From contig JAONGR010000001.1 in assembly GCA_028375605.1 (NCBI GenBank), positions 1 to 64,000 on the forward strand: 64,000 bases of DNA, given 5' to 3'. The number at the start of each line of letters is the position of its first letter. Positions within the stretch are counted from its first letter, which is position 1. A model generated the notes under the pieces. That model was given only the letters and a program-made list of their open reading frames with translations, had not been told where the DNA came from and ran no database searches. This document shows positions 1 through 64,000 of the stretch, piece after piece. This stretch comes from Arcobacteraceae bacterium. GTDB lineage: Bacteria; Campylobacterota; Campylobacteria; Campylobacterales; Arcobacteraceae. The position numbers and the translations under genes are program-made.

Positions 1-26
1 ATAAAGAAATACCGCTTACTAAATTC

Positions 27-413
27 ATGCAACTAAAAATACAAGAATATAATGATAATAAACTAATAACTACAGCCCCATTAGATGTAAATATAAATGA
101 TAAAGGGACAGCTTTTGGTGGAAGTCTAAGTACAATTACTATTATATCTTCATGGAGTCTTTGTTGGCTTGTATCTCAAGAACTTGGATTTGATAGTAAA
201 AATATTGTTGTAATTAAAAATGAAAACAGATACTTAAAGCCTGTTACTCAAAATATTATTTGTCATACGATAAAACCACATAAAGAAGAGATACAAATTT
301 TAAAAGAAAAATTAGAAAAAAAAGGAAGTGCTTCACTCAATATCAAATCTCAGATTATTGAAAATGGTGAAGTATGTGTAGAGTTTGAAGGTGTTTATGT
401 CATCAAACTCTAA
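27..413 (+). CDS. YiiD C-terminal-type thioesterase domain protein
   Basis: Hotdog-like sequence with NDKGTAFGGSLSTI...NRYLKPV, typical of the YiiD_C thioesterase family. Confidence 0.6.
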   Translation: MQLKIQEYNDNKLITTAPLDVNINDKGTAFGGSLSTITIISSWSLCWLVSQELGFDSKNIVVIKNENRYLKPVTQNIICHTIKPHKEEIQILKEKLEKKGSASLNIKSQIIENGEVCVEFEGVYVIKL

Positions 414-419
414 TATTTA

Positions 420-845
420 TTATTGACCTCTAGCTATAAGTACACCAAAGAAAGGGATAATAAATACCAATAATAATTGCATTCTTATTAACATAATAAT
501 TACTTTTGGCATTTTAATAAACTCTTCTGTACCTTTTTTACTTTTTCGTAAAAATAGGGTAGGATAAATAGCTAGTAAAATCACAACTAAAAAGAGTGTC
601 AATTTAATATGAAAATCTTTATTACTCAAATAAAAACTTACATCTTTTCCTACTCCTAGTAACAATACTAAACCAGCAACTAAAGTTAGGACTATACTAA
701 TCCAATAAATCACATCAAGAAATACTATTTTTTTTAACTCTTGTTTTGTTATCTCAGGAGAGATTATCAAATGTTGCATAACCAATGTAGCACTTACACT
801 CATAATTCCAATAAAATGGATATATCTAAAAATTAACTCTGTCAT
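420..845 (-). CDS. Small integral membrane protein (DUF2214-like)
   Basis: Four hydrophobic segments; MTELIFRYIHFIGIMSVSATLVMQHLII. Confidence 0.5.
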   Translation of the reverse strand: MTELIFRYIHFIGIMSVSATLVMQHLIISPEITKQELKKIVFLDVIYWISIVLTLVAGLVLLLGVGKDVSFYLSNKDFHIKLTLFLVVILLAIYPTLFLRKSKKGTEEFIKMPKVIIMLIRMQLLLVFIIPFFGVLIARGQ

Positions 846-987
846 TTTTCACCTTAGTCTCTTTAAATAAAGAAATTTTTTATAACAATATCTTATTTTT
901 ACTTTTAAAACTATTGTTTTTTTGTATTAGTTATGAAATATTTTAGTACGCAATAGATATAATTCATTTTATTTATAAAGGAATATT

Positions 988-2058
988 ATGAAAAAACTAC
1001 TAAAAACAATTTTACTACTATCTACTACTATGTTACTTACTGTTCATGCATCTGAAAATAAAACAGTAAAATGGAAACTTGCCATGTCTTGGCCAAAATC
1101 ACTTACACCTATCAGTACAGTGCCATTAAGAGTTTCATCTTTAGTTAAAGAGATGACAAATGGAAAATTTATTATTAAAGTTCATGGGAAAAATACACAT
1201 AAAGCACCATTAGGAATATTGGACATGGTAAAAAACAATATTTATGAAATGGGAAATACTAGCTCTTACTATTATAAAGGTCAAGATATCGCTACAACTT
1301 TACTAACAACAGCACCTTTTGGACTTAACAATGCAGAACAATACGGTTGGTATTATTATGGAGGAGGAGAAGAACTTACCAAAAAAGTATACGATAAGTT
1401 TGGAATCGATTCTTATCCTGCTGGAAATACTGGAGTACAAATGGGAGGTTGGTTCAAAAAAGAGATAAAAAATCTAAATGATTTGCAAGGTCTCAAAATG
1501 AGAATCCCAGGTCTAGCAGGAGAGGTATTATCTAAACTTGGTGTAAATGTTACAAACATACCTGCAGGAGAATTATATACAGCGTTAGATAGAGGAACAA
1601 TTGATGCAGCAGAATTTGTCAATCCAGGTCTTGATATAAAGATGGGATTTCATAAAATTGCACCTTATTATTATACAGGATGGCAAGAACCAGCAGCTGA
1701 AATGCATTTTTTTGTAAATCAAAAAGCATTTAATAAACTTCCTCAAACATACAAAACTATTTTAAAAGTAGCAATGAAAGTTGCTACTTCAGAGATGAAT
1801 ACAGCCTATTTCAATGCTAATGTTGAGGCATGGAAACAAATGAAAACAGAATTTCCAAATATAAAAATCAAAACATTTCCAGATGAAGTATTAATAGCAA
1901 TGAAAAAATCTACAGATGAAGTGATTGCAAAGTATTCAAAAGATAGTCCCCTATTTAAAGAGATTTATAAATCACAACAAAACTATCTAAAAAAAGCTAG
2001 AGAATGGACAAAGATATCAGAATACAAATATATTACTACATCAAATAGTTTAAAATAA
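988..2058 (+). CDS. TRAP transporter substrate-binding protein (DctP family)
   Basis: Signal peptide followed by WKLAMSWPKS... and GLKMRIPGLAGEVLSKLGV, GELYTALDRGTIDAAEFVNP motifs. Confidence 0.85.
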   Translation: MKKLLKTILLLSTTMLLTVHASENKTVKWKLAMSWPKSLTPISTVPLRVSSLVKEMTNGKFIIKVHGKNTHKAPLGILDMVKNNIYEMGNTSSYYYKGQDIATTLLTTAPFGLNNAEQYGWYYYGGGEELTKKVYDKFGIDSYPAGNTGVQMGGWFKKEIKNLNDLQGLKMRIPGLAGEVLSKLGVNVTNIPAGELYTALDRGTIDAAEFVNPGLDIKMGFHKIAPYYYTGWQEPAAEMHFFVNQKAFNKLPQTYKTILKVAMKVATSEMNTAYFNANVEAWKQMKTEFPNIKIKTFPDEVLIAMKKSTDEVIAKYSKDSPLFKEIYKSQQNYLKKAREWTKISEYKYITTSNSLK

Positions 2059-2062
2059 CGTA

Positions 2063-2710
2063 ATGACTACTTGGAATAAAATTATTCAAAAAGAAAAAGA
2101 GAAAGGGTATTATAAACTTTTAAACGAGTTTATACAAAAGAGATATAAGGAAACTAAAGTTTATCCGCCAAAAGATAAAATATTTTTAGCTTTTGAGTTA
2201 ACATCTTATGAAAATTTAAAAGTTGTTATTTTAGGACAAGATCCTTATCATCAACCAAAGCAAGCTCAAGGGCTTGCTTTTTCTACACCTAGTGAGCTTA
2301 AAAATCCACCTTCAATGGTAAATATATTAAAAGAGGTACATTCTGATATAGGAAATTCTTTATGTGATGATGGTGATTTAACACCTTGGGCAAAACAAGG
2401 TGTATTACTTATCAATACAGTATTAACTGTAGAAGATAGTTCTGCTAACTCTCATAAGAAAAAAGGCTGGGAAACTTTTACTGATAATATCATTAAATAT
2501 ATTTCAGAAAATAATAAAGATGTCATCTTTATTTTATGGGGAGCACCTGCTATTAAAAAAACTAAAATCATTGATGAAACAAAACATCATATTTTAACAT
2601 CACCTCATCCTAGCCCACTTTCTTCATACCGTGGTTTTTTTGGTTGTCAGCATTTTTCAAAATCTAATGCAATTTTAAAATCACTAGGTAAAAAAGAAAT
2701 ACAGTGGTAA
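2063..2710 (+). CDS. ung: Uracil-DNA glycosylase
   Basis: VVILGQDPYHQPKQAQGLAFS and HPSPLSSYRGFFGCQHFSKSN motifs. Confidence 0.97.
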   Translation: MTTWNKIIQKEKEKGYYKLLNEFIQKRYKETKVYPPKDKIFLAFELTSYENLKVVILGQDPYHQPKQAQGLAFSTPSELKNPPSMVNILKEVHSDIGNSLCDDGDLTPWAKQGVLLINTVLTVEDSSANSHKKKGWETFTDNIIKYISENNKDVIFILWGAPAIKKTKIIDETKHHILTSPHPSPLSSYRGFFGCQHFSKSNAILKSLGKKEIQW

Positions 2711-3264
2711 ATTTTTATAACTCTATTGATTTAATATTTATTATAGCTATTATTTTATTGACAAAAATAAGTTATGAAAAAAGAATATATATCAAAATAT
2801 TTGAATATTTTAAAATATTTATGGCAATCACTTTAAGTGCTAAACTTGCAGGATATACAGCTATTTTTTTACAAAAATTTCTTATTACTAAAGCAGATAC
2901 ATATACTACACTTATTTTGATATCTTTTGTTGTAAATATTCTTATACTTTATTTTGGATGGAAATATATTTTTGCATTTTCAAATAAATTTATGCAAAAT
3001 ACAAAAGTCAGAACTTTTTTCGCAAAGATGTTTACTTTTCTCGAAGTAGTAACTATGCTTACTTTCTCTCTCTATATACTTATGCAACTTTATATAAGTA
3101 AAGCATACTTATATAAAACTATGAAAAAAAGTTATACATATCCAAAAATAGAAAAATTTTATAATAGTTTTTTAAATGATGATTTTGTAAATATGATTTT
3201 AAATTCTGATACAGGTACAAATCATAAAGAGATTATATTTAAGAGCTTTAAAAATAGTTTTTAA
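2704..3264 (+). CDS. CvpA-like membrane protein
   Basis: Hydrophobic ORF overlapping the end of ung; CvpA-like arrangement of helices. Confidence 0.4.
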   Translation: MVNFYNSIDLIFIIAIILLTKISYEKRIYIKIFEYFKIFMAITLSAKLAGYTAIFLQKFLITKADTYTTLILISFVVNILILYFGWKYIFAFSNKFMQNTKVRTFFAKMFTFLEVVTMLTFSLYILMQLYISKAYLYKTMKKSYTYPKIEKFYNSFLNDDFVNMILNSDTGTNHKEIIFKSFKNSF

Positions 3265-3433
3265 TCTTAAAGTCACCACCTTACAAGTGACTTTAAAGAC
3301 GACGTACTCAATTAAACTTTAGGGGAAAATTGATATTACGTTTTGTGGCGTATATAAATTATACTTAATAATGGTTAATTATAATTTATTTTTAATTTTA
3401 ATATTTAAATTTAATATTTATTTTATATATCTC

Positions 3434-3823
3434 TTAGAGTTGTAGGTTTCGCATAAAATTTGAAGCTATGTTTTCTGCTCGTGTTTTAAAAATAATTCCA
3501 AGTTCTGGTTCATATAAAGTATCGATCACTTGAAAAAACATCACCATCCATTCTCCAAATTTTTCTCTACTTAATGGTAAATCAAAATGTGCTCTCATTG
3601 GATTACCTTGATACTCAGTATCTTGCAAACCAATCATACACCAAAATTTTGTTAAAATTACGATATGCTCTTGCCAATGGTCATTATTAATATCATCACC
3701 TAGTTTATCTTTAAAAACTTTTGCTACTTCACCATCTTCTTTTAGAATTTTTGTATAAAATGTGATAACCATCTCATTTATGTTTTCTTTTGTTATAGTA
3801 TTGTGTTTTGTACTGAATGTCAT
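3434..3823 (-). CDS. Group III truncated hemoglobin
   Basis: ITFYTKILKE...HWQEHIVILTKFWCMIGL...GNPMRAHFDLPLSREKFGEWM pattern. Confidence 0.85.
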   Translation of the reverse strand: MTFSTKHNTITKENINEMVITFYTKILKEDGEVAKVFKDKLGDDINNDHWQEHIVILTKFWCMIGLQDTEYQGNPMRAHFDLPLSREKFGEWMVMFFQVIDTLYEPELGIIFKTRAENIASNFMRNLQL

Positions 3824-3930
3824 TGTTATTCTTTCATTTGAATTTTATAATGCCGATTATAAATGAATAAGTTTAAAACAAATTTATATGATATAATTAC
3901 TCATTAAAAAAAGTAAACTAGTGAGTAAAG

Positions 3931-4560
3931 ATGAATTTAGAAAAATTAAAAGACTTAGAATCAGAGTTTTTAGAAAGATATCCCCAAGGTTTTGAAGATG
4001 AATCCTTTTTCCCACAAATAAAAAAGTTTAATCCAGAAAAACTAGAAGAGTTTGCAAAAGAGGTACTTAAAAAAGAAAACTTTTCAAATCCAAATCTTCT
4101 TATCGAAGGTTTTTTTAAAACAATTCAAAAATCAGTTATGGTTTCGTTGTTTGACAAACTCAAATTAAAAGATGCCATTGCGTCATTAAACTCTTATGAG
4201 AAAGATATGCTTAGTATCGAAATATACGAACTATTATATGGAAATAAAAAAGAAGGATTTGAGGGATTAGTTGAATTCTTGGCTGAATATAAACTAGCAA
4301 AATGGACTATAGTAAGTGTAGCTCCATACTGTATAAATAGACATAGTGAATACTTTATCAAACCTACAACTACAAAAATGATAATCAAATATTTCGAACT
4401 TGATAATTGCATTTATAAACCAAAACCTAGCTTTGAGTTTTATGAAAACTATACTAAAGCGTTAGATAAAATGAAGTCAAATCTACATGATTCACTGACC
4501 TTTGATAATGTAGCATATACAAGCTTTTTAAAAATAGCAATTGAACTTTGTGAAGACTGA
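3931..4560 (+). CDS. Hypothetical cytosolic protein
   Basis: Open 209-aa ORF with no recognised motif. Confidence 0.6.
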   Translation: MNLEKLKDLESEFLERYPQGFEDESFFPQIKKFNPEKLEEFAKEVLKKENFSNPNLLIEGFFKTIQKSVMVSLFDKLKLKDAIASLNSYEKDMLSIEIYELLYGNKKEGFEGLVEFLAEYKLAKWTIVSVAPYCINRHSEYFIKPTTTKMIIKYFELDNCIYKPKPSFEFYENYTKALDKMKSNLHDSLTFDNVAYTSFLKIAIELCED

Positions 4561-4612
4561 TTAACACTTAATTAACAGTGACACTATATAATTAAAAAAC
4601 AAAAGGAATATT

Positions 4613-5086
4613 ATGAAAAAACTACTCACTATAGCGCTTTTCAGTGCTTCAACATTATTGGCTTCAAACATTGAAATTACAGATGCTTATGTAAGAGCAA
4701 CACCACCAGGTCTTCCTAACTCTGCTGCTTTTATGACAATAAAAAACACTACTTCTAAAAATAGAGCGGTAGTAAAAGCATCTTCAACAATTGCAAAAGC
4801 CGTAGAACTTCATACTCATGATATGAAAAATGGTGTGATGAAAATGTACCAAGTTCCTCAAATAGTAGTTCCGAAAAAAGAAACTGTTTCACTTAAACCA
4901 GGTGGATATCATGTTATGTTTATTGGGCTAAAACATCCTCTAAAATCTGGAGAAAATGTTACATTTACTTTAAAGTTTGCAAATGGAGAAACAAAAACTA
5001 TTACAGCTCCTATAAAAACTGTAATGAGTGGGATGAATCATAAAAATATGGATCATAGTAAAATGCACCATAATATGAAACACTAA
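4613..5086 (+). CDS. Periplasmic copper chaperone PCu(A)C family
   Basis: Signal peptide, DAYVRATPPGLPNSAAFMTIKN, VELHTHDMKNGVMKMYQV, GGYHVMFIGLKHPL; Met/His-rich C-terminus. Confidence 0.9.
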   Translation: MKKLLTIALFSASTLLASNIEITDAYVRATPPGLPNSAAFMTIKNTTSKNRAVVKASSTIAKAVELHTHDMKNGVMKMYQVPQIVVPKKETVSLKPGGYHVMFIGLKHPLKSGENVTFTLKFANGETKTITAPIKTVMSGMNHKNMDHSKMHHNMKH

Positions 5087-5092
5087 CTCGAA

Positions 5093-5587
5093 GTGAACTC
5101 TTCAGAAGAAAAAAAAGATGATATAAAAAGTACGATACTTGCTATTGGTATTGTACTTGTAGTAGTTGTAGGCTATTTTTTAATAGACTTCAATGCTCTG
5201 TATCAGTCATTTAAAGGTGAAGCAAAATTCATCACACAAGAAAAAAGCTGTGATTTACATAATTCAGCATGTAAAATAACAATCCAAGACGACACTACTT
5301 TTGAACTAGATATCTCACCAAAATCAATACCACTTATGGAAGAGATGAAATTTTCTATCAAAAGTAACAATCCAAACTTAGAAAACTTAAAACTCAATAT
5401 TTATGCTACAAATATGTTTATGGGTGATTTTAACCTTCCTATTAAAAATCTCGGCAATGGTAACTATGAAGCTATAGGTACATTACCTACCTGTCCTGTT
5501 GGAGATATGCAATGGAATGCAGAAATCAGAATAGAAAAAATAGATAAAACTATTGGAGCTAGATTCCAATTTAAAACGGATATATAA
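5093..5587 (+). CDS. Membrane-anchored periplasmic protein in copper/oxidase assembly operon
   Basis: Single N-terminal TM; GNYEAIGTLPTCPVGDMQWNAEIRI; lies between PCuAC and SCO1 genes. Confidence 0.55.
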   Translation: MNSSEEKKDDIKSTILAIGIVLVVVVGYFLIDFNALYQSFKGEAKFITQEKSCDLHNSACKITIQDDTTFELDISPKSIPLMEEMKFSIKSNNPNLENLKLNIYATNMFMGDFNLPIKNLGNGNYEAIGTLPTCPVGDMQWNAEIRIEKIDKTIGARFQFKTDI

Positions 5588-6160
5588 ATGAATAATTTTT
5601 TTAAAATAATTGTTAGTATTTTAGTTGCAGTGATGTTAATCATAATCATCAAACCTTATGTAGATGACTATAAAGAACAAAAAAAATACGACTTTACGGT
5701 CAATAGTATAGATGGTAAAATAACAAAAGAGAGCTTTAAAGGAAAGGCTTTAGCTGTATACTTCGGTTATACCTATTGTCCCGATGTATGCCCTACTTCA
5801 CTTAGCTCGCTAGCAGCTGCGCTAAATGAATTTCCAAAAGAAAAAACAAAAGATTTCGTAGGACTTTTTATCAGTGTCGATCCAGATAGAGATACACCTA
5901 AAAATCTTAAAGCATACGCACAATACTTTCATCCTAATTTTCAAGGAGCTACATCTACTACAACAAATATAGATGATATAACTGCTCGATATAAATCATA
6001 CTATAAAAAAATAGAGCTAGAAAACTCTGCTATGGGATACTCTGTATCACATACATCATTTATCTATCTTTTTGATAAAGAGGGTAAGTTTAAAGCAAAA
6101 GTAGATCACTTTTCAGATCCTGCAAAAATTAAAGTTAGTTTAGAAGAGATTTTACAATAA
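5588..6160 (+). CDS. SCO1/SenC family copper chaperone
   Basis: YFGYTYCPDVCPTSLSSL CxxxC motif and FISVDPDRDTP. Confidence 0.93.
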   Translation: MNNFFKIIVSILVAVMLIIIIKPYVDDYKEQKKYDFTVNSIDGKITKESFKGKALAVYFGYTYCPDVCPTSLSSLAAALNEFPKEKTKDFVGLFISVDPDRDTPKNLKAYAQYFHPNFQGATSTTTNIDDITARYKSYYKKIELENSAMGYSVSHTSFIYLFDKEGKFKAKVDHFSDPAKIKVSLEEILQ

Positions 6161-6187
6161 CTCAAATATATTAAAAAGAAATTTTAC

Positions 6188-6583
6188 CTAATATTTCTTT
6201 TTAATATTAACTACATACGATTGTCTTCCATAACCATGCTTATTACACTTTGCCTCTACTTTAACTTTTGATACATTTTTTGGGATATTTATACCACATA
6301 AACCTCTTGTAAAAGGCTGTTCATTTACATGAGGATGGGCTAATATTCTTGTAGCTAAGGTATTACCTTTCATATCTGTTACTTTCCACTCATTTGCATA
6401 ATGATCCCAGCCTGTGTCGTTGTGTCTTACTGTTACATCAAAACAATAACTACCGTTAGCTCTTTGTGATGTCTTCACTTTTATCACTTGTGCATAGTCT
6501 AATGAAATAGAGGTTTTGGAAAAATCTGTTTTTGCAAAACATGAAATGGAAATGATTAGAAATATTGAAATTAATTTAGTCAT
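6188..6583 (-). CDS. Secreted hypothetical protein
   Basis: Signal peptide then VTVRHNDTGWDHYANEWKV...RGLCGINIPKNV. Confidence 0.5.
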   Translation of the reverse strand: MTKLISIFLIISISCFAKTDFSKTSISLDYAQVIKVKTSQRANGSYCFDVTVRHNDTGWDHYANEWKVTDMKGNTLATRILAHPHVNEQPFTRGLCGINIPKNVSKVKVEAKCNKHGYGRQSYVVNIKKKY

Positions 6584-6639
6584 GATATATACTCTCTTTT
6601 TAAAATTGTTTTATTATACTTTAGTATTTCTAAAATACA

Positions 6640-7167
6640 TTAATTTATAAAGCCTATTCTTCTCGTACCCTCTTTAGCTTCACCTTGTATCTCATTCATA
6701 TTTGTTACAACTTGAACAACTTTTTGTAATAACTCTTTCGTTTTTTTATCTTCTGTTTCTAGCTTTTCTAGTCGTTTAATAATGTCAAAATATGGAACTG
6801 ATTGATTTTTCATCTTTACAAAAGTTCGCATAATTTGTTTTGTAACATCAACTGCAATACCACTTTTTAATACCGTTGCTAACATATAAACACCTTGTTC
6901 TGTAAAGGCATATGGCAATTTTCTAGTACCTCCCCAACTTGATGTCGCATTTTGCGACTTCAAGTTATCGAACTCCTCTTGCGTAAGCTGAAACATAAAA
7001 TCAATGTCAAATCGTTCTTTATTTCTTTTTACCTGTTCCATAAGTCGTCTTGTCTCAACTTGATAAAGCTCTGCCAAGTTTTTATCAATCATCACTTGTA
7101 TACCACGAATAACAAATATTTTATCATCTACTATTATATTTTCTAAAAGTTTTGAATCCTTTTCCAT
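6640..7167 (-). CDS. ORF6N domain-containing (KilA-N-associated) DNA-binding protein
   Basis: VIRGIQVMIDKNLAELYQVETRRLMEQVKRNKERF...LKSQNATSSWGGTRKLPYAFTEQGVYMLATVL. Confidence 0.88.
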   Translation of the reverse strand: MEKDSKLLENIIVDDKIFVIRGIQVMIDKNLAELYQVETRRLMEQVKRNKERFDIDFMFQLTQEEFDNLKSQNATSSWGGTRKLPYAFTEQGVYMLATVLKSGIAVDVTKQIMRTFVKMKNQSVPYFDIIKRLEKLETEDKKTKELLQKVVQVVTNMNEIQGEAKEGTRRIGFIN

Positions 7168-7259
7168 TATGATACTCCCTAGTTTTATAGAAATATCATA
7201 TCGTTAAATTTTTGATTGATTTAAAAGTATTCCAGAATGCAATTTTAGGTTATTACAAC

Positions 7260-7327
7260 ATGTGATAAGCTTTTAAACTGGTCGCATTTTGCGACTAGTT
7301 GAATTTATACTATTAAACTTATCACAT
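7260..7327. repeat. Nested inverted repeat in ORF6N upstream region
   Basis: Exact 10-bp arms ATGTGATAAG (7260-7269) and CTTATCACAT (7318-7327) flank the palindrome GTCGCATTTTGCGAC (7281-7295). Confidence 0.75.
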
Positions 7328-7349
7328 TTTGAGATAAACTCATTTATTT

Positions 7350-7622
7350 CTACGCAATCGCTTTTAGTTTTACACCAAAAGAGTTAAGTACTTTTAAAAC
7401 TGTATCAAACTTCGGGCTTGAACCTTTTGCAAATGTTTTATATAAACTCTCTCGACCAAGTCCTGTATCTTTTGAAACTTGACTCATCCCTTTAGCTTTT
7501 GCTATGTGACCTATAGCACTTAATAACTCATTCATATCACCATCTTCTAAAACTTGAGAAAGATACTCTGCAATCATCTCTTTACTATCTAAGTATTGTG
7601 ATATATCAAAATCATTTGTCAT
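7350..7622 (-). CDS. Addiction-module antidote protein, HigA/XRE-like (no partner toxin adjacent)
   Basis: SQYLDSKEMIAEYLSQVLEDGDMNELLSAIGHIAKAKGMSQVSKDTGLGRESLYKTFAKGSSPKFDTVLKVLNSFG. Confidence 0.85.
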   Translation of the reverse strand: MTNDFDISQYLDSKEMIAEYLSQVLEDGDMNELLSAIGHIAKAKGMSQVSKDTGLGRESLYKTFAKGSSPKFDTVLKVLNSFGVKLKAIA

Positions 7623-7721
7623 CTTTTAGCTCCAAGATTAAAATTTATAAATTGTATCCTATAAGATACAATTTTGTCAAGTTTAGTCCGTAATTAAGTT
7701 TAATTGAGATATTCTAGTTTA

Positions 7722-8537
7722 ATGAAATCTTTTAGTACTAACATTAAAAAAGAAAAACCCTATAAATGTATCCTTTGTAATTCCTCTAACGAATACTTTA
7801 CTACTATAGAACATATTGTTCCACATTCTTTAGGTAACAACTTTTTAACATTAGATAAAGGTTGGGTTTGTGATAAATGTAATAATATTTGTTCAGGATT
7901 TGAATCTAGAGCACTAAATAATTCTTCATTAAGTTTTCAAAAAGTGTTAATGGGACATAAAACAAAAAAAGGGAAACAACCTAAAGCAACATACAACCAT
8001 ATAGAGTGGTTTAGCGAGAAGACTAAAAAAAACAGTATATCTATTGATTTAAATAAGAAAAAATTAAATAAAAATCCATTTATCAAATATTTTGTTGAAA
8101 ATAATACAAAAGCTTTTATACAATTAGCTCACAACAAATTTGATATTGACATAAGTAAATTACTTTTAAAAATAGGTATAGAAATGACTTGTTCTTTATC
8201 CTTAAATAATTCAGATAATATAGACAATGCAAAAAAATTTATATTAAATAATGAAAATGAGTCATGGCCCTTTTTGCTTATCCAAGATAAAGGTTTTCAA
8301 ATGAAAAGTCTTTTTGGACCATCAAAATTTATTCATAGTCACGCGCTGGCTTCCAACTTTGATATTTTTATATATGAAAATCAGACTGATGAATTAATAT
8401 TCTTTTTTAGTTATGGATATTTTTTATATGCAATAAACTTATATTCTAAAAATTTAAACTGGTTAGAGGAATTAAAAAATGACAATTTCAAATTTGTGGC
8501 TTTTCCTATTGAATTTAGCAAGTTTAGCAACACATAA
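7722..8537 (+). CDS. HNH endonuclease-like protein
   Basis: CILCNSSNEYFTTIEHIVPHSLGN...WVCDKCNN zinc-finger/HNH pattern; the ATG at 7722 is preferred over the TTG-started ORF at 7704. Confidence 0.7.
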   Translation: MKSFSTNIKKEKPYKCILCNSSNEYFTTIEHIVPHSLGNNFLTLDKGWVCDKCNNICSGFESRALNNSSLSFQKVLMGHKTKKGKQPKATYNHIEWFSEKTKKNSISIDLNKKKLNKNPFIKYFVENNTKAFIQLAHNKFDIDISKLLLKIGIEMTCSLSLNNSDNIDNAKKFILNNENESWPFLLIQDKGFQMKSLFGPSKFIHSHALASNFDIFIYENQTDELIFFFSYGYFLYAINLYSKNLNWLEELKNDNFKFVAFPIEFSKFSNT

Positions 8538-8541
8538 ATTT

Positions 8542-8690
8542 TAAAAAGTTAATTTACAATGATTAGATTTCAAAAGAAATCAAGGCAGAAAGAATTTCAT
8601 TCGTAGGAGTATACTTCAGTATATGACTAGAATGAGATTCTTTCTAACGCAGAGTTATGAAGAAAGCTGATTATTTAAATCAACTTTTTC
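8542..8690. repeat. ~150-bp imperfect inverted repeat (REP/MITE-like or structured RNA)
   Basis: Outer arms AAAAAGTTAATTTACAATGATTAG / CTGATTATTTAAATCAACTTTTT; inner arms AGAAAGAATTTCATTC / GAATGAGATTCTTTCT. Confidence 0.65.
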
Positions 8691-8695
8691 ATTTT

Positions 8696-10228
8696 TTAGT
8701 GTAGGAAGTGTCTCTTTCCTGAGAAGTATAGACTCATTCCGAATTCATTCGCAGCTTCGATAATCTCATCATCTCTTACGCTTCCACCTGGTTCGATAAC
8801 ACATTTTACACCAGCCTCAGCCGCTGCATCGATACTATCTCTAAATGGAAAGAATGCTTCAGAAGCAAGTACAGAACCTTTTGTATCTAATCCCATATCT
8901 TCTGCTTTTCTTAAAGCTGCTTTAGCAGCATCTACTCTTGAAGTCATACCCATACCAACAGCAACCATTGCTGAATTTTTAACATATACTACACAGTTAG
9001 ATTTTGTTAAAGATGCTATTTTGTAAGCTATCTCCATATCTTTTTTCTCTTGTGATGTAGCTTCTAATGTAGTTTTTAATTCTGAGTTAGCAACTTCATC
9101 ATCTTCTACTTTATCACTATCTTGATATACAAATCCACCATCAATGATTTTGAAGTTATTAGCGTCGTTTGACATCTCCAACTTTTTTGTACCCTGTTTG
9201 AAAAGTTTGATTCTTTTCTTTCTGTTTAGCTCAACTTCTGCTTCAGGTGTGAAGTCTGCTGCGAATACTACTTCTAAAAAGATTTCGTTCATTTTAACAG
9301 CTAAATCTAAATCAACTGTACCATTAACAGCTACAACACCACCAAATGCAGATACAGGGTCACATTTAAGTGCTTCAGTATAAGAGTCAAGTAAAGTATC
9401 TTTGATAGCAAATCCACATGGATTACCGTGTTTTACGATACATACAGCATTGTCATCACCAAATGCAGATGCGATTTTAGCAGCTCCTGAGATATCTCCC
9501 ATGTTATTAAATGATGCTTCACCTTTTAGTGTAATAAATTTATTTGATAAGTGATTATCGAACTCATATAATGCACCTTTTTGATGTGGGTTTTCACCAT
9601 ATCTTGTATCAAATACTTTTTCTCCAACGATGAATTGTTTAGCACCCATACCACCATTAAATCTTTTGTTCATGTAGTTAGCGATCATAGAATCATAAGC
9701 AGCTGTATGCTCATATGCTTTGATCATTAAGTCACGTCTAAATTCAAAAGTATTAGTGTCATTTTTAAGATTGTTAAGAACTTCATCATAATCAATTACA
9801 TCAGTAACAATGATAACTGAGTCATGGTTTTTTGCAGCAGATCTAACCATTGCAGGTCCACCAATATCGATGTTTTCAATAATAACTTCGTAATCATCAG
9901 TTGACTCAATAGCTGCTTTAAATGGGTAAAGGTTTACACATACTAAATCAATACCTTCTACACCTAATTCTTTTGCTTCATCTATGTGAGATTGTTTATC
10001 ACGTCTATGTAAGATACCACCATGAATAAATGGGTTTAAAGTTTTAACTCTTCCTTCAAAACATTCTGGAAATTTAGTAACTTCGTTTGCTTCGATTACT
10101 GCAATTCCTGCATCTTTTAGTTTGTTATATGTTCCACCTGTTGAGATGATCTCATAACCTAATGCAACTAACTCTTTTGCAAAATTTTCTACTCCACTTT
10201 TATCACTAACACTGATTAATGCTCTCAT
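8696..10228 (-). CDS. purH: Bifunctional AICAR formyltransferase/IMP cyclohydrolase
   Basis: [57 protein letters not shown]. Confidence 0.98.
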
Positions 10229-10429
10229 ATTAAGCTTTCCCTTTTTATCACGATATTTATATAATTACGCGATTATACAAAAAAAATAATTATGAGTTGC
10301 TTTTATAGTTTTATGTTGAAATAATGAAAAAATAGTTTTGAAAATATGTTGAAATAAGTCTAGTTTAAAATAATGATAAAGCAAAGGCTCAACTCTTTGC
10401 TTTACCGTAAATAATTAGTAAAGTACTAA

Positions 10430-11830
10430 CTATCCTTGAATTTCAGGATCTGTTAAATCAGCTAAGAATTGATCTTCGTTGAAATCTAAGTTTAAGTAGT
10501 CACAAACTACTTTAATATCTCTTTCTGCATTACCTAAACAAGATGTTGCACCAGGAGATGGAGTCATATTAAAGATGATACCATTACCTTCACTTAATGA
10601 TGCTTCACCAAGCATAAGTTTTTGTTCATTTTTATCAAGAACTTGTGGTCTTACTCCACCAAATCCTTTAGCATATTCAATATCATCTTTACTTAAAGAA
10701 GGTACAATTTTTTGTGCATCTTTAACAAATAAACCTTTATTGATACCGGGTACTTCAAATAAGAAGTTTTTAAATACATAGTTTCTAATTTCTGAATCTT
10801 TTAATAAATCCCAGAATATTTTTAAGATACTACCATCAATGTTCATTGTTTTAATACATTGTCCAACAGATTTAAAACCTTTATATCTTTCTAAAACACC
10901 AAGTGCAAGAGCAGTAGGACCAAATCTTGTTCTACCATCTTCTAAAATATCTGGATCACCATGAAGTGCAGCAAAAGGAAGTTTGTCATTTTGTACCATA
11001 TAAACTTTACCATTTAAGAAATTACCACTTGTAATGTAAAATGATCCAGCCATAGATAAAGATCCCATATGTTTACCATAACCCATTTTATGAGCTAAGT
11101 ATAATGAGTGAGCACCAGCATTTACAACAACAAAATCAGCTGTATAAACAGTTCCATTTACAGTTGTAAGTCTGTATTTATCACCTTCTTGTTCAATCTC
11201 TTCAACTTCTGAATTATAAAAGATATCTGTTGTTTGTTCAGAATTTGCATTTTGACCAGCTTTTGCTAGTTCATTAGTCATCGCTCCAAAATCAACAGTA
11301 GTATACTCACCCTTAGCACCCATAGCTACGATTGGTTCTGGTCTTTCAATTGTTTGTTCTTTATCTGCCCATACAAGTTTTGGCTCTAAGATTTTTAAAT
11401 CTTCTTTTGTATAAAGTTCTAAATAAGGGAAGATAGTTTTAAATGATTCATATCTTTCAGTGATAAATTTTACTTCTTTTTCACCAACACCCATTGCCAT
11501 TTTTTGATGTTTAAACATGATTTTTTCTTCTAAACCATACTGTAAACAGAACTTCTCAATCATTTTTGCAGTTCTTTTTGTGATTTTTGCTTTGTCAAGA
11601 GTATAATTAGTTTCAATATCACCTACGTGAATTGTTTGAGAGTTACTTGAACCTTTTGAATTCAAAGTAGCCAATGCTTCATATTTTTCTAACATACAAA
11701 TCTTTTTTGCATTTGTATATTTACCTAATTCATAAAACAGAGCAGCACCTGAAATACCACCACCTACAATTACGACTTCATAATGTTTATCATTCATTTT
11801 CAATTTCCTGTATATATAATTATCATTCAT
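10430..11830 (-). CDS. mqo: Malate:quinone oxidoreductase (FAD-dependent)
   Basis: VVIVGGGISGAALFYELGKYTNAKKICMLEKY; SSNSQTIHVGDIETNY; GGVRPQVLDKNEQKL. Confidence 0.85.
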   Translation of the reverse strand: MNDNYIYRKLKMNDKHYEVVIVGGGISGAALFYELGKYTNAKKICMLEKYEALATLNSKGSSNSQTIHVGDIETNYTLDKAKITKRTAKMIEKFCLQYGLEEKIMFKHQKMAMGVGEKEVKFITERYESFKTIFPYLELYTKEDLKILEPKLVWADKEQTIERPEPIVAMGAKGEYTTVDFGAMTNELAKAGQNANSEQTTDIFYNSEVEEIEQEGDKYRLTTVNGTVYTADFVVVNAGAHSLYLAHKMGYGKHMGSLSMAGSFYITSGNFLNGKVYMVQNDKLPFAALHGDPDILEDGRTRFGPTALALGVLERYKGFKSVGQCIKTMNIDGSILKIFWDLLKDSEIRNYVFKNFLFEVPGINKGLFVKDAQKIVPSLSKDDIEYAKGFGGVRPQVLDKNEQKLMLGEASLSEGNGIIFNMTPSPGATSCLGNAERDIKVVCDYLNLDFNEDQFLADLTDPEIQG

Positions 11831-11941
11831 ACTAGCAGAAAAAAGTTTTTACTAAGCTAAAATAAATATATAAAATGTATATTTTATCGAAAATGGTTAC
11901 ACTTAGATAACAAAGCCTTAAAAGTATAAGATAAAGTTATA

Positions 11942-12898
11942 TCAACCACCAGTCTCATAAAAGGCTCTGTCTGAATTATCTTCACTTCCCCATTTATTTT
12001 TTTCTGGTTTATTTTGAAGTACTTTTTTTAAGATATTTGAAGCTTCTTTTATATCTTTTGCTTTTATTGCATCTGCAATACTTAAAGCATCTTCAAAATA
12101 TAAACAAGGTATTAAAAAACCTTCAGCTGTTATTCTAAGCCGATTACAATCACTACAAAAATCGTCTAAGTGAGGTTCAATAATCCCAAATTTATACCCA
12201 TCGTCTAAAAAGTAGCTTTGAGATGGTGAGTTTCCTTCTCTTTCCCCTTTTTTAAAATCGTATTTTTTTCTGATAATAGCTTGTATATCCGCTGATGTTA
12301 AACCAGCTTTTACATTTGCATGAGAGTTTTCCATAAATTCAATAAAACGTATCTCATATCCTTTTTCTTTACAAAACTCTAACATTTCTACAAGTGAATC
12401 ATCATTTACATCTTTCATCGGCACACAGTTAATTTTTATCTTTAGACCAACTTCATCTGCTTTTGCAATACCTTTTAATACTTTGGGTAAAACATCTTTT
12501 TGAGCAATTTGATGTGCTACAACAGCATCAAGACTATCTAAAGAGATGTTTACACGTTTAAGTCCAGCATCTTTTAGCCTTTGTGCTGATTCTTCTAATA
12601 AAAAAGCATTAGTCGTCAGTGCCAGATCAAGTGTAGGAGCATAGTCCGAAATCATTTTAATAAAGGTATCAAGACCTTGTCGTAAAAGGGGCTCACCACC
12701 TGTTAACCTAACTTTTTCTATTCCTTCATCTATGCCTACTTTTATAAACTCAAACATATCTTCAAATGATAAAAGTTTTTCTTTCGGAACCCAAGAAAAT
12801 GGTTTTTCAGGCATACAATACTGACAGCGAAAATTACAACGCTCTGTAACTGAAACTCTTAAATAATTTACTTTTCTACCATGTCCGTCTATTAGCAT
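11942..12898 (-). CDS. moaA: GTP 3',8-cyclase (molybdopterin biosynthesis)
   Basis: [32 protein letters not shown], second Cys cluster [14 protein letters not shown]-terminal GG. Confidence 0.97.
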
Positions 12899-13046
12899 TT
12901 TTTCTCTTTTAACATATTAATTTTTTAAAAGAATAGTATAAATTTCCTTTACAACATATCATTAATAAATATTAAGGACAAATTTTTTTTACCAAAATAC
13001 TAATAAATATAGTTAGTATAGAATAGATTTTTAACTTACTAAAAGG

Positions 13047-13073
13047 TTGTATATGCAACAATTGTATATACAA
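13047..13073. promoter_or_regulatory. Tandem palindromic operator upstream of marR-MFS operon
   Basis: TTGTATATGCAA (13047-13058) and TTGTATATACAA (13062-13073), 15-bp centre-to-centre spacing, 17 bp before the ATG. Confidence 0.65.
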
Positions 13074-13089
13074 TATTAAAGGTTATTAA

Positions 13090-13518
13090 ATGGATACTGA
13101 ATTACAAAAATCACTTGGTTTTAAAATCAATCAAATCGCTAACAAAATAAATAGTAACTTACTGAAAGTTTTACACCCTTTTAATATTGCACCAGAACAA
13201 AGAGCCACCTTAGAAATTATCAAATATGAACAAGAAGTTAATCAAACAAAGATTTCCAATATATTAGGTAAAGATAAAACTACCATAAGTAGGACACTCA
13301 ATACTTTAGAAAAAAAAGGCTATATATCAAAAAAAGCAATTGATAAGAGAACAAATTCAATTGAACTCACAGATGAAGGTGAAATAATATTATCTTCTAG
13401 TAAAGCTGATGTACTTGCATTTAGAAATAAATTATCTTCACTTTTAACTATGCAAGAACAAAAACAGTTTATAGAAACATTAGCAAAAATCTCACTATAT
13501 ATTGAAAATGAAAAATGA
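13090..13518 (+). CDS. MarR family transcriptional regulator
   Basis: Winged-helix GKDKTTISRTLNTLEKKGYISKKAIDKRTNSIELTDEG. Confidence 0.92.
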   Translation: MDTELQKSLGFKINQIANKINSNLLKVLHPFNIAPEQRATLEIIKYEQEVNQTKISNILGKDKTTISRTLNTLEKKGYISKKAIDKRTNSIELTDEGEIILSSSKADVLAFRNKLSSLLTMQEQKQFIETLAKISLYIENEK

Positions 13519-14669
13519 GAAAAGCATCAAACCACATCTATTTGATTATTTTATTATCGATTCTTTCTACTGTTGCCCCAATGGGAGTAGATACATACCT
13601 CCCTTCTATTCCGACTATAGCAAGCTATTTTGATGTTAATATTCATAAAGTAGAATTATCTTTACCAATCTTTTTATTGGGACTTTCAGTTGGTCAAATC
13701 TTTGGTGGTCCAATTTCAGATAAATATGGTCGTAAAAAAAGTTCTATATTTGGTCTTTTGGGATATGCATTTTTTAGTTTTATTATTATATTTAGCACAT
13801 CTATTTACGAACTATGGTTTTATAGATTTTTAGAAGCATTTTTTGGTGGTATTGTAATGGTAAATGCTTTAGCATCTGTTAGAGACCGATTTCATGGACA
13901 AGAAGCTGCAAAAGTTTATTCTTTAATGGGGATGGTAAGAAGTATTGCTCCTCTATTAGCACCTGTAATTGGAGCTTTTATCATACACTTTTTTTCATGG
14001 AAAGTAGTTTTTGTCTTTTTAACTCTATATGCACTGATAGTTGCCCTTCTTGTCTATAAAACTTTAGAGGAGAGTTATACATATATCCAACAAAGTGTAT
14101 TTCAATCCTATAAAACTGTTTTAAGTAATCTAAAAGCACTCAAGGTTATGATAGCGTTAGGTATTAGTTTTGGTGGTTTTTTTATCGTTATATCAAAAAC
14201 ATCTTTTATTTACATAGAATATTTTAAAATACAAACTGACTACTTTCCTTTCTTTTTTGGTATTAATTTTGTACTACTCATTATAATGATGAAAGTTAAT
14301 ATTCACCTTCTTCAAACTATTAGTGCCGTTAAACTAGTAAAAAGTGCCTTAGTTATTCAAACTATTACCACTTTTATTTTTACTTTACTGTCCCAAGATA
14401 TAAACCTTTTAACTATGGTGATTATAATAGCAATCTATATGAGTTTTATGTCCTTTATTTTTGGAAACTGTATGTCCTTAGCTTTAGATTATTTTCAAAA
14501 AAATGCGGGTGTTGCTTCTGGAGTGATTGGTGTTTTACAGTTTGGATTGGGTGCGCTTATCTCATCAATTGCATTATCATTTCATGATGATACATTTTTC
14601 ACAATTGCATTTAGTCTATTTCTCATCTCTATAGTTTCATTTTTGATTATTAAAAGTTACGAAAAATAA
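13515..14669 (+). CDS. MFS drug-resistance transporter (Bcr/CflA family)
   Basis: MGVDTYLPSIPTIASYF...LSVGQIFGGPISDKYGRKKSS; ATGA overlap with marR. Confidence 0.9.
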   Translation: MRKASNHIYLIILLSILSTVAPMGVDTYLPSIPTIASYFDVNIHKVELSLPIFLLGLSVGQIFGGPISDKYGRKKSSIFGLLGYAFFSFIIIFSTSIYELWFYRFLEAFFGGIVMVNALASVRDRFHGQEAAKVYSLMGMVRSIAPLLAPVIGAFIIHFFSWKVVFVFLTLYALIVALLVYKTLEESYTYIQQSVFQSYKTVLSNLKALKVMIALGISFGGFFIVISKTSFIYIEYFKIQTDYFPFFFGINFVLLIIMMKVNIHLLQTISAVKLVKSALVIQTITTFIFTLLSQDINLLTMVIIIAIYMSFMSFIFGNCMSLALDYFQKNAGVASGVIGVLQFGLGALISSIALSFHDDTFFTIAFSLFLISIVSFLIIKSYEK

Positions 14670-14717
14670 ACTAAAAAAAGCCCTTGTATTAATACTAGAG
14701 TTTTTTAAATGAAAAAT

Positions 14718-14810
14718 ATTATAGTTATAAATAGACAATTTTAGAGTAATAAAAAGACAAATTTGTGTTCTATTTTGATAAAGATATATACATATGAAAC
14801 AGATATACTA
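14718..14810 (+). promoter_or_regulatory. Shared 93-bp promoter module, copy A (upstream of methionine gamma-lyase-like gene)
   Basis: ATTATAGTTATAAATAGACAAT-7nt-TAATAAAAAGACAAAT-11nt-TTTGATAAAGA-17nt-GATATACTA; same order and spacing as copies B and C. Confidence 0.85.
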
Positions 14811-14840
14811 ATCAAAACTTTAACTAAAAAGGCTATTAAT

Positions 14841-16010
14841 ATGAAATTTAATACAAAAGCTATGCATGCTAATGCAATTCACGATAATCAATTTGGAACT
14901 CATGTAACACCTCTTTATCAATCATCAACATTTATATTTGATGACTGTGCACAAGGGGGCGATCGTTTTGCAGGAAGAGATAGTGGATACAAATATACAA
15001 GACTAGGTAATCCAAACACAGACGAAGTAGCAAATAGAATGGCTACATTAGATGAAACAGATGCTGGGCTATATACAAGTACTGGTATGTCAGCTGTGTC
15101 TACAACACTTATGGCACTTATGAATGCAGGAGATCATTTTATATCATCTGACTGTATATATGGTGGGACTGTTTCTGTTATCAATAAAGTAATTGTAAAT
15201 TATGGAATTGATATGAACTATGTAAATGTAAATGATTATGAACTGTTTAGAAAATCGTTTAGACCCAACACTAAAGTAGTATATATAGAAACACCAGCAA
15301 ATCCAACACTTGTACTTATTGATATCAAAAAAATAGCTGAAATTACACATGAAAATGGTGCTGTATTAGTTGTAGATAATACTTTTATGACTCCATATCT
15401 TCAAAGACCAATCACTTTAGGTGCTGATGTAGCAGTGTACAGTGTAACAAAATATATAAATGGACATGGTGATGTAGTTGGTGGAATTATTACTGGGAAA
15501 AAAGAATATATAGATGTTATTAAAAATCCATATTTACTGAACCTAGGAGGAACAGGTTCACCCTTTGATGCATGGTTAGTAGCAAGAGGATTAAAAACTT
15601 TAGGACTTAGAATGGACAGACATTGTTCAAATGCAATGGAAGTTGCACAATACCTTGATGCACATCCTTTAGTTGAAGTTGTACATTATCCAGGACTTAA
15701 ATCGTTTCCTCAATATGAATTAGCAAAAGAACAAATGGATGGTTTTGGTGGAATGATAGCCTTTGAATTAAAAGGGGGATTTGATGCTGGTGAAAAGCTA
15801 TTAAATAACTTAAAATTAATAGCACTAGGTGTAAGTCTTGGTGGTGTTGATTCATTGATTCAACATCCTGCATCTATGACACATTCGGCTGTTCCAATAG
15901 ATGAAAGAATTGCTGGTGGTATTACTGATGGATTAGTAAGAATATCTGTTGGTATAGAAGACGTAGAAGATATTATTGAAGATCTTGAAAAAGGATTTAC
16001 TAAATTATAA
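14841..16010 (+). CDS. Cys/Met metabolism PLP-dependent enzyme (methionine gamma-lyase / cystathionine gamma-synthase type)
   Basis: YTRLGNPNTDEVANRMATLDETDAGLYTSTGMSAVSTTL, DNTFMTPYLQRPITLGADVAVYSVTKYINGHGDVVGG. The ORF track begins at 14763, but that start lies inside the promoter module. Confidence 0.9.
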   Translation: MKFNTKAMHANAIHDNQFGTHVTPLYQSSTFIFDDCAQGGDRFAGRDSGYKYTRLGNPNTDEVANRMATLDETDAGLYTSTGMSAVSTTLMALMNAGDHFISSDCIYGGTVSVINKVIVNYGIDMNYVNVNDYELFRKSFRPNTKVVYIETPANPTLVLIDIKKIAEITHENGAVLVVDNTFMTPYLQRPITLGADVAVYSVTKYINGHGDVVGGIITGKKEYIDVIKNPYLLNLGGTGSPFDAWLVARGLKTLGLRMDRHCSNAMEVAQYLDAHPLVEVVHYPGLKSFPQYELAKEQMDGFGGMIAFELKGGFDAGEKLLNNLKLIALGVSLGGVDSLIQHPASMTHSAVPIDERIAGGITDGLVRISVGIEDVEDIIEDLEKGFTKL

Positions 16011-16034
16011 TTTCTATTTTGGAAAATAATCTTT

Positions 16035-16066
16035 AAAAAAGGAGCTTTATTTGCTCCCTTTTTTTA
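16035..16066. terminator. Bidirectional intrinsic terminator between convergent genes
   Basis: AAAAAA-GGAGC-tttattt-GCTCC-CTTTTTTT. Confidence 0.8.
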
Positions 16067-17257
16067 TTAAACTTTAATTCGATTAAAGCCTTGATTTAAA
16101 TCATCTATTAAATCATCTACATCTTCTAATCCTATATGTAAACGGATAAGTGTTCCAGAAAATTCTACCTTATTTACAGGACGAATATCATTAAGTTCTT
16201 CTGGTTGATTAGCTAAAATTAATGATTCAAATCCACCCCATGAATATGCCATACTAAAATGTTCAAAGTTATCTAAATAGTTTTCTAACTGTACATCTGT
16301 TAATCTTTCTTTTAAAACAAATGAAAAAAGACCATTACAACCACTGAAATCTCGCATATAAAATTCATGCCCCTTACAACTAGGAAATGCAGGATGATTT
16401 ATCTGAGCTACCTCAGAACGATCACCAAGCCATTTTGCAATTTTAATACTACTTTCTTCATGTTGTTTTAAACGAACACCCATAGTTCGAAGTCCTCTTG
16501 AAGCAACATAGGCAGTATCAGCATCAACCATTTGTCCCATCAAATATGATCGCTCACGAAGTCGCTCCCAACAACGCTCATTTGAAACAGCAGTTCCTAG
16601 CATAGCATCAGAATGACCTATGATATATTTTGTTCCAGCTTGTATAGAGATATCAATATCATGCTCTAATGCTTTAAATAAAACTCCTGCAGCCCATGTG
16701 TTATCAATCATGATAATAATCTCTGGATTAACAGCTCTTGCTGCTTTAACCATAGAAGGAATATCTTGCACTTCCATTGTAATAGAGCTTGGAGATTCAA
16801 GAAAAAGAACTTGTGTATTTTCTTTTACTAATGAAGCAATATCTGCACCAATTAAAGGATCATAATAACTTGTACTCACACCCATATCTTTTAAAATAAC
16901 ATCACAAAAACCTTGTGTAGGTTCATATGCTGCTCCTGTCATTAGGATATTATCTCCCGATTTTACAAAAGAGAGTATTGCATTACTAACGGCAGCCGTT
17001 CCACATGGATATAATGCACACCCAGCTCCACCTTCTAATTCAACCATCGCTTCTTGAAGTGAAAAATGAGTTAAGGTTCCTCTACGACCATAAAATAGTT
17101 CACCATTAGCACGATTTGCTACTGCAAACTTTTTTGCTTTTACTGAATCAAACACTAAAGAAGAAGCTCTTTGAATCACTGGATTAACAGAACCTTTGCA
17201 AAAAGCCTTTGAGCGTCCTGCAGTTACTAATTGTGTACTTAACTTTTCATTTGACAT
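16067..17257 (-). CDS. metC: Cystathionine beta-lyase (MetC-like)
   Basis: [31 protein letters not shown]...[54 protein letters not shown]. Confidence 0.88.
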
Positions 17258-17278
17258 ATTTATCTCCCATTATTTTTT

Positions 17279-17298
17279 AATTAGAAAATTTTCTAATT
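17279..17298. repeat. 20-bp perfect palindrome in metC leader
   Basis: AATTAGAAAATTTTCTAATT, between module C and the metC start codon. Confidence 0.6.
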
Positions 17299-17315
17299 TA
17301 TTATAGATTTGATAG

Positions 17316-17408
17316 TAGTATATCTATTTCATTTATTTTTATCTTTATCAATTGACACAATATTATTGTCCTTTAGTAAAAGAATAATTGTCTAAAAATA
17401 ACTATATT
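17316..17408 (-). promoter_or_regulatory. Shared 93-bp promoter module, copy C (upstream of metC)
   Basis: On minus strand: AATATAGTTATTTTTAGACAAT-7nt-TTACTAAAGGACAATA-11nt-ATTGATAAAGA-17nt-GATATACTA. Confidence 0.85.
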
Positions 17409-17434
17409 ATTATAATTAATAGTAAATAAGAAAT

Positions 17435-18322
17435 TTAAATACTAGAAATGGGAAGATAAAAAGTCGCCTCAATATCATTATCTTCTAAAAAATGATTTTT
17501 ATGCATAATTAAAAAAGATGGTTTTGTTGTAGTTTCAAATCCACTTTGAGGTAACCATTTATGATATGCCCATTTAACAAACCAAGCAGCTTCTCTATCC
17601 CCTCCATATAAATCAAAAGTTGCATACAAGCCACCTTCTAATGTATAAAAGGGAATATTTGTATTTAAAATCTTTTTAGTTGTACTAATTACTGCAACAT
17701 AAAAACACTTATCATGTGGTGTAATTGCAGGGTTGTCATGATAAATCCCTATCTCTTCATAATCACTTAATTCATTAGTATATACCAAAGCTTGAAGCTG
17801 TTGCCATTTTTGTTTAGCTTCCTCTACAATATATCCTTTTTGCCTGATATAATAAACTAATCTATCTTCAGTTTTCACAATCTTTACTTTTGACTCATCA
17901 AAATTAGGTAAGGAATCTTTTAATAATGAATTTTTAAGTATTCGATCTGAATAAACTTCAAATCCTCCATTTCTCCACTCTTTAGGAGTCATTTCAAAAC
18001 GATTTTTAAAAGCTTTAATAAAAGAAGATTGAGAACTATATCCACACATATTTGCAATTTGTGTAATAGTTGAATATTTATTAGTCAGCAAAATATTCGA
18101 AGCTTTTTGCAGACGTATAGATTTTATCGATTCATAAATATTTATATCAAATTGTTCTTTAAAAATATGATGTAAATGTTTTTTACTTATTTTAAAATTC
18201 AAAGCAAGCTCATCAAGATTAATAGTTGTATCAATATATTTATAAATATAAGCCATCGTTTTATTGGCAATGTCTATGTGTAAATCACGAGTATTTTTTC
18301 TTTGCATATCTAATAATATCAT
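17435..18322 (-). CDS. AraC family regulator with C-terminal GyrI-like effector-binding domain
   Basis: Two HTHs (LDELALNFKISKKHLHHIFKEQF; ITQIANMCGYSSQSSFIKAFKNRFEMTPKEWR) and GyrI-like C-terminus (EEIGIYHDNPAITPHDKCFYVAV...LEGGLYATFDLYG). Confidence 0.93.
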   Translation of the reverse strand: MILLDMQRKNTRDLHIDIANKTMAYIYKYIDTTINLDELALNFKISKKHLHHIFKEQFDINIYESIKSIRLQKASNILLTNKYSTITQIANMCGYSSQSSFIKAFKNRFEMTPKEWRNGGFEVYSDRILKNSLLKDSLPNFDESKVKIVKTEDRLVYYIRQKGYIVEEAKQKWQQLQALVYTNELSDYEEIGIYHDNPAITPHDKCFYVAVISTTKKILNTNIPFYTLEGGLYATFDLYGGDREAAWFVKWAYHKWLPQSGFETTTKPSFLIMHKNHFLEDNDIEATFYLPISSI

Positions 18323-18333
18323 AAATAAACTAT

Positions 18334-18426
18334 ATTATAGTTATTTTTAGACAATAATTTGTTAATAAAAAGACAAATAATTAAAGTCTTTTGATAAAGA
18401 CTAAAAAAATACAAAGAGATATACTA
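18334..18426 (+). promoter_or_regulatory. Shared 93-bp promoter module, copy B (araC / EamA divergent region)
   Basis: ATTATAGTTATTTTTAGACAAT-7nt-TAATAAAAAGACAAAT-11nt-TTTGATAAAGA-17nt-GATATACTA. Confidence 0.87.
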
Positions 18427-18465
18427 CATCATAATTTTCAGATAAAGTTAAATAGGGAGCCAAAG

Positions 18466-19398
18466 ATGTCAAACAGTCATGCAATAACAAGTGATATTAG
18501 TATTTTAGAAAAACGACAAAGAAATGGATTGATATTGGCCGTTATTACTGTATTAATATGGTCAAGTTATGCACTTTCATTAAGAGTAGGTGCAATAACA
18601 CCATTAACTATCGCCGAATTAACTTTATTTCGATTTGCTATACCTGGATTGATACTTTTACCTATATTTATAAAAAGTATAAAAAACTACCGTAAGGTTC
18701 CTCTTATTTACTTATTGGGAATTGTTATAGGAAGCGGATTGCCTTTTTTTAGTGTATCTGCTTATGCTATGAAATTGACACAAGTTGCCTACGGAAGTAC
18801 AATTATATTAGGGACAACTCCTTTATTTGTAACAATAATGGCGATTATCTTTTATAAGCAAAAATTACCATTTTTTAGATTTCTTGGACTTTCTACTATT
18901 AGCAGTGGTGTAGTATTAATGCTTCTTGAAGCAGGAAGTGATTGGAATGAAACACTTTTGATAGGTCAGGTACTTTTTCTTTATTGTGCATGTCTATGGG
19001 CAATATTTACAGTAAGTATCCGTTTCTCAAAACTAGCACCCTTAGAAGTTGCTGCATTATCAGCTTTACCAAATGGTATATTAATAACACTTTGGATTAT
19101 AACTACACAGCCTGAACTTGGATATTCATTATTATCAACAACAGAATTACTTTCACAAATGTTTGTACAGGGTATTATTGTAGGTATTTTTTCTGGAGTA
19201 TGTTTTAGTTTAGCCATTTCAAGAGTTGGTGCTGAAAAAACAGCAGCAATTGGTGCGGCTACACCAGTTGTAGCTACAACAATTGCAATTATTATGTTAG
19301 GTGAACAAATTAGTATTATCTTATTCATAGGAATGGCACTTGTAATTAGTGGTGTGTTTCTTGCAAGTGGTGTACTTCATGGAGAAAAAGTATCTTAA
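18466..19398 (+). CDS. EamA/DMT family transporter
   Basis: Ten-TM DMT pattern LAVITVLIWSSYALSLRVGAITPLTIAELTLFRF; ATG at 18466 preceded by AGGGAG; the ORF-track start at 18391 lies inside the promoter module. Confidence 0.88.
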   Translation: MSNSHAITSDISILEKRQRNGLILAVITVLIWSSYALSLRVGAITPLTIAELTLFRFAIPGLILLPIFIKSIKNYRKVPLIYLLGIVIGSGLPFFSVSAYAMKLTQVAYGSTIILGTTPLFVTIMAIIFYKQKLPFFRFLGLSTISSGVVLMLLEAGSDWNETLLIGQVLFLYCACLWAIFTVSIRFSKLAPLEVAALSALPNGILITLWIITTQPELGYSLLSTTELLSQMFVQGIIVGIFSGVCFSLAISRVGAEKTAAIGAATPVVATTIAIIMLGEQISIILFIGMALVISGVFLASGVLHGEKVS

Positions 19399-19778
19399 TG
19401 TTTAATATATTAATAAAGGTAACGATATAATGTAAAATATTATTTATATAAAAACAGAGAAATAAAACAACTCTATTATTTAGTTATTTTATTCAAAAAA
19501 GTTACAATATTCTTCTTTTTAGAAAAATATTTTTTCTATATTTTCATTATTAATATTCCTTAAATATACTTCCTTATGTCCTATAAAATCTATACTTATT
19601 AAAAATTATACCTTATGCAGATATTATAATTTTACAAATATCTTAGTTTGATGATAAAAAATTATTTTATTTAAAAATTGGTTAAAAAGTATACAAAATT
19701 TATATTGTTTTATTGACTAATTATTGTAATATTTTGATAAGAATTTAATATAAATTACTTAAACTCAAAGGATTAAAA

Positions 19779-20795
19779 ATGAAACTATTTCAAAAATTAA
19801 CACTAAGTATAGCAACGCTAGCACTCGCATCAACTGTATCAACTGCTGATACATTAGATCAAATAAAGAAAAAAGGGTATGTCTCTTGTGGAATATCTGG
19901 TGGACAAGTAGGTTTCGCTTCTCCTGATTCAAGTGGAAAATGGACAGGTATAGATATTGATATGTGTAGAGGTGTTGCGTCTGCTGTTTTTGGCGATGAT
20001 TCAAAATTGAAACTTATTCCATTAACTGCAAAAGAAAGATTTACTGCTCTACAAAGTGGAGAAGTTGATTTATTATCTAGAATCACAACATGGACTCAAA
20101 CAAGAGACACAGCTTTAGGGTTGGATTTTACAGGTGTAAACTACTATGATGGGCAAGGTTTTTTAATCAATAAAGATCTTGGTGTAAACTCAGTAAAAGA
20201 ACTTGATGGTGCAACAATTTGTATTCAAGCAGGTACAACACATGAATTGAATATTGCAGATTATTTCAAAGCAAATAATATGACTTATAAAGGTATTTCA
20301 TACGATACTTCTGCTCAAGCAATTGAAGGATTTAAATCTGGTCGTTGTGATGTAACAAGTAATGATTCATCTCAATTATATGCATTTTTACTTAACCTAA
20401 AAGATCCATCTAAAGTAAAAGTACTTCCGGAACTAATTTCTAAAGAACCTTTAGGACCATTAGTTAGACAAGGTGATGATAAATGGTTTAATATTGTTAG
20501 ATGGACACATTTTGCGATGTTAAATGCTGAAGAAATTGGTGTTAATCAAAAAAATGTTGACTCTATGATGAAAACTAAAAATCCTGCAATTAAAAGATTA
20601 TTAGGTATTACAGGAAAAGCTGGTGAAAATTTAGGGTTAGATGCTAAATGGGCATACAGCATTATTAAAAATGTTGGTAACTATGGTGAATCTTTTGACA
20701 GAAATCTTGGTAAAGATTCTCCACTTAAAATTGATAGAGGTTTAAATAATCTTTGGAATAAAGGTGGATTACAATATGGAGCACCTATTAGATAA
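19779..20795 (+). CDS. aapJ: General L-amino acid ABC transporter, substrate-binding protein
   Basis: DTLDQIKKKGYVSCGISGGQVGFASPDSSGKWTGIDIDMCRGVASAVFGD. Confidence 0.9.
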   Translation: MKLFQKLTLSIATLALASTVSTADTLDQIKKKGYVSCGISGGQVGFASPDSSGKWTGIDIDMCRGVASAVFGDDSKLKLIPLTAKERFTALQSGEVDLLSRITTWTQTRDTALGLDFTGVNYYDGQGFLINKDLGVNSVKELDGATICIQAGTTHELNIADYFKANNMTYKGISYDTSAQAIEGFKSGRCDVTSNDSSQLYAFLLNLKDPSKVKVLPELISKEPLGPLVRQGDDKWFNIVRWTHFAMLNAEEIGVNQKNVDSMMKTKNPAIKRLLGITGKAGENLGLDAKWAYSIIKNVGNYGESFDRNLGKDSPLKIDRGLNNLWNKGGLQYGAPIR

Positions 20796-20832
20796 GCATT
20801 GTTATTTTTCATATAACATACTTACTAGATAA

Positions 20833-20860
20833 AAAGAAAAGGTATAAAGCCTTTTCTTAC
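20833..20860 (+). terminator. Hairpin between aapJ and aapQ (possible attenuator)
   Basis: AAGAAAAGG-tataaag-CCTTTTCTT. Confidence 0.55.
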
Positions 20861-20878
20861 ATAAAAGGTTTAAACAAA

Positions 20879-22063
20879 ATGATAAAACATAATAAAACAT
20901 CCAAAAGCACTGTTGCTTTTTACAATAACCCAAAAATAAGGGCAATTATTTATCAAGTACTTACACTAGTACTTATAGCTATGGTGACATATTTTATACT
21001 CAATAATATGTTTACAAATATCGAGAAACGTGGGATTAATACAGGATTTGACTTTTTAGGAAGTGAAGCTGGTTTTGGAATACTATCTACACTTATACCT
21101 TATACTGAATCAGATACATATGGAAGAGTATTTGTAGTGGGTATTTTAAATACTCTTTTAGTATCAGTTATAGGTATTTTCTTTGCTTCCATTATAGGAT
21201 TATTAGTAGGAATTGGTAGATTATCACAAAACTTTATGATTTCAAAACTTGCATTAGTATATATAGAAACTTTTAGAAATATTCCAATTTTACTGCAAAT
21301 ATTATTCTGGTACAATGTTGTATTATCCTCACTCCCAGGACCTCGACAATCACTCTCATATTTAGATTCTATTTTCTTAAATAACCGAGGTTTATATATC
21401 CCTCGCCCTATTTTAGAAAGTGGATTTACTGCTGTAATTATTGCTTTTATTTTAGCAGTAATAGCAGTCATTTTTTTAACAAAATGGGCAAGAAAAAAAC
21501 ATGATGAAACAGGGGAAGGTTTCCCTACTACTCTTGTATCAATAAGTATTTTAGTTATATCACCCCTTTTAGTTTACTTTATCAGTGGTTCTCCAGCTTC
21601 TTTTGAATATGCAGCACTAAAAGGATTTAATTTTAAAGGTGGTTGGACTTTAATACCTGAACTTTTAGCTTTAGCATTTGCATTAAGTATTTATACTGCA
21701 ACTTATATAGCTGAAGCAGTAAGAGCTGGTATAGAATCAGTTCCAAAAGGTCAAAAAGAAGCTGCAATTGTTTTAGGATTATCATATAGTACGACTTTAA
21801 GAAAAGTTATTCTTCCACAAGCTTTAAGAGTTATCATTCCACCTGTTCTGAATCAATTTTTAAACTTGATTAAAAATTCTTCACTAGCAACTGCAATTGG
21901 ATATCCGGAATTAGTGACAATTTTTTCAGGAACATCTCTAAACCAAGTGGGACAAGCAATTGAAATTATTTTAATGACAATGGCAGTATATTTAACTATA
22001 AGTATCATTATTTCATTATTAATGAATTATGTCAATACAAAACTACAAATAAAGGAGAGATAA
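20879..22063 (+). CDS. aapQ: Amino acid ABC transporter permease
   Basis: TFRNIPILLQILFWYNVVLSSLPGPRQS and EAVRAGIESVPKGQKEAAIVLGLSYSTTLRKVILPQALRVIIPP. Confidence 0.9.
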   Translation: MIKHNKTSKSTVAFYNNPKIRAIIYQVLTLVLIAMVTYFILNNMFTNIEKRGINTGFDFLGSEAGFGILSTLIPYTESDTYGRVFVVGILNTLLVSVIGIFFASIIGLLVGIGRLSQNFMISKLALVYIETFRNIPILLQILFWYNVVLSSLPGPRQSLSYLDSIFLNNRGLYIPRPILESGFTAVIIAFILAVIAVIFLTKWARKKHDETGEGFPTTLVSISILVISPLLVYFISGSPASFEYAALKGFNFKGGWTLIPELLALAFALSIYTATYIAEAVRAGIESVPKGQKEAAIVLGLSYSTTLRKVILPQALRVIIPPVLNQFLNLIKNSSLATAIGYPELVTIFSGTSLNQVGQAIEIILMTMAVYLTISIIISLLMNYVNTKLQIKER

Positions 22064-22064
22064 G

Positions 22065-23144
22065 ATGGCTGTATATGAAAAATTAGCAACTAAACCTGCT
22101 CCTATAGGTACAAAAGGATTTACCGCTTTACTACGTAAGAATCTTTTTTCTTCTGTAGCAAGTTCAATCTTAACATTAGTATCTTTATATCTTTTATATA
22201 TAATTATTCCTCCTTTATTGGAATGGATGGTATTTGATGCAACTTGGAGTGGAACAAAAGAAGAGATTACTAATAGTGGGGCTAGATGGATTTTTATTTA
22301 TGAAAAAATCAATTTATTTATGTATGGATTTTATCCAGAAGAGTTATACTGGAGACCAAATTTAATTCTTGTATTATGTATAGTATCAATTATTGCATTT
22401 AAAAAAATAGTTGATACAAATATCCGTATTGCAATTATAGTGAGTTTCCCTATTATCTCTTTTTTATTATTATATGGAGGCTTTGGTCTTGAAATAGTTC
22501 CTACGTCTAAATGGGGTGGATTATTATTGAGTATAGTTATAGCTTTTGTTGGTATTGTTGTTTCTTTCCCTATAGGTATATTATTAGCCTTAGGAAGACA
22601 GTCTAATATGCCAATAATTAGATCAATATCGATTATCTATATTGAGTTTATTAGAGGAGTTCCTTTAATTACTCTATTATTTTTATCCTCTGTAATTTTG
22701 CCATTGTTTTTCCCAGAAGGGACAGATTTTGACAAATTATTAAGAGCATTAATAGGTATTACATTATTTCAAGCTGCTTACATTGCAGAAATAGTAAGAG
22801 GTGGGCTTCAAGCTATTCCAAAAGGACAGGCAGAAGCTGCAAATGCTATGGGATTATCTTATTGGCAAACAATGGGATTAATTATACTTCCTCAGGCATT
22901 AAAGATATCAATTCCTAATTTAGTTGGTTCATTTATCTCTTTATTTAAAGATACAACTCTTGTTTTAATTATTGGACTATTTGATGTATTGGCTATGGTT
23001 GGTCTAACAAGTAGTGATACAAACTGGATAGGTTTTGAAACAGAAGGATATGTTTTTGTAACAATTATTTACTGGGCAATATGCTTTAGCATGTCAAGAT
23101 ATGCGAAAACAATTGAAGAACGATTTAATACAAATCACAAATAA
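22065..23144 (+). CDS. aapM: Amino acid ABC transporter permease
   Basis: [65 protein letters not shown]. Confidence 0.9.
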
Positions 23145-23160
23145 GAAAATAGGAAAAATT

Positions 23161-23907
23161 ATGGCTAAGTCAAAATATATGATAGAGATGATAGATGTTA
23201 ACAAATGGTATGGTGATTTTCATGTACTAAAAGATGTGAATTTAAGAATAAAAAAGGGTGAAAAAGTAGTGATTTGTGGACCATCTGGTTCAGGTAAATC
23301 TACAACAATTAGGTGTATGAATAGATTGGAACCCTTTCAAGAAGGACAAATTATGATTGCTGATCTAGAACTTACTGAAGATGTAAAAAGGATTAAAGAA
23401 GTTAGAAAACATGTGGGGATGGTATTTCAACATTTTAATCTTTTCCCTCATCTTTCAATTTTAGAAAATCTTACTTTAGCACCAACATGGGTAGATAAAA
23501 AATCAAAAAAAGAAGCTATCAAAACAGCTATGTATTACCTTGAAAGAGTAAAAATTGCAGATCAAGCAGATAAATATCCTAATCAATTAAGTGGGGGACA
23601 ACAACAAAGAGTTGCAATCGCTAGATGTTTATGTTCAAATCCAGATATTATGCTTTTTGATGAACCAACAGCAGCACTTGATCCTGAAATGATTGGGGAA
23701 GTACTTGATGTTATGTCTGAACTTGCAAATGATGGTATTACTATGGTTTGTGTGACTCATGAGATGGGATTTGCAAAAAAAGTTGCAGATAGAGTAATTT
23801 TTATGGATCAGGGACAAATTGTTGAAGAAAATACACCTGAAGAGTTTTTTGACAATCCTCAATCTGATAGATTAAAACTCTTTTTAGAACAAATATTAGA
23901 TCACTAA
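23161..23907 (+). CDS. aapP: Amino acid ABC transporter ATP-binding protein
   Basis: Walker [10 protein letters not shown], signature [13 protein letters not shown], Walker [15 protein letters not shown]. Confidence 0.94.
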
Positions 23908-23938
23908 ATAGGATTACTAAATCCTATTTATTTTATAA
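23905..23938. terminator. Hairpin between convergent aapP and purL
   Basis: AAATAGGATT-acta-AATCCTATTT stem. Confidence 0.5.
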
Positions 23939-23944
23939 AACCTA

Positions 23945-26152
23945 TTATAAATCTTGTTCAATCACTTCTTTAAATCTATTAAAGTATACTTCTTTAACTG
24001 TATTAATAGTTTTATTTACACTATTTACCGATAATGAATCACCACCAGTTTTACCGATACTAGTATGAGAAAGACCGATTTTTTTAGCTAAGGCATTAAA
24101 TGCTTCTGCATTTTCTGGTTTAACTTCAACAATTGCTCTACTTAAAGATTCAGAAAAAATATCTTTTTCATTCTCTAATGAAACATTTGCTGTACAACCC
24201 ATATTTCCAACAGCTGACATTTTAGCTAATGCAATAGCAACACCACCAACATTTACATCTTTTGCAGACTCTAATAGCCCAGCTTTATTTGCTTCTATTA
24301 CTAAATCCCATAGTTTTAATTCTGTCTCAAAATTTACAACAGGATGAGTACCTGCAATTTTGCCTTCAATCTCTTTAAGATATAAACTTCCACCAAATTC
24401 ACTGTATGTGTCGCCTAGTAAATATAAATCATTTCCTTCAGATTTAAAAGATGATCCAAGAACTTTATTCATATCATCATTAACTCCAACAGTAGCAATT
24501 GCAGGTGTTGGGAACACCCCTACTCCATTTGTTTCATTGTATAAAGAAACATTTCCACCAATTACTGGAGTATTTAACTCTTTACAAGCAGCTTTTATAC
24601 CTTCACAAGAGTGTTTAAATTGCCACATTACTTCTGGATTTTCTGGATTACCAAAGTTAAGACAATCTGTAATCGCTAAAGGTCTAGCTCCGCTCATTGC
24701 TACATTTCGTCCAGCTTCCATAACAGCAGCTGCAGAACCTAACTCAGGGTTAATATAACATTGTCTTGTATTACAATCTGCAGACATAGCTAAAGCTTTT
24801 CCAGTTTCTTTGATTCTTATAACTGAACCATCAAGTGAACCTGGACCTTCGATTGTATTTGTTTGTACCATTGAATCATATTGATTATAGATATACCCTT
24901 TATCAACAACTTCTAAACTTTTCCATAAAATATCAAAAGCATCAGTAGGACTTAACTCTTTTTCCATTTTTACATCTTCAATAGTTTCTAAGTATGCAGG
25001 CTTAGCTACTGGTCTATCTAAAATAGGAGCTTCTTCTGAAAGTGGTTGGATAGGGATGTCAGATACTAACTCACCATGCCAGTATAGTTCCATATTTCCA
25101 GTATCTGTTACTTCACCAATAACAGCAGCTGATAATTCCCATTTTTCGAAAATATCAATAACCGCTTGTTCACAACCAGCTTTTGCACAAATAAGCATTC
25201 TTTCTTGAGATTCAGAAAGCATGAAATCATAAGGAGTCATACCCTCTTCTCTTGCAGGAACTTTATCAAGATCCATTTTCATACCAGATCCAGTTCTTCC
25301 TGCCATCTCAAAAGATGATGAAGTAAGTCCAGCAGCACCCATATCTTGAATACCGATGATTAAATCTTGTTTAAATAATTCTAAACACGCTTCAAGTAAA
25401 AGCTTTTCTGTAAATGGGTCTCCCACTTGTACAGTTGGTCTTTTTGATTCGTTATCTTCAGTAAATGCAGCAGAACTCATAACAGCTCCACCTAATCCAT
25501 CACGACCTGTTTTAGATCCAACATACATTACAGGATTTCCGATACCTTCAGCAACACCTAGGAAAATTTCATCTGATTTACAAATACCTAAGTTAAAAGC
25601 ATTTACAAGGTTATTTCCAGCATAACACTCTTCAAAACCTGTTTGACCACCAATAGTTGGAACTCCCATACAGTTACCATAACCACCGATACCATCAACA
25701 ACACCTCTTAATAAAAATCTGTGTTTTTTAGCAGTCGCAGAATCACCTTCGATACCAGCAAATTGGATTAAGTTCATAGATGCAACAGGACGAGCTCCCA
25801 TTGTAAATACATCTCTCATAATACCACCAACACCTGTAGCAGCACCTTGGTAAGGTTCTATAAATGATGGATGATTGTGTGATTCCATTTTAAATACAGC
25901 CGCATAACCATCACCGATATCAATAACTCCAGCATTTTCACCTGGTCCTTGGATAACCCACGGAGCTTTAGTAGGAAAACCATTTAAGTACTTTTTACTT
26001 GACTTATAAGAACAGTGCTCACTCCACATAGCTGAAATAACACCTATTTCAGTATAGTTAGGTTCTCTACCTAACATTTTTAATACAGTTTCGTACTCAT
26101 CTTCTGTCATTGAATGTGCTAGTGCTATTTCTAATGCTGATTGTTGTGACAT
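23945..26152 (-). CDS. purL: Phosphoribosylformylglycinamidine synthase, large/PurL subunit
   Basis: [52 protein letters not shown]. Confidence 0.98.
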
Positions 26153-26371
26153 ATTTATCTACCTTAAATATATTAATTTTAGGGATTATATCTAAAATAA
26201 ATTTATGAGATGGTTAAGTAAAAAAAATCCATTTTTTTGTTTTTTGTGACTATTTTATGCTAATATTATCATTAAGTATTTATTACATTAGCTTTACTAA
26301 AGTTTACATACATATTTATAAATTTTGGCAAGACTATTTACGATAGTCAATTATACAATTTAAGGATAAAC

Positions 26372-26653
26372 ATGAAAATTACAAAAACTCTACTAACAAG
26401 TAGTATAGGTTTAACATTAGCAATTGCATTTACAGGTTGTCAACCAGCAAATATTCAATCTCAAATAAGAACATCTGATATTAATTCAAATATGAAAACA
26501 AGATGTGAAGAAGTTGATATGAGAGATAATGCTGACATGAGTGAACTGTTTAAAAAGTATGATGGATGGAGAATGATTTATATTTCAGAATATACAACAT
26601 CTAATAAAATTGGAACAAGTGGATCTGTTTGTTTTGAAAAGCCCAATAAATAG
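26372..26653 (+). CDS. Small putative lipoprotein
   Basis: Signal peptide with lipobox FTGC. Confidence 0.6.
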   Translation: MKITKTLLTSSIGLTLAIAFTGCQPANIQSQIRTSDINSNMKTRCEEVDMRDNADMSELFKKYDGWRMIYISEYTTSNKIGTSGSVCFEKPNK

Positions 26654-26821
26654 ATAAATCAAGTAACCTGAAATAAGTCGTACAAAAGAGTTTTATTTTA
26701 CATATTTCAGATCTATATAAAGTAAAATCTATCAAATACCTACAACTTGAATATTTATTACTACTATTATTCTTTAGATTTTAGTTAATTGTAATAATAT
26801 TAAAAGGATTTAGTTAAATTA

Positions 26822-27811
26822 CTAAATCTTTTTTAATATTCGATAAGCTTCTTCTTCATAAGATAGTGCATCTTGTAATTTATTAGATATTTTTTCCAAA
26901 TTTAGTTTTTCTAAGTTTCTACTTCCATTTACGCACAGTAAGGCGAACTCTCTTAATGTATCACCAGACTTTACAAATAAAGTAGATGTTTTTTCTAAAA
27001 TTTCATTGTCTATATCATACTGCATTGCTTCTTTTAAAAATGCTGCATAGAGAAATCTAAAACCACCACCACCAGTTCCAATTTCTTCTTGCATTCTTAC
27101 AATATGTGTTAAAAATAATTGAATATATTTTGTATCTTCTTTATACAAGTTTTCGATCTTTCGAGCAAGTCTTTTCATCCCTTTTATTCCCGCAAAAGGA
27201 AATGGTGTCAACATAGATTTTGCATTTTTTCTAATTGCTTTTTTAATTGCTTTAGAAAAATCTATGTTTTGTCTTGTATCTTCAGGATAATATAAAAATC
27301 CTTTTGGTGCAAATGCACCCTTGGCAAATCTAGCCCTCATTAATTTTGATTCTTCACACTCAACAACCTCTTCAAAAACAGGATCAGAAATTTTATATTT
27401 ACTCCCCTCTTTTCCATATACTAAAAGATTATGAGCGTTAAAATGAAAACGCATATCTTCTGGCATATAAGGTAAATAATAAACTGAAGTTTGTAAACCT
27501 ACTAATTTATTTTCGTTATTAACTAACTGTGTCAATCGATTATTTGCTTGGATTGGATCTTTAAATTTTTCTGTCTTAATTTTGATACCCAAAACTTTAG
27601 ATATTTTATTTATAATATTTTTTGGTAACTCTCTATATGCGATTAGAGGTAAACCATTTAGTTTAATAATAGGTAAATATACAAAAGATAAAGAGCTCGT
27701 AATTCCAAAAGCCATTGGTTCTGATATTTTTAAACCATAAAAACTTAATAGTGTTGAAACTACCCCACTTTCACAATGTGCAAATTGCTTATGCTCAAAT
27801 TTATTACTCAA
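26822..27811 (-). CDS. BtrH N-terminal domain-like acyltransferase (cysteine-dependent)
   Basis: HCESGVVSTLLSFYGLKISEPMAFGI; FHFNAHNLLVYG; YKISDPVFEE: candidate Cys-His-Asp residues in BtrH/C39-like order. Confidence 0.75.
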   Translation of the reverse strand: MSNKFEHKQFAHCESGVVSTLLSFYGLKISEPMAFGITSSLSFVYLPIIKLNGLPLIAYRELPKNIINKISKVLGIKIKTEKFKDPIQANNRLTQLVNNENKLVGLQTSVYYLPYMPEDMRFHFNAHNLLVYGKEGSKYKISDPVFEEVVECEESKLMRARFAKGAFAPKGFLYYPEDTRQNIDFSKAIKKAIRKNAKSMLTPFPFAGIKGMKRLARKIENLYKEDTKYIQLFLTHIVRMQEEIGTGGGGFRFLYAAFLKEAMQYDIDNEILEKTSTLFVKSGDTLREFALLCVNGSRNLEKLNLEKISNKLQDALSYEEEAYRILKKI

Positions 27812-28202
27812 ACTTTAATCCTTCTAATTCTTCTATCGTTATATCAAAAGCATCTGCATATTGAATCAATGTTTTTTGATTGAGTTTTTTAAAAATACTA
27901 TTTTTACAATGCCGTTTAACAGTAATCTGAAACTTTCCAACTACAGATGCCAAAGTTGGTATATCCATTCTATTTTTATACATAAAATACTCAATTGGAG
28001 AGGATTTTCCTGATAAAATATCTGCTTTTGATTTTTCCATCAAAATATTATATTCTTCCACTGCTAAACTCGTTGCATACTCTTCAACAGAACTACCATA
28101 TTTAAATGTTTTAAATTCTCCGTCTTCATTTGATGCATACATCACTTTTTGCTGACCATTTGTGGTTTTATTTTCTTCTTGGGGGATGATTACTTTTTTC
28201 AT
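27804..28202 (-). CDS. Small protein with C-terminal XRE/Cro-like HTH
   Basis: DIPTLASVVGKFQITVKRHCKNSIFKKLNQKTLIQYADAFDITIEELEGL resembles an XRE-type domain. Confidence 0.5.
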   Translation of the reverse strand: MKKVIIPQEENKTTNGQQKVMYASNEDGEFKTFKYGSSVEEYATSLAVEEYNILMEKSKADILSGKSSPIEYFMYKNRMDIPTLASVVGKFQITVKRHCKNSIFKKLNQKTLIQYADAFDITIEELEGLKFE

Positions 28203-29350
28203 TAGACAACTGTCAAAGACATAAAAGCAGTCGAAAATCTACCACTTTCAGGAATATAACATAGTATTTTATCACCTTTTTGAAGTCTTTTACTATGAAA
28301 AAGTTCTTCTAACATGATATACATAGAAGCACTTCCTGTATTCCCTTTTGTAACTAAATTAGTAAACCATTTTTCGTATGGTATCTCAAAATTAGCATCA
28401 ATTAACCCTTGATATACTTTTTCTCTAAAATATGTAGAAGAATAGTGTGGTAGAAAATACGTAAAATCAGAAACTTGTAAACCATGTTTTTTTGTAATTG
28501 TTTTTATTGGTTTAGTAACAGTATACTTTATGATATTTGCATTTAAAAGTTTTACATCCTGAGCAACACTTAAAAGTGAATTTTCCATCACCTCATCTTG
28601 ATCATAAGCACGCCATGATACATTTGTACCATCTTCTAAAATATTTAATCCACTATACATACATACAGGCATACTTCCTGCATATGACAATACATCAATA
28701 AAGTCAATTCTTAGAGACAATTTATCTTCATTTGGTTTGTTTTCAACCTTCATAGCACCAGCACCATCTGAAAGCATCCATCGTAAAAAATCTTTCTCAA
28801 AAGCAATTGAAGTATTTTTTTCTAATTCATCAATTAAATGATCCGATTCTTTTTTAAAATTTCTAGCACTTAAGATAGGAGAAGAAGCTTCTGAACCACA
28901 AGATACAGCCGTAGTAATTTCACCTGCTTTGATTCCATAATATACGTATTTTAAAGCATTTATCCCACTTAAACAAATACCTGATGCTGAAATAGTCTCA
29001 ATACCATCAATTTTTAATTCACCTTGAACCATCAAAGTATGTCCTGGCATTAATTGATCTGGAGAAGTTGTACCACAAGCCAAACATTCTATTTCATCTA
29101 AATTAAATTTTCCATTATCAGTTAATTTTTGAATTGCATTTGAACATAATTGTGCATTTGTAAATAAAGGTTTTTGAGTCCCTTTTTCTAATACATAATG
29201 TCGTGACTTTATCCCATTACTTCGTAAAACTATATTTTTAACTTTAGATTTTTTACCACCTATATAACCTAGATATTCTTCTATATCTTTGTTATTTACT
29301 GGTTCGTTTGGCATAAATTTTTGTATATCATTAATATAAACATTTTGCAT
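28202..29350 (-). CDS. darB: Beta-ketoacyl-ACP synthase III-like, dialkylresorcinol synthase DarB type
   Basis: KSIII-like with ISASGICLSGINALKYVYYGI, LPHYSSTYF, TKGNTGSASMYIML; directly downstream of darA. Confidence 0.8.
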   Translation of the reverse strand: MQNVYINDIQKFMPNEPVNNKDIEEYLGYIGGKKSKVKNIVLRSNGIKSRHYVLEKGTQKPLFTNAQLCSNAIQKLTDNGKFNLDEIECLACGTTSPDQLMPGHTLMVQGELKIDGIETISASGICLSGINALKYVYYGIKAGEITTAVSCGSEASSPILSARNFKKESDHLIDELEKNTSIAFEKDFLRWMLSDGAGAMKVENKPNEDKLSLRIDFIDVLSYAGSMPVCMYSGLNILEDGTNVSWRAYDQDEVMENSLLSVAQDVKLLNANIIKYTVTKPIKTITKKHGLQVSDFTYFLPHYSSTYFREKVYQGLIDANFEIPYEKWFTNLVTKGNTGSASMYIMLEELFHSKRLQKGDKILCYIPESGRFSTAFMSLTVV

Positions 29351-29351
29351 A

Positions 29352-30296
29352 TTATGAAAACTCCTTCATTCTTTCAGTTGAACTTCCTGATGGCATTTCA
29401 AAATGTTCTTTTTGTAACTCTACACTTTTTTTATTAATTTTTCTATTGATTATTTGAATCAACATATTAATAGGTACTACAGTCATTATTATTAAAAGTA
29501 AAAATACTAAATATAACATCACAACAGGTTTTCTTTTAAAATCACCAGGTTTCCCTAGCTTTCTAATCAGCTTACCCCATATCTCAAAACTTCTTGTAGC
29601 TATTTGTTCACTTTTTATCAATTTTTCATTGACATTAACTGCGCCCAAACCATAACAAAGAGATTTGAAACTTTGCTCATTATCATTATCTAAACCTTGT
29701 TGAATCGCTCTACCAAATCTACTAGCTGATTCAATCTCAGATTGACTTACACCTGCTTTTGGAAATATATTCCATAACGCATCTTTTTTACCTGTCAATA
29801 GCCATCTTGGGGTGGTGATAAAAGTTGCTAAGGAATTACCTTGATCTATAAGTACAATATTATCTATGATTTTAGCACCCATGGAAGTAAGCATACTTTC
29901 CACTTTTTCTTGTGCTTTTATCCACATATTTCTACAACCGATTAATGTAATAACTGGTTTGTTTTTTAACTTCTCTTTTGCAAAACTTGATTTTAAAAAA
30001 GCTGTTGTTGGTATGGAAGGAGATAAAAACCAAACTTGATAAGCTAAAATAACTAAATCATACTCTATCTCATCATCTGGTATTTCTTCAATTTCACAAG
30101 GATCTAAATAAATAGACTCAGGAAAAGTATCCATAAATGTCATTAAGTCCCATGGATAAGGATATTCTTTTTTGGGTACTATATATTTGTGATAAACATT
30201 CACATTCTCTTTACAAGTAGATAGTACTGATTTTGTGATTAAATCAAGTTGCCCACTTTGAGAATAAGAAACTACCAATATATTTTTATTTTTCAA
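29352..30296 (-). CDS. darA: Dialkylresorcinol enzyme DarA (flavodoxin-like fold)
   Basis: NILVVSYSQSGQLDLI flavodoxin-like loop; EYDLVILAYQVWFLSPSIPTTAFL; C-terminal hydrophobic segment; adjacent to darB. Confidence 0.8.
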   Translation of the reverse strand: MKNKNILVVSYSQSGQLDLITKSVLSTCKENVNVYHKYIVPKKEYPYPWDLMTFMDTFPESIYLDPCEIEEIPDDEIEYDLVILAYQVWFLSPSIPTTAFLKSSFAKEKLKNKPVITLIGCRNMWIKAQEKVESMLTSMGAKIIDNIVLIDQGNSLATFITTPRWLLTGKKDALWNIFPKAGVSQSEIESASRFGRAIQQGLDNDNEQSFKSLCYGLGAVNVNEKLIKSEQIATRSFEIWGKLIRKLGKPGDFKRKPVVMLYLVFLLLIIMTVVPINMLIQIINRKINKKSVELQKEHFEMPSGSSTERMKEFS

Positions 30297-30379
30297 TGAT
30301 TTTCTGCCTTTAATTCTATGCTGTATTTTATCATTTAAATGATTAACTCTTAATAATAATTAATATCTCATTAAAACTG

Positions 30380-31447
30380 TTATTTACAAACTAAAATACT
30401 TTGACAAATTCCAACATTATGAATCTCTTCTTTTATCTCTAATCCAGCTTTTTTAATATAATTATACATATCTGTTGAATTAAACATTTTACTATACCCA
30501 TTTGCCATAGCTGTAAAATAAGGAGAAGTATTTATAATACAAAATGCACTAATCTCCATATGTTGTTTATCCCACAGTGGTTCCATGATATAAATATATG
30601 AATTTTCTTTCATAGAATTTTTAACACGCTTTAAAATATGTACGATATCTGCTTCTTTGAAACAATCAAGAAATTGACTCATCCAAATAATGTCATATCC
30701 CGAAGGAATTTCTTGAGTATGATCTAAAATATTCGTAGAATGAAAATTTACTTGTTCCTCTAATTTTTTCTCTTTAATATTTGCACTAGCAAGTGTAATT
30801 TGTTCTGGTAAGTCTGCAATGGTGACTTGTATATTTTCATCCATTGATGATATTTTCATAGCAAATTTTCCAGTATTTCCTCCAATGTCTAATATATTTT
30901 TAGGATTTTTTTCTAATAATATTCCGATTGCCTCTTCAAGTGCTGTATCTGAATAATAGTGATCAAACTCAAACCAACTTTGTTGTGCTTTTTTAGGCAA
31001 AGAAGACAGAGCAGGATAAATCGTTTTCCAATCCCCAAATACTTTTAATCCAGAAGCTTCAGTTTTGGATACAGCTTCATCTAAAAAATAAAGTCCTTGA
31101 TAATTAACATAATGATTATAATTCATATTTATTTTTGTTAATTCATCTTTAAGTAAAAAGAACCCAGTTTTTGTAATATAATATTTATCATCTTTTATTT
31201 TTACTATATCAGCACTTAATGATGTTTCTAAAAGTGTTTGAACTCCATACGAAGTTAATTTGACAAAAGTTGCAATCTCGCTTAGAGTTAAACCTGTTTT
31301 ATCATTTTTATATATTACATCCAAAATACCTAAATCTCTCATGGATTTTGCGACTTGAAATATTATTGGAGCAAAGGCAATTCTCTGAGCTTCATATTGA
31401 GCTTCTTTAGCACTTTTTGTATCATTATTTTGAAAAAAGTTATTCAT
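30380..31447 (-). CDS. Class I SAM-dependent methyltransferase (O-methyltransferase-like)
   Basis: N-terminal winged-helix dimerisation-like region; ILDIGGNTGKFAMKISS SAM motif. Confidence 0.85.
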   Translation of the reverse strand: MNNFFQNNDTKSAKEAQYEAQRIAFAPIIFQVAKSMRDLGILDVIYKNDKTGLTLSEIATFVKLTSYGVQTLLETSLSADIVKIKDDKYYITKTGFFLLKDELTKINMNYNHYVNYQGLYFLDEAVSKTEASGLKVFGDWKTIYPALSSLPKKAQQSWFEFDHYYSDTALEEAIGILLEKNPKNILDIGGNTGKFAMKISSMDENIQVTIADLPEQITLASANIKEKKLEEQVNFHSTNILDHTQEIPSGYDIIWMSQFLDCFKEADIVHILKRVKNSMKENSYIYIMEPLWDKQHMEISAFCIINTSPYFTAMANGYSKMFNSTDMYNYIKKAGLEIKEEIHNVGICQSILVCK

Positions 31448-31592
31448 ATTTTCCTATCTTTATAATTTCGCACATTCTAGTTTAATTTGTATAAAATAGT
31501 GCTTATCTTAAAAAACCAAAAAAATAATTATTTTATTAATTAGGAATAAAGTTAAATCAATTTATAATAAATGATTCAAAAGGAGTACAAAT

Positions 31593-32153
31593 ATGAATAG
31601 TTTAATCAAATTAGGTGCAACAGGATTAGTTGCTTTATCATTTTTAACAGGTTGTGGAGTAAACAATAGCACACAGGTAAATACTCCAAGTACAATAAGT
31701 GGAGCAAAAACTATCTATATAAGTAATTCTGTAAAGTTTGCAAAAAGTTCAAGAATCGCAATGAACATAAAAAAAGAATGTAATTTAAATCATCAAATGA
31801 TTGATTATTTAAAAGTTTATGGAGCAAAAAATGATATAAATTTTGAAGTAACTTCAAACCTAAAATCAAAGAAAAATGTATTGAAAATTACAATTGATGA
31901 GGCCATTAGCCAAGGTGGTGCGTTTAGAGGTCACAATAAATTTGTTGCAATATCTGGTAATCTTATTGAGAAAGGTAAATCATATTCATTTAAAGCTGCT
32001 AGAAGATCTGGTGGTGGTTTCTTTGGAGCATACAAAAGTTCTTGTGCTGTTTTAGGTGGTGCAGTAAAAAGACTTGCTAGAGATACAGCTGAATGGGCTA
32101 CATTTCCAGATGATGGAGCAAGACTTGGCGACCAACATCTGCTTAGATATTAA
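31593..32153 (+). CDS. Putative lipoprotein
   Basis: Lipobox FLTGC; opposite strand to surrounding cluster. Confidence 0.6.
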   Translation: MNSLIKLGATGLVALSFLTGCGVNNSTQVNTPSTISGAKTIYISNSVKFAKSSRIAMNIKKECNLNHQMIDYLKVYGAKNDINFEVTSNLKSKKNVLKITIDEAISQGGAFRGHNKFVAISGNLIEKGKSYSFKAARRSGGGFFGAYKSSCAVLGGAVKRLARDTAEWATFPDDGARLGDQHLLRY

Positions 32154-32171
32154 AAAAGGAAATTATAAAAT

Positions 32172-32567
32172 ATGAAAAAATTACTTACACTTAGCAGTAT
32201 ACTTTTAGTATCATTATTATTTTTAACAGGTTGTAGAAGTGCTGCAATTTATAATGTAGTAGAAGCTCCAATTCATACAAAAATATCTTCTGACAGAGTT
32301 TTTAAAGCAATTAAGACAGCAGCTAGATCAAGAGGTTGGTTAGTTAAAAAAGTTAAAAATGGTGTAGCACAAGCAAGAATTAATGTAAGAGGTAGACACT
32401 CTGCTGTTGTGACAATAACATATAATAGAAAAAACTATTCTATACAATATGAAAATAGTCATAACTTAAAATATAACTCTTCAGACAACACAATCCATCA
32501 AACATATAATAAATGGATTGCAAATCTTGATAGAGCTATTCAATTTGAATTAGATTCAATCGAATAA
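32172..32567 (+). CDS. Putative lipoprotein
   Basis: Lipobox FLTGC; TIHQTYNKWIANLDRAI C-terminus. Confidence 0.6.
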   Translation: MKKLLTLSSILLVSLLFLTGCRSAAIYNVVEAPIHTKISSDRVFKAIKTAARSRGWLVKKVKNGVAQARINVRGRHSAVVTITYNRKNYSIQYENSHNLKYNSSDNTIHQTYNKWIANLDRAIQFELDSIE

Positions 32568-32596
32568 AAAATTATACGGAAAATATCCGTATAATT

Positions 32597-33412
32597 TTAT
32601 CCCTTTATTATATGAAATAAATATCCTTTACTTCTACTATCCATTGAGATATAAATCATCTCTTTATAATCTTTATCTAAAAAATCAATAATAGATTCAA
32701 TCGTAGTTGAGATTGTAATATCTAATTTATTTTTACTTTTTAAATCTAAATATTTTTTTGCATTCTTATTTGCATATATCTGATTACTATCAAAAGTAGA
32801 AATAAGATTATCAAATTTTTCTAGAGAACTAAAAGCAGCTACAGTTGATATCTTACATAATGCATTCTCTTTATCTTGATTCAAATATAACCAACCACTA
32901 TAGTCGTTGCATCCAGTATTGTCACTAATCACGGCATACTTAGAGAAATCAGTAATGCTTAATAAAGATTCATCAACTAATCCTATTAAAGCATCATTAA
33001 TTTCACCAATTTCTATATCAAATAATGCTAACTCTATAGCTCTTTCAAAAGACAACTCATCTGATGTTAAAAGCATATTTTTTCCATTTGATTCCAATGA
33101 TTGTGAAACATAAAAGCTTACATTATTACTATTGATATTTAAAAAATCAAAAGGCATAATCATTGAATTTTTTTCATTATTATCTAAAACTTTTTTCACA
33201 CTTGTAATTGAAGCAAATTCACTAGAAACATATATTCCAGTATTATCGCTTAAATTTTTTTTATCTACACAATTTAAAGCACCCAGAATCGCGAGTATAT
33301 TAAACTTACTAGAACGTCTAAGGTTTAGTCTACTTATCTTTTTTAAAAGAGTTTTATACTCTTTTATATCCCTAGATTCGTTATTTATTAAATATTTTTT
33401 ATGTATATACAT
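32597..33412 (-). CDS. Degenerate beta-ketoacyl synthase-like protein (possible chain-length-factor-type partner)
   Basis: KS-like N-terminal pattern (GALNCVDKKN...GIYVSSEFASI...PFDFLNINSNNVSFYVSQSL...) without the catalytic Cys motif; follows a complete KS gene. Confidence 0.5.
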   Translation of the reverse strand: MYIHKKYLINNESRDIKEYKTLLKKISRLNLRRSSKFNILAILGALNCVDKKNLSDNTGIYVSSEFASITSVKKVLDNNEKNSMIMPFDFLNINSNNVSFYVSQSLESNGKNMLLTSDELSFERAIELALFDIEIGEINDALIGLVDESLLSITDFSKYAVISDNTGCNDYSGWLYLNQDKENALCKISTVAAFSSLEKFDNLISTFDSNQIYANKNAKKYLDLKSKNKLDITISTTIESIIDFLDKDYKEMIYISMDSRSKGYLFHIIKG

Positions 33413-33413
33413 G

Positions 33414-34568
33414 TTAACTCTTATTACTAATTATTACAGAACTATTATTTCCACCAAAAGCAACATAATTTAATAAAATATTCACTTTTGATGTTATATA
33501 TTCATGTTCAATCATTGGAAAAAAATCACTACCTTCAATAGCATTTTGATATCCTAAACAAGCTGGAAAAAATCCATTTTCTATGCAATATAAAATTAAA
33601 ATCATCTCATTCGTTCCACTTGCTCCTAAAGTATGTCCTAGGTATGGTTTGATTGCGGTTACTTTTATTTTGTGATTCCATTTTTTAAAAAGAGTATTTA
33701 ATGCATTGGATTCAGAGGTATTATTATTTTCACTTCCTGTTGCATGTGCTTTTATCAAATCAATATCATTTAATTGTATATTTGCATTTTCTATTGTGGT
33801 TTCCAAACATTGTAAAATCGGTTTTCCAGTAGGATCACTTGTCGTTTCAGAATAATTATCACAAATATTTGAAGAGGCAAGATATCTAAAATCATCATCT
33901 TTATTTTTATCTGCACTTAAAATAACAGCAGAACACCCTTCTCCTAAAATTATACCATCACTACGAGAATCAAAAGGTCTGTAAATATTTTCTTGTGAAA
34001 GTAACATAAATGATGAGAATCCATCATATGTGCTCTTGTTAAACAGCTCAATACCTATTACTATTGCTTTTTTTATTTTACTGTGCATTATGAGTTTAGA
34101 TGCATACGAAAAAGCATTGATACTAGAAGTACATGCTGTTGCAAGAACCAATGACTTATATTTACTTTTAATATATTCCTCAATAAATGTACCTATAAAT
34201 CCATACCGGATATTAACTAGTTCATCGTTTGATTCATTATTATGAAATTTTTCATTTTCTTCTTCATTGATTGATATGCCCATAGAAGTAGAACCTAAAA
34301 ATATATGTAAATCTTCTGCATCTACTGCAGATAAAGAAGCATCTTTCAGTGCATCATCAATCACTTTTTTTAAAATTTCAAAAAAATAATTATTTGAGGA
34401 AGATGTAAAACCATCTATTTTATAAAAATTTTTTTCTTTAAATTTTTCTTCTAAAAATGATTCATAATTACATTGATCTAAATTTTTAACACTCTTAACA
34501 ATAGATTCTTTCGTAGTACCTAAACTACAAGATAAGGATTTTCCTATAATATAACAGTTATTCTTCAT
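33414..34568 (-). CDS. Beta-ketoacyl-ACP synthase (aryl polyene type)
   Basis: Catalytic TACTSSINAFSYA, KAHATGSENNNTSE, KPYLGHTLGASG (Cys-His-His). Confidence 0.9.
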   Translation of the reverse strand: MKNNCYIIGKSLSCSLGTTKESIVKSVKNLDQCNYESFLEEKFKEKNFYKIDGFTSSSNNYFFEILKKVIDDALKDASLSAVDAEDLHIFLGSTSMGISINEEENEKFHNNESNDELVNIRYGFIGTFIEEYIKSKYKSLVLATACTSSINAFSYASKLIMHSKIKKAIVIGIELFNKSTYDGFSSFMLLSQENIYRPFDSRSDGIILGEGCSAVILSADKNKDDDFRYLASSNICDNYSETTSDPTGKPILQCLETTIENANIQLNDIDLIKAHATGSENNNTSESNALNTLFKKWNHKIKVTAIKPYLGHTLGASGTNEMILILYCIENGFFPACLGYQNAIEGSDFFPMIEHEYITSKVNILLNYVAFGGNNSSVIISNKS

Positions 34569-34570
34569 AA

Positions 34571-34870
34571 CTATTCTGGCTGAATAAAATCAGCTAATGT
34601 ATTAATAGAAACCATAACTTTTCTTAGTTTTTTACTATCAGTCACTACTACCTCATACTTTTTCTGAAGTGCCATAGAGATTTGCAATGCATCCATAGAA
34701 TCTAATTCTAATATGCATTCTTCACTAAACAGTATTTCATCATCAGATATTTCATCTGCATCAACTTCTTTGTCACATTCTTCTATTATAAGCTCTTTTA
34801 ATTCTAGTTTTAATCTGTTATCTTCTGAACCAATCATTCTATTTTTTCCTTTGTAGTAATATATATGCAA
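34571..34870 (-). CDS. Acyl carrier protein
   Basis: EECILELDSMDALQISMALQKKYEVVV: D-S-M phosphopantetheine site. Confidence 0.88.
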   Translation of the reverse strand: MHIYYYKGKNRMIGSEDNRLKLELKELIIEECDKEVDADEISDDEILFSEECILELDSMDALQISMALQKKYEVVVTDSKKLRKVMVSINTLADFIQPE

Positions 34871-35993
34871 TAAAAAAACATATTATAGCAAAAACAAATA
34901 ATTTAAAAAGTGAATTTTGAATATCTACAAAAGTTCCACCATTTACAAAAAGTTCCAAGAAACTATCTAGTGCCCATGACATCGGAGATAAATTAGACAA
35001 CTCTTGCATACTTTGAGGCATGATAAATTTTGGTACCATTATCCCTCCAAGAGCCGCTAGGATAATATTTGAGATACCACCAATTGATGTAGCGTCTTCA
35101 CTTTTTTTGGCTATGTTTGCAATCACTAAGGCAAAAGCAATAGCAGCTAAGGATACTGCCGAAGCTAAAATAAAAATCAAGCCAATATTCCCTTTTATCT
35201 GTAAAGAATCAGCACCTAATAATGGCATCATATATACACCAACTGCTATCATAAAACATACTTGTATTAAATTAATAACATAATAGGGAATCACTTTACC
35301 CATAAGAATTGGAAACATTGAAACATTTATACTTCTAATCCTATTTAGTGTACCAAAGTTTTTTTCATTTATAAAAGTATTTGATATAGGAATAAGTATA
35401 AAAAACATCGAAAATATAAGCCATGCAGGAACACTTTGCTGTACTGATGTGATTTTAAAACTATTTTGTTTTGAGACATAATGATGTTGAATATTAGAGT
35501 AAAAATCTTTTGTTTTTGTTGTATCTACATCCAGTTGAACTAAAAGATTTTTTATAAGTTGTTTACTTATATTTGAACTTAATAAATTTTTTAATAAATT
35601 TATATTTTGAATTGAACTATCAGGTTTAGAATAAAGATCAATTTTTGTATCTTCATTTTTCTGAATTGCTTTTAAATAATCACTAGGAATATGTACTAAA
35701 TAATCATAGTCTCGCTTATATATAATATTTTTGTCATTTATAACACCATCAACATATCTTATTTCAAAAAAATTATTATCCTCTAGTTTACTTAATAAAT
35801 CATTTATAGATTTACTTTTCGTTTCACTTGATACTAAAACTTTAAATTTAACATCTATACTATTTGAATATGTATTTTGTAAAGCCAAAGACATGATTAT
35901 GATAAAAGCGGTTGGCATTACAAAAAGTACTAATAATGCATGTAAATTTCGAAATACAAGTAAAAACTCTTTTTTAAGGATATATCTAAACAT
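34839..35993 (-). CDS. ABC-2 type transporter permease
   Basis: Large extracytoplasmic loop plus ABC-2 TM block; MPQSMQELSNLSPMSWALDSFLELF. Confidence 0.88.
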   Translation of the reverse strand: MFRYILKKEFLLVFRNLHALLVLFVMPTAFIIIMSLALQNTYSNSIDVKFKVLVSSETKSKSINDLLSKLEDNNFFEIRYVDGVINDKNIIYKRDYDYLVHIPSDYLKAIQKNEDTKIDLYSKPDSSIQNINLLKNLLSSNISKQLIKNLLVQLDVDTTKTKDFYSNIQHHYVSKQNSFKITSVQQSVPAWLIFSMFFILIPISNTFINEKNFGTLNRIRSINVSMFPILMGKVIPYYVINLIQVCFMIAVGVYMMPLLGADSLQIKGNIGLIFILASAVSLAAIAFALVIANIAKKSEDATSIGGISNIILAALGGIMVPKFIMPQSMQELSNLSPMSWALDSFLELFVNGGTFVDIQNSLFKLFVFAIICFFIAYILLQRKK

Positions 35994-36853
35994 TAGTCTC
36001 TTAATTCCTGTTTTGTAATTTTTAAAAACATCTCTTCTAAACTTTTATTTCCATAGTCAATAGATACAATTTTTTTATTTTCATTTTTAATATCACTAAA
36101 GGCATTTACTAAATCATCAAAACCATTATTTGTATTAATCTCAACTATATTATTTTCTAAATATATTTTAACAAGGAAGTTTTCATTTACTAGGTTTTGT
36201 TTTGTATCTTTTCTTATTATATTGCCATTATCTAATATAGCTATTTCATCACATAAATATTCTATTTCATCCATGTAATGGGAAGTATAAATAATAGTTG
36301 TATTTTTTATTTTATTAATATTTTTTATTATATCCAAGATATATTTTCTTGATTGAGGATCAATACCTACAGTGGGTTCATCAAGATATAAAATTTTAGG
36401 ATCATTTAAAAGTCCAATCGCAATATTTAGTCTTCTTTTTAATCCACCTGAAAAGTCTTTTGCTTTTTTATTTTTAAACTTTTCCAATGCCGTCATCTTA
36501 ATTGCATCAGTTGTTTTTTCTTTTATATCACAAGATTGAATACCATAAAGGGCTGCAAAAAATTCCAAATTTTCATAAGTAGTTAATTCAGGATAAAAAG
36601 CATAAGACTGAGGAATATAGCTTGAGTTCTTTTGTATATATGCTTTTTCTTTAGCATAATCTTTTCCGAGTATAGAAATTTCTCCACTATCTTTAGATTC
36701 TAAATAATTTAAAATAGATATCAATGTAGTTTTTCCAGCACCATTAGGTCCAAGTAATCCAAAAACTTCACCTTGTTTTATATCTAGATTTAAATCCTTT
36801 AAAACAGGATAATCGGAATATGATTTAGTAAGTAGTTTTATTTTTATCGCCAT
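35993..36853 (-). CDS. ABC transporter ATP-binding protein
   Basis: GLLGPNGAGKTTLISIL, DFSGGLKRRLNIAIGL, ILYLDEPTVGIDP. Confidence 0.94.
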   Translation of the reverse strand: MAIKIKLLTKSYSDYPVLKDLNLDIKQGEVFGLLGPNGAGKTTLISILNYLESKDSGEISILGKDYAKEKAYIQKNSSYIPQSYAFYPELTTYENLEFFAALYGIQSCDIKEKTTDAIKMTALEKFKNKKAKDFSGGLKRRLNIAIGLLNDPKILYLDEPTVGIDPQSRKYILDIIKNINKIKNTTIIYTSHYMDEIEYLCDEIAILDNGNIIRKDTKQNLVNENFLVKIYLENNIVEINTNNGFDDLVNAFSDIKNENKKIVSIDYGNKSLEEMFLKITKQELRD

Positions 36854-36856
36854 AAT

Positions 36857-38089
36857 TTAAGTATCTATTCTCAATTTTTTGCCTACACTAGAAGTTGGTA
36901 TTTTATCTACACATTTTAAATCCATAGAAAACTTTAGATTTGAAAGATTTGATTGAAGTATTTTTTTAATCTCTTTTATACTAAATTCTTCTTTCGTTTC
37001 TAATGTTATATCTAATACTTCACCTCGTAAAGAATCTTTATCATTCTTTACATATACCAAGGCTTTCTCTATTGTTTTTTGAGATTCTAAAATATTTTCA
37101 ATTTGAATTGTTGAGTAACGTTTACCTGCTATTTTTAAAATTTGAGAACTTCGTCCTATTAATTTAAATTGATTCCCATACAATTCTATAAAATCAAAAG
37201 TTTGAATTTCGCCATTAGTAGATTGGAACTTATTTTCATATAATTCTTTTGATACAAAGGGAGATATCACTTTTAATTCATTTTTTTCATTTGTCAGTAT
37301 ATTTACATCAGTTAGAGGAGTCCAGAGAGTTTCACAATTAAACTTATAAGCAATACCACCTGTTTCTGTTGAACCAAATAATTGCATAATATCACAAGAA
37401 AATTTATCATTAAATATTTTTGCGTCATCTTGACCAAGTGGTGCAGTTGAGCTTAAAAATAAAGATTTAGATAAGTTTTTCACTGAAGATATTTTATTTA
37501 AAGCTTTTATATATAAAGGAGTAGTCACAACCAAAGTATTTTCATCTATTGCATCAAGTAAATCATGAGGTAAGAAATGTTCTCTTAGTACTATATCAAT
37601 ATCATTAAAATATGGATAAAACAAACCAGCCAACGATCCATAGATATGAATAAAAGGAACTGTTACAACAACCTTATTAATTTCATATTTTTTTAATAAT
37701 TCACTTAATGCTTTTATTTCACTTTCAATATTATCTTTCGTTTTAAGTGCAGCAGTACTTTCTCCTGTACTTCCACTAGTAAAATATATAAAAGAAAAAT
37801 CTTTATTATCAAAAATAGTATTTTGAGTTTGAGTATTATCATATTCACATATATTTAACTCATCTAATTTTTCAACTAAAAGTTTATTTGATTCATCAAA
37901 TAATATTGATTTTGCATTACTAAAATAAGATTTAAAAATTTTCAATGCATTCTGTTCTTTTGACTTTGAACTAATATATGATACTTTATCAGTTAGCTCC
38001 CTATCGAAAAGACTCTCTTCATTTATCGTATATAAACTAGCCGAACCATTATCATTCAAGATTTTAAGATTCATATTGTACCTCTTCAA
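36857..38089 (-). CDS. AMP-dependent acyl-CoA/ACP synthetase (ApeH-like ligase)
   Basis: SFIYFTSGSTGESTAALKTKDNI, QLFGSTETGGIAYK, C-terminal PTSSVGKKLR. Confidence 0.85.
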   Translation of the reverse strand: MKRYNMNLKILNDNGSASLYTINEESLFDRELTDKVSYISSKSKEQNALKIFKSYFSNAKSILFDESNKLLVEKLDELNICEYDNTQTQNTIFDNKDFSFIYFTSGSTGESTAALKTKDNIESEIKALSELLKKYEINKVVVTVPFIHIYGSLAGLFYPYFNDIDIVLREHFLPHDLLDAIDENTLVVTTPLYIKALNKISSVKNLSKSLFLSSTAPLGQDDAKIFNDKFSCDIMQLFGSTETGGIAYKFNCETLWTPLTDVNILTNEKNELKVISPFVSKELYENKFQSTNGEIQTFDFIELYGNQFKLIGRSSQILKIAGKRYSTIQIENILESQKTIEKALVYVKNDKDSLRGEVLDITLETKEEFSIKEIKKILQSNLSNLKFSMDLKCVDKIPTSSVGKKLRIDT

Positions 38090-40163
38090 ATAATATTAAA
38101 ATTAAAATTGCCATTATACCCAAACTTGCAACACTTCCTATGGAGTATAGTGATGTTATCGATGAAAAAACAAGTACTCCAAAACCAGAAAAAGAGCTCA
38201 ATACTGAAAATATAATAGCTTTTTTTGTAGCACTAGTATTACAACTTCTTGAGTATATAGAATAATCAACACTAATAGCTAAAATAATAAAAAACATAAA
38301 TATATGTAAAATATTTATCTCAATAAAACTTAAATATAAAAATATAAAAGCACTTGGTAATAGTAAAAAACTCATAGAATACAAGATATTACCCTTACTT
38401 GTAAGCATAATAACAATTACTATAAAAAACAAACTAAGTAATCCCAAATTTATCATCTTATCTAAATCCTCTTCGAGACTTTTTTCAAAAAGATGTTTGA
38501 TATTGACAGAATAAACAAAATCAAAATTTTCTATCTCCTCTATTTTATCCGGTGATAGATAAACTACTGATACATATTCATCTTTAAATTTTTGAATAGA
38601 AAGATTAAACTCTTTTAGTCTTTTATATGAATATTGTGGAACTGGCATATCATAGTTATATGCTAAAGTAAAAGTATCTTTTTTAAAACCTATTTGAGAT
38701 GATAGTAAAATAATTTTTGCATTTAAAGATTCTAAATCTAACTTTTGTAATTGATTATGTTTTAATAAAAATCTATCGCTACTTATTAGGCTATTTAAAG
38801 ATGATTGTAAAGGTGTATCTATTTTTTTGATCTGTTCATTGTAAATTATAAGTTGTTCAATAGTTTTTGCTTTTATTATTATGGCTTGTCTATTTTCATT
38901 TAGTAAATTATTTTTAAAGAAAAGCTCTTTTTCTTTTAACTTCTTGTTATCATAATTTAAAGACTGAACATCAAAATTAAAATTTAAATTTTGAAACGAA
39001 TATCCTAATATAATAATAGAAAAAAACAACACATATTTACTTTTAAAAATAGGGAAACTTTTAATTTCAAATTTAAATTTATTTTGATTAAATTTTATAT
39101 ATGGATACAAAAATGCAAAAATAAGATATGAAGAGAAAAGAGAGATCATTGCAAATTGCGTTATTTGTTTAATAAGTAAAAAATCAACAAAACTTAAAAT
39201 AAAAAAAGCAATAAAAGTTGTCAAGAATCCGATAAAAACATCTTTATTAAACCCTAATTTATCTTCATAATTTTTATGAAAATAATGATGGAACATATAA
39301 TCTATGGCAATAGTACTAATAGATATCCCAAATACCAAAACAAATAATGAGATTTTATCATATAGTAAAACCAAAACAATTATCGAGAGTAAGGCAGATG
39401 AACCAAGTGTTAAAAAAGTATTAATAAGTAATTTGATATTTCTCAAAAATACTATATACAAAATAAGCAAAACTAAAGTTGCTAAAATAACTATGTTTGA
39501 AGCATCATTTTTTATATATCTAGAATTTTCTACATAATAATATATAGAAGAAAAACTTTTAATTTCACTATATTCTTCTTCTATAGTTTTTATCTTATCA
39601 TAAATTCTGGAATAATCTCTTAACGAACTATTTTTATTTTCTATAGTAAATATACTCAGATATCCATATTCTCCTAATAATAATTTACCATTTTTAATAT
39701 TTAGGCTTTTATCCTTTTTTTCTATAATAGAAAAAGGATCATTTTTATCTATATTAACCGTAAGGAAAGAATCAAATATACTATTATATAAAACTCTCAA
39801 TTCTTTATCGACATCAATTTTGTCTAATTTTTCAATATTTAAGTCATTTAGATATAACTGGTATTTTTTTTGGTATTCTAAAAATTTTGAGTTACTTTTA
39901 AAGTCTTCTTTTTTTACACCATCAATTTTTAAAAACTCATTTTCAATCTTTTGAAGTTTTTGCAAAGACTCTTTATCACTACCTTTTATTGTTAAAAATA
40001 TTTTTTTATTAGATTCAAATTTTGAGAATTCTATTAATAACTCTTTCTTTTGGGAAGAGGGAAGAATCTCTTGTATATTTGTAGATATCTTACTACTCAT
40101 ATCAAAAATAAAGAAGATACATAAAAGTAAAAAGAAAAAAATATAGTTAATATATTTACTCAT
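38064..40163 (-). CDS. MMPL/RND family exporter
   Basis: Two MMPL-like TM blocks; ISTIAIDYMFHHYFH and IILAISVDYSIYSR. Confidence 0.88.
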   Translation of the reverse strand: MSKYINYIFFFLLLCIFFIFDMSSKISTNIQEILPSSQKKELLIEFSKFESNKKIFLTIKGSDKESLQKLQKIENEFLKIDGVKKEDFKSNSKFLEYQKKYQLYLNDLNIEKLDKIDVDKELRVLYNSIFDSFLTVNIDKNDPFSIIEKKDKSLNIKNGKLLLGEYGYLSIFTIENKNSSLRDYSRIYDKIKTIEEEYSEIKSFSSIYYYVENSRYIKNDASNIVILATLVLLILYIVFLRNIKLLINTFLTLGSSALLSIIVLVLLYDKISLFVLVFGISISTIAIDYMFHHYFHKNYEDKLGFNKDVFIGFLTTFIAFFILSFVDFLLIKQITQFAMISLFSSYLIFAFLYPYIKFNQNKFKFEIKSFPIFKSKYVLFFSIIILGYSFQNLNFNFDVQSLNYDNKKLKEKELFFKNNLLNENRQAIIIKAKTIEQLIIYNEQIKKIDTPLQSSLNSLISSDRFLLKHNQLQKLDLESLNAKIILLSSQIGFKKDTFTLAYNYDMPVPQYSYKRLKEFNLSIQKFKDEYVSVVYLSPDKIEEIENFDFVYSVNIKHLFEKSLEEDLDKMINLGLLSLFFIVIVIMLTSKGNILYSMSFLLLPSAFIFLYLSFIEINILHIFMFFIILAISVDYSIYSRSCNTSATKKAIIFSVLSSFSGFGVLVFSSITSLYSIGSVASLGIMAILILILFEEVQYES

Positions 40164-40635
40164 TTATCTCACGTATTGTTGTAATATTTCCATTTTTCAT
40201 TTTGATTATGATGTAGTCAAGAGCTTTATTTTTTTTGAATTCTACAGAAAGTATATAATTCTTTAAGTTTTTGTTTGGAGTCAGATAGTTTACATTTTTT
40301 TCTTTATCAATTGTAAAATATTCTTTAATAACACCATATTTATTTTTATAGATTGAATCTATTAGTAAAAAAACTATTTTAATTGACAATTGATTTTTTA
40401 AATCTATTTTTTGTATTTCATTATCTACTAATATAGTTAAAGTATCATCTTCATAAATTAAAATTCGTGAAGAGTTATTATATTTCAACTTTATCTTATT
40501 TTTTATAAATTCTAAAGTCCCTTTTTTATATAAACTATTATCTATAACTTCAACATATTTCTCCTCTTCAAAATGTATTACTGAAGCATTTGAAACCGTA
40601 AATAATAATACTGTAATTAAAAAAAATCTAATCAT
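40156..40635 (-). CDS. LolA-like outer membrane lipoprotein carrier-related protein
   Basis: Secreted 159-aa protein between MMPL and APE membrane genes; LolA-like strand pattern. Confidence 0.55.
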   Translation of the reverse strand: MIRFFLITVLLFTVSNASVIHFEEEKYVEVIDNSLYKKGTLEFIKNKIKLKYNNSSRILIYEDDTLTILVDNEIQKIDLKNQLSIKIVFLLIDSIYKNKYGVIKEYFTIDKEKNVNYLTPNKNLKNYILSVEFKKNKALDYIIIKMKNGNITTIREINE

Positions 40636-41047
40636 TCATCCTCTTTAAAAATATAAACTTTCTATGTAAAAATTGTAAAATGGCACCCATTATAAAGACA
40701 CCATACCATCCAATAGAACTATAAAATGCCCATATTACAACTTCATCTCCTATAAATAAGAAAAAATGAATAATAACATTTACAGAACTAACCCCTACCC
40801 AATAAAGTGTAGATTGTTGAATATATTTTTGCTCTTCTTTTGATATCTCTTTTTTTATAAATTTTTTAGCATATTTTAAAACTATCGAATCTTTTTTTAT
40901 ATAAGATAAATATATGAGGAACGTTACAATGATAGACATAGTAAGAGGAAAAGCTTTTAGAGCTATTACATCATCCATACCTACACCAAAATTATGTAGT
41001 GTAAATAATATAATAGGAGCATAAAGAATAGATAAAATTATTCTCAT
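40628..41047 (-). CDS. APE-cluster membrane protein (COG4648-like)
   Basis: Four TM helices; position between LolA-like and ketoreductase genes. Confidence 0.5.
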   Translation of the reverse strand: MRIILSILYAPIILFTLHNFGVGMDDVIALKAFPLTMSIIVTFLIYLSYIKKDSIVLKYAKKFIKKEISKEEQKYIQQSTLYWVGVSSVNVIIHFFLFIGDEVVIWAFYSSIGWYGVFIMGAILQFLHRKFIFLKRMND

Positions 41048-41050
41048 AAA

Positions 41051-41782
41051 TTATCGAACCATAGCTCCACTAATATTTAAAACTTCACCACTTACGTATG
41101 TTGCGTCATGCCCTATAAAATAGGCACATTTTGCTACCTCTTCTACTTTCCCAAATCGTTTTAATGGAATAGCTTTTTTGAGTTCTTTTTTATTTGGAAT
41201 ATCTTCTATCATTTCTGATTCTATGATACCTGGTGCTAAGGCATTCACACGTATATTATAGCGACCGAGTTCTATAGCTAACGTTTTTGTCAATGAAATA
41301 ACACCACCCTTAGAAGCTGAATAATTTGCTTGTCCCGAGTTACCACTAATTCCAGAAATAGATGCAACATTAACAATGCTACCTTGTTTATTCATCATCA
41401 TATTTTTGGAAATCATTTTAGTTATATAATATAATCCTGTTAAGTTTGTATTGATTACAGATTCCCACTCATCATCTTCCATAAAGAAAAAAAGATTATC
41501 TTTAATAATTCCAGCATTATTTACTAACACATCTACAGATAAATCTTCTAATGCACTTTTAATCGAAGTTTTATCTTGCATATTAAAAGTTATTAATTCC
41601 CCATGCTCAATAGAATCAAGAATATTTTGTGCTTTTTCTTTATTACTATTATAATGAACATACACAAAATAACCATTTTGCGCATATTCTTTTACAATTG
41701 CTTCACCTATGGAACCTGTTGCACCTGTTACTAATACTTTTTTTAATTCCATCGGTATCTCTTTCTTAAATAAATTTTGCAT
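41051..41782 (-). CDS. 3-oxoacyl-ACP reductase (FabG-like, ApeQ-type)
   Basis: VTGATGSIGEAIVKEYA, VNNAGIIKD, YSASKGGVISLTKTLA. Confidence 0.93.
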   Translation of the reverse strand: MQNLFKKEIPMELKKVLVTGATGSIGEAIVKEYAQNGYFVYVHYNSNKEKAQNILDSIEHGELITFNMQDKTSIKSALEDLSVDVLVNNAGIIKDNLFFFMEDDEWESVINTNLTGLYYITKMISKNMMMNKQGSIVNVASISGISGNSGQANYSASKGGVISLTKTLAIELGRYNIRVNALAPGIIESEMIEDIPNKKELKKAIPLKRFGKVEEVAKCAYFIGHDATYVSGEVLNISGAMVR

Positions 41783-43298
41783 CTTTTAATAAAACTTTGA
41801 TATTTCGAATATCCCCATCCATTCTTCTATCTTCTAAAAGAGGTTCTACAATTGTTCTTATTTCATCATAGATATTTCTAAGATAAGGAGATACTTCATC
41901 TTTACCTCTAATATCAACAGCTTGTGCCATCCCTATAAAAGCAATTGAAAGCATATTATGTAAATCTGGCATCATTTTAGCAAAATCATTTGCAGCTGTA
42001 GTTCCCATAGAAACTTTATCTTGGTTTAATGATTCTGTTGGTCTTGAGTGAATTGAGGCAGCAGTAGTATTTTTAATTACATCTGCACTTAGTGAACTTA
42101 AACTTATTTGCATAGCTTTAAACCCATGAAAAAATGGTTCTTTAGAAAGTTTTAAATTTTCACCTAAACCACGATTAAATTTATGATCAACTAATAATGC
42201 GAATTCTTTATCTAAAAGGTCTGCCAAGTTTGCAGCACAAATTTTAAGTGTATCCATTGCATGTGCTACATATCCTCCATAAAAATTTCCAGAAGTATAA
42301 ATCTTTTTATTTTCACCATCAATAAGAGGATTATCATTTACAGAGTTTATTTCTGTTTCTACCCAATTCTTTGAAATATCTAAATTGTCTCTAATTACTC
42401 CCAAAACTTGTGGTGCACATCTCATAGAATATGTATCTTGAATATTTAAATTATTATCAGCAAAAAATCTATCATATCTATCATCTCTACCATGAGTCAA
42501 TTTTGAACCTTGAATTTTATTCTGAATATTTTTTGCACTTGTAATTTGTCCAGAAAATGGTTTAGAATCATGTACAAAGTCAGCAACTGGAGTATCATCT
42601 CCTAATAACACCTCGAACATTCCAGAAACATAAGATTCCATAGAGTCTAAGATAACTTCAAATTCTTGAATCGCCTTAAGAGCAATAGCACTCATAATTG
42701 TTGTGCCGTTCATAATAGCTAAAGCTTCTTTGGGTTCAAATTCATAAGGTGTGATATTTAGTTCATTATAAACTTCCATTACATCTTTAATTTCACCTTT
42801 ATAATATACTTCTCTCTCCCCTGCTACAACTGCCGCTATATAAGATAATGGAGTCAGATCTCCACTAGCTCCTACTGAACCTTGAGAGGGGATCACAGGA
42901 ATGATATCTTTTTCGATTAACATCTCAAGTCGGTGTAAAAGATTTAATGAAACACCAGAACGTGCTTTACTTAAAGAAATTGTTCGACAAATTACAGCAT
43001 ACCGACAAACTTCATAACTAAGATTTACACCGATTCCACACCCATGAAATCTAAAAAGATTTGTTTGCAGTTTTGCAGCATCCTCATAATTAACATAATT
43101 TCTTCCAGCATCTCCATACCCTGTAGTAATTCCATAAATTGGTTTACCTTGCTTAATTGTATCCATCATAAAATCGTGTGTGTGATTAATAAATTTCGTA
43201 AACTCTTCATTATTTGATATTTCAATACAAGATGCATTTGTAATTTCGCTAAGTGTTATGTGTCTTTTGTCTATATTTAATTTCATTTTTTCTCCCAA
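41766..43298 (-). CDS. Aromatic amino acid ammonia-lyase (HAL/PAL/TAL family)
   Basis: MIO-forming GSVGASGDLTPLSYIAAVVAGE; LFRFHGCGIG; SINDNPL-like NSVNDNPL. Confidence 0.93.
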   Translation of the reverse strand: MGEKMKLNIDKRHITLSEITNASCIEISNNEEFTKFINHTHDFMMDTIKQGKPIYGITTGYGDAGRNYVNYEDAAKLQTNLFRFHGCGIGVNLSYEVCRYAVICRTISLSKARSGVSLNLLHRLEMLIEKDIIPVIPSQGSVGASGDLTPLSYIAAVVAGEREVYYKGEIKDVMEVYNELNITPYEFEPKEALAIMNGTTIMSAIALKAIQEFEVILDSMESYVSGMFEVLLGDDTPVADFVHDSKPFSGQITSAKNIQNKIQGSKLTHGRDDRYDRFFADNNLNIQDTYSMRCAPQVLGVIRDNLDISKNWVETEINSVNDNPLIDGENKKIYTSGNFYGGYVAHAMDTLKICAANLADLLDKEFALLVDHKFNRGLGENLKLSKEPFFHGFKAMQISLSSLSADVIKNTTAASIHSRPTESLNQDKVSMGTTAANDFAKMMPDLHNMLSIAFIGMAQAVDIRGKDEVSPYLRNIYDEIRTIVEPLLEDRRMDGDIRNIKVLLKDAKFI

Positions 43299-44146
43299 AA
43301 GTTATAAAAATTAAACCATTGATTTGGATGATTTAATATTGTTTTTTCGTACATTTTAATGTAAACTTTCATAGCTTTTTTTACAGCTACTTTTTCTTCT
43401 AACGTCTTATCTAATTCTATTTTAGTGAACTCTACACTATATTTTTTCATAGATTTAAAAATAACAAAATAAACTAAAATAGGTTTATTTGTTTTATATG
43501 CTATTTGAAATGGATTTTTATTAAAAAATGCTTCTTTACCAAAAAAGTCCATTCCTAATTCACCGCTTTTATTTGAAGCTCTATCACCCATAATTGCAAC
43601 GATTTCATCATTCATTAAGGCATTTGCTATCTCTATAGAAACAGTAATTCCACCTTTATTTAAATCGATAATATTTAAATTATTTTCTAAGTCTCTAGAG
43701 TTTTCAATATCTTTGATACTCTCAGATAATACCTCTTTCATTACTATATTAACTTTATTATTAATATCTTTTGTATCATTATTAGCTGACGCTGCCCATC
43801 CTCCATAATGAGAATGAAGAACTATACATCCATTCTTTAAAAGGTCAGACATTTTTTCTTTAGCATCATAATTAAAATCATACTCTTCAATAGTAAGCTT
43901 AGTAATAAACCTATCAACCATACAAATAGCAAATATTCTTAAATGTTCAAAATATACCATATTTGAAAATGGAACACCGATAGTATCATAATAATCTTTA
44001 ATTGATTTTTTTACATTTGTAGAAAATAAAAAATAAAAAAAACTTACTGGATACATTAAAAGATAAATAAATTTATACCCTAATATTTTATAAAGGGTAA
44101 AAACTAGATTAATACTCCAGCCACTCCCTCTTTGTTTGGTCTTCAC
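43283..44146 (-). CDS. LpxL/HtrB-like lysophospholipid acyltransferase
   Basis: VLHSHYGGWAASAN (H-x-G-x-W type), IMGDRASNKSGELGMDFFGKEAFF. Confidence 0.8.
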   Translation of the reverse strand: MKTKQRGSGWSINLVFTLYKILGYKFIYLLMYPVSFFYFLFSTNVKKSIKDYYDTIGVPFSNMVYFEHLRIFAICMVDRFITKLTIEEYDFNYDAKEKMSDLLKNGCIVLHSHYGGWAASANNDTKDINNKVNIVMKEVLSESIKDIENSRDLENNLNIIDLNKGGITVSIEIANALMNDEIVAIMGDRASNKSGELGMDFFGKEAFFNKNPFQIAYKTNKPILVYFVIFKSMKKYSVEFTKIELDKTLEEKVAVKKAMKVYIKMYEKTILNHPNQWFNFYNFWEKK

Positions 44147-44147
44147 T

Positions 44148-44858
44148 TTAATTCTTTTTAAAAATATTCAAAAAGTATCGCAGCCATTTAAAAGGTAAAA
44201 TTTGAAGATGAACCCACACTATTGCCATAGTATCGGAAAACTTTCTAAAATGACTTACTCTCTCTTCTGCTGTAGGATAATAACATTCAGTTACAACTTC
44301 TTTTATATTTTTATTCGCATCAGCATGTCTTACAATTACTTCCATCTCCCAATCAAAACGGTTTGTTTTAATTGGTAATGTCAATATAGATATAGGATAG
44401 ACTCTAAATCCAGATAAAGAGTCAGTTATCTCTTGACCAGTATCCCATGTTGCCCAAAAATTACTAAACCATCTACCAAACTTTGAACCATTTGGAATAT
44501 TTGCTATTTCAAAATTTCTTGCACCTATAATAATCTCATCTCCAGAACAAGCTTCAATCAAAAATTTAGATTGCGAGGCAAGATGTTGTCCATCTCCATC
44601 TAAACTAACTACATGTGTATAGCCTAATTCTTTAGCTTTGGTTACCCCTGTAATTATTGCTCTGCCTTTTCCTTGATTCCGTTCATGTCTCAAAAAAATT
44701 ATATTTTCTTTTTCCTCTTCGTTAAATAAACTTTCAACTACTACAGACGAACCATCATCAATAATAATTAATTTATAGCCATTTGAAATAACATCACTAG
44801 CAACACTTTTAATTGTTAATGGATTATTGTATGTGGGAATTATTGTTATTATATTCAT
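44148..44858 (-). CDS. Glycosyltransferase family 2
   Basis: NIITIIPTYNNPLTI, LIIIDDGSS, THVVSLDGDGQH. Confidence 0.93.
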   Translation of the reverse strand: MNIITIIPTYNNPLTIKSVASDVISNGYKLIIIDDGSSVVVESLFNEEEKENIIFLRHERNQGKGRAIITGVTKAKELGYTHVVSLDGDGQHLASQSKFLIEACSGDEIIIGARNFEIANIPNGSKFGRWFSNFWATWDTGQEITDSLSGFRVYPISILTLPIKTNRFDWEMEVIVRHADANKNIKEVVTECYYPTAEERVSHFRKFSDTMAIVWVHLQILPFKWLRYFLNIFKKN

Positions 44859-45255
44859 ATGTTATATTACCTATTAGTGTATTTTCTTCATCTACTATTT
44901 TAACTTTTCTTCTTGCGTCTTTATTTATTATCTTATAAAAAATCTTTTCATTTGGTAATGTTTTTTTTCTTAATTTTAAAAGTACAATATTTGTAATGTT
45001 ATCAGACAAAACTTCTGATAACATCTCTATATGACAAAAACCGGGAAGAATTGGATTTGAAGGAAAGTGTGCTTTAAAAATAGGATGTGAAGCATCAGTT
45101 AATTGTAAGATAATTGTTTCATTATCATTACTTATAAGATTATATAATTTAGAAGTTATATTCAAATATTTTCCTTTTTTATTATTTTGATTACTGTATT
45201 GATACAGTAAATTCACCAGAACAAACCGTAATTTGTTCATCAATACTACAAACAA
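44824..45255 (-). CDS. 3-hydroxyacyl-ACP dehydratase (FabZ/ApeI-like); start uncertain
   Basis: HPIFKAHFPSNPILPGFCHIEML hotdog dehydratase motif. Confidence 0.8.
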   Translation of the reverse strand: MFVVLMNKLRFVLVNLLYQYSNQNNKKGKYLNITSKLYNLISNDNETIILQLTDASHPIFKAHFPSNPILPGFCHIEMLSEVLSDNITNIVLLKLRKKTLPNEKIFYKIINKDARRKVKIVDEENTLIGNITYEYNNNNSHIQ

Positions 45256-45541
45256 TAAAACTATAATTACTCATGGTTTCAAAAGTTAAATTGAGAGTCA
45301 ATTTAATAATAAATTCTTTATCTACAGTTTTATTTAACCATACTATATTTTTTGCATTTGCTAAAAATCCTAATTTATAATTTCCTTCTTGAAAAAATGC
45401 AGCACTAGACTGAGCTGCGGCTTCAATAAACACAGCTAAAGAAGGAGTTTCTTCAAAACTACATTGAACGCTTGCTTCTTTTTCATTTAAAGAGCATATC
45501 TTTTTTGCAAAAATTAATGGCTCTTGGTGTGGTAACTTCAT
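45191..45541 (-). CDS. Hotdog-fold dehydratase (ApeP-like)
   Basis: MKLPHQEPLIFAKKICSLNEKEASVQC, FIEAAAQSSAAFF. Confidence 0.75.
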   Translation of the reverse strand: MKLPHQEPLIFAKKICSLNEKEASVQCSFEETPSLAVFIEAAAQSSAAFFQEGNYKLGFLANAKNIVWLNKTVDKEFIIKLTLNLTFETMSNYSFIVCSIDEQITVCSGEFTVSIQ

Positions 45542-46191
45542 AGTTCTACTTCTATAATATTATTTTGTTCTGTTCTAGTATTTATTGCTACATTATATAA
45601 TTCAACTAAAGAGTTTGGTATTTTTATAATTTTTTTTGAATCGACTTTTAAATTTGCAGTTTCTTCGGTGAATTTTACTCTTAAAGCAACACCACATTCC
45701 AAATATTCAATACAATCATTTACATCATTAATATTCGGAATATTTAAAGTTTCTATACCCATAAGAAGTAATTCATCTCCATCTAATGCTTTTACAGCGG
45801 CAGATTTCAAAATATTTTTTGAGGTATTGTCTCCACTTGAAATTGTCATTATCTCTTTTTCATTACCAGATAAAATTGATAAATAAGAGATCGCCGTATT
45901 ATAAACAGAGTTTTGAAAATGTGTTGGACTAATAGGTTCATTATCTGCAATAGAATTTAAAATAGTATCTGTAGCTAATAATTCTCCAAAACTACTCCCA
46001 AATAAAATTCTTTCATTTGAATAATTTACTTTGGAAGCTAAATAGATTGCAATTTTTGAAGCTCGGGTTAACCTTCTTCGCGTAACCATTTTAGGCACTA
46101 ATTTTTTTGTATTTAAATCTACTATTTCAGTCTTATCTAATACAACACATGCATCTAATATTTGCAGGTTTATTTTTTTTGTTTGTTTCAT
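45538..46191 (-). CDS. Beta-ketoacyl synthase chain-length-factor-like protein (no catalytic Cys)
   Basis: ILFGSSFGELLATDTILNSIADNEPISPTHFQNSVYNTAISYLSILSGN. Confidence 0.75.
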   Translation of the reverse strand: MKQTKKINLQILDACVVLDKTEIVDLNTKKLVPKMVTRRRLTRASKIAIYLASKVNYSNERILFGSSFGELLATDTILNSIADNEPISPTHFQNSVYNTAISYLSILSGNEKEIMTISSGDNTSKNILKSAAVKALDGDELLLMGIETLNIPNINDVNDCIEYLECGVALRVKFTEETANLKVDSKKIIKIPNSLVELYNVAINTRTEQNNIIEVEL

Positions 46192-47306
46192 TTTACACGT
46201 CCAAATATCAAACTACAGTTATTTCCACCAAAAGCAAATGAATTACTCATAACATATTTAATATCTAAATCTTTATTCTCCATAGGAAATAAAATATTAT
46301 TATTTTCTGCAACATTCATATTTGTAACTTTAGGTATAACTTGGTTCAAAATTACTAACGATGAAATTACAGCTTCCAAAGAACCAGCAGCTCCTAAAGT
46401 ATGCCCTGTAACTGATTTTGTGGAACTTACATAAACATCTTTTCCAAAAATAGCTTCAATTGCATTTGCTTCAGCATGATCATTTGCCATAGTACCTGTT
46501 CCATGTGCATTTATGTACTGTATATCTTTAGCTTTTTTATTAGCTGAATCTAATGCATTTTGCATAGATTTTTGAGCTCCTTTACCATCTGGATGAGGAT
46601 GAGTCATATGATGAGCATCAGAACTATATCCAACCCCACAAAGTTCTACACAATTTTCATTTGGTACTGTTTGTAATAAAGTTGAGACTATCCCCTCTGC
46701 TACATTCATACCTTCCCGAGATTCATCAAAAGGTTTGCAAGTATTTGATGATAAAACACCAAGTGATAAAAAACCACCAACTGTAGTTTTAGATATTTGA
46801 TCTATACCAACTACTAATACATTTGAATACAATCCTTTAGATAAAACTTCATAGGCATATCCCATAGCATTAGCACTAGAGGTACAAGCAGTTGAAAAAG
46901 ATATACTATCCCTGAATTTATGTTCTCCTTCAATGATATGAGAAATTGCATTTATATTATGTAATTTTGGATTTATATTTTTATATTCTTTGCTTTTCAA
47001 AAATATATTCTCAGTGTTATTCATCCCACCAACAGAAGAACCTATAACAAGTAATGTATCTTCAAAATCTTTTAAATTGCTATTATCTAATATCTCTTCA
47101 ATTTGTTTAGTTAAAATTTCATAAAAAATCTGATCAGACTTAATCAATCCTACGGATGGTGAAAGATTTTGAAAATAGTTTTTTATTTGAGTAATTCCAC
47201 TTCTAGAGTTACATATATTGTGAAATAATTCTTCGTTATTTTTTCCCGCACAGCAACAACTACTGCTATGTGTTATATAAACTTTTTTAGAAGATTGAGA
47301 TATCAA
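46188..47306 (-). CDS. Beta-ketoacyl-ACP synthase (FabF-like, aryl polyene type)
   Basis: Catalytic TACTSSANAMGYA, NAHGTGTMANDHAE, KSVTGHTLGAAGSLEAV. Confidence 0.94.
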   Translation of the reverse strand: MISQSSKKVYITHSSSCCCAGKNNEELFHNICNSRSGITQIKNYFQNLSPSVGLIKSDQIFYEILTKQIEEILDNSNLKDFEDTLLVIGSSVGGMNNTENIFLKSKEYKNINPKLHNINAISHIIEGEHKFRDSISFSTACTSSANAMGYAYEVLSKGLYSNVLVVGIDQISKTTVGGFLSLGVLSSNTCKPFDESREGMNVAEGIVSTLLQTVPNENCVELCGVGYSSDAHHMTHPHPDGKGAQKSMQNALDSANKKAKDIQYINAHGTGTMANDHAEANAIEAIFGKDVYVSSTKSVTGHTLGAAGSLEAVISSLVILNQVIPKVTNMNVAENNNILFPMENKDLDIKYVMSNSFAFGGNNCSLIFGRVK

Positions 47307-47560
47307 GAATTGTTCGAATCATTAATGTATTTTAATAAATTTTCAATTGATGCAAAAATTACATCATATTGTTTAGAATCATTAATTTTAACACCAAATT
47401 CTTTTTCTATTGCAAGTACCAATTCAATAGAATCAACGGAATCCAATCCTATACCTTCATCACCAAATAGTGGATCTTTATCATCAATCTCATCTGCTGT
47501 AATATCTTCTAAATTTAAATATTTAATTAAAACGTTTTTTAGTGTGTCGCTTGTTATCAT
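47303..47560 (-). CDS. Acyl carrier protein
   Basis: GDEGIGLDSVDSIELVLAIEKEFGVKI: phosphopantetheine site DSV. Confidence 0.93.
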   Translation of the reverse strand: MITSDTLKNVLIKYLNLEDITADEIDDKDPLFGDEGIGLDSVDSIELVLAIEKEFGVKINDSKQYDVIFASIENLLKYINDSNNS

Positions 47561-47604
47561 GTATAGGTACTGTCCTTTATTATTTTAAATAAAATTCTAC
47601 TATA

Positions 47605-48549
47605 TTAAAGCTTATCATTTAATATTATATTTATTTTTTTAGATACTTTCTTGGAAATAAGAATACTTGTATGGTTTTCATTAAAACCAAAAATACTGAT
47701 AGCACCATCTTGAGCGTATTGAGATAGTTGACTTTCAATAGAAATTGTTCCATCATTATCTCGACCATATAAAGTTATTTTACCTTTATATCCAAATATT
47801 AAATAATGATTTACACCATTAAAGATATTATTATTTTTTAATAACTTAATAAATTGACTATCTTTTTTCATATCATTCCATGAAGGAATATAATATGGTA
47901 GGTCTTTTGTATTAGTAGCACCTGCATGACCACCCCATGGTGTAGATAAAGTAATAAATAAGTCTACTCTTTTTTTATTTTTATTTAACTCTTTTATCAA
48001 AGACTTAGAGATGAGTCCTCCCATACTATGAGCGATAACAACCATCTTATTTATATCATATTCAGTTAGTAATTTTTCTAAATTTTCATTGATAATATCT
48101 ACAGTATAACTTAACTTCACACCTGATGGGTATGAAACTATAATTGGTTGATATCTTGTTTTATCTAATTTTTGAATTATATACTCCCAATCTAAAGGCG
48201 TTCCTCCTGCTCCATGTACAAATAAAATAGGTATTTTTCTACTGTCATATTTATTTAAAAAATATATACCACCACCTATTTTTTTTATAAATTTGTAAGG
48301 TAACCATAATCCTGTTTGTGCATATTTTCTAGAAAACTTTCTACTATCTAAAGTACTAATTTTACCATATGCAAAGTTTGATTGGTACATCTTCAATATT
48401 TGTTTATCTTTTACATCATTTTCAGATTTTTCTTGAGAATAAAAAGAAAGGGAAACATTTTCTTTAAAATTATCTAATTTACTACAACCACTAAAAATAA
48501 TAAGGAGGACTATTGATCCACAAATTTTAAAACAATTTCTAATTTTCAT
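47605..48549 (-). CDS. Lipoprotein alpha/beta-hydrolase (lipase/esterase-like)
   Basis: Lipobox IFSGC; ILFVHGAGGTPLDWE; VVIAHSMGGLISKSL nucleophile elbow. Confidence 0.85.
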   Translation of the reverse strand: MKIRNCFKICGSIVLLIIFSGCSKLDNFKENVSLSFYSQEKSENDVKDKQILKMYQSNFAYGKISTLDSRKFSRKYAQTGLWLPYKFIKKIGGGIYFLNKYDSRKIPILFVHGAGGTPLDWEYIIQKLDKTRYQPIIVSYPSGVKLSYTVDIINENLEKLLTEYDINKMVVIAHSMGGLISKSLIKELNKNKKRVDLFITLSTPWGGHAGATNTKDLPYYIPSWNDMKKDSQFIKLLKNNNIFNGVNHYLIFGYKGKITLYGRDNDGTISIESQLSQYAQDGAISIFGFNENHTSILISKKVSKKINIILNDKL

Positions 48550-48590
48550 TTAATTCTATACTCTCAATTCAATAAATATTTATGATAATA

Positions 48591-48616
48591 ATATATCATA
48601 ATAATATATCATAATA
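48591..48616. repeat. Two tandem 13-bp AT-rich repeats in the cluster/cdsA divergent promoter region
   Basis: ATATATCATAATA x2. Confidence 0.65.
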
Positions 48617-48683
48617 ATTATAAAGTAATTAACTATTTACTTATAATTTTGTATAATAATAAAAAAATCATTTAGGATATATT

Positions 48684-49436
48684 ATGTTAGAGATGTTTAC
48701 AGGTACAAGAGCTAAAACAGGAATTGTTTTATTAATAATATTTTTAACAGTAGGTTATATAAATTCAATTCCATTAACTTGGTTATTCTTTGGTATACCA
48801 ATGTTAATTGCAGTAAAAGAAGCAATGAATTTATTTAACAGTAATGACGATAAAATTTATGTTTATGCTATTCTTATTTGGATAGTTGCCTATTTTTATC
48901 CAAAACCAGAAGATTTAGTTTTTGTTGTTGGTATTCTTTTTGCTTCAATCCTTGCATATACAAAAGAATTTAATAAAAATTTATTTTTACCACTTATGTA
49001 TCCAATAGCTTCATTTCTGTTTTTATTTTCTTTGTACGTATCATACGGAATTGAATCAATATTATGGCTAGTTGCAGTTGTAGCAGGTACAGATATAGGT
49101 GCATATTTTGTAGGTAAAACGGTAGGTTCTACAAAATTTTGTGAAACAAGTCCAAATAAAACTCTAGAAGGTGTTGCAGGTGGAGTTATCACTGCTGCTA
49201 TTTTAGGGCTGATTTTTGCTCCTGAAGAGATTAATTTTGTTCTGGCTATTGGGGTATCACTTGTAGTTGCAATTGCATCTGTGTTTGGTGACTTATTTGA
49301 AAGTTATTTAAAAAGAGAAGCTGATGTAAAAGACAGTGGAAATATCTTACCCGGTCATGGTGGTATTTTAGATAGAACTGATGGTTATTTATTTGGTGGG
49401 ATTATCATGCTAGTATTATTAAGGTTATTTGCTTGA
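48684..49436 (+). CDS. cdsA: Phosphatidate cytidylyltransferase
   Basis: GDLFESYLKREADVKDSGNILPGHGGILDRTDGYLFG signature. Confidence 0.97.
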   Translation: MLEMFTGTRAKTGIVLLIIFLTVGYINSIPLTWLFFGIPMLIAVKEAMNLFNSNDDKIYVYAILIWIVAYFYPKPEDLVFVVGILFASILAYTKEFNKNLFLPLMYPIASFLFLFSLYVSYGIESILWLVAVVAGTDIGAYFVGKTVGSTKFCETSPNKTLEGVAGGVITAAILGLIFAPEEINFVLAIGVSLVVAIASVFGDLFESYLKREADVKDSGNILPGHGGILDRTDGYLFGGIIMLVLLRLFA

Positions 49437-50503
49437 TAGTACTTGGATGTACGGGTTCTATTGGGGTAAATAGCCTCTCTATTGCTAAGCAATTTAATCT
49501 TGATATCGAAATCATGGTTGCAGGGAACAATATTGAGCTTTTAAATACTCAATTAAATGAATTTTCTCCTAAACTCGTTATTATCGCTTCTAAAGATGAT
49601 ATTTCAAAAGTAAATCACAAAAACGTACAATCAGGACAAGAAGCAATTTTAAATGCCATTGAAAGTTCATCTTCAAATCTTGTTGTAAATGCACTTGTCG
49701 GTTTTTTTGGATTACAACCAACTTTAAAAGCTATTGCTTGTAAAAAAAGAGTTGCATTAGCAAATAAAGAGTCACTTGTAGTTGCAGGAAAATTTATAGA
49801 TATGTCTTACATTACACCAATTGATAGCGAACATTTTGGTCTTTGGTATCTCATGGATAAGGAAAAAGCTGTGGATAGTTTAACTATCACAGCATCAGGT
49901 GGTAGCTTTAGAGATTATCCACTCGATAAATTAAAAGATGTTACAATAAAAGAAGCACTCAATCATCCTAACTGGTCTATGGGAAATAAAATCACAATAG
50001 ATAGTGCAACAATGACAAATAAAATTTTTGAACTTATTGAGGCTAAATGGTTATTTGATACAACTGCATGTGATGCAATTATAGAAACAAAATCAATTAT
50101 TCATGCAATGATCAATTTTGTAGATGGGAGTACAACTGCGCATTTGGCACATGCAAATATGCAATTACCTATTGCTTATGCAATTTTGGGAAAAGTAGAA
50201 ACACCTATATTAAAACCAATTGATTTACTTGAATTACAAAACCTTGAATTCAAAAAAATCGAAACTTCACGATACAATATTTGGGAAATAAAAGATGAAT
50301 TACTTCAAAATGAAAATTTAGGAGTAGTTCTAAATGCAGCAAATGAAGTAGCAGTTGCTCGATTTTTAAGTGGAGATATTGGCTTTTTAGATATTGCAGA
50401 TACATCACTAAAAGCACTAAATTATTTTAATAATGTAAAAATCACTTCATTAGATGATATAATGGAAATAGACAAACAAGTAAGGATTTTTGCAAATGGG
50501 TGA
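49433..50503 (+). CDS. dxr: 1-deoxy-D-xylulose-5-phosphate reductoisomerase
   Basis: GCTGSIGVNSL, ANKESLVVAGKF, PIDSEHFGLWYLM, ATMTNKIFELIEAKWLF. Confidence 0.97.
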   Translation: MIVLGCTGSIGVNSLSIAKQFNLDIEIMVAGNNIELLNTQLNEFSPKLVIIASKDDISKVNHKNVQSGQEAILNAIESSSSNLVVNALVGFFGLQPTLKAIACKKRVALANKESLVVAGKFIDMSYITPIDSEHFGLWYLMDKEKAVDSLTITASGGSFRDYPLDKLKDVTIKEALNHPNWSMGNKITIDSATMTNKIFELIEAKWLFDTTACDAIIETKSIIHAMINFVDGSTTAHLAHANMQLPIAYAILGKVETPILKPIDLLELQNLEFKKIETSRYNIWEIKDELLQNENLGVVLNAANEVAVARFLSGDIGFLDIADTSLKALNYFNNVKITSLDDIMEIDKQVRIFANG

Positions 50504-50765
50504 TATGACAATACCTTTTATAATGCTGCTAATTTTAACTATTGCTTTAGTATTAGAAAGAAAACATCAAGAAGATAAAATTGTAGAGATTTATGAAGAT
50601 AAATTTGAAGAGTGGAAAAAACATACAAGTATAGAAAAGAAAGAAAAACATTGTAAAGAGCTTGTTGGACTTGTATTTTTAGAAGACTCAAAATTAGATA
50701 TTCAAGTATTGGATAAAAAAATTGTAGATAGACTCGAAAGAAAAAAATATAGTATAAAACTATAA
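50490..50765 (+). CDS. Small membrane-anchored hypothetical protein
   Basis: N-terminal TM, charged remainder, overlaps dxr end. Confidence 0.5.
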   Translation: MQMGDMTIPFIMLLILTIALVLERKHQEDKIVEIYEDKFEEWKKHTSIEKKEKHCKELVGLVFLEDSKLDIQVLDKKIVDRLERKKYSIKL

Positions 50766-50775
50766 AGGGCTTGTT

Positions 50776-51210
50776 ATGAAAATTTTTACTTTATTATGTA
50801 TCTCATTCCTTGCATTATCTGCTGCTAAACTTACAAAAAGTGGTAACTATGTAATTGATGATAAAAATAAACTAATGTGGCAAGATACAAAAGCAAATAC
50901 TAAAATACTAGTTACTCAAGATCAAGCAATTGAATATTGTGAAAAACTCACACTAAGTGGTTTTACTGATTGGGAACTCCCTACAGTTAAAAATGTTGAA
51001 ACTATTATTGATAAAAAAAGGGTTCGTGCCCAATTGATGATAAATAAAGCGTTTAAAAATGTTAGAAGAGATAACTATTGGTTAAAAGATAGAACATGGT
51101 TACGAAACTTTGGAGAGTATGGATATTATGTTTTTTTTAAAAGTGGTTCTATTTATTATCAAAATAGAACGTATCCAAAATATGTTAGATGTGTAAGGAA
51201 ATTAAAATAA
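50776..51210 (+). CDS. Secreted DUF1566 (Lcl-type) domain protein
   Basis: NKLMWQDTKAN...GFTDWELPTVKNVETIID...YPKYVRCVR. Confidence 0.8.
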   Translation: MKIFTLLCISFLALSAAKLTKSGNYVIDDKNKLMWQDTKANTKILVTQDQAIEYCEKLTLSGFTDWELPTVKNVETIIDKKRVRAQLMINKAFKNVRRDNYWLKDRTWLRNFGEYGYYVFFKSGSIYYQNRTYPKYVRCVRKLK

Positions 51211-51764
51211 TGAAGAAAGTACTCATACTTCATGGTTGGGGTGGTAGTGATGAGCCACATTGGCAATGGTGGCTCGAAAAAGAACTAATAAAAAAAAACT
51301 ATCAAGTTTCTTTTCCTAATTTTCCAAAGAGAGATTTACCTGATTTTAAAGAATGGATAGAAGTATTGAAGGAAGAATACAACAAATTTCAACCAGATAT
51401 TGTAGTTTGTCATTCATTGGCAAATATATTATGGTTTCATTTTGCAAATGCACATGAATTGAAAGAACTTGATAAATTAATGCTCGTTGCACCAGTAAGA
51501 AAAACTTGTGACATAGAAGAATTAAAAAGCTTCTTTCCTTATCCTGTGCCAAAAAAGTTAAATGCAAAAGAGATAATAATGGTAGGAAGTACAAATGATC
51601 CATATCTTAGTGTAGAAGAAGCGATAGAACTACATGCCGAACTTAATATTGGACTAAAAATATTAGATGATGCTGGACATATCAATGCTGATAGTGGATT
51701 TGGTGAATTAAGTTGTGCCGTAGATTGGATAGAGAGAGAATGTGAAGAGAGTAAAACAAAATGA
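51210..51764 (+). CDS. RBBP9/YdeN-like alpha/beta hydrolase
   Basis: [46 protein letters not shown] at 51210 preferred over ORF-track start 51189. Confidence 0.85.
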
Positions 51765-52756
51765 TTTTAAGTATTGAATCTTCTTGTGACGACAGCAGTA
51801 TCGCCATAACTGAAATAAAAACAAAAAAACTTTTATTACATAAAAAAATTTCACAAGAATTGCAGCACAGTGTTTATGGTGGTGTAGTTCCTGAGTTAGC
51901 TGCTAGGCTTCATATAGAAGCATTACCAAAAATACTAGAAGAGTGTACTCAATATTTTAAAGACTTAAAAGCTATTGCAGTAACAAATGCACCAGGATTA
52001 AGTGTAACACTAACAGAAGGTGTAACTATGGCAAAAGCTTTAGCCTTAAGTCTTAAAATACCTCTTATAGGAGTAAATCACCTTAAAGGGCATATCTACT
52101 CTTTATTTATCGAAAAAGAAGCTATATTTCCTATTACTATACTTTTAGTTTCTGGTGGACATACTCAACTAATTCTTGCGAATAATTTAAATGAAATGAA
52201 AGTTATAGGAAGTACTATAGATGATAGTTTTGGTGAAAGTTTTGACAAAGTATCAAAAATGTTAAAACTTGGCTATCCAGGTGGTCCAGTAATAGAAAAA
52301 TTCGCACTACATGGTGATGACTCTAAATATGAATTACCTGTTCCTCTAAGACAATCTCCTCTCATCCAATTTAGCTATAGTGGACTAAAAAATGCGGTAA
52401 GACTTGCCATTTTAAGAGAAGAAGAATCAAATAATATAACAGAAGAGACCATATCAAATATTTCTGCAAGTTTTCAAAAAACTGCAATAGAACATATTTT
52501 GATGAAACTAAAAAAATACTTTAAAACAAATCCTCCACATAATTTCGCTATAGTTGGTGGAGCAAGTGCAAATAAATCATTACGTACTAAAGTAGAAACA
52601 CTTTGTGATACTTTTGATGCAAAACTACATTTAGCACCTATGGAGTTTTGTAGTGACAATGCTGCAATGATAGGAAGAGTTGCGGTAGAACAATATTTAA
52701 ATAATGACTTTGTAAATATTAATGAGATAAATGTTCAAAGTAGAGTTGATTTCTAA
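51761..52756 (+). CDS. tsaD: tRNA N6-adenosine threonylcarbamoyltransferase
   Basis: [49 protein letters not shown]. Confidence 0.97.
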
Positions 52757-52768
52757 AAGGGATATATA

Positions 52769-52966
52769 ATGGAAGAGTTTACTGTATCAAAAGAAGAACT
52801 CCATGAGTTGTTTCAAAAAAAAACTTTAAAAGATACAAATAAGGGCTGGTATTTTAAAGACCAAGAGGTCGAAATAATTGCGATTCATACTATTGAAACA
52901 AAATATATTCAAGATATGATGAGAGCAGACTTTTATAAAATCAAACCAGCCGAATCATATCGCTAA
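52769..52966 (+). CDS. Hypothetical protein
   Basis: Short ORF with good upstream spacing after tsaD. Confidence 0.5.
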   Translation: MEEFTVSKEELHELFQKKTLKDTNKGWYFKDQEVEIIAIHTIETKYIQDMMRADFYKIKPAESYR

Positions 52967-52970
52967 TATC

Positions 52971-53693
52971 CTAAAATATACTAACTATAAAACCAATTAT
53001 CAATTTTATTGCGAGTAATGACAAAAGTAATTTAATTATAAATACTAACCTTTTTCCATTTATTTTATTTCGTAATTTAGTTCCTAAATAAGAACCTACA
53101 ATAACCCCAATTACCATAACTAGAATAATATCTATATATTCAGAAAATTTAAACCCGAAATAGATAAATACAAACACCTTCATACTGTGTGTGATACTCA
53201 TAAGTAAAGCGGCAGTTGAGACTACTTTATCTTTATCTTCGTAGTCTTTTAAAAGTAAAGTAGTTGTTAATGGTCCAGTCGCACCCACAACTACGGATAA
53301 TCCAGATTGTAAAAAACCTATTAAGTAATAATTTTCATATTTTTTTATACTTTCATTAAAACTTTTTGACCATAACGATAATAAAATATAGAAACCAATA
53401 AATAATGGAATGTACTCAAATGAAATCATATCGAGAATAAAAGCTATTATACTTACCCCAATAATTGATCCTATTAAAAATTTTGGGACAACTTCAAATT
53501 GAATATGCTTATATCCGAAATAAGCTCGTGAGACATTACTAAACATCTGAGTAAACCCATGTATAGGGATAAGTGCGTGAATCGGTAAAAATGATGGAAG
53601 AATTGCAATCAGCATCAATCCTCCTCCCATACCAACAACACCTGCAATCAAGGATGTCAGTACGCTAAGAAAACCTAAAGTAATGATTTCCAT
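52971..53693 (-). CDS. TauE/SafE family sulfite exporter-like permease
   Basis: LIAGVVGMGGGLMLIAILPSFLP; GATGPLTTTLLL. Confidence 0.85.
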   Translation of the reverse strand: MEIITLGFLSVLTSLIAGVVGMGGGLMLIAILPSFLPIHALIPIHGFTQMFSNVSRAYFGYKHIQFEVVPKFLIGSIIGVSIIAFILDMISFEYIPLFIGFYILLSLWSKSFNESIKKYENYYLIGFLQSGLSVVVGATGPLTTTLLLKDYEDKDKVVSTAALLMSITHSMKVFVFIYFGFKFSEYIDIILVMVIGVIVGSYLGTKLRNKINGKRLVFIIKLLLSLLAIKLIIGFIVSIF

Positions 53694-53705
53694 ATTAACT
53701 ATAAG

Positions 53706-54308
53706 CTATTTATAAAAAGAGTCTATTTTGTTACGATGATTTTGAGCCCATTGCTCGAAGCCCATAGTATGTTCTTCGTCCATTTTAGTTTTTGTTTCCT
53801 CATATACATCTTCAGCTATATCTTTAGAAATAACAGCAACACCCTCTTCATCTGCAACTATAATATCACCAGGATTTACAGAAATTCCACCTGCTACAAT
53901 TGGAGTATTTAAAGGTAGAATTGCCTTTTTAGTCCCAGGCATAGGATGAACGCCTCTTCCAAAGATAGGAAATTTCATCTCTTTTACTTCACCAATATCT
54001 CGAACAACACCGTCGATAATAAATCCAGCAATACCAAGACCTTTGGCAATTGCACATACATTTCCTCCACTTACAGCATAGTCCATTGAGTTCGTTTGAG
54101 CTACGATAACTGAACCTTTGGGAGCTTCATAAATTGCTCTATGTAATGCTAGATTATCTCCATGTACCATATTTACAGTAAATGCTGGTCCTGATATACG
54201 TGGAATTTCACTCCAGAGTTCTTTTATTCCAGCATCCATAAAACTATCTCTTTTTATAGGTCCCGCATAATCGCATGGTGAAAAATCTGCAAATTTTTTA
54301 AAATCCAT
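53706..54308 (-). CDS. RraA family protein (putative aldolase)
   Basis: GPAFTVNMVHGDNLALHRAIYEAPKGSVIV; GIAGFIIDGVVRDIGEVKEM; NPGDIIVADEEGVAVI. Confidence 0.88.
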   Translation of the reverse strand: MDFKKFADFSPCDYAGPIKRDSFMDAGIKELWSEIPRISGPAFTVNMVHGDNLALHRAIYEAPKGSVIVAQTNSMDYAVSGGNVCAIAKGLGIAGFIIDGVVRDIGEVKEMKFPIFGRGVHPMPGTKKAILPLNTPIVAGGISVNPGDIIVADEEGVAVISKDIAEDVYEETKTKMDEEHTMGFEQWAQNHRNKIDSFYK

Positions 54309-54403
54309 CTTTACTCCTAAATATTTTTAAAAGTATTATACACAGTCAAAATAAATTAGTACTTGAAAATTAAAAAATAATGATTTGAAATAAAAATTAG
54401 ACA

Positions 54404-54429
54404 TAAAAAAAGCCCCTAACCAAGGGGCT
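54404..54429 (-). terminator. Intrinsic terminator of the tRNA cluster
   Basis: Minus strand AGCCCC-ttggtta-GGGGCT-TTTTTTAT. Confidence 0.85.
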
Positions 54430-54460
54430 AATTAAGATTACTATCAAGTAACTACACTAA

Positions 54461-54546
54461 TGGTGCGGATGAGAGGACTTGAACCTCCACGCCGTAAAGC
54501 ACCAGATCCTAAGTCTGGCGTGTATACCAATTTCACCACATCCGCA
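54461..54546 (-). tRNA. tRNA-Leu(UAG)
   Basis: Cloverleaf with long variable arm; CCAGA-CTTAGGA-TCTGG anticodon arm; encoded CCA. Confidence 0.95.
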
Positions 54547-54577
54547 TATATAAATGTAGTTAATTGATAGTAATCAA

Positions 54578-54654
<77 letters not shown>

Positions 54655-54682
54655 ATTTTAATAAATTTACATATCTCTCTAA

Positions 54683-54760
54683 TGGGGTAAGTAACCGGGA
54701 TCGAACCGGCGACCTTCTGAACCACAACCAGACGCTCTAACCGACTGAGCTATACCTACC
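54683..54760 (-). tRNA. tRNA-His(GUG)
   Basis: Anticodon loop TTGTGGT; G-1:C73 pair visible; encoded CCA. Confidence 0.95.
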
Positions 54761-54800
54761 ATAAGTAAATATAAATTTATCAAAAAGTTTTAAAAAAACA

Positions 54801-54878
54801 TGGTCGGAGTGAGAGGATTCGAACCTCCGACCCCCTGGTCCCAAACCAGGTGCGCTAACCAGGCTGCGCTACACTCCG
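54801..54878 (-). tRNA. tRNA-Pro(UGG)
   Basis: CCTGG-TTTGGGA-CCAGG anticodon arm; encoded CCA. Confidence 0.95.
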
Positions 54879-55027
54879 AACTAAACACTAAAGACATCGT
54901 CTTAATGTGGATGGAATTATAATAGAAATCATTTTATTTGTCAAGTATATTCCAAAAGAATTTTTAAATTTATTCAATATAGCGATAAACAAAGGGTTTA
55001 TAGCTATACCAAAAAATTATAGTTTTC

Positions 55028-55810
55028 TTAAAACTGAATTAATCCATCAATAGGTGAACTAGCAGTTGCATAAGCTTTTTTAGGAATTCTTCCAGCTTTA
55101 TATCCCAATCTTCCTGATATAACAGCTTGCTTAAATGCTTCTGCCATCATCATAGGATTTTGCGCTTGAGCTATAGCAGAATTAGCTAAAATACCATCTG
55201 CACCTAGTTCCATAGCAATCGCACCATCAGAAGCACAACCTAGCCCCGCATCAACAATTACAGGTATACTTACAGCATCTCTAATAAATGCAATATTATA
55301 TGGATTTTGTATACCAAGTCCTGAACCAATAGGTGCTGCCAATGGCATGATAGCATCAGCTCCTGCATCTTCTAATTTTTTAGCAATAATTGGATCATCG
55401 TTCGTATATGCCATAATTGTAAAACCATCTTTTTTTAATACTTCACAAGCCTTAATTGTTTCAATAACATCTGGATATAAAGTTTTTGCAGCATCACCAA
55501 TAACTTCTAGTTTAATAATATCAATTCCAGTAGCTTCTCTCATCAATCTAAATGTTGTAATAGCTTCTTCCGCTGTAAAACACCCTGCACTATTTGGAAG
55601 AAGTTTAATATTTGTGTCTTTAAAATAATCAAGTAGATTTTCTTCATTTGGATTTGTAATATTTACTCTTCTAATTGCAACCGTAATTAGCTCAGACCCC
55701 GATGCTATCGTAGCTTCTCTAGTCGTTTGAAAAGAATCATATTTTCCACTTCCTACAATTAATCTTGAGTTAAATTCATAGTTTCCTATTTTTAAAATGT
55801 TATCGTTCAT
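55028..55810 (-). CDS. thiG: Thiazole synthase
   Basis: [61 protein letters not shown]. Confidence 0.97.
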
Positions 55811-55876
55811 TTTCGTCTATTTCCTTTTATTTATATTCATTATTGCTTAGTTTTACGTATGTTATCGAAATTATCT

Positions 55877-57295
55877 TTATAGTTTTTTAATCTCTTTAAC
55901 TAAATCTTGTGGAGACATTGAATAATTATTTCCATTATATTTTCTAGCTGCAATTGTGTGAGATAAGCTACCATTAATAGCTGCATCTAAAGGACTATAA
56001 CCTTGAGCTAATAAAGAACCAATTAGTCCACATAAAACATCTCCACTTCCACCTTTACTGAGTATTGATGTACCTAAACTATTGACATATCTTTTTTTAT
56101 TTTCAGATATAATTACATTTGTACCCTTTAAAAGTAGTACAACATTTTTATACTTTTTGGAGAATATTTCTACATATTTAAATCTATTGTTCTGTAATTC
56201 TTTTACACTTATATCAGCAAGATTGGTCATTTGTAAAAGAGAGCAAAACTCTTTAGGATGTGGTGTTATTACTATATTTTTTTGCTCTAAAATAGTGAGT
56301 ATATTTTCATCACTAAAAAGATCTGCATCTATAACTTTTGGTATCTCGTTCTCTAATAAAGATTTGTCGTATTTTGTACCAAGTCCCATACCAATAGATA
56401 ATGCAGTTGTATTTGATGGAATAATTTTATTTTGCATGATATAGTTAGGAACCCTTTTTATCTCTTTTGAAATAACAGTAATCAATCCACAACCAAAAGA
56501 AAACCCAGCATCAGCACATAATATTCCTGCTCCAACTTTATCCCCTATCACCACTGATAAATGTCCAAAAGTACCTTTATTTGATATCTTATTATCTCTC
56601 ATTGGAAGTTTTAGGTCTTTTTCTTCTAACAAAAAACAATTTGTTTTTGTTTCATAAAGTTTTCTTTGTATTCCTAAATCTGACACATTTATTTTTCCAA
56701 CATACTCTTTAGCAATATCAGTAAAAAGAGATCTTTTTAATGCACCCATTGTTATAGTAACATCAGCATAAAATGCCTCTTTACAAACCTGTCCTAGATA
56801 ATTTATACCGCTAGGTACATCACACGCAATCTTATGTCCGTCTATCATATTCATTTTTTTTATAATCGAGATAGATTCTTCATTTAAATCTCTATTTAAT
56901 CCAGAACCAAATAGGCAATCAACAACTACATCTGCTTTGTTCATTTTTGTGTTTATGTTAACATTTAATTTCTGAGCTCTTTTGAGTTGAAGAATTGCCA
57001 TTTCTGACTTAACACCATAAGGTAAATAAAGAGATACCTTGTATTTAGTATGTAATAATCTAGCCAATACAATACCATCCGCGCCATTATTTCCAGCACC
57101 ACAAACAATAAGTATTTTATCTTTTTTTATACAAATATTATTAATATAATTCATCATTGAAATACTTGCATTTTCCATCAATATATCTTCTGTTAAATCG
57201 AATTTATTACAACATCTTTTATCTAAACTATTTACTTCATTGTAGATATTTTGCATTTTTACTTCTTTGTTATTTTTTTCGGAATTTCCATCCAT
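55877..57295 (-). CDS. nnr: Bifunctional NAD(P)H-hydrate epimerase/dehydratase
   Basis: VCGAGNNGADGIVLARLL; VITPHPKEF; LSKGGSGDVLCGLIGSLLAQG. Confidence 0.95.
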   Translation of the reverse strand: MDGNSEKNNKEVKMQNIYNEVNSLDKRCCNKFDLTEDILMENASISMMNYINNICIKKDKILIVCGAGNNGADGIVLARLLHTKYKVSLYLPYGVKSEMAILQLKRAQKLNVNINTKMNKADVVVDCLFGSGLNRDLNEESISIIKKMNMIDGHKIACDVPSGINYLGQVCKEAFYADVTITMGALKRSLFTDIAKEYVGKINVSDLGIQRKLYETKTNCFLLEEKDLKLPMRDNKISNKGTFGHLSVVIGDKVGAGILCADAGFSFGCGLITVISKEIKRVPNYIMQNKIIPSNTTALSIGMGLGTKYDKSLLENEIPKVIDADLFSDENILTILEQKNIVITPHPKEFCSLLQMTNLADISVKELQNNRFKYVEIFSKKYKNVVLLLKGTNVIISENKKRYVNSLGTSILSKGGSGDVLCGLIGSLLAQGYSPLDAAINGSLSHTIAARKYNGNNYSMSPQDLVKEIKKL

Positions 57296-57623
57296 TAGAT
57301 TCTAACACTTCAATAATCTTTTCTTTTTTATCACCTTGTATTTCAATCCATTCATCTTTAAGTGTGCCACCACAACCCAATTTTGATTTTAATAATTTCA
57401 AGAGATCTTTTTTTTCTTTCTCATCTATGTAAAAACGACCAACTAAAGTAACTGGTTTTCCTCGTCTTTTTTCAAAGGTAAATACTAACTGATGTACGTT
57501 TTTATTTATCTTTGCATTATTAGTATTACTGTGTACATCTGATTTTTTATGACTTTTTTTTGTTTCTTTTATCTTTTGCTTTTCCCAAACTTCACCATCA
57601 AGATTTGCACCCATTTCAAACAT
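57270..57623 (-). CDS. SUI1/YciH-like translation factor
   Basis: TFEKRRGKPVTLVGRF...LKSKLGCGGTLKDEWIEIQGD. Confidence 0.88.
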   Translation of the reverse strand: MFEMGANLDGEVWEKQKIKETKKSHKKSDVHSNTNNAKINKNVHQLVFTFEKRRGKPVTLVGRFYIDEKEKKDLLKLLKSKLGCGGTLKDEWIEIQGDKKEKIIEVLESNGWKFRKK

Positions 57624-57653
57624 AATTTTTCCTATCGTAAATTTATAGATATA

Positions 57654-57691
57654 AAAAAAGGGACCTTAGAGTCAAACTCTAAAATCCCTTT
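57654..57691 (-). terminator. Intrinsic terminator downstream of trxA
   Basis: AAGGGAT(T)TTAGAGT-ttg-ACTCTAAGGTCCCTT-TTTTT on minus strand. Confidence 0.8.
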
Positions 57692-57716
57692 AAATACATA
57701 AGTTGTTTATTAAATA

Positions 57717-58034
57717 TTATAATAAACTGTTGATTTTATCAGCAAAAACTTGTTTTGAAGAAGCTCCAACCATAGTATCTACAATTTCACCGTCTTTCAT
57801 AAATACGATTGTAGGGATAGATCTAACACCAAATTGTGTACTTAGTTCTTGTTGCTCATCTGTATTTACTTTACAAATATTTGCTTTACCTTCAAATTCT
57901 TCAGCTAATTCTTCAATAACTGGAGCAATCATTCTACAAGGTCCACACCAAGGTGCCCAAAAGTCAACTAAAGATACACCTTCCTTAGTTGTAGCTTCAA
58001 AATTATCATTTGTTAACTCTATATATTTTCCCAT
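57717..58034 (-). CDS. trxA: Thioredoxin
   Basis: LVDFWAPWCGPCRMIAPVIEEL. Confidence 0.97.
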   Translation of the reverse strand: MGKYIELTNDNFEATTKEGVSLVDFWAPWCGPCRMIAPVIEELAEEFEGKANICKVNTDEQQELSTQFGVRSIPTIVFMKDGEIVDTMVGASSKQVFADKINSLL

Positions 58035-58165
58035 ATTATTTCCTTTTTATTTCTTAATATTACAAAAATTGTACTCTATTTCTTCTTTAATTAAACTTTG
58101 TATAACAAACTATAAATGATAATTTGGGTAAAATAGTTTAATTAAATTAAATATGGATAAGTATA

Positions 58166-60724
58166 ATGAATATTAGAAACGAATTTTTAGAATTTTTCAG
58201 CTCAAAACAACACAATATAATTAAAAGTGCTCCTCTTGTTCCAGATGATGCAACATTACTTTTTACAAATGCAGGGATGGTTCAATTTAAAGATATATTT
58301 ACAGGCGCTGTACCTGTACCAGAAGTTCCTCGTGCAACATCATGTCAACTGTGTGTACGTGCAGGTGGGAAACATAACGACTTAGAAAATGTAGGATATA
58401 CAGCACGACATCATACTCTTTTTGAAATGCTTGGAAATTTTTCGTTTGGTGACTATTTTAAAAAAGATGCTATTGCACATGCTTGGGAATTTATTACTAA
58501 AAATTTAGAATTACCTATAGATAAATTATGGGTAACTATTCATGATTCTGATGATGAAGCATACGACTTATGGCAAAAACATATCGCAGCTGATAGAATC
58601 ATTCGATTTGGAGATAAAGATAACTTCTGGTCTATGGGCGATACTGGTGCATGTGGTCCGTGTAGTGAAATATTTTATGACCAAGGTGAAGAAAACTTCA
58701 ATGGTCCAGAAGATAAAATGGGTGGAGAAGGTGATAGATTTTTAGAAATTTGGAATCTAGTATTCATGCAATACGAAAGAGATACAGAAGGAAAACTAAA
58801 TCCCTTACCTAAACCATCTATTGATACAGGGATGGGACTAGAAAGAGTTGTTGCCATTAAAGAAGGTGTTTTAAATAACTTTGATAGTAGTACCTTCCAA
58901 CCAATAATCAAAAAAATTGAAGAGATTTGTACTACAAATATTACAGATAAAAATATCGCTAGTTTTAGAGTAATTGCAGATCATGTTAGAACTGTTACAT
59001 TTATGCTATCTCAAGGTATATTGTTCGATAAAGTAAGTCGTGGTTATGTTGCAAGAAGAATTTTAAGACGGGCTGTAAGACATGGTTATTTATTAGGATT
59101 TAGAAAAGCATTTATGTCTGATATCATAGATACACTTTGTGAGATGATGAGTGATTTTTATCCTGAATTAAATGAGAAAAAAGATTTTATTCAAGAGCAA
59201 GTATTATTAGAAGAAGAAAGATTTTTTAAAACTATTTCAAGTGGAATGGAACTTTTTAATGCCGAACTTAAAAATACAAAACAAATTTTTTCTGGGGAAG
59301 TAGCATTTAATCTTTATGATACACACGGTTTTCCATTAGACTTAACAGAGGATATGTTAAGAGAGAAAAATTTAAAAGTTGATAATGAAACTTTTGATAC
59401 ATGTATGAATGCACAAAAAGCAAAAGCAAAGTCTGCATGGAAAGGAAGTGGCGATGACGCTTCAGCTGGTGATTTTAAAATTATATTAGATGAGATTAGT
59501 ATTAATGAATTTGTTGGATATACAAATATTAGAACAAGTTCAACTATTGCTGCACTTCTAGATGAAAACTTTAAAAAGGTATCACAACTAAATCCTAAAC
59601 AAATAGGATGGGTGATGCTAGATAAAACACCTTTTTATGCAACGAGTGGTGGTCAAAACGGTGATGTTGGTGCACTTGAAAATGGTGTAAACATTGCAAT
59701 TGTAAAAGAAACAAAAAAGCTGTTTAATTTAAATATTTCTCAAATAGAAATGACCGATTCTACTTTTAAAGTAGGCGAAACAGTAGAAGCTGTTGTAGTA
59801 AATAGAGGTGAAGTATCTAAACATCATAGTGCAACACACCTTCTTCAAAGTGCGTTAAGAATGGTACTAGGAGATACAGTATCGCAAGCAGGTAGTTTAA
59901 ATGATGACAAAAGATTACGATTTGACTTCACATATCCAAAAGCTATGTCTACAGTACAAATTGAAGAGGTTCAAGATTTAGTGAACTCTATGATTGCTAG
60001 AGGACTAGATGGAAGTGTTGAAGAGTTACCAATTGAGCAAGCAAAAACAAAAGGTGCTATTGCTATGTTTGGTGAGAAATATGGAGATAAAGTAAGAGTT
60101 GTTGAGTTTGGAGATGTGAGTGTTGAATTTTGTGGGGGTACACATGTTCAAAATACAGGACAAATTGGTAGTTTTTATATCACAAGTGAACGTGGAGTAA
60201 GTGCAGGAGTGAGAAGAATTGAAGCTGTTGTAGGATTAAGTGCTATTAACTACGTACAAGAAGCAATGAAAAAGCTATCTCTAGTAGAAACAGAAGTAAA
60301 AAATAAAGATATTATAGAGGGAATCTCTAAACTCAAAAAACAAATCAAAGAATTAAAAACTGAACTTAAAGATGCACATGAAAATGTAGCAACACCTCTA
60401 GAAGAGCTTGAGATTAATGGTGTAAAAGTAGTTGTAGATATTGTTGAAAATGGTGACATTAAAAAACTTGTTGATGATATGAAAAATGGTCATGATAAAC
60501 TAGCAACATTACTGCTCCAGGCAAAAGGAGACAAAGTAATGCTTGTCTCTGGAGTGAAAAATGCTTCAGTAAAAGCTGGTGATTGGATTAAAACTATTGC
60601 ACCTATTGTAGGTGGTGGTGGCGGTGGTCGACCAGACTTCGCACAAGCAGGTGGAAAAGATGCTAGTAAAATACAAGAAGCTAAAATAGCTGCTTTAGAT
60701 TATATAAAACAAGAATTAAATTAA
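58166..60724 (+). CDS. alaS: Alanine--tRNA ligase
   Basis: [60 protein letters not shown]. Confidence 0.98.
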
Positions 60725-60746
60725 ATTAATTCAATAATAGATAAAT

Positions 60747-62288
60747 ATGAAATATCTCTTATTTGTATTTATCTATACTTTACAGCTTTATTCTCTTGAT
60801 TTTAAAGTTGCCTCTTATAATGTAGAGAATTTTTTTGATCTATATTATGATAAAACCGAATATAAAGAATTTATTCCTCATACAAAATATTGGAATAAGA
60901 CTTCATTTAATAACAAACTAAACAATATATCTCGAACGATTAAAGATTTAGATGCAGATATTTTAGCACTACAAGAGATAGAATCTCAAAAAGTCATCGA
61001 TGCTATTTTAAAAAAAAATCAAAATTATAAATATTTTATTTTTCATAAAAACAAAAATACTGCAATTGGATTGGCTCTTTTAAGTAAATACAAAATTACT
61101 TCTAGTATACCTATTGTCGTTGATAAAAATGATATCTATTCAAGAGATATACTCAAAGTAAACCTTTTAATAGATAATAAACCACTGATTGTTTATGTGA
61201 ATCATTGGCGTTCTAAAAGAGCAAAAGAATCAAAACGAATAGTTTATGCAATGGCATTAAAAAAAGAACTTGATAAACAGCAAAACAACGACTACATAAT
61301 ATTGGGTGATTTAAACTCAAACTATAATGAATACCAAACTTTTAAATATGATAAAAAGCTCAATGATACATTTAATATTACAGGAATAAATCAAATCCTA
61401 AATACAACATATAATGGAAATTTAATCCGTAAAGTAGATACCATCACATTAAGAGAACAGGTGCATTTTAATACTTGGCTAGAAATATCAAAAAATAAAC
61501 GTTTTAGTACTAAATACAAAAATAACAACAATACACCAGATAATATACTATTATCCAAAGCTTTATTTGATAATAAAAATATTTCATACATAAATAATAG
61601 TTTTAATGTTTTTAAACCAAATTATCTTTTTAAAAAGAAAAGAATTTTTAGGTGGAATAAGTATAGAAATAATGGATATTCAGACCATCTACCTATCTAT
61701 GCCTATTTTTCAAGTAAAAGACAAAAATATGATTTTATAAAAAAGAAACCATTCCATCTAAATATAAATAATACAATAAATCATTTATATGAGGTAGAAC
61801 AAATATCAGACTATGAGCTAAAAAACGTTACTATTATCTATAAAGCAAAAAATATTATCATTGTTAAGCAAACTAAAAATGATAAAGCTATAATGCTTTA
61901 TAAGCCTTCTTTTGAGTTAAAAATAGGATTTAACTATGATTTTACTGTTGATAAAATTGATGAATACAATGGATTAAAAGAAATTAAAAATATTTCTAAT
62001 CTTAGTCTTAATTATCAAAGTAATAATTTTAAGGATTTCTATCTAGATGGAAGTTCAATAGACTTGAATAATGATAAATACCTTAATAATATTATATATA
62101 ATATTAAGGGAATTTATAAAAAAAGGCATCTCTATTTTGACAATAAAAAAATACGATTATATTTTAAAAAAGGGATAAAAAAACCAAAAGAGGGAGCAAC
62201 TATCTCTATATCTTCTGGTCATTTAAGTATTTATAAATCCTCTATACAAATTGTTTTATACAGAGAATTGGATTTTAAAACGTTATAA
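60747..62288 (+). CDS. Endonuclease/exonuclease/phosphatase family protein (secreted)
   Basis: Signal peptide; VASYNVENFFDLYYD, ILALQEIES, HWRSKRAKES, ILGDLNSN, GYSDHLPIYA. Confidence 0.88.
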   Translation: MKYLLFVFIYTLQLYSLDFKVASYNVENFFDLYYDKTEYKEFIPHTKYWNKTSFNNKLNNISRTIKDLDADILALQEIESQKVIDAILKKNQNYKYFIFHKNKNTAIGLALLSKYKITSSIPIVVDKNDIYSRDILKVNLLIDNKPLIVYVNHWRSKRAKESKRIVYAMALKKELDKQQNNDYIILGDLNSNYNEYQTFKYDKKLNDTFNITGINQILNTTYNGNLIRKVDTITLREQVHFNTWLEISKNKRFSTKYKNNNNTPDNILLSKALFDNKNISYINNSFNVFKPNYLFKKKRIFRWNKYRNNGYSDHLPIYAYFSSKRQKYDFIKKKPFHLNINNTINHLYEVEQISDYELKNVTIIYKAKNIIIVKQTKNDKAIMLYKPSFELKIGFNYDFTVDKIDEYNGLKEIKNISNLSLNYQSNNFKDFYLDGSSIDLNNDKYLNNIIYNIKGIYKKRHLYFDNKKIRLYFKKGIKKPKEGATISISSGHLSIYKSSIQIVLYRELDFKTL

Positions 62289-62289
62289 T

Positions 62290-63204
62290 TTATTTAGTTC
62301 CTAAAACACTTGAAACAAGTCTATAAAGAGTAGGAATATCAGTTTTACCAACAAAACCATCAATACCAATTCTATTCATTTTATCTTTTACAGCATCTGT
62401 AGTCATACTTGAATTTACAACTACTGGGATATGAGCATATTTTGGATTATCTTTAATTGCTTTTGCAACTTGATATCCATCAGTACCAGGCATCTCAATA
62501 TCTGTAATAACTAAACCAACCGAACTTGGATCATCTATTTCCTCTAGTCTATCTAATAAATCACCACCATTAACAGACATAATAAAGTTAGCTTTTGCTT
62601 TTTTCATGAATTGACTCATTACTTCTCTAGCAACTGCACTATCTTCTGCAACAAGAATTATTTTTTCATCATTTACAGGGGCAGTAATATATCTGTCTAA
62701 ATCACTAGCATTGATATCAGTCCAACCAATATCAGATAAAAGTTGCTCGGCATTAAATACCGTACAAAGATTATCTTTATTATCAATCTCTACATAAGTT
62801 GTATAAGTAACTTTAGAGTTTTGGTTTTCTGAGTTAATAAGCTCAGCTGTTGTTTTCTCAACGATATTTACCATATCTTTTACTAAAAAACCAACTTGTT
62901 TATGATTAAATTCACAAAAAATAATCAGTTTGTATTCATCAACTGGTAAAGAGTTATATCCTAACCATTTATCAAGATTAATTAAAGTAATTGGTTCCCC
63001 TCTAATAGTTGCTATCCCTTGGATAACATCAGTATCTGATGGAGTATCTGTTATAGTTATCTCTTCTGTAATAATAAATGCTTTAATTTTTGCAATATTT
63101 ATAGCATACATCTCACCATGTCCAGTATAAAATACTGCCAGCTGTTGTACATTACGAAGGTGTGCTTGTGTTAACTGTTCTACACTATCACTAATTCCAC
63201 TCAT
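62290..63204 (-). CDS. cheV: Chemotaxis protein CheV (CheW-receiver)
   Basis: N-terminal CheW-like domain; receiver domain ILVAEDSAVAREVMSQF...LVITDIEMPGTDGYQVAKAI. Confidence 0.93.
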   Translation of the reverse strand: MSGISDSVEQLTQAHLRNVQQLAVFYTGHGEMYAINIAKIKAFIITEEITITDTPSDTDVIQGIATIRGEPITLINLDKWLGYNSLPVDEYKLIIFCEFNHKQVGFLVKDMVNIVEKTTAELINSENQNSKVTYTTYVEIDNKDNLCTVFNAEQLLSDIGWTDINASDLDRYITAPVNDEKIILVAEDSAVAREVMSQFMKKAKANFIMSVNGGDLLDRLEEIDDPSSVGLVITDIEMPGTDGYQVAKAIKDNPKYAHIPVVVNSSMTTDAVKDKMNRIGIDGFVGKTDIPTLYRLVSSVLGTK

Positions 63205-63230
63205 ATAAATCCTTTTAGATTATCTTTAAA

Positions 63231-63893
63231 CTATTTTATCTGTTTTTCACTTAATATTTTTTTAATTGCTATGCTACACATAGTAAGTCCAAATGCCCCA
63301 GTAACTCCTACAAAACTTCCAAGTTCTTTGCAATTTGGATTTTCACTACTAAAGACTACTTTGAAACTTTTTCTAAACCTATCTTTTTTCAACATATCTC
63401 TAATTTTCCTAGCAAATGGGTCATTATATGTTTTAAAAATATTGATATATTCTATCTTTGTTGGATCAAATCTTTTAGCACTTCCTGTTGTTGAAATGAG
63501 TTTCTTATGATACTTCTTAATCAATTCAACTTTCATTGGAATATCATCAATTGCATCTAAAATAAAATCATATTCACTCATATCAAATGAATCAATCCAC
63601 GCTTGGTCAACTTTTTGGTTAATCGCTGTTACATTTGGATAAAGCGTTTTTAAATGATCAACTTTTACACTTCCAATTGCCCCTGGAGTTTCACTCCCCA
63701 TTTGTCTGTTTTGATTTGATTCTTCATAAACATCAAAATCTACAATTGTAATATTGGTAACACCCGTTCTATATAAGCCATCCAAAGCAAAGCTACCAAC
63801 ACCACCTACACCTAATAATATTATTTTTGCATTTTGCAATATTTCAAAATCACTTCCGAATAACTTTTTACTTCTACTATATTTCAATTTCAA
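63231..63893 (-). CDS. tcdA: ThiF/TcdA-like E1-type adenylating enzyme (tRNA t6A dehydratase family)
   Basis: ILLGVGGVGSFALDGLYRTGVTNITIVDFDVYEESNQNRQ; FILDAIDDIPMKVELI. Confidence 0.85.
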   Translation of the reverse strand: MKLKYSRSKKLFGSDFEILQNAKIILLGVGGVGSFALDGLYRTGVTNITIVDFDVYEESNQNRQMGSETPGAIGSVKVDHLKTLYPNVTAINQKVDQAWIDSFDMSEYDFILDAIDDIPMKVELIKKYHKKLISTTGSAKRFDPTKIEYINIFKTYNDPFARKIRDMLKKDRFRKSFKVVFSSENPNCKELGSFVGVTGAFGLTMCSIAIKKILSEKQIK

Positions 63894-64000
63894 TTCTTCC
63901 TTCTGTTCTAGTATCTTTTGCTCTTATTATAGCATCTTCTAATTTTTCCATGATTGTTTCATACGTATCTACATCTTCTATTTGCGTAATTCCAAATGAT

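Follow-up and report, generated by a model that had tools for sequence, protein, structure and literature searches.

The gene that closes the darA-darB operon in the analysed stretch of DNA (the window; 64,000 nucleotides from an Arcobacteraceae bacterium) encodes DarH, which is probably a carrier-protein-dependent cysteine acyltransferase that esterifies a dialkylresorcinol (DAR) with an aryl polyene, and which we regard as the leading candidate for this step. The gene belongs to a flexirubin-type cluster for aryl polyene and DAR (26822-48549) in an Arcobacter-like Campylobacterota genome with a completeness of 62%, and the nearest relatives of its DarB are from Arcobacter. Flexirubins are widespread outer-membrane pigments and serve as chemotaxonomic markers. 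The literature searched yielded no paper that identifies the enzyme linking polyene to resorcinol, and none with a biochemical or genetic test of DarH; by their distribution, the candidates for the linkage step can be narrowed to one small module that includes DarH.

The genes for DarA, DarB, DarG and DarH follow each other in this order on the same strand (Table 1). An earlier note on this DNA had placed the darH gene at the end of the darA-darB operon; this position was confirmed, with darG lying between darB and darH. In the sequence as read, the darG and darH reading frames share 8 bases. A promoter scan gave a site count not above that of shuffled sequences, and no terminator-like site was found 3' of darH. 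Two plus-strand open reading frames of 186 and 131 aa without a clear family (31593-32567) separate the DAR operon from the ketosynthase block.

Table 1. Positions of the DAR and polyene features in the window and of candidate functional sites in darH.
Feature	Position	Strand	Basis or remark
DarH, BtrH-like cysteine acyltransferase (putative)	26822..27811	-	329 aa, TTG start; BtrH_N, DUF4872 and NF053550 matches
Asp143 codon, candidate catalytic	27383..27385	-	75/75 conserved; His-Asp spacing 16, as in CtaG (H128-D144)
His127 codon, candidate catalytic	27431..27433	-	75/75 conserved; Cys-His spacing 113-114, in CtaG 117
Cys13 codon, candidate nucleophile	27773..27775	-	75/75 conserved; first residue of helix 13-24 in model
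His7 codon	27791..27793	-	75/75 conserved; six residues N-terminal of Cys13
Shine-Dalgarno-like AGAAGGA	27819..27825	-	7 bases 5' of the darH TTG
DarG, C-terminal Cro/C1-like helix-turn-helix fold (predicted)	27804..28202	-	132 aa; NF053536, 141 bits; model; adjacency
DarB, dialkylresorcinol ketosynthase	28202..29350	-	NF005293, 592 bits (cut-off 450)
DarA, dialkylresorcinol-forming partner	29352..30296	-	synteny only; no library match
271-aa protein beyond module ketosynthase (equivalent of Azoarcus darK)	32597..33412	-	synteny
Ketosynthase of DAR module (equivalent of Azoarcus darJ), rival ester former	33414..34568	-	profile matches, synteny
Acyl carrier protein of DAR module (equivalent of Azoarcus darC)	34571..34870	-	synteny; PMC3949708 Table 1
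ABC-2 permease of DAR module	34839..35993	-	profile match, synteny
ABC ATPase of DAR module	35993..36853	-	profile match, synteny
Coumarate-type ligase	36857-38089		
Tyrosine ammonia-lyase	41766-43298		
LpxL-like acyltransferase of polyene half	43283-44146		
Acyl carrier protein of polyene half, candidate DarH acyl donor	47303..47560	-	

Beside the DAR genes, the window carries a polyene set comprising a tyrosine ammonia-lyase, a coumarate-type ligase, ketosynthases, acyl carrier proteins (ACPs), a ketoreductase, a glycosyltransferase, an LpxL-like acyltransferase and an exporter-like membrane protein. The tyrosine ammonia-lyase scored 405 bits against the model for bagremycin/ferroverdin BagA/FevW and less, 355 bits (cut-off 700), against that for flexirubin FlxA. 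A lipoprotein-like alpha/beta hydrolase of the LCAT/PGAP1 kind (47605-48549) adjoins the polyene ACP and is rare near other DAR loci.

The DarH protein was matched by BtrH_N (152.6 bits, E=9e-45, model positions 1-134 of 134) and DUF4872 (167.1 bits, E=4e-49, model positions 2-172 of 173), both above the Pfam gathering score, and by the NCBIfam equivalog NF053550 (DarH_acyl, 'BtrH-related acyltransferase DarH') with 463.1 bits (E=4.5e-139, model positions 1-325 of 325; curated cut-off 300 bits). These matches agree with the membership of a BtrH-like cysteine enzyme family that the earlier note had claimed. The family had already been named by NCBI curators, and the open reading frame encodes an intact member. 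Its position behind DarB and DarG is that of the DarH described by NF053550; the window copy is a Campylobacterota protein with a TTG start, and no structural difference was seen.

The motifs HCESG, NAHNLLVYG and ISDPVF, which the earlier note had read in the protein, were all found, at residues 12-16, 125-133 and 141-146. The Cys-His-Asp order given there was kept in 75 DarH proteins collected from loci around DarB in Campylobacterota and in gamma-, beta-, alpha- and deltaproteobacteria, with 38-69% identity to the window protein. Invariant in all 75 were His7, His12, Cys13, Glu14, Gly16, Gln107, Asn125, His127, Asn128, Asp143, Pro144, Arg239, Glu242 and Glu243. His7 is presumably at the position of the papain oxyanion-hole Gln. 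Five further proteins with BtrH_N and DUF4872 (25-28% identity) also keep Cys13, His127, Glu242, Arg252 and the TG of the DUF4872 motif, but not Asn125, Asn128 and Glu243, which are marks of DarH. In a tree, DarH formed a single clade separate from these five proteins, which are a small outgroup set (support 0.96).

To examine the fold, an AlphaFold2 model of DarH was built on 48 diverse DarH sequences (pLDDT 91.6, pTM 0.90). In this model Cys13 begins the first helix, an arrangement known from papain folds, the kind of fold that the earlier note had expected. A Foldseek search of the PDB returned whole-chain matches, over both parts of the fold, to AziU3 (8gs1, 7wuw), CtaG (9qvj and variants) and CcbD (7yn1, 7yn2, 9dkr), with TM-scores of the predicted model mostly between 0.65 and 0.72 and a best E of 8.6e-10. 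These relatives were detected by fold alone: their identity to DarH is 11-14% despite the full-length likeness, and PDB sequence searches with the DarH protein and with the 48-member profile gave no true relative, only chance coiled-coil and design matches.

CtaG, CcbD and DarH are alike in having a cysteine-histidine-acid triad, and the CtaG variants C11A, H128A and D144N, named in PDB titles, correspond to Cys13, His127 and Asp143 of DarH. CcbD, of the celesticetin pathway, works by a ping-pong mechanism: its cysteine first takes over the acyl group from the carrier protein, and the acceptor then attacks the acyl group so loaded (PMC12945683). For CtaG, of the closthioamide pathway, transfer of a hydroxybenzoyl group from one carrier protein to another has been proposed (PMC6772006). 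The full-length fold likeness to proteins that move acyl groups from carrier proteins as cysteine thioesters supports the proposed ester role of DarH. The likeness to AziU3, an azinomycin protein, is also one of full-length fold. The row of carrier-protein-binding arginines of CcbD (Arg312/316/324) was not recognised in the last helix of DarH; elsewhere DarH has several conserved basic residues (K50, R60, R161, R239, R252 and R287). Further, CtaG and CcbD products are amides, whereas DarH is proposed to release an aryl ester. The chemistry known for structural relatives thus speaks against the proposal, and an ester made by DarH would be new chemistry for this fold. BtrH, the namesake of the BtrH_N domain, moves an acyl group in butirosin biosynthesis from an ACP to an acceptor, which is an aminoglycoside amine; it was compared with DarH by description.

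In the reaction that we propose, the finished aryl polyene would pass from its ACP to Cys13 of DarH, activated by His127 and Asp143, where it would form a thioester with the enzyme. This thioester would then be attacked by a hydroxyl, deprotonated by His127, of the DAR that DarA and DarB make, and a flexirubin/arcuflavin-type ester would be released. The co-encoded ABC transporter probably carries this hydrophobic ester towards the outer membrane. The earlier note had likewise proposed that ACP-bound polyene is transferred to the resorcinol hydroxyl; its reading of the family, the active site and the cluster logic held up, and distribution and fold came out in favour of the transfer, which stands as a supported but unproven proposal.

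The distribution of DarB and DarH was determined in 298 Campylobacterota genomes, each protein being scored above its own family cut-off. Both occurred in an identical set of 14 genomes. The aryl polyene marker, PF13723, was present in 55 of the 298, among them all 14 with DarH, while DarH was found in 0 of the 41 polyene-only genomes; within the polyene group the Fisher test gave p=2e-13 with relatedness ignored, and since genomes are non-independent draws this value, like every Fisher value here, overstates the evidence. DAR genes are sporadic in the phylum and polyene genes commoner, as these counts show. Of 200 Pseudomonas genomes, 18 had DarB-type genes, and the 14 with DarH were all among these 18. 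PF13723 was near-universal in this genus (34 of 38 genomes tested) and hence uninformative there. DarB and the polyene marker were also found in some Pseudomonas without DarH, which is compatible with free DAR and also means that the two halves coexist without DarH. A mixed set of 41 DarB genomes from many groups included 36 with DarH, all of them with the polyene marker, and the five without DarH included the only two that lacked PF13723; taken alone, this set gave a weak Fisher value (p=0.012) because just five DarB genomes were without DarH.

At the level of loci, DarA adjoined DarB in 78 of 80 cases, and DarH was within 10 kb in 74 of the 80 DarB loci, always with DarG beside it. Of the six loci without nearby DarH, one (L056, genome G298) has DarG-DarH elsewhere on the contig (L136), where the two genes follow immediately after a polyene ACP and ketosynthase and are apart from DarA-DarB; the other five come from genomes with no DarH. 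From the co-occurrence in Campylobacterota, Pseudomonas and the mixed set, DarH is tied in the sampled genomes to DAR-plus-polyene hybrids and to neither half alone. As DarH was present only with DarB and, wherever scored, with the polyene marker, an outcome that could have been otherwise, the distribution supports the ester role. In Pseudomonas G460, a DarB-like ketosynthase below the family cut-off (L134, 9353-10585) is encoded next to an AMP ligase and close to a 1313-aa protein that contains a ketosynthase; it likely belongs to another pathway. A Brenneria DarB-type gene without DarA or DarH (L121, 9989-11137) adjoins the gene for the small chain of a ribonucleotide reductase.

In most loci DarH is accompanied by DarG, the ABC ATPase, the ABC permease, the ACP, the ketosynthase and the 271-aa protein. 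The permease was present in 4 of 4 DarH genomes that were checked individually, even where its gene was not adjacent, and in 0 of 6 DarB genomes without DarH. Because the distribution of the module genes is similar, the profile points to the module and does not single out DarH, which has the best acyl-transfer precedent among the members. DarG may be either a regulator or a partner of DarH: its model has a Cro/C1-like helix-turn-helix fold with a low-confidence N-terminal third, and HTH_26 was found in 10 of 47 members. An identity with AziU2, the partner of AziU3, was rejected, as PDB profile and fold searches with DarG gave only Cro/C1-type helix-turn-helix folds (E>=0.016).

The same module holds the alternative that survives best, in which its ketosynthase, with its own ACP and the 271-aa protein, joins the halves and DarH, for example, loads or edits the ACP. 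The ketosynthase-ACP pair is part of the DarH module in most loci, and the absence of the permease from DarB genomes without DarH would fit this reading too. Ketosynthase-like O-acyltransferases exist, and the module ketosynthase has a weak match to AmcF, a named acyltransferase subunit (133 bits, cut-off 325). It retains its Cys (TACTS), however, and so fits ordinary condensation; the simpler view of an ACP and a ketosynthase specific to DAR is that they supply its beta-ketoacyl precursor, as we infer from Azoarcus darC and darJ. With the better mechanistic precedent on the side of DarH, we consider this alternative unlikely but a genuine rival.

A little less likely still is a role of DarH in DAR assembly, in which it would take the module ACP and transfer a fatty or beta-ketoacyl group, not the polyene. 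DarH and the ABC-ACP-ketosynthase genes do stand in one block in most loci, and in Azoarcus all of these are DAR genes (PMC3949708). In E. coli, however, DarA and DarB alone yield DAR (PMC3992019), so that DarH is not needed for the ring and would act after its formation. DarB loci without DarH exist, DarG-DarH abuts a polyene ACP-ketosynthase pair in L136, and a part in DAR assembly would leave the restriction of DarH to polyene genomes unexplained.

Other enzymes have been proposed for related steps. In C. pinensis the ligase-like FlxW was proposed to link the flexirubin halves (PMC3992019), and in E. coli ApeD and ApeJ take part in attaching the polyene alone to its anchor (PMC8253772); the window genes comparable to the ApeD/ApeJ types are those for the LpxL-like protein and the glycosyltransferase. 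On these precedents the LpxL-like acyltransferase or a FlxW-type ligase could form the ester, with DarH as a thioesterase or tailoring enzyme, which we hold to be improbable. ApeD/ApeJ-type genes occur in polyene clusters without any DAR and are therefore not specific to the DAR ester, and no second ligase besides the coumarate-type ligase was seen in the window. An experimental test of FlxW or of ApeD/ApeJ-type genes for the DAR ester was not found in the literature. The earlier note had held that no other obvious ester former was at hand in the DAR half; that statement overlooked the DAR-module ketosynthase with its ACP, and the polyene half adds the LpxL-like acyltransferase. Finally, DarH could be read as a C39-type peptidase that partners the ABC transporter in the manner of bacteriocin exporters, since darH adjoins the transporter in most loci and fold matches to PCAT1 and to C39 peptidase domains, though weaker, were obtained. 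This reading was rejected as highly improbable: those matches were partial (TM by query length 0.31-0.37) against the whole-chain matches to CtaG, CcbD and AziU3, DarH is a separate soluble protein, and no leader-peptide substrate gene was noticed.

The proposed assignment of DarH as ester former was compared with the DAR locus of Azoarcus sp. BH72, whose pigment arcuflavin is a polyene-DAR ester (PMC3949708). A BtrH-like gene is present in an organism that makes such an ester (PMC3949708 Table 1); it lies beside darA/darB, is called darE and was listed in 2014 as a 'BtrH-like peptidase' without a function (PMC3949708). The darH of that paper is a PilT domain gene and not the DarH of NF053550, to which darE is equivalent. 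Azoarcus and the window share the order darA-darB-small protein-BtrH-like-ABC ATPase-permease-ACP-ketosynthase-hypothetical (PMC3949708). Azoarcus is a beta-proteobacterium in which the polyene genes are unlinked and start from 3-hydroxybenzoate (PMC3949708), whereas the window has a tyrosine ammonia-lyase.

More tentatively, and with rather less than even confidence, DarH may be the first BtrH/CtaG/CcbD-type cysteine acyltransferase that acts on a phenol and the missing former of flexirubin/arcuflavin esters across several phyla, with DarG as its dedicated partner and not a mere regulator. If this were true, a fold for which amides are the sole products seen here would gain the esterification of a phenol, and DarH would become a tool for making hybrid lipids.

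Proteins with BtrH_N and DUF4872 were also seen away from DAR genes. A Pseudomonas without DarB (L135, 8087-9082) has a different protein of this kind, with 137 bits to DarH, encoded a few genes from an AMP-ligase-like gene; it belongs to a separate subfamily. A BtrH_N/DUF4872-type protein is also borne by Acinetobacter plasmids (45 records). In the sole plasmid that was examined (L138, 1407-3320) the gene has a TetR regulator on one side and two PaaI-type thioesterases on the other, a setting that suggests acyl thioesters but has no ACP.
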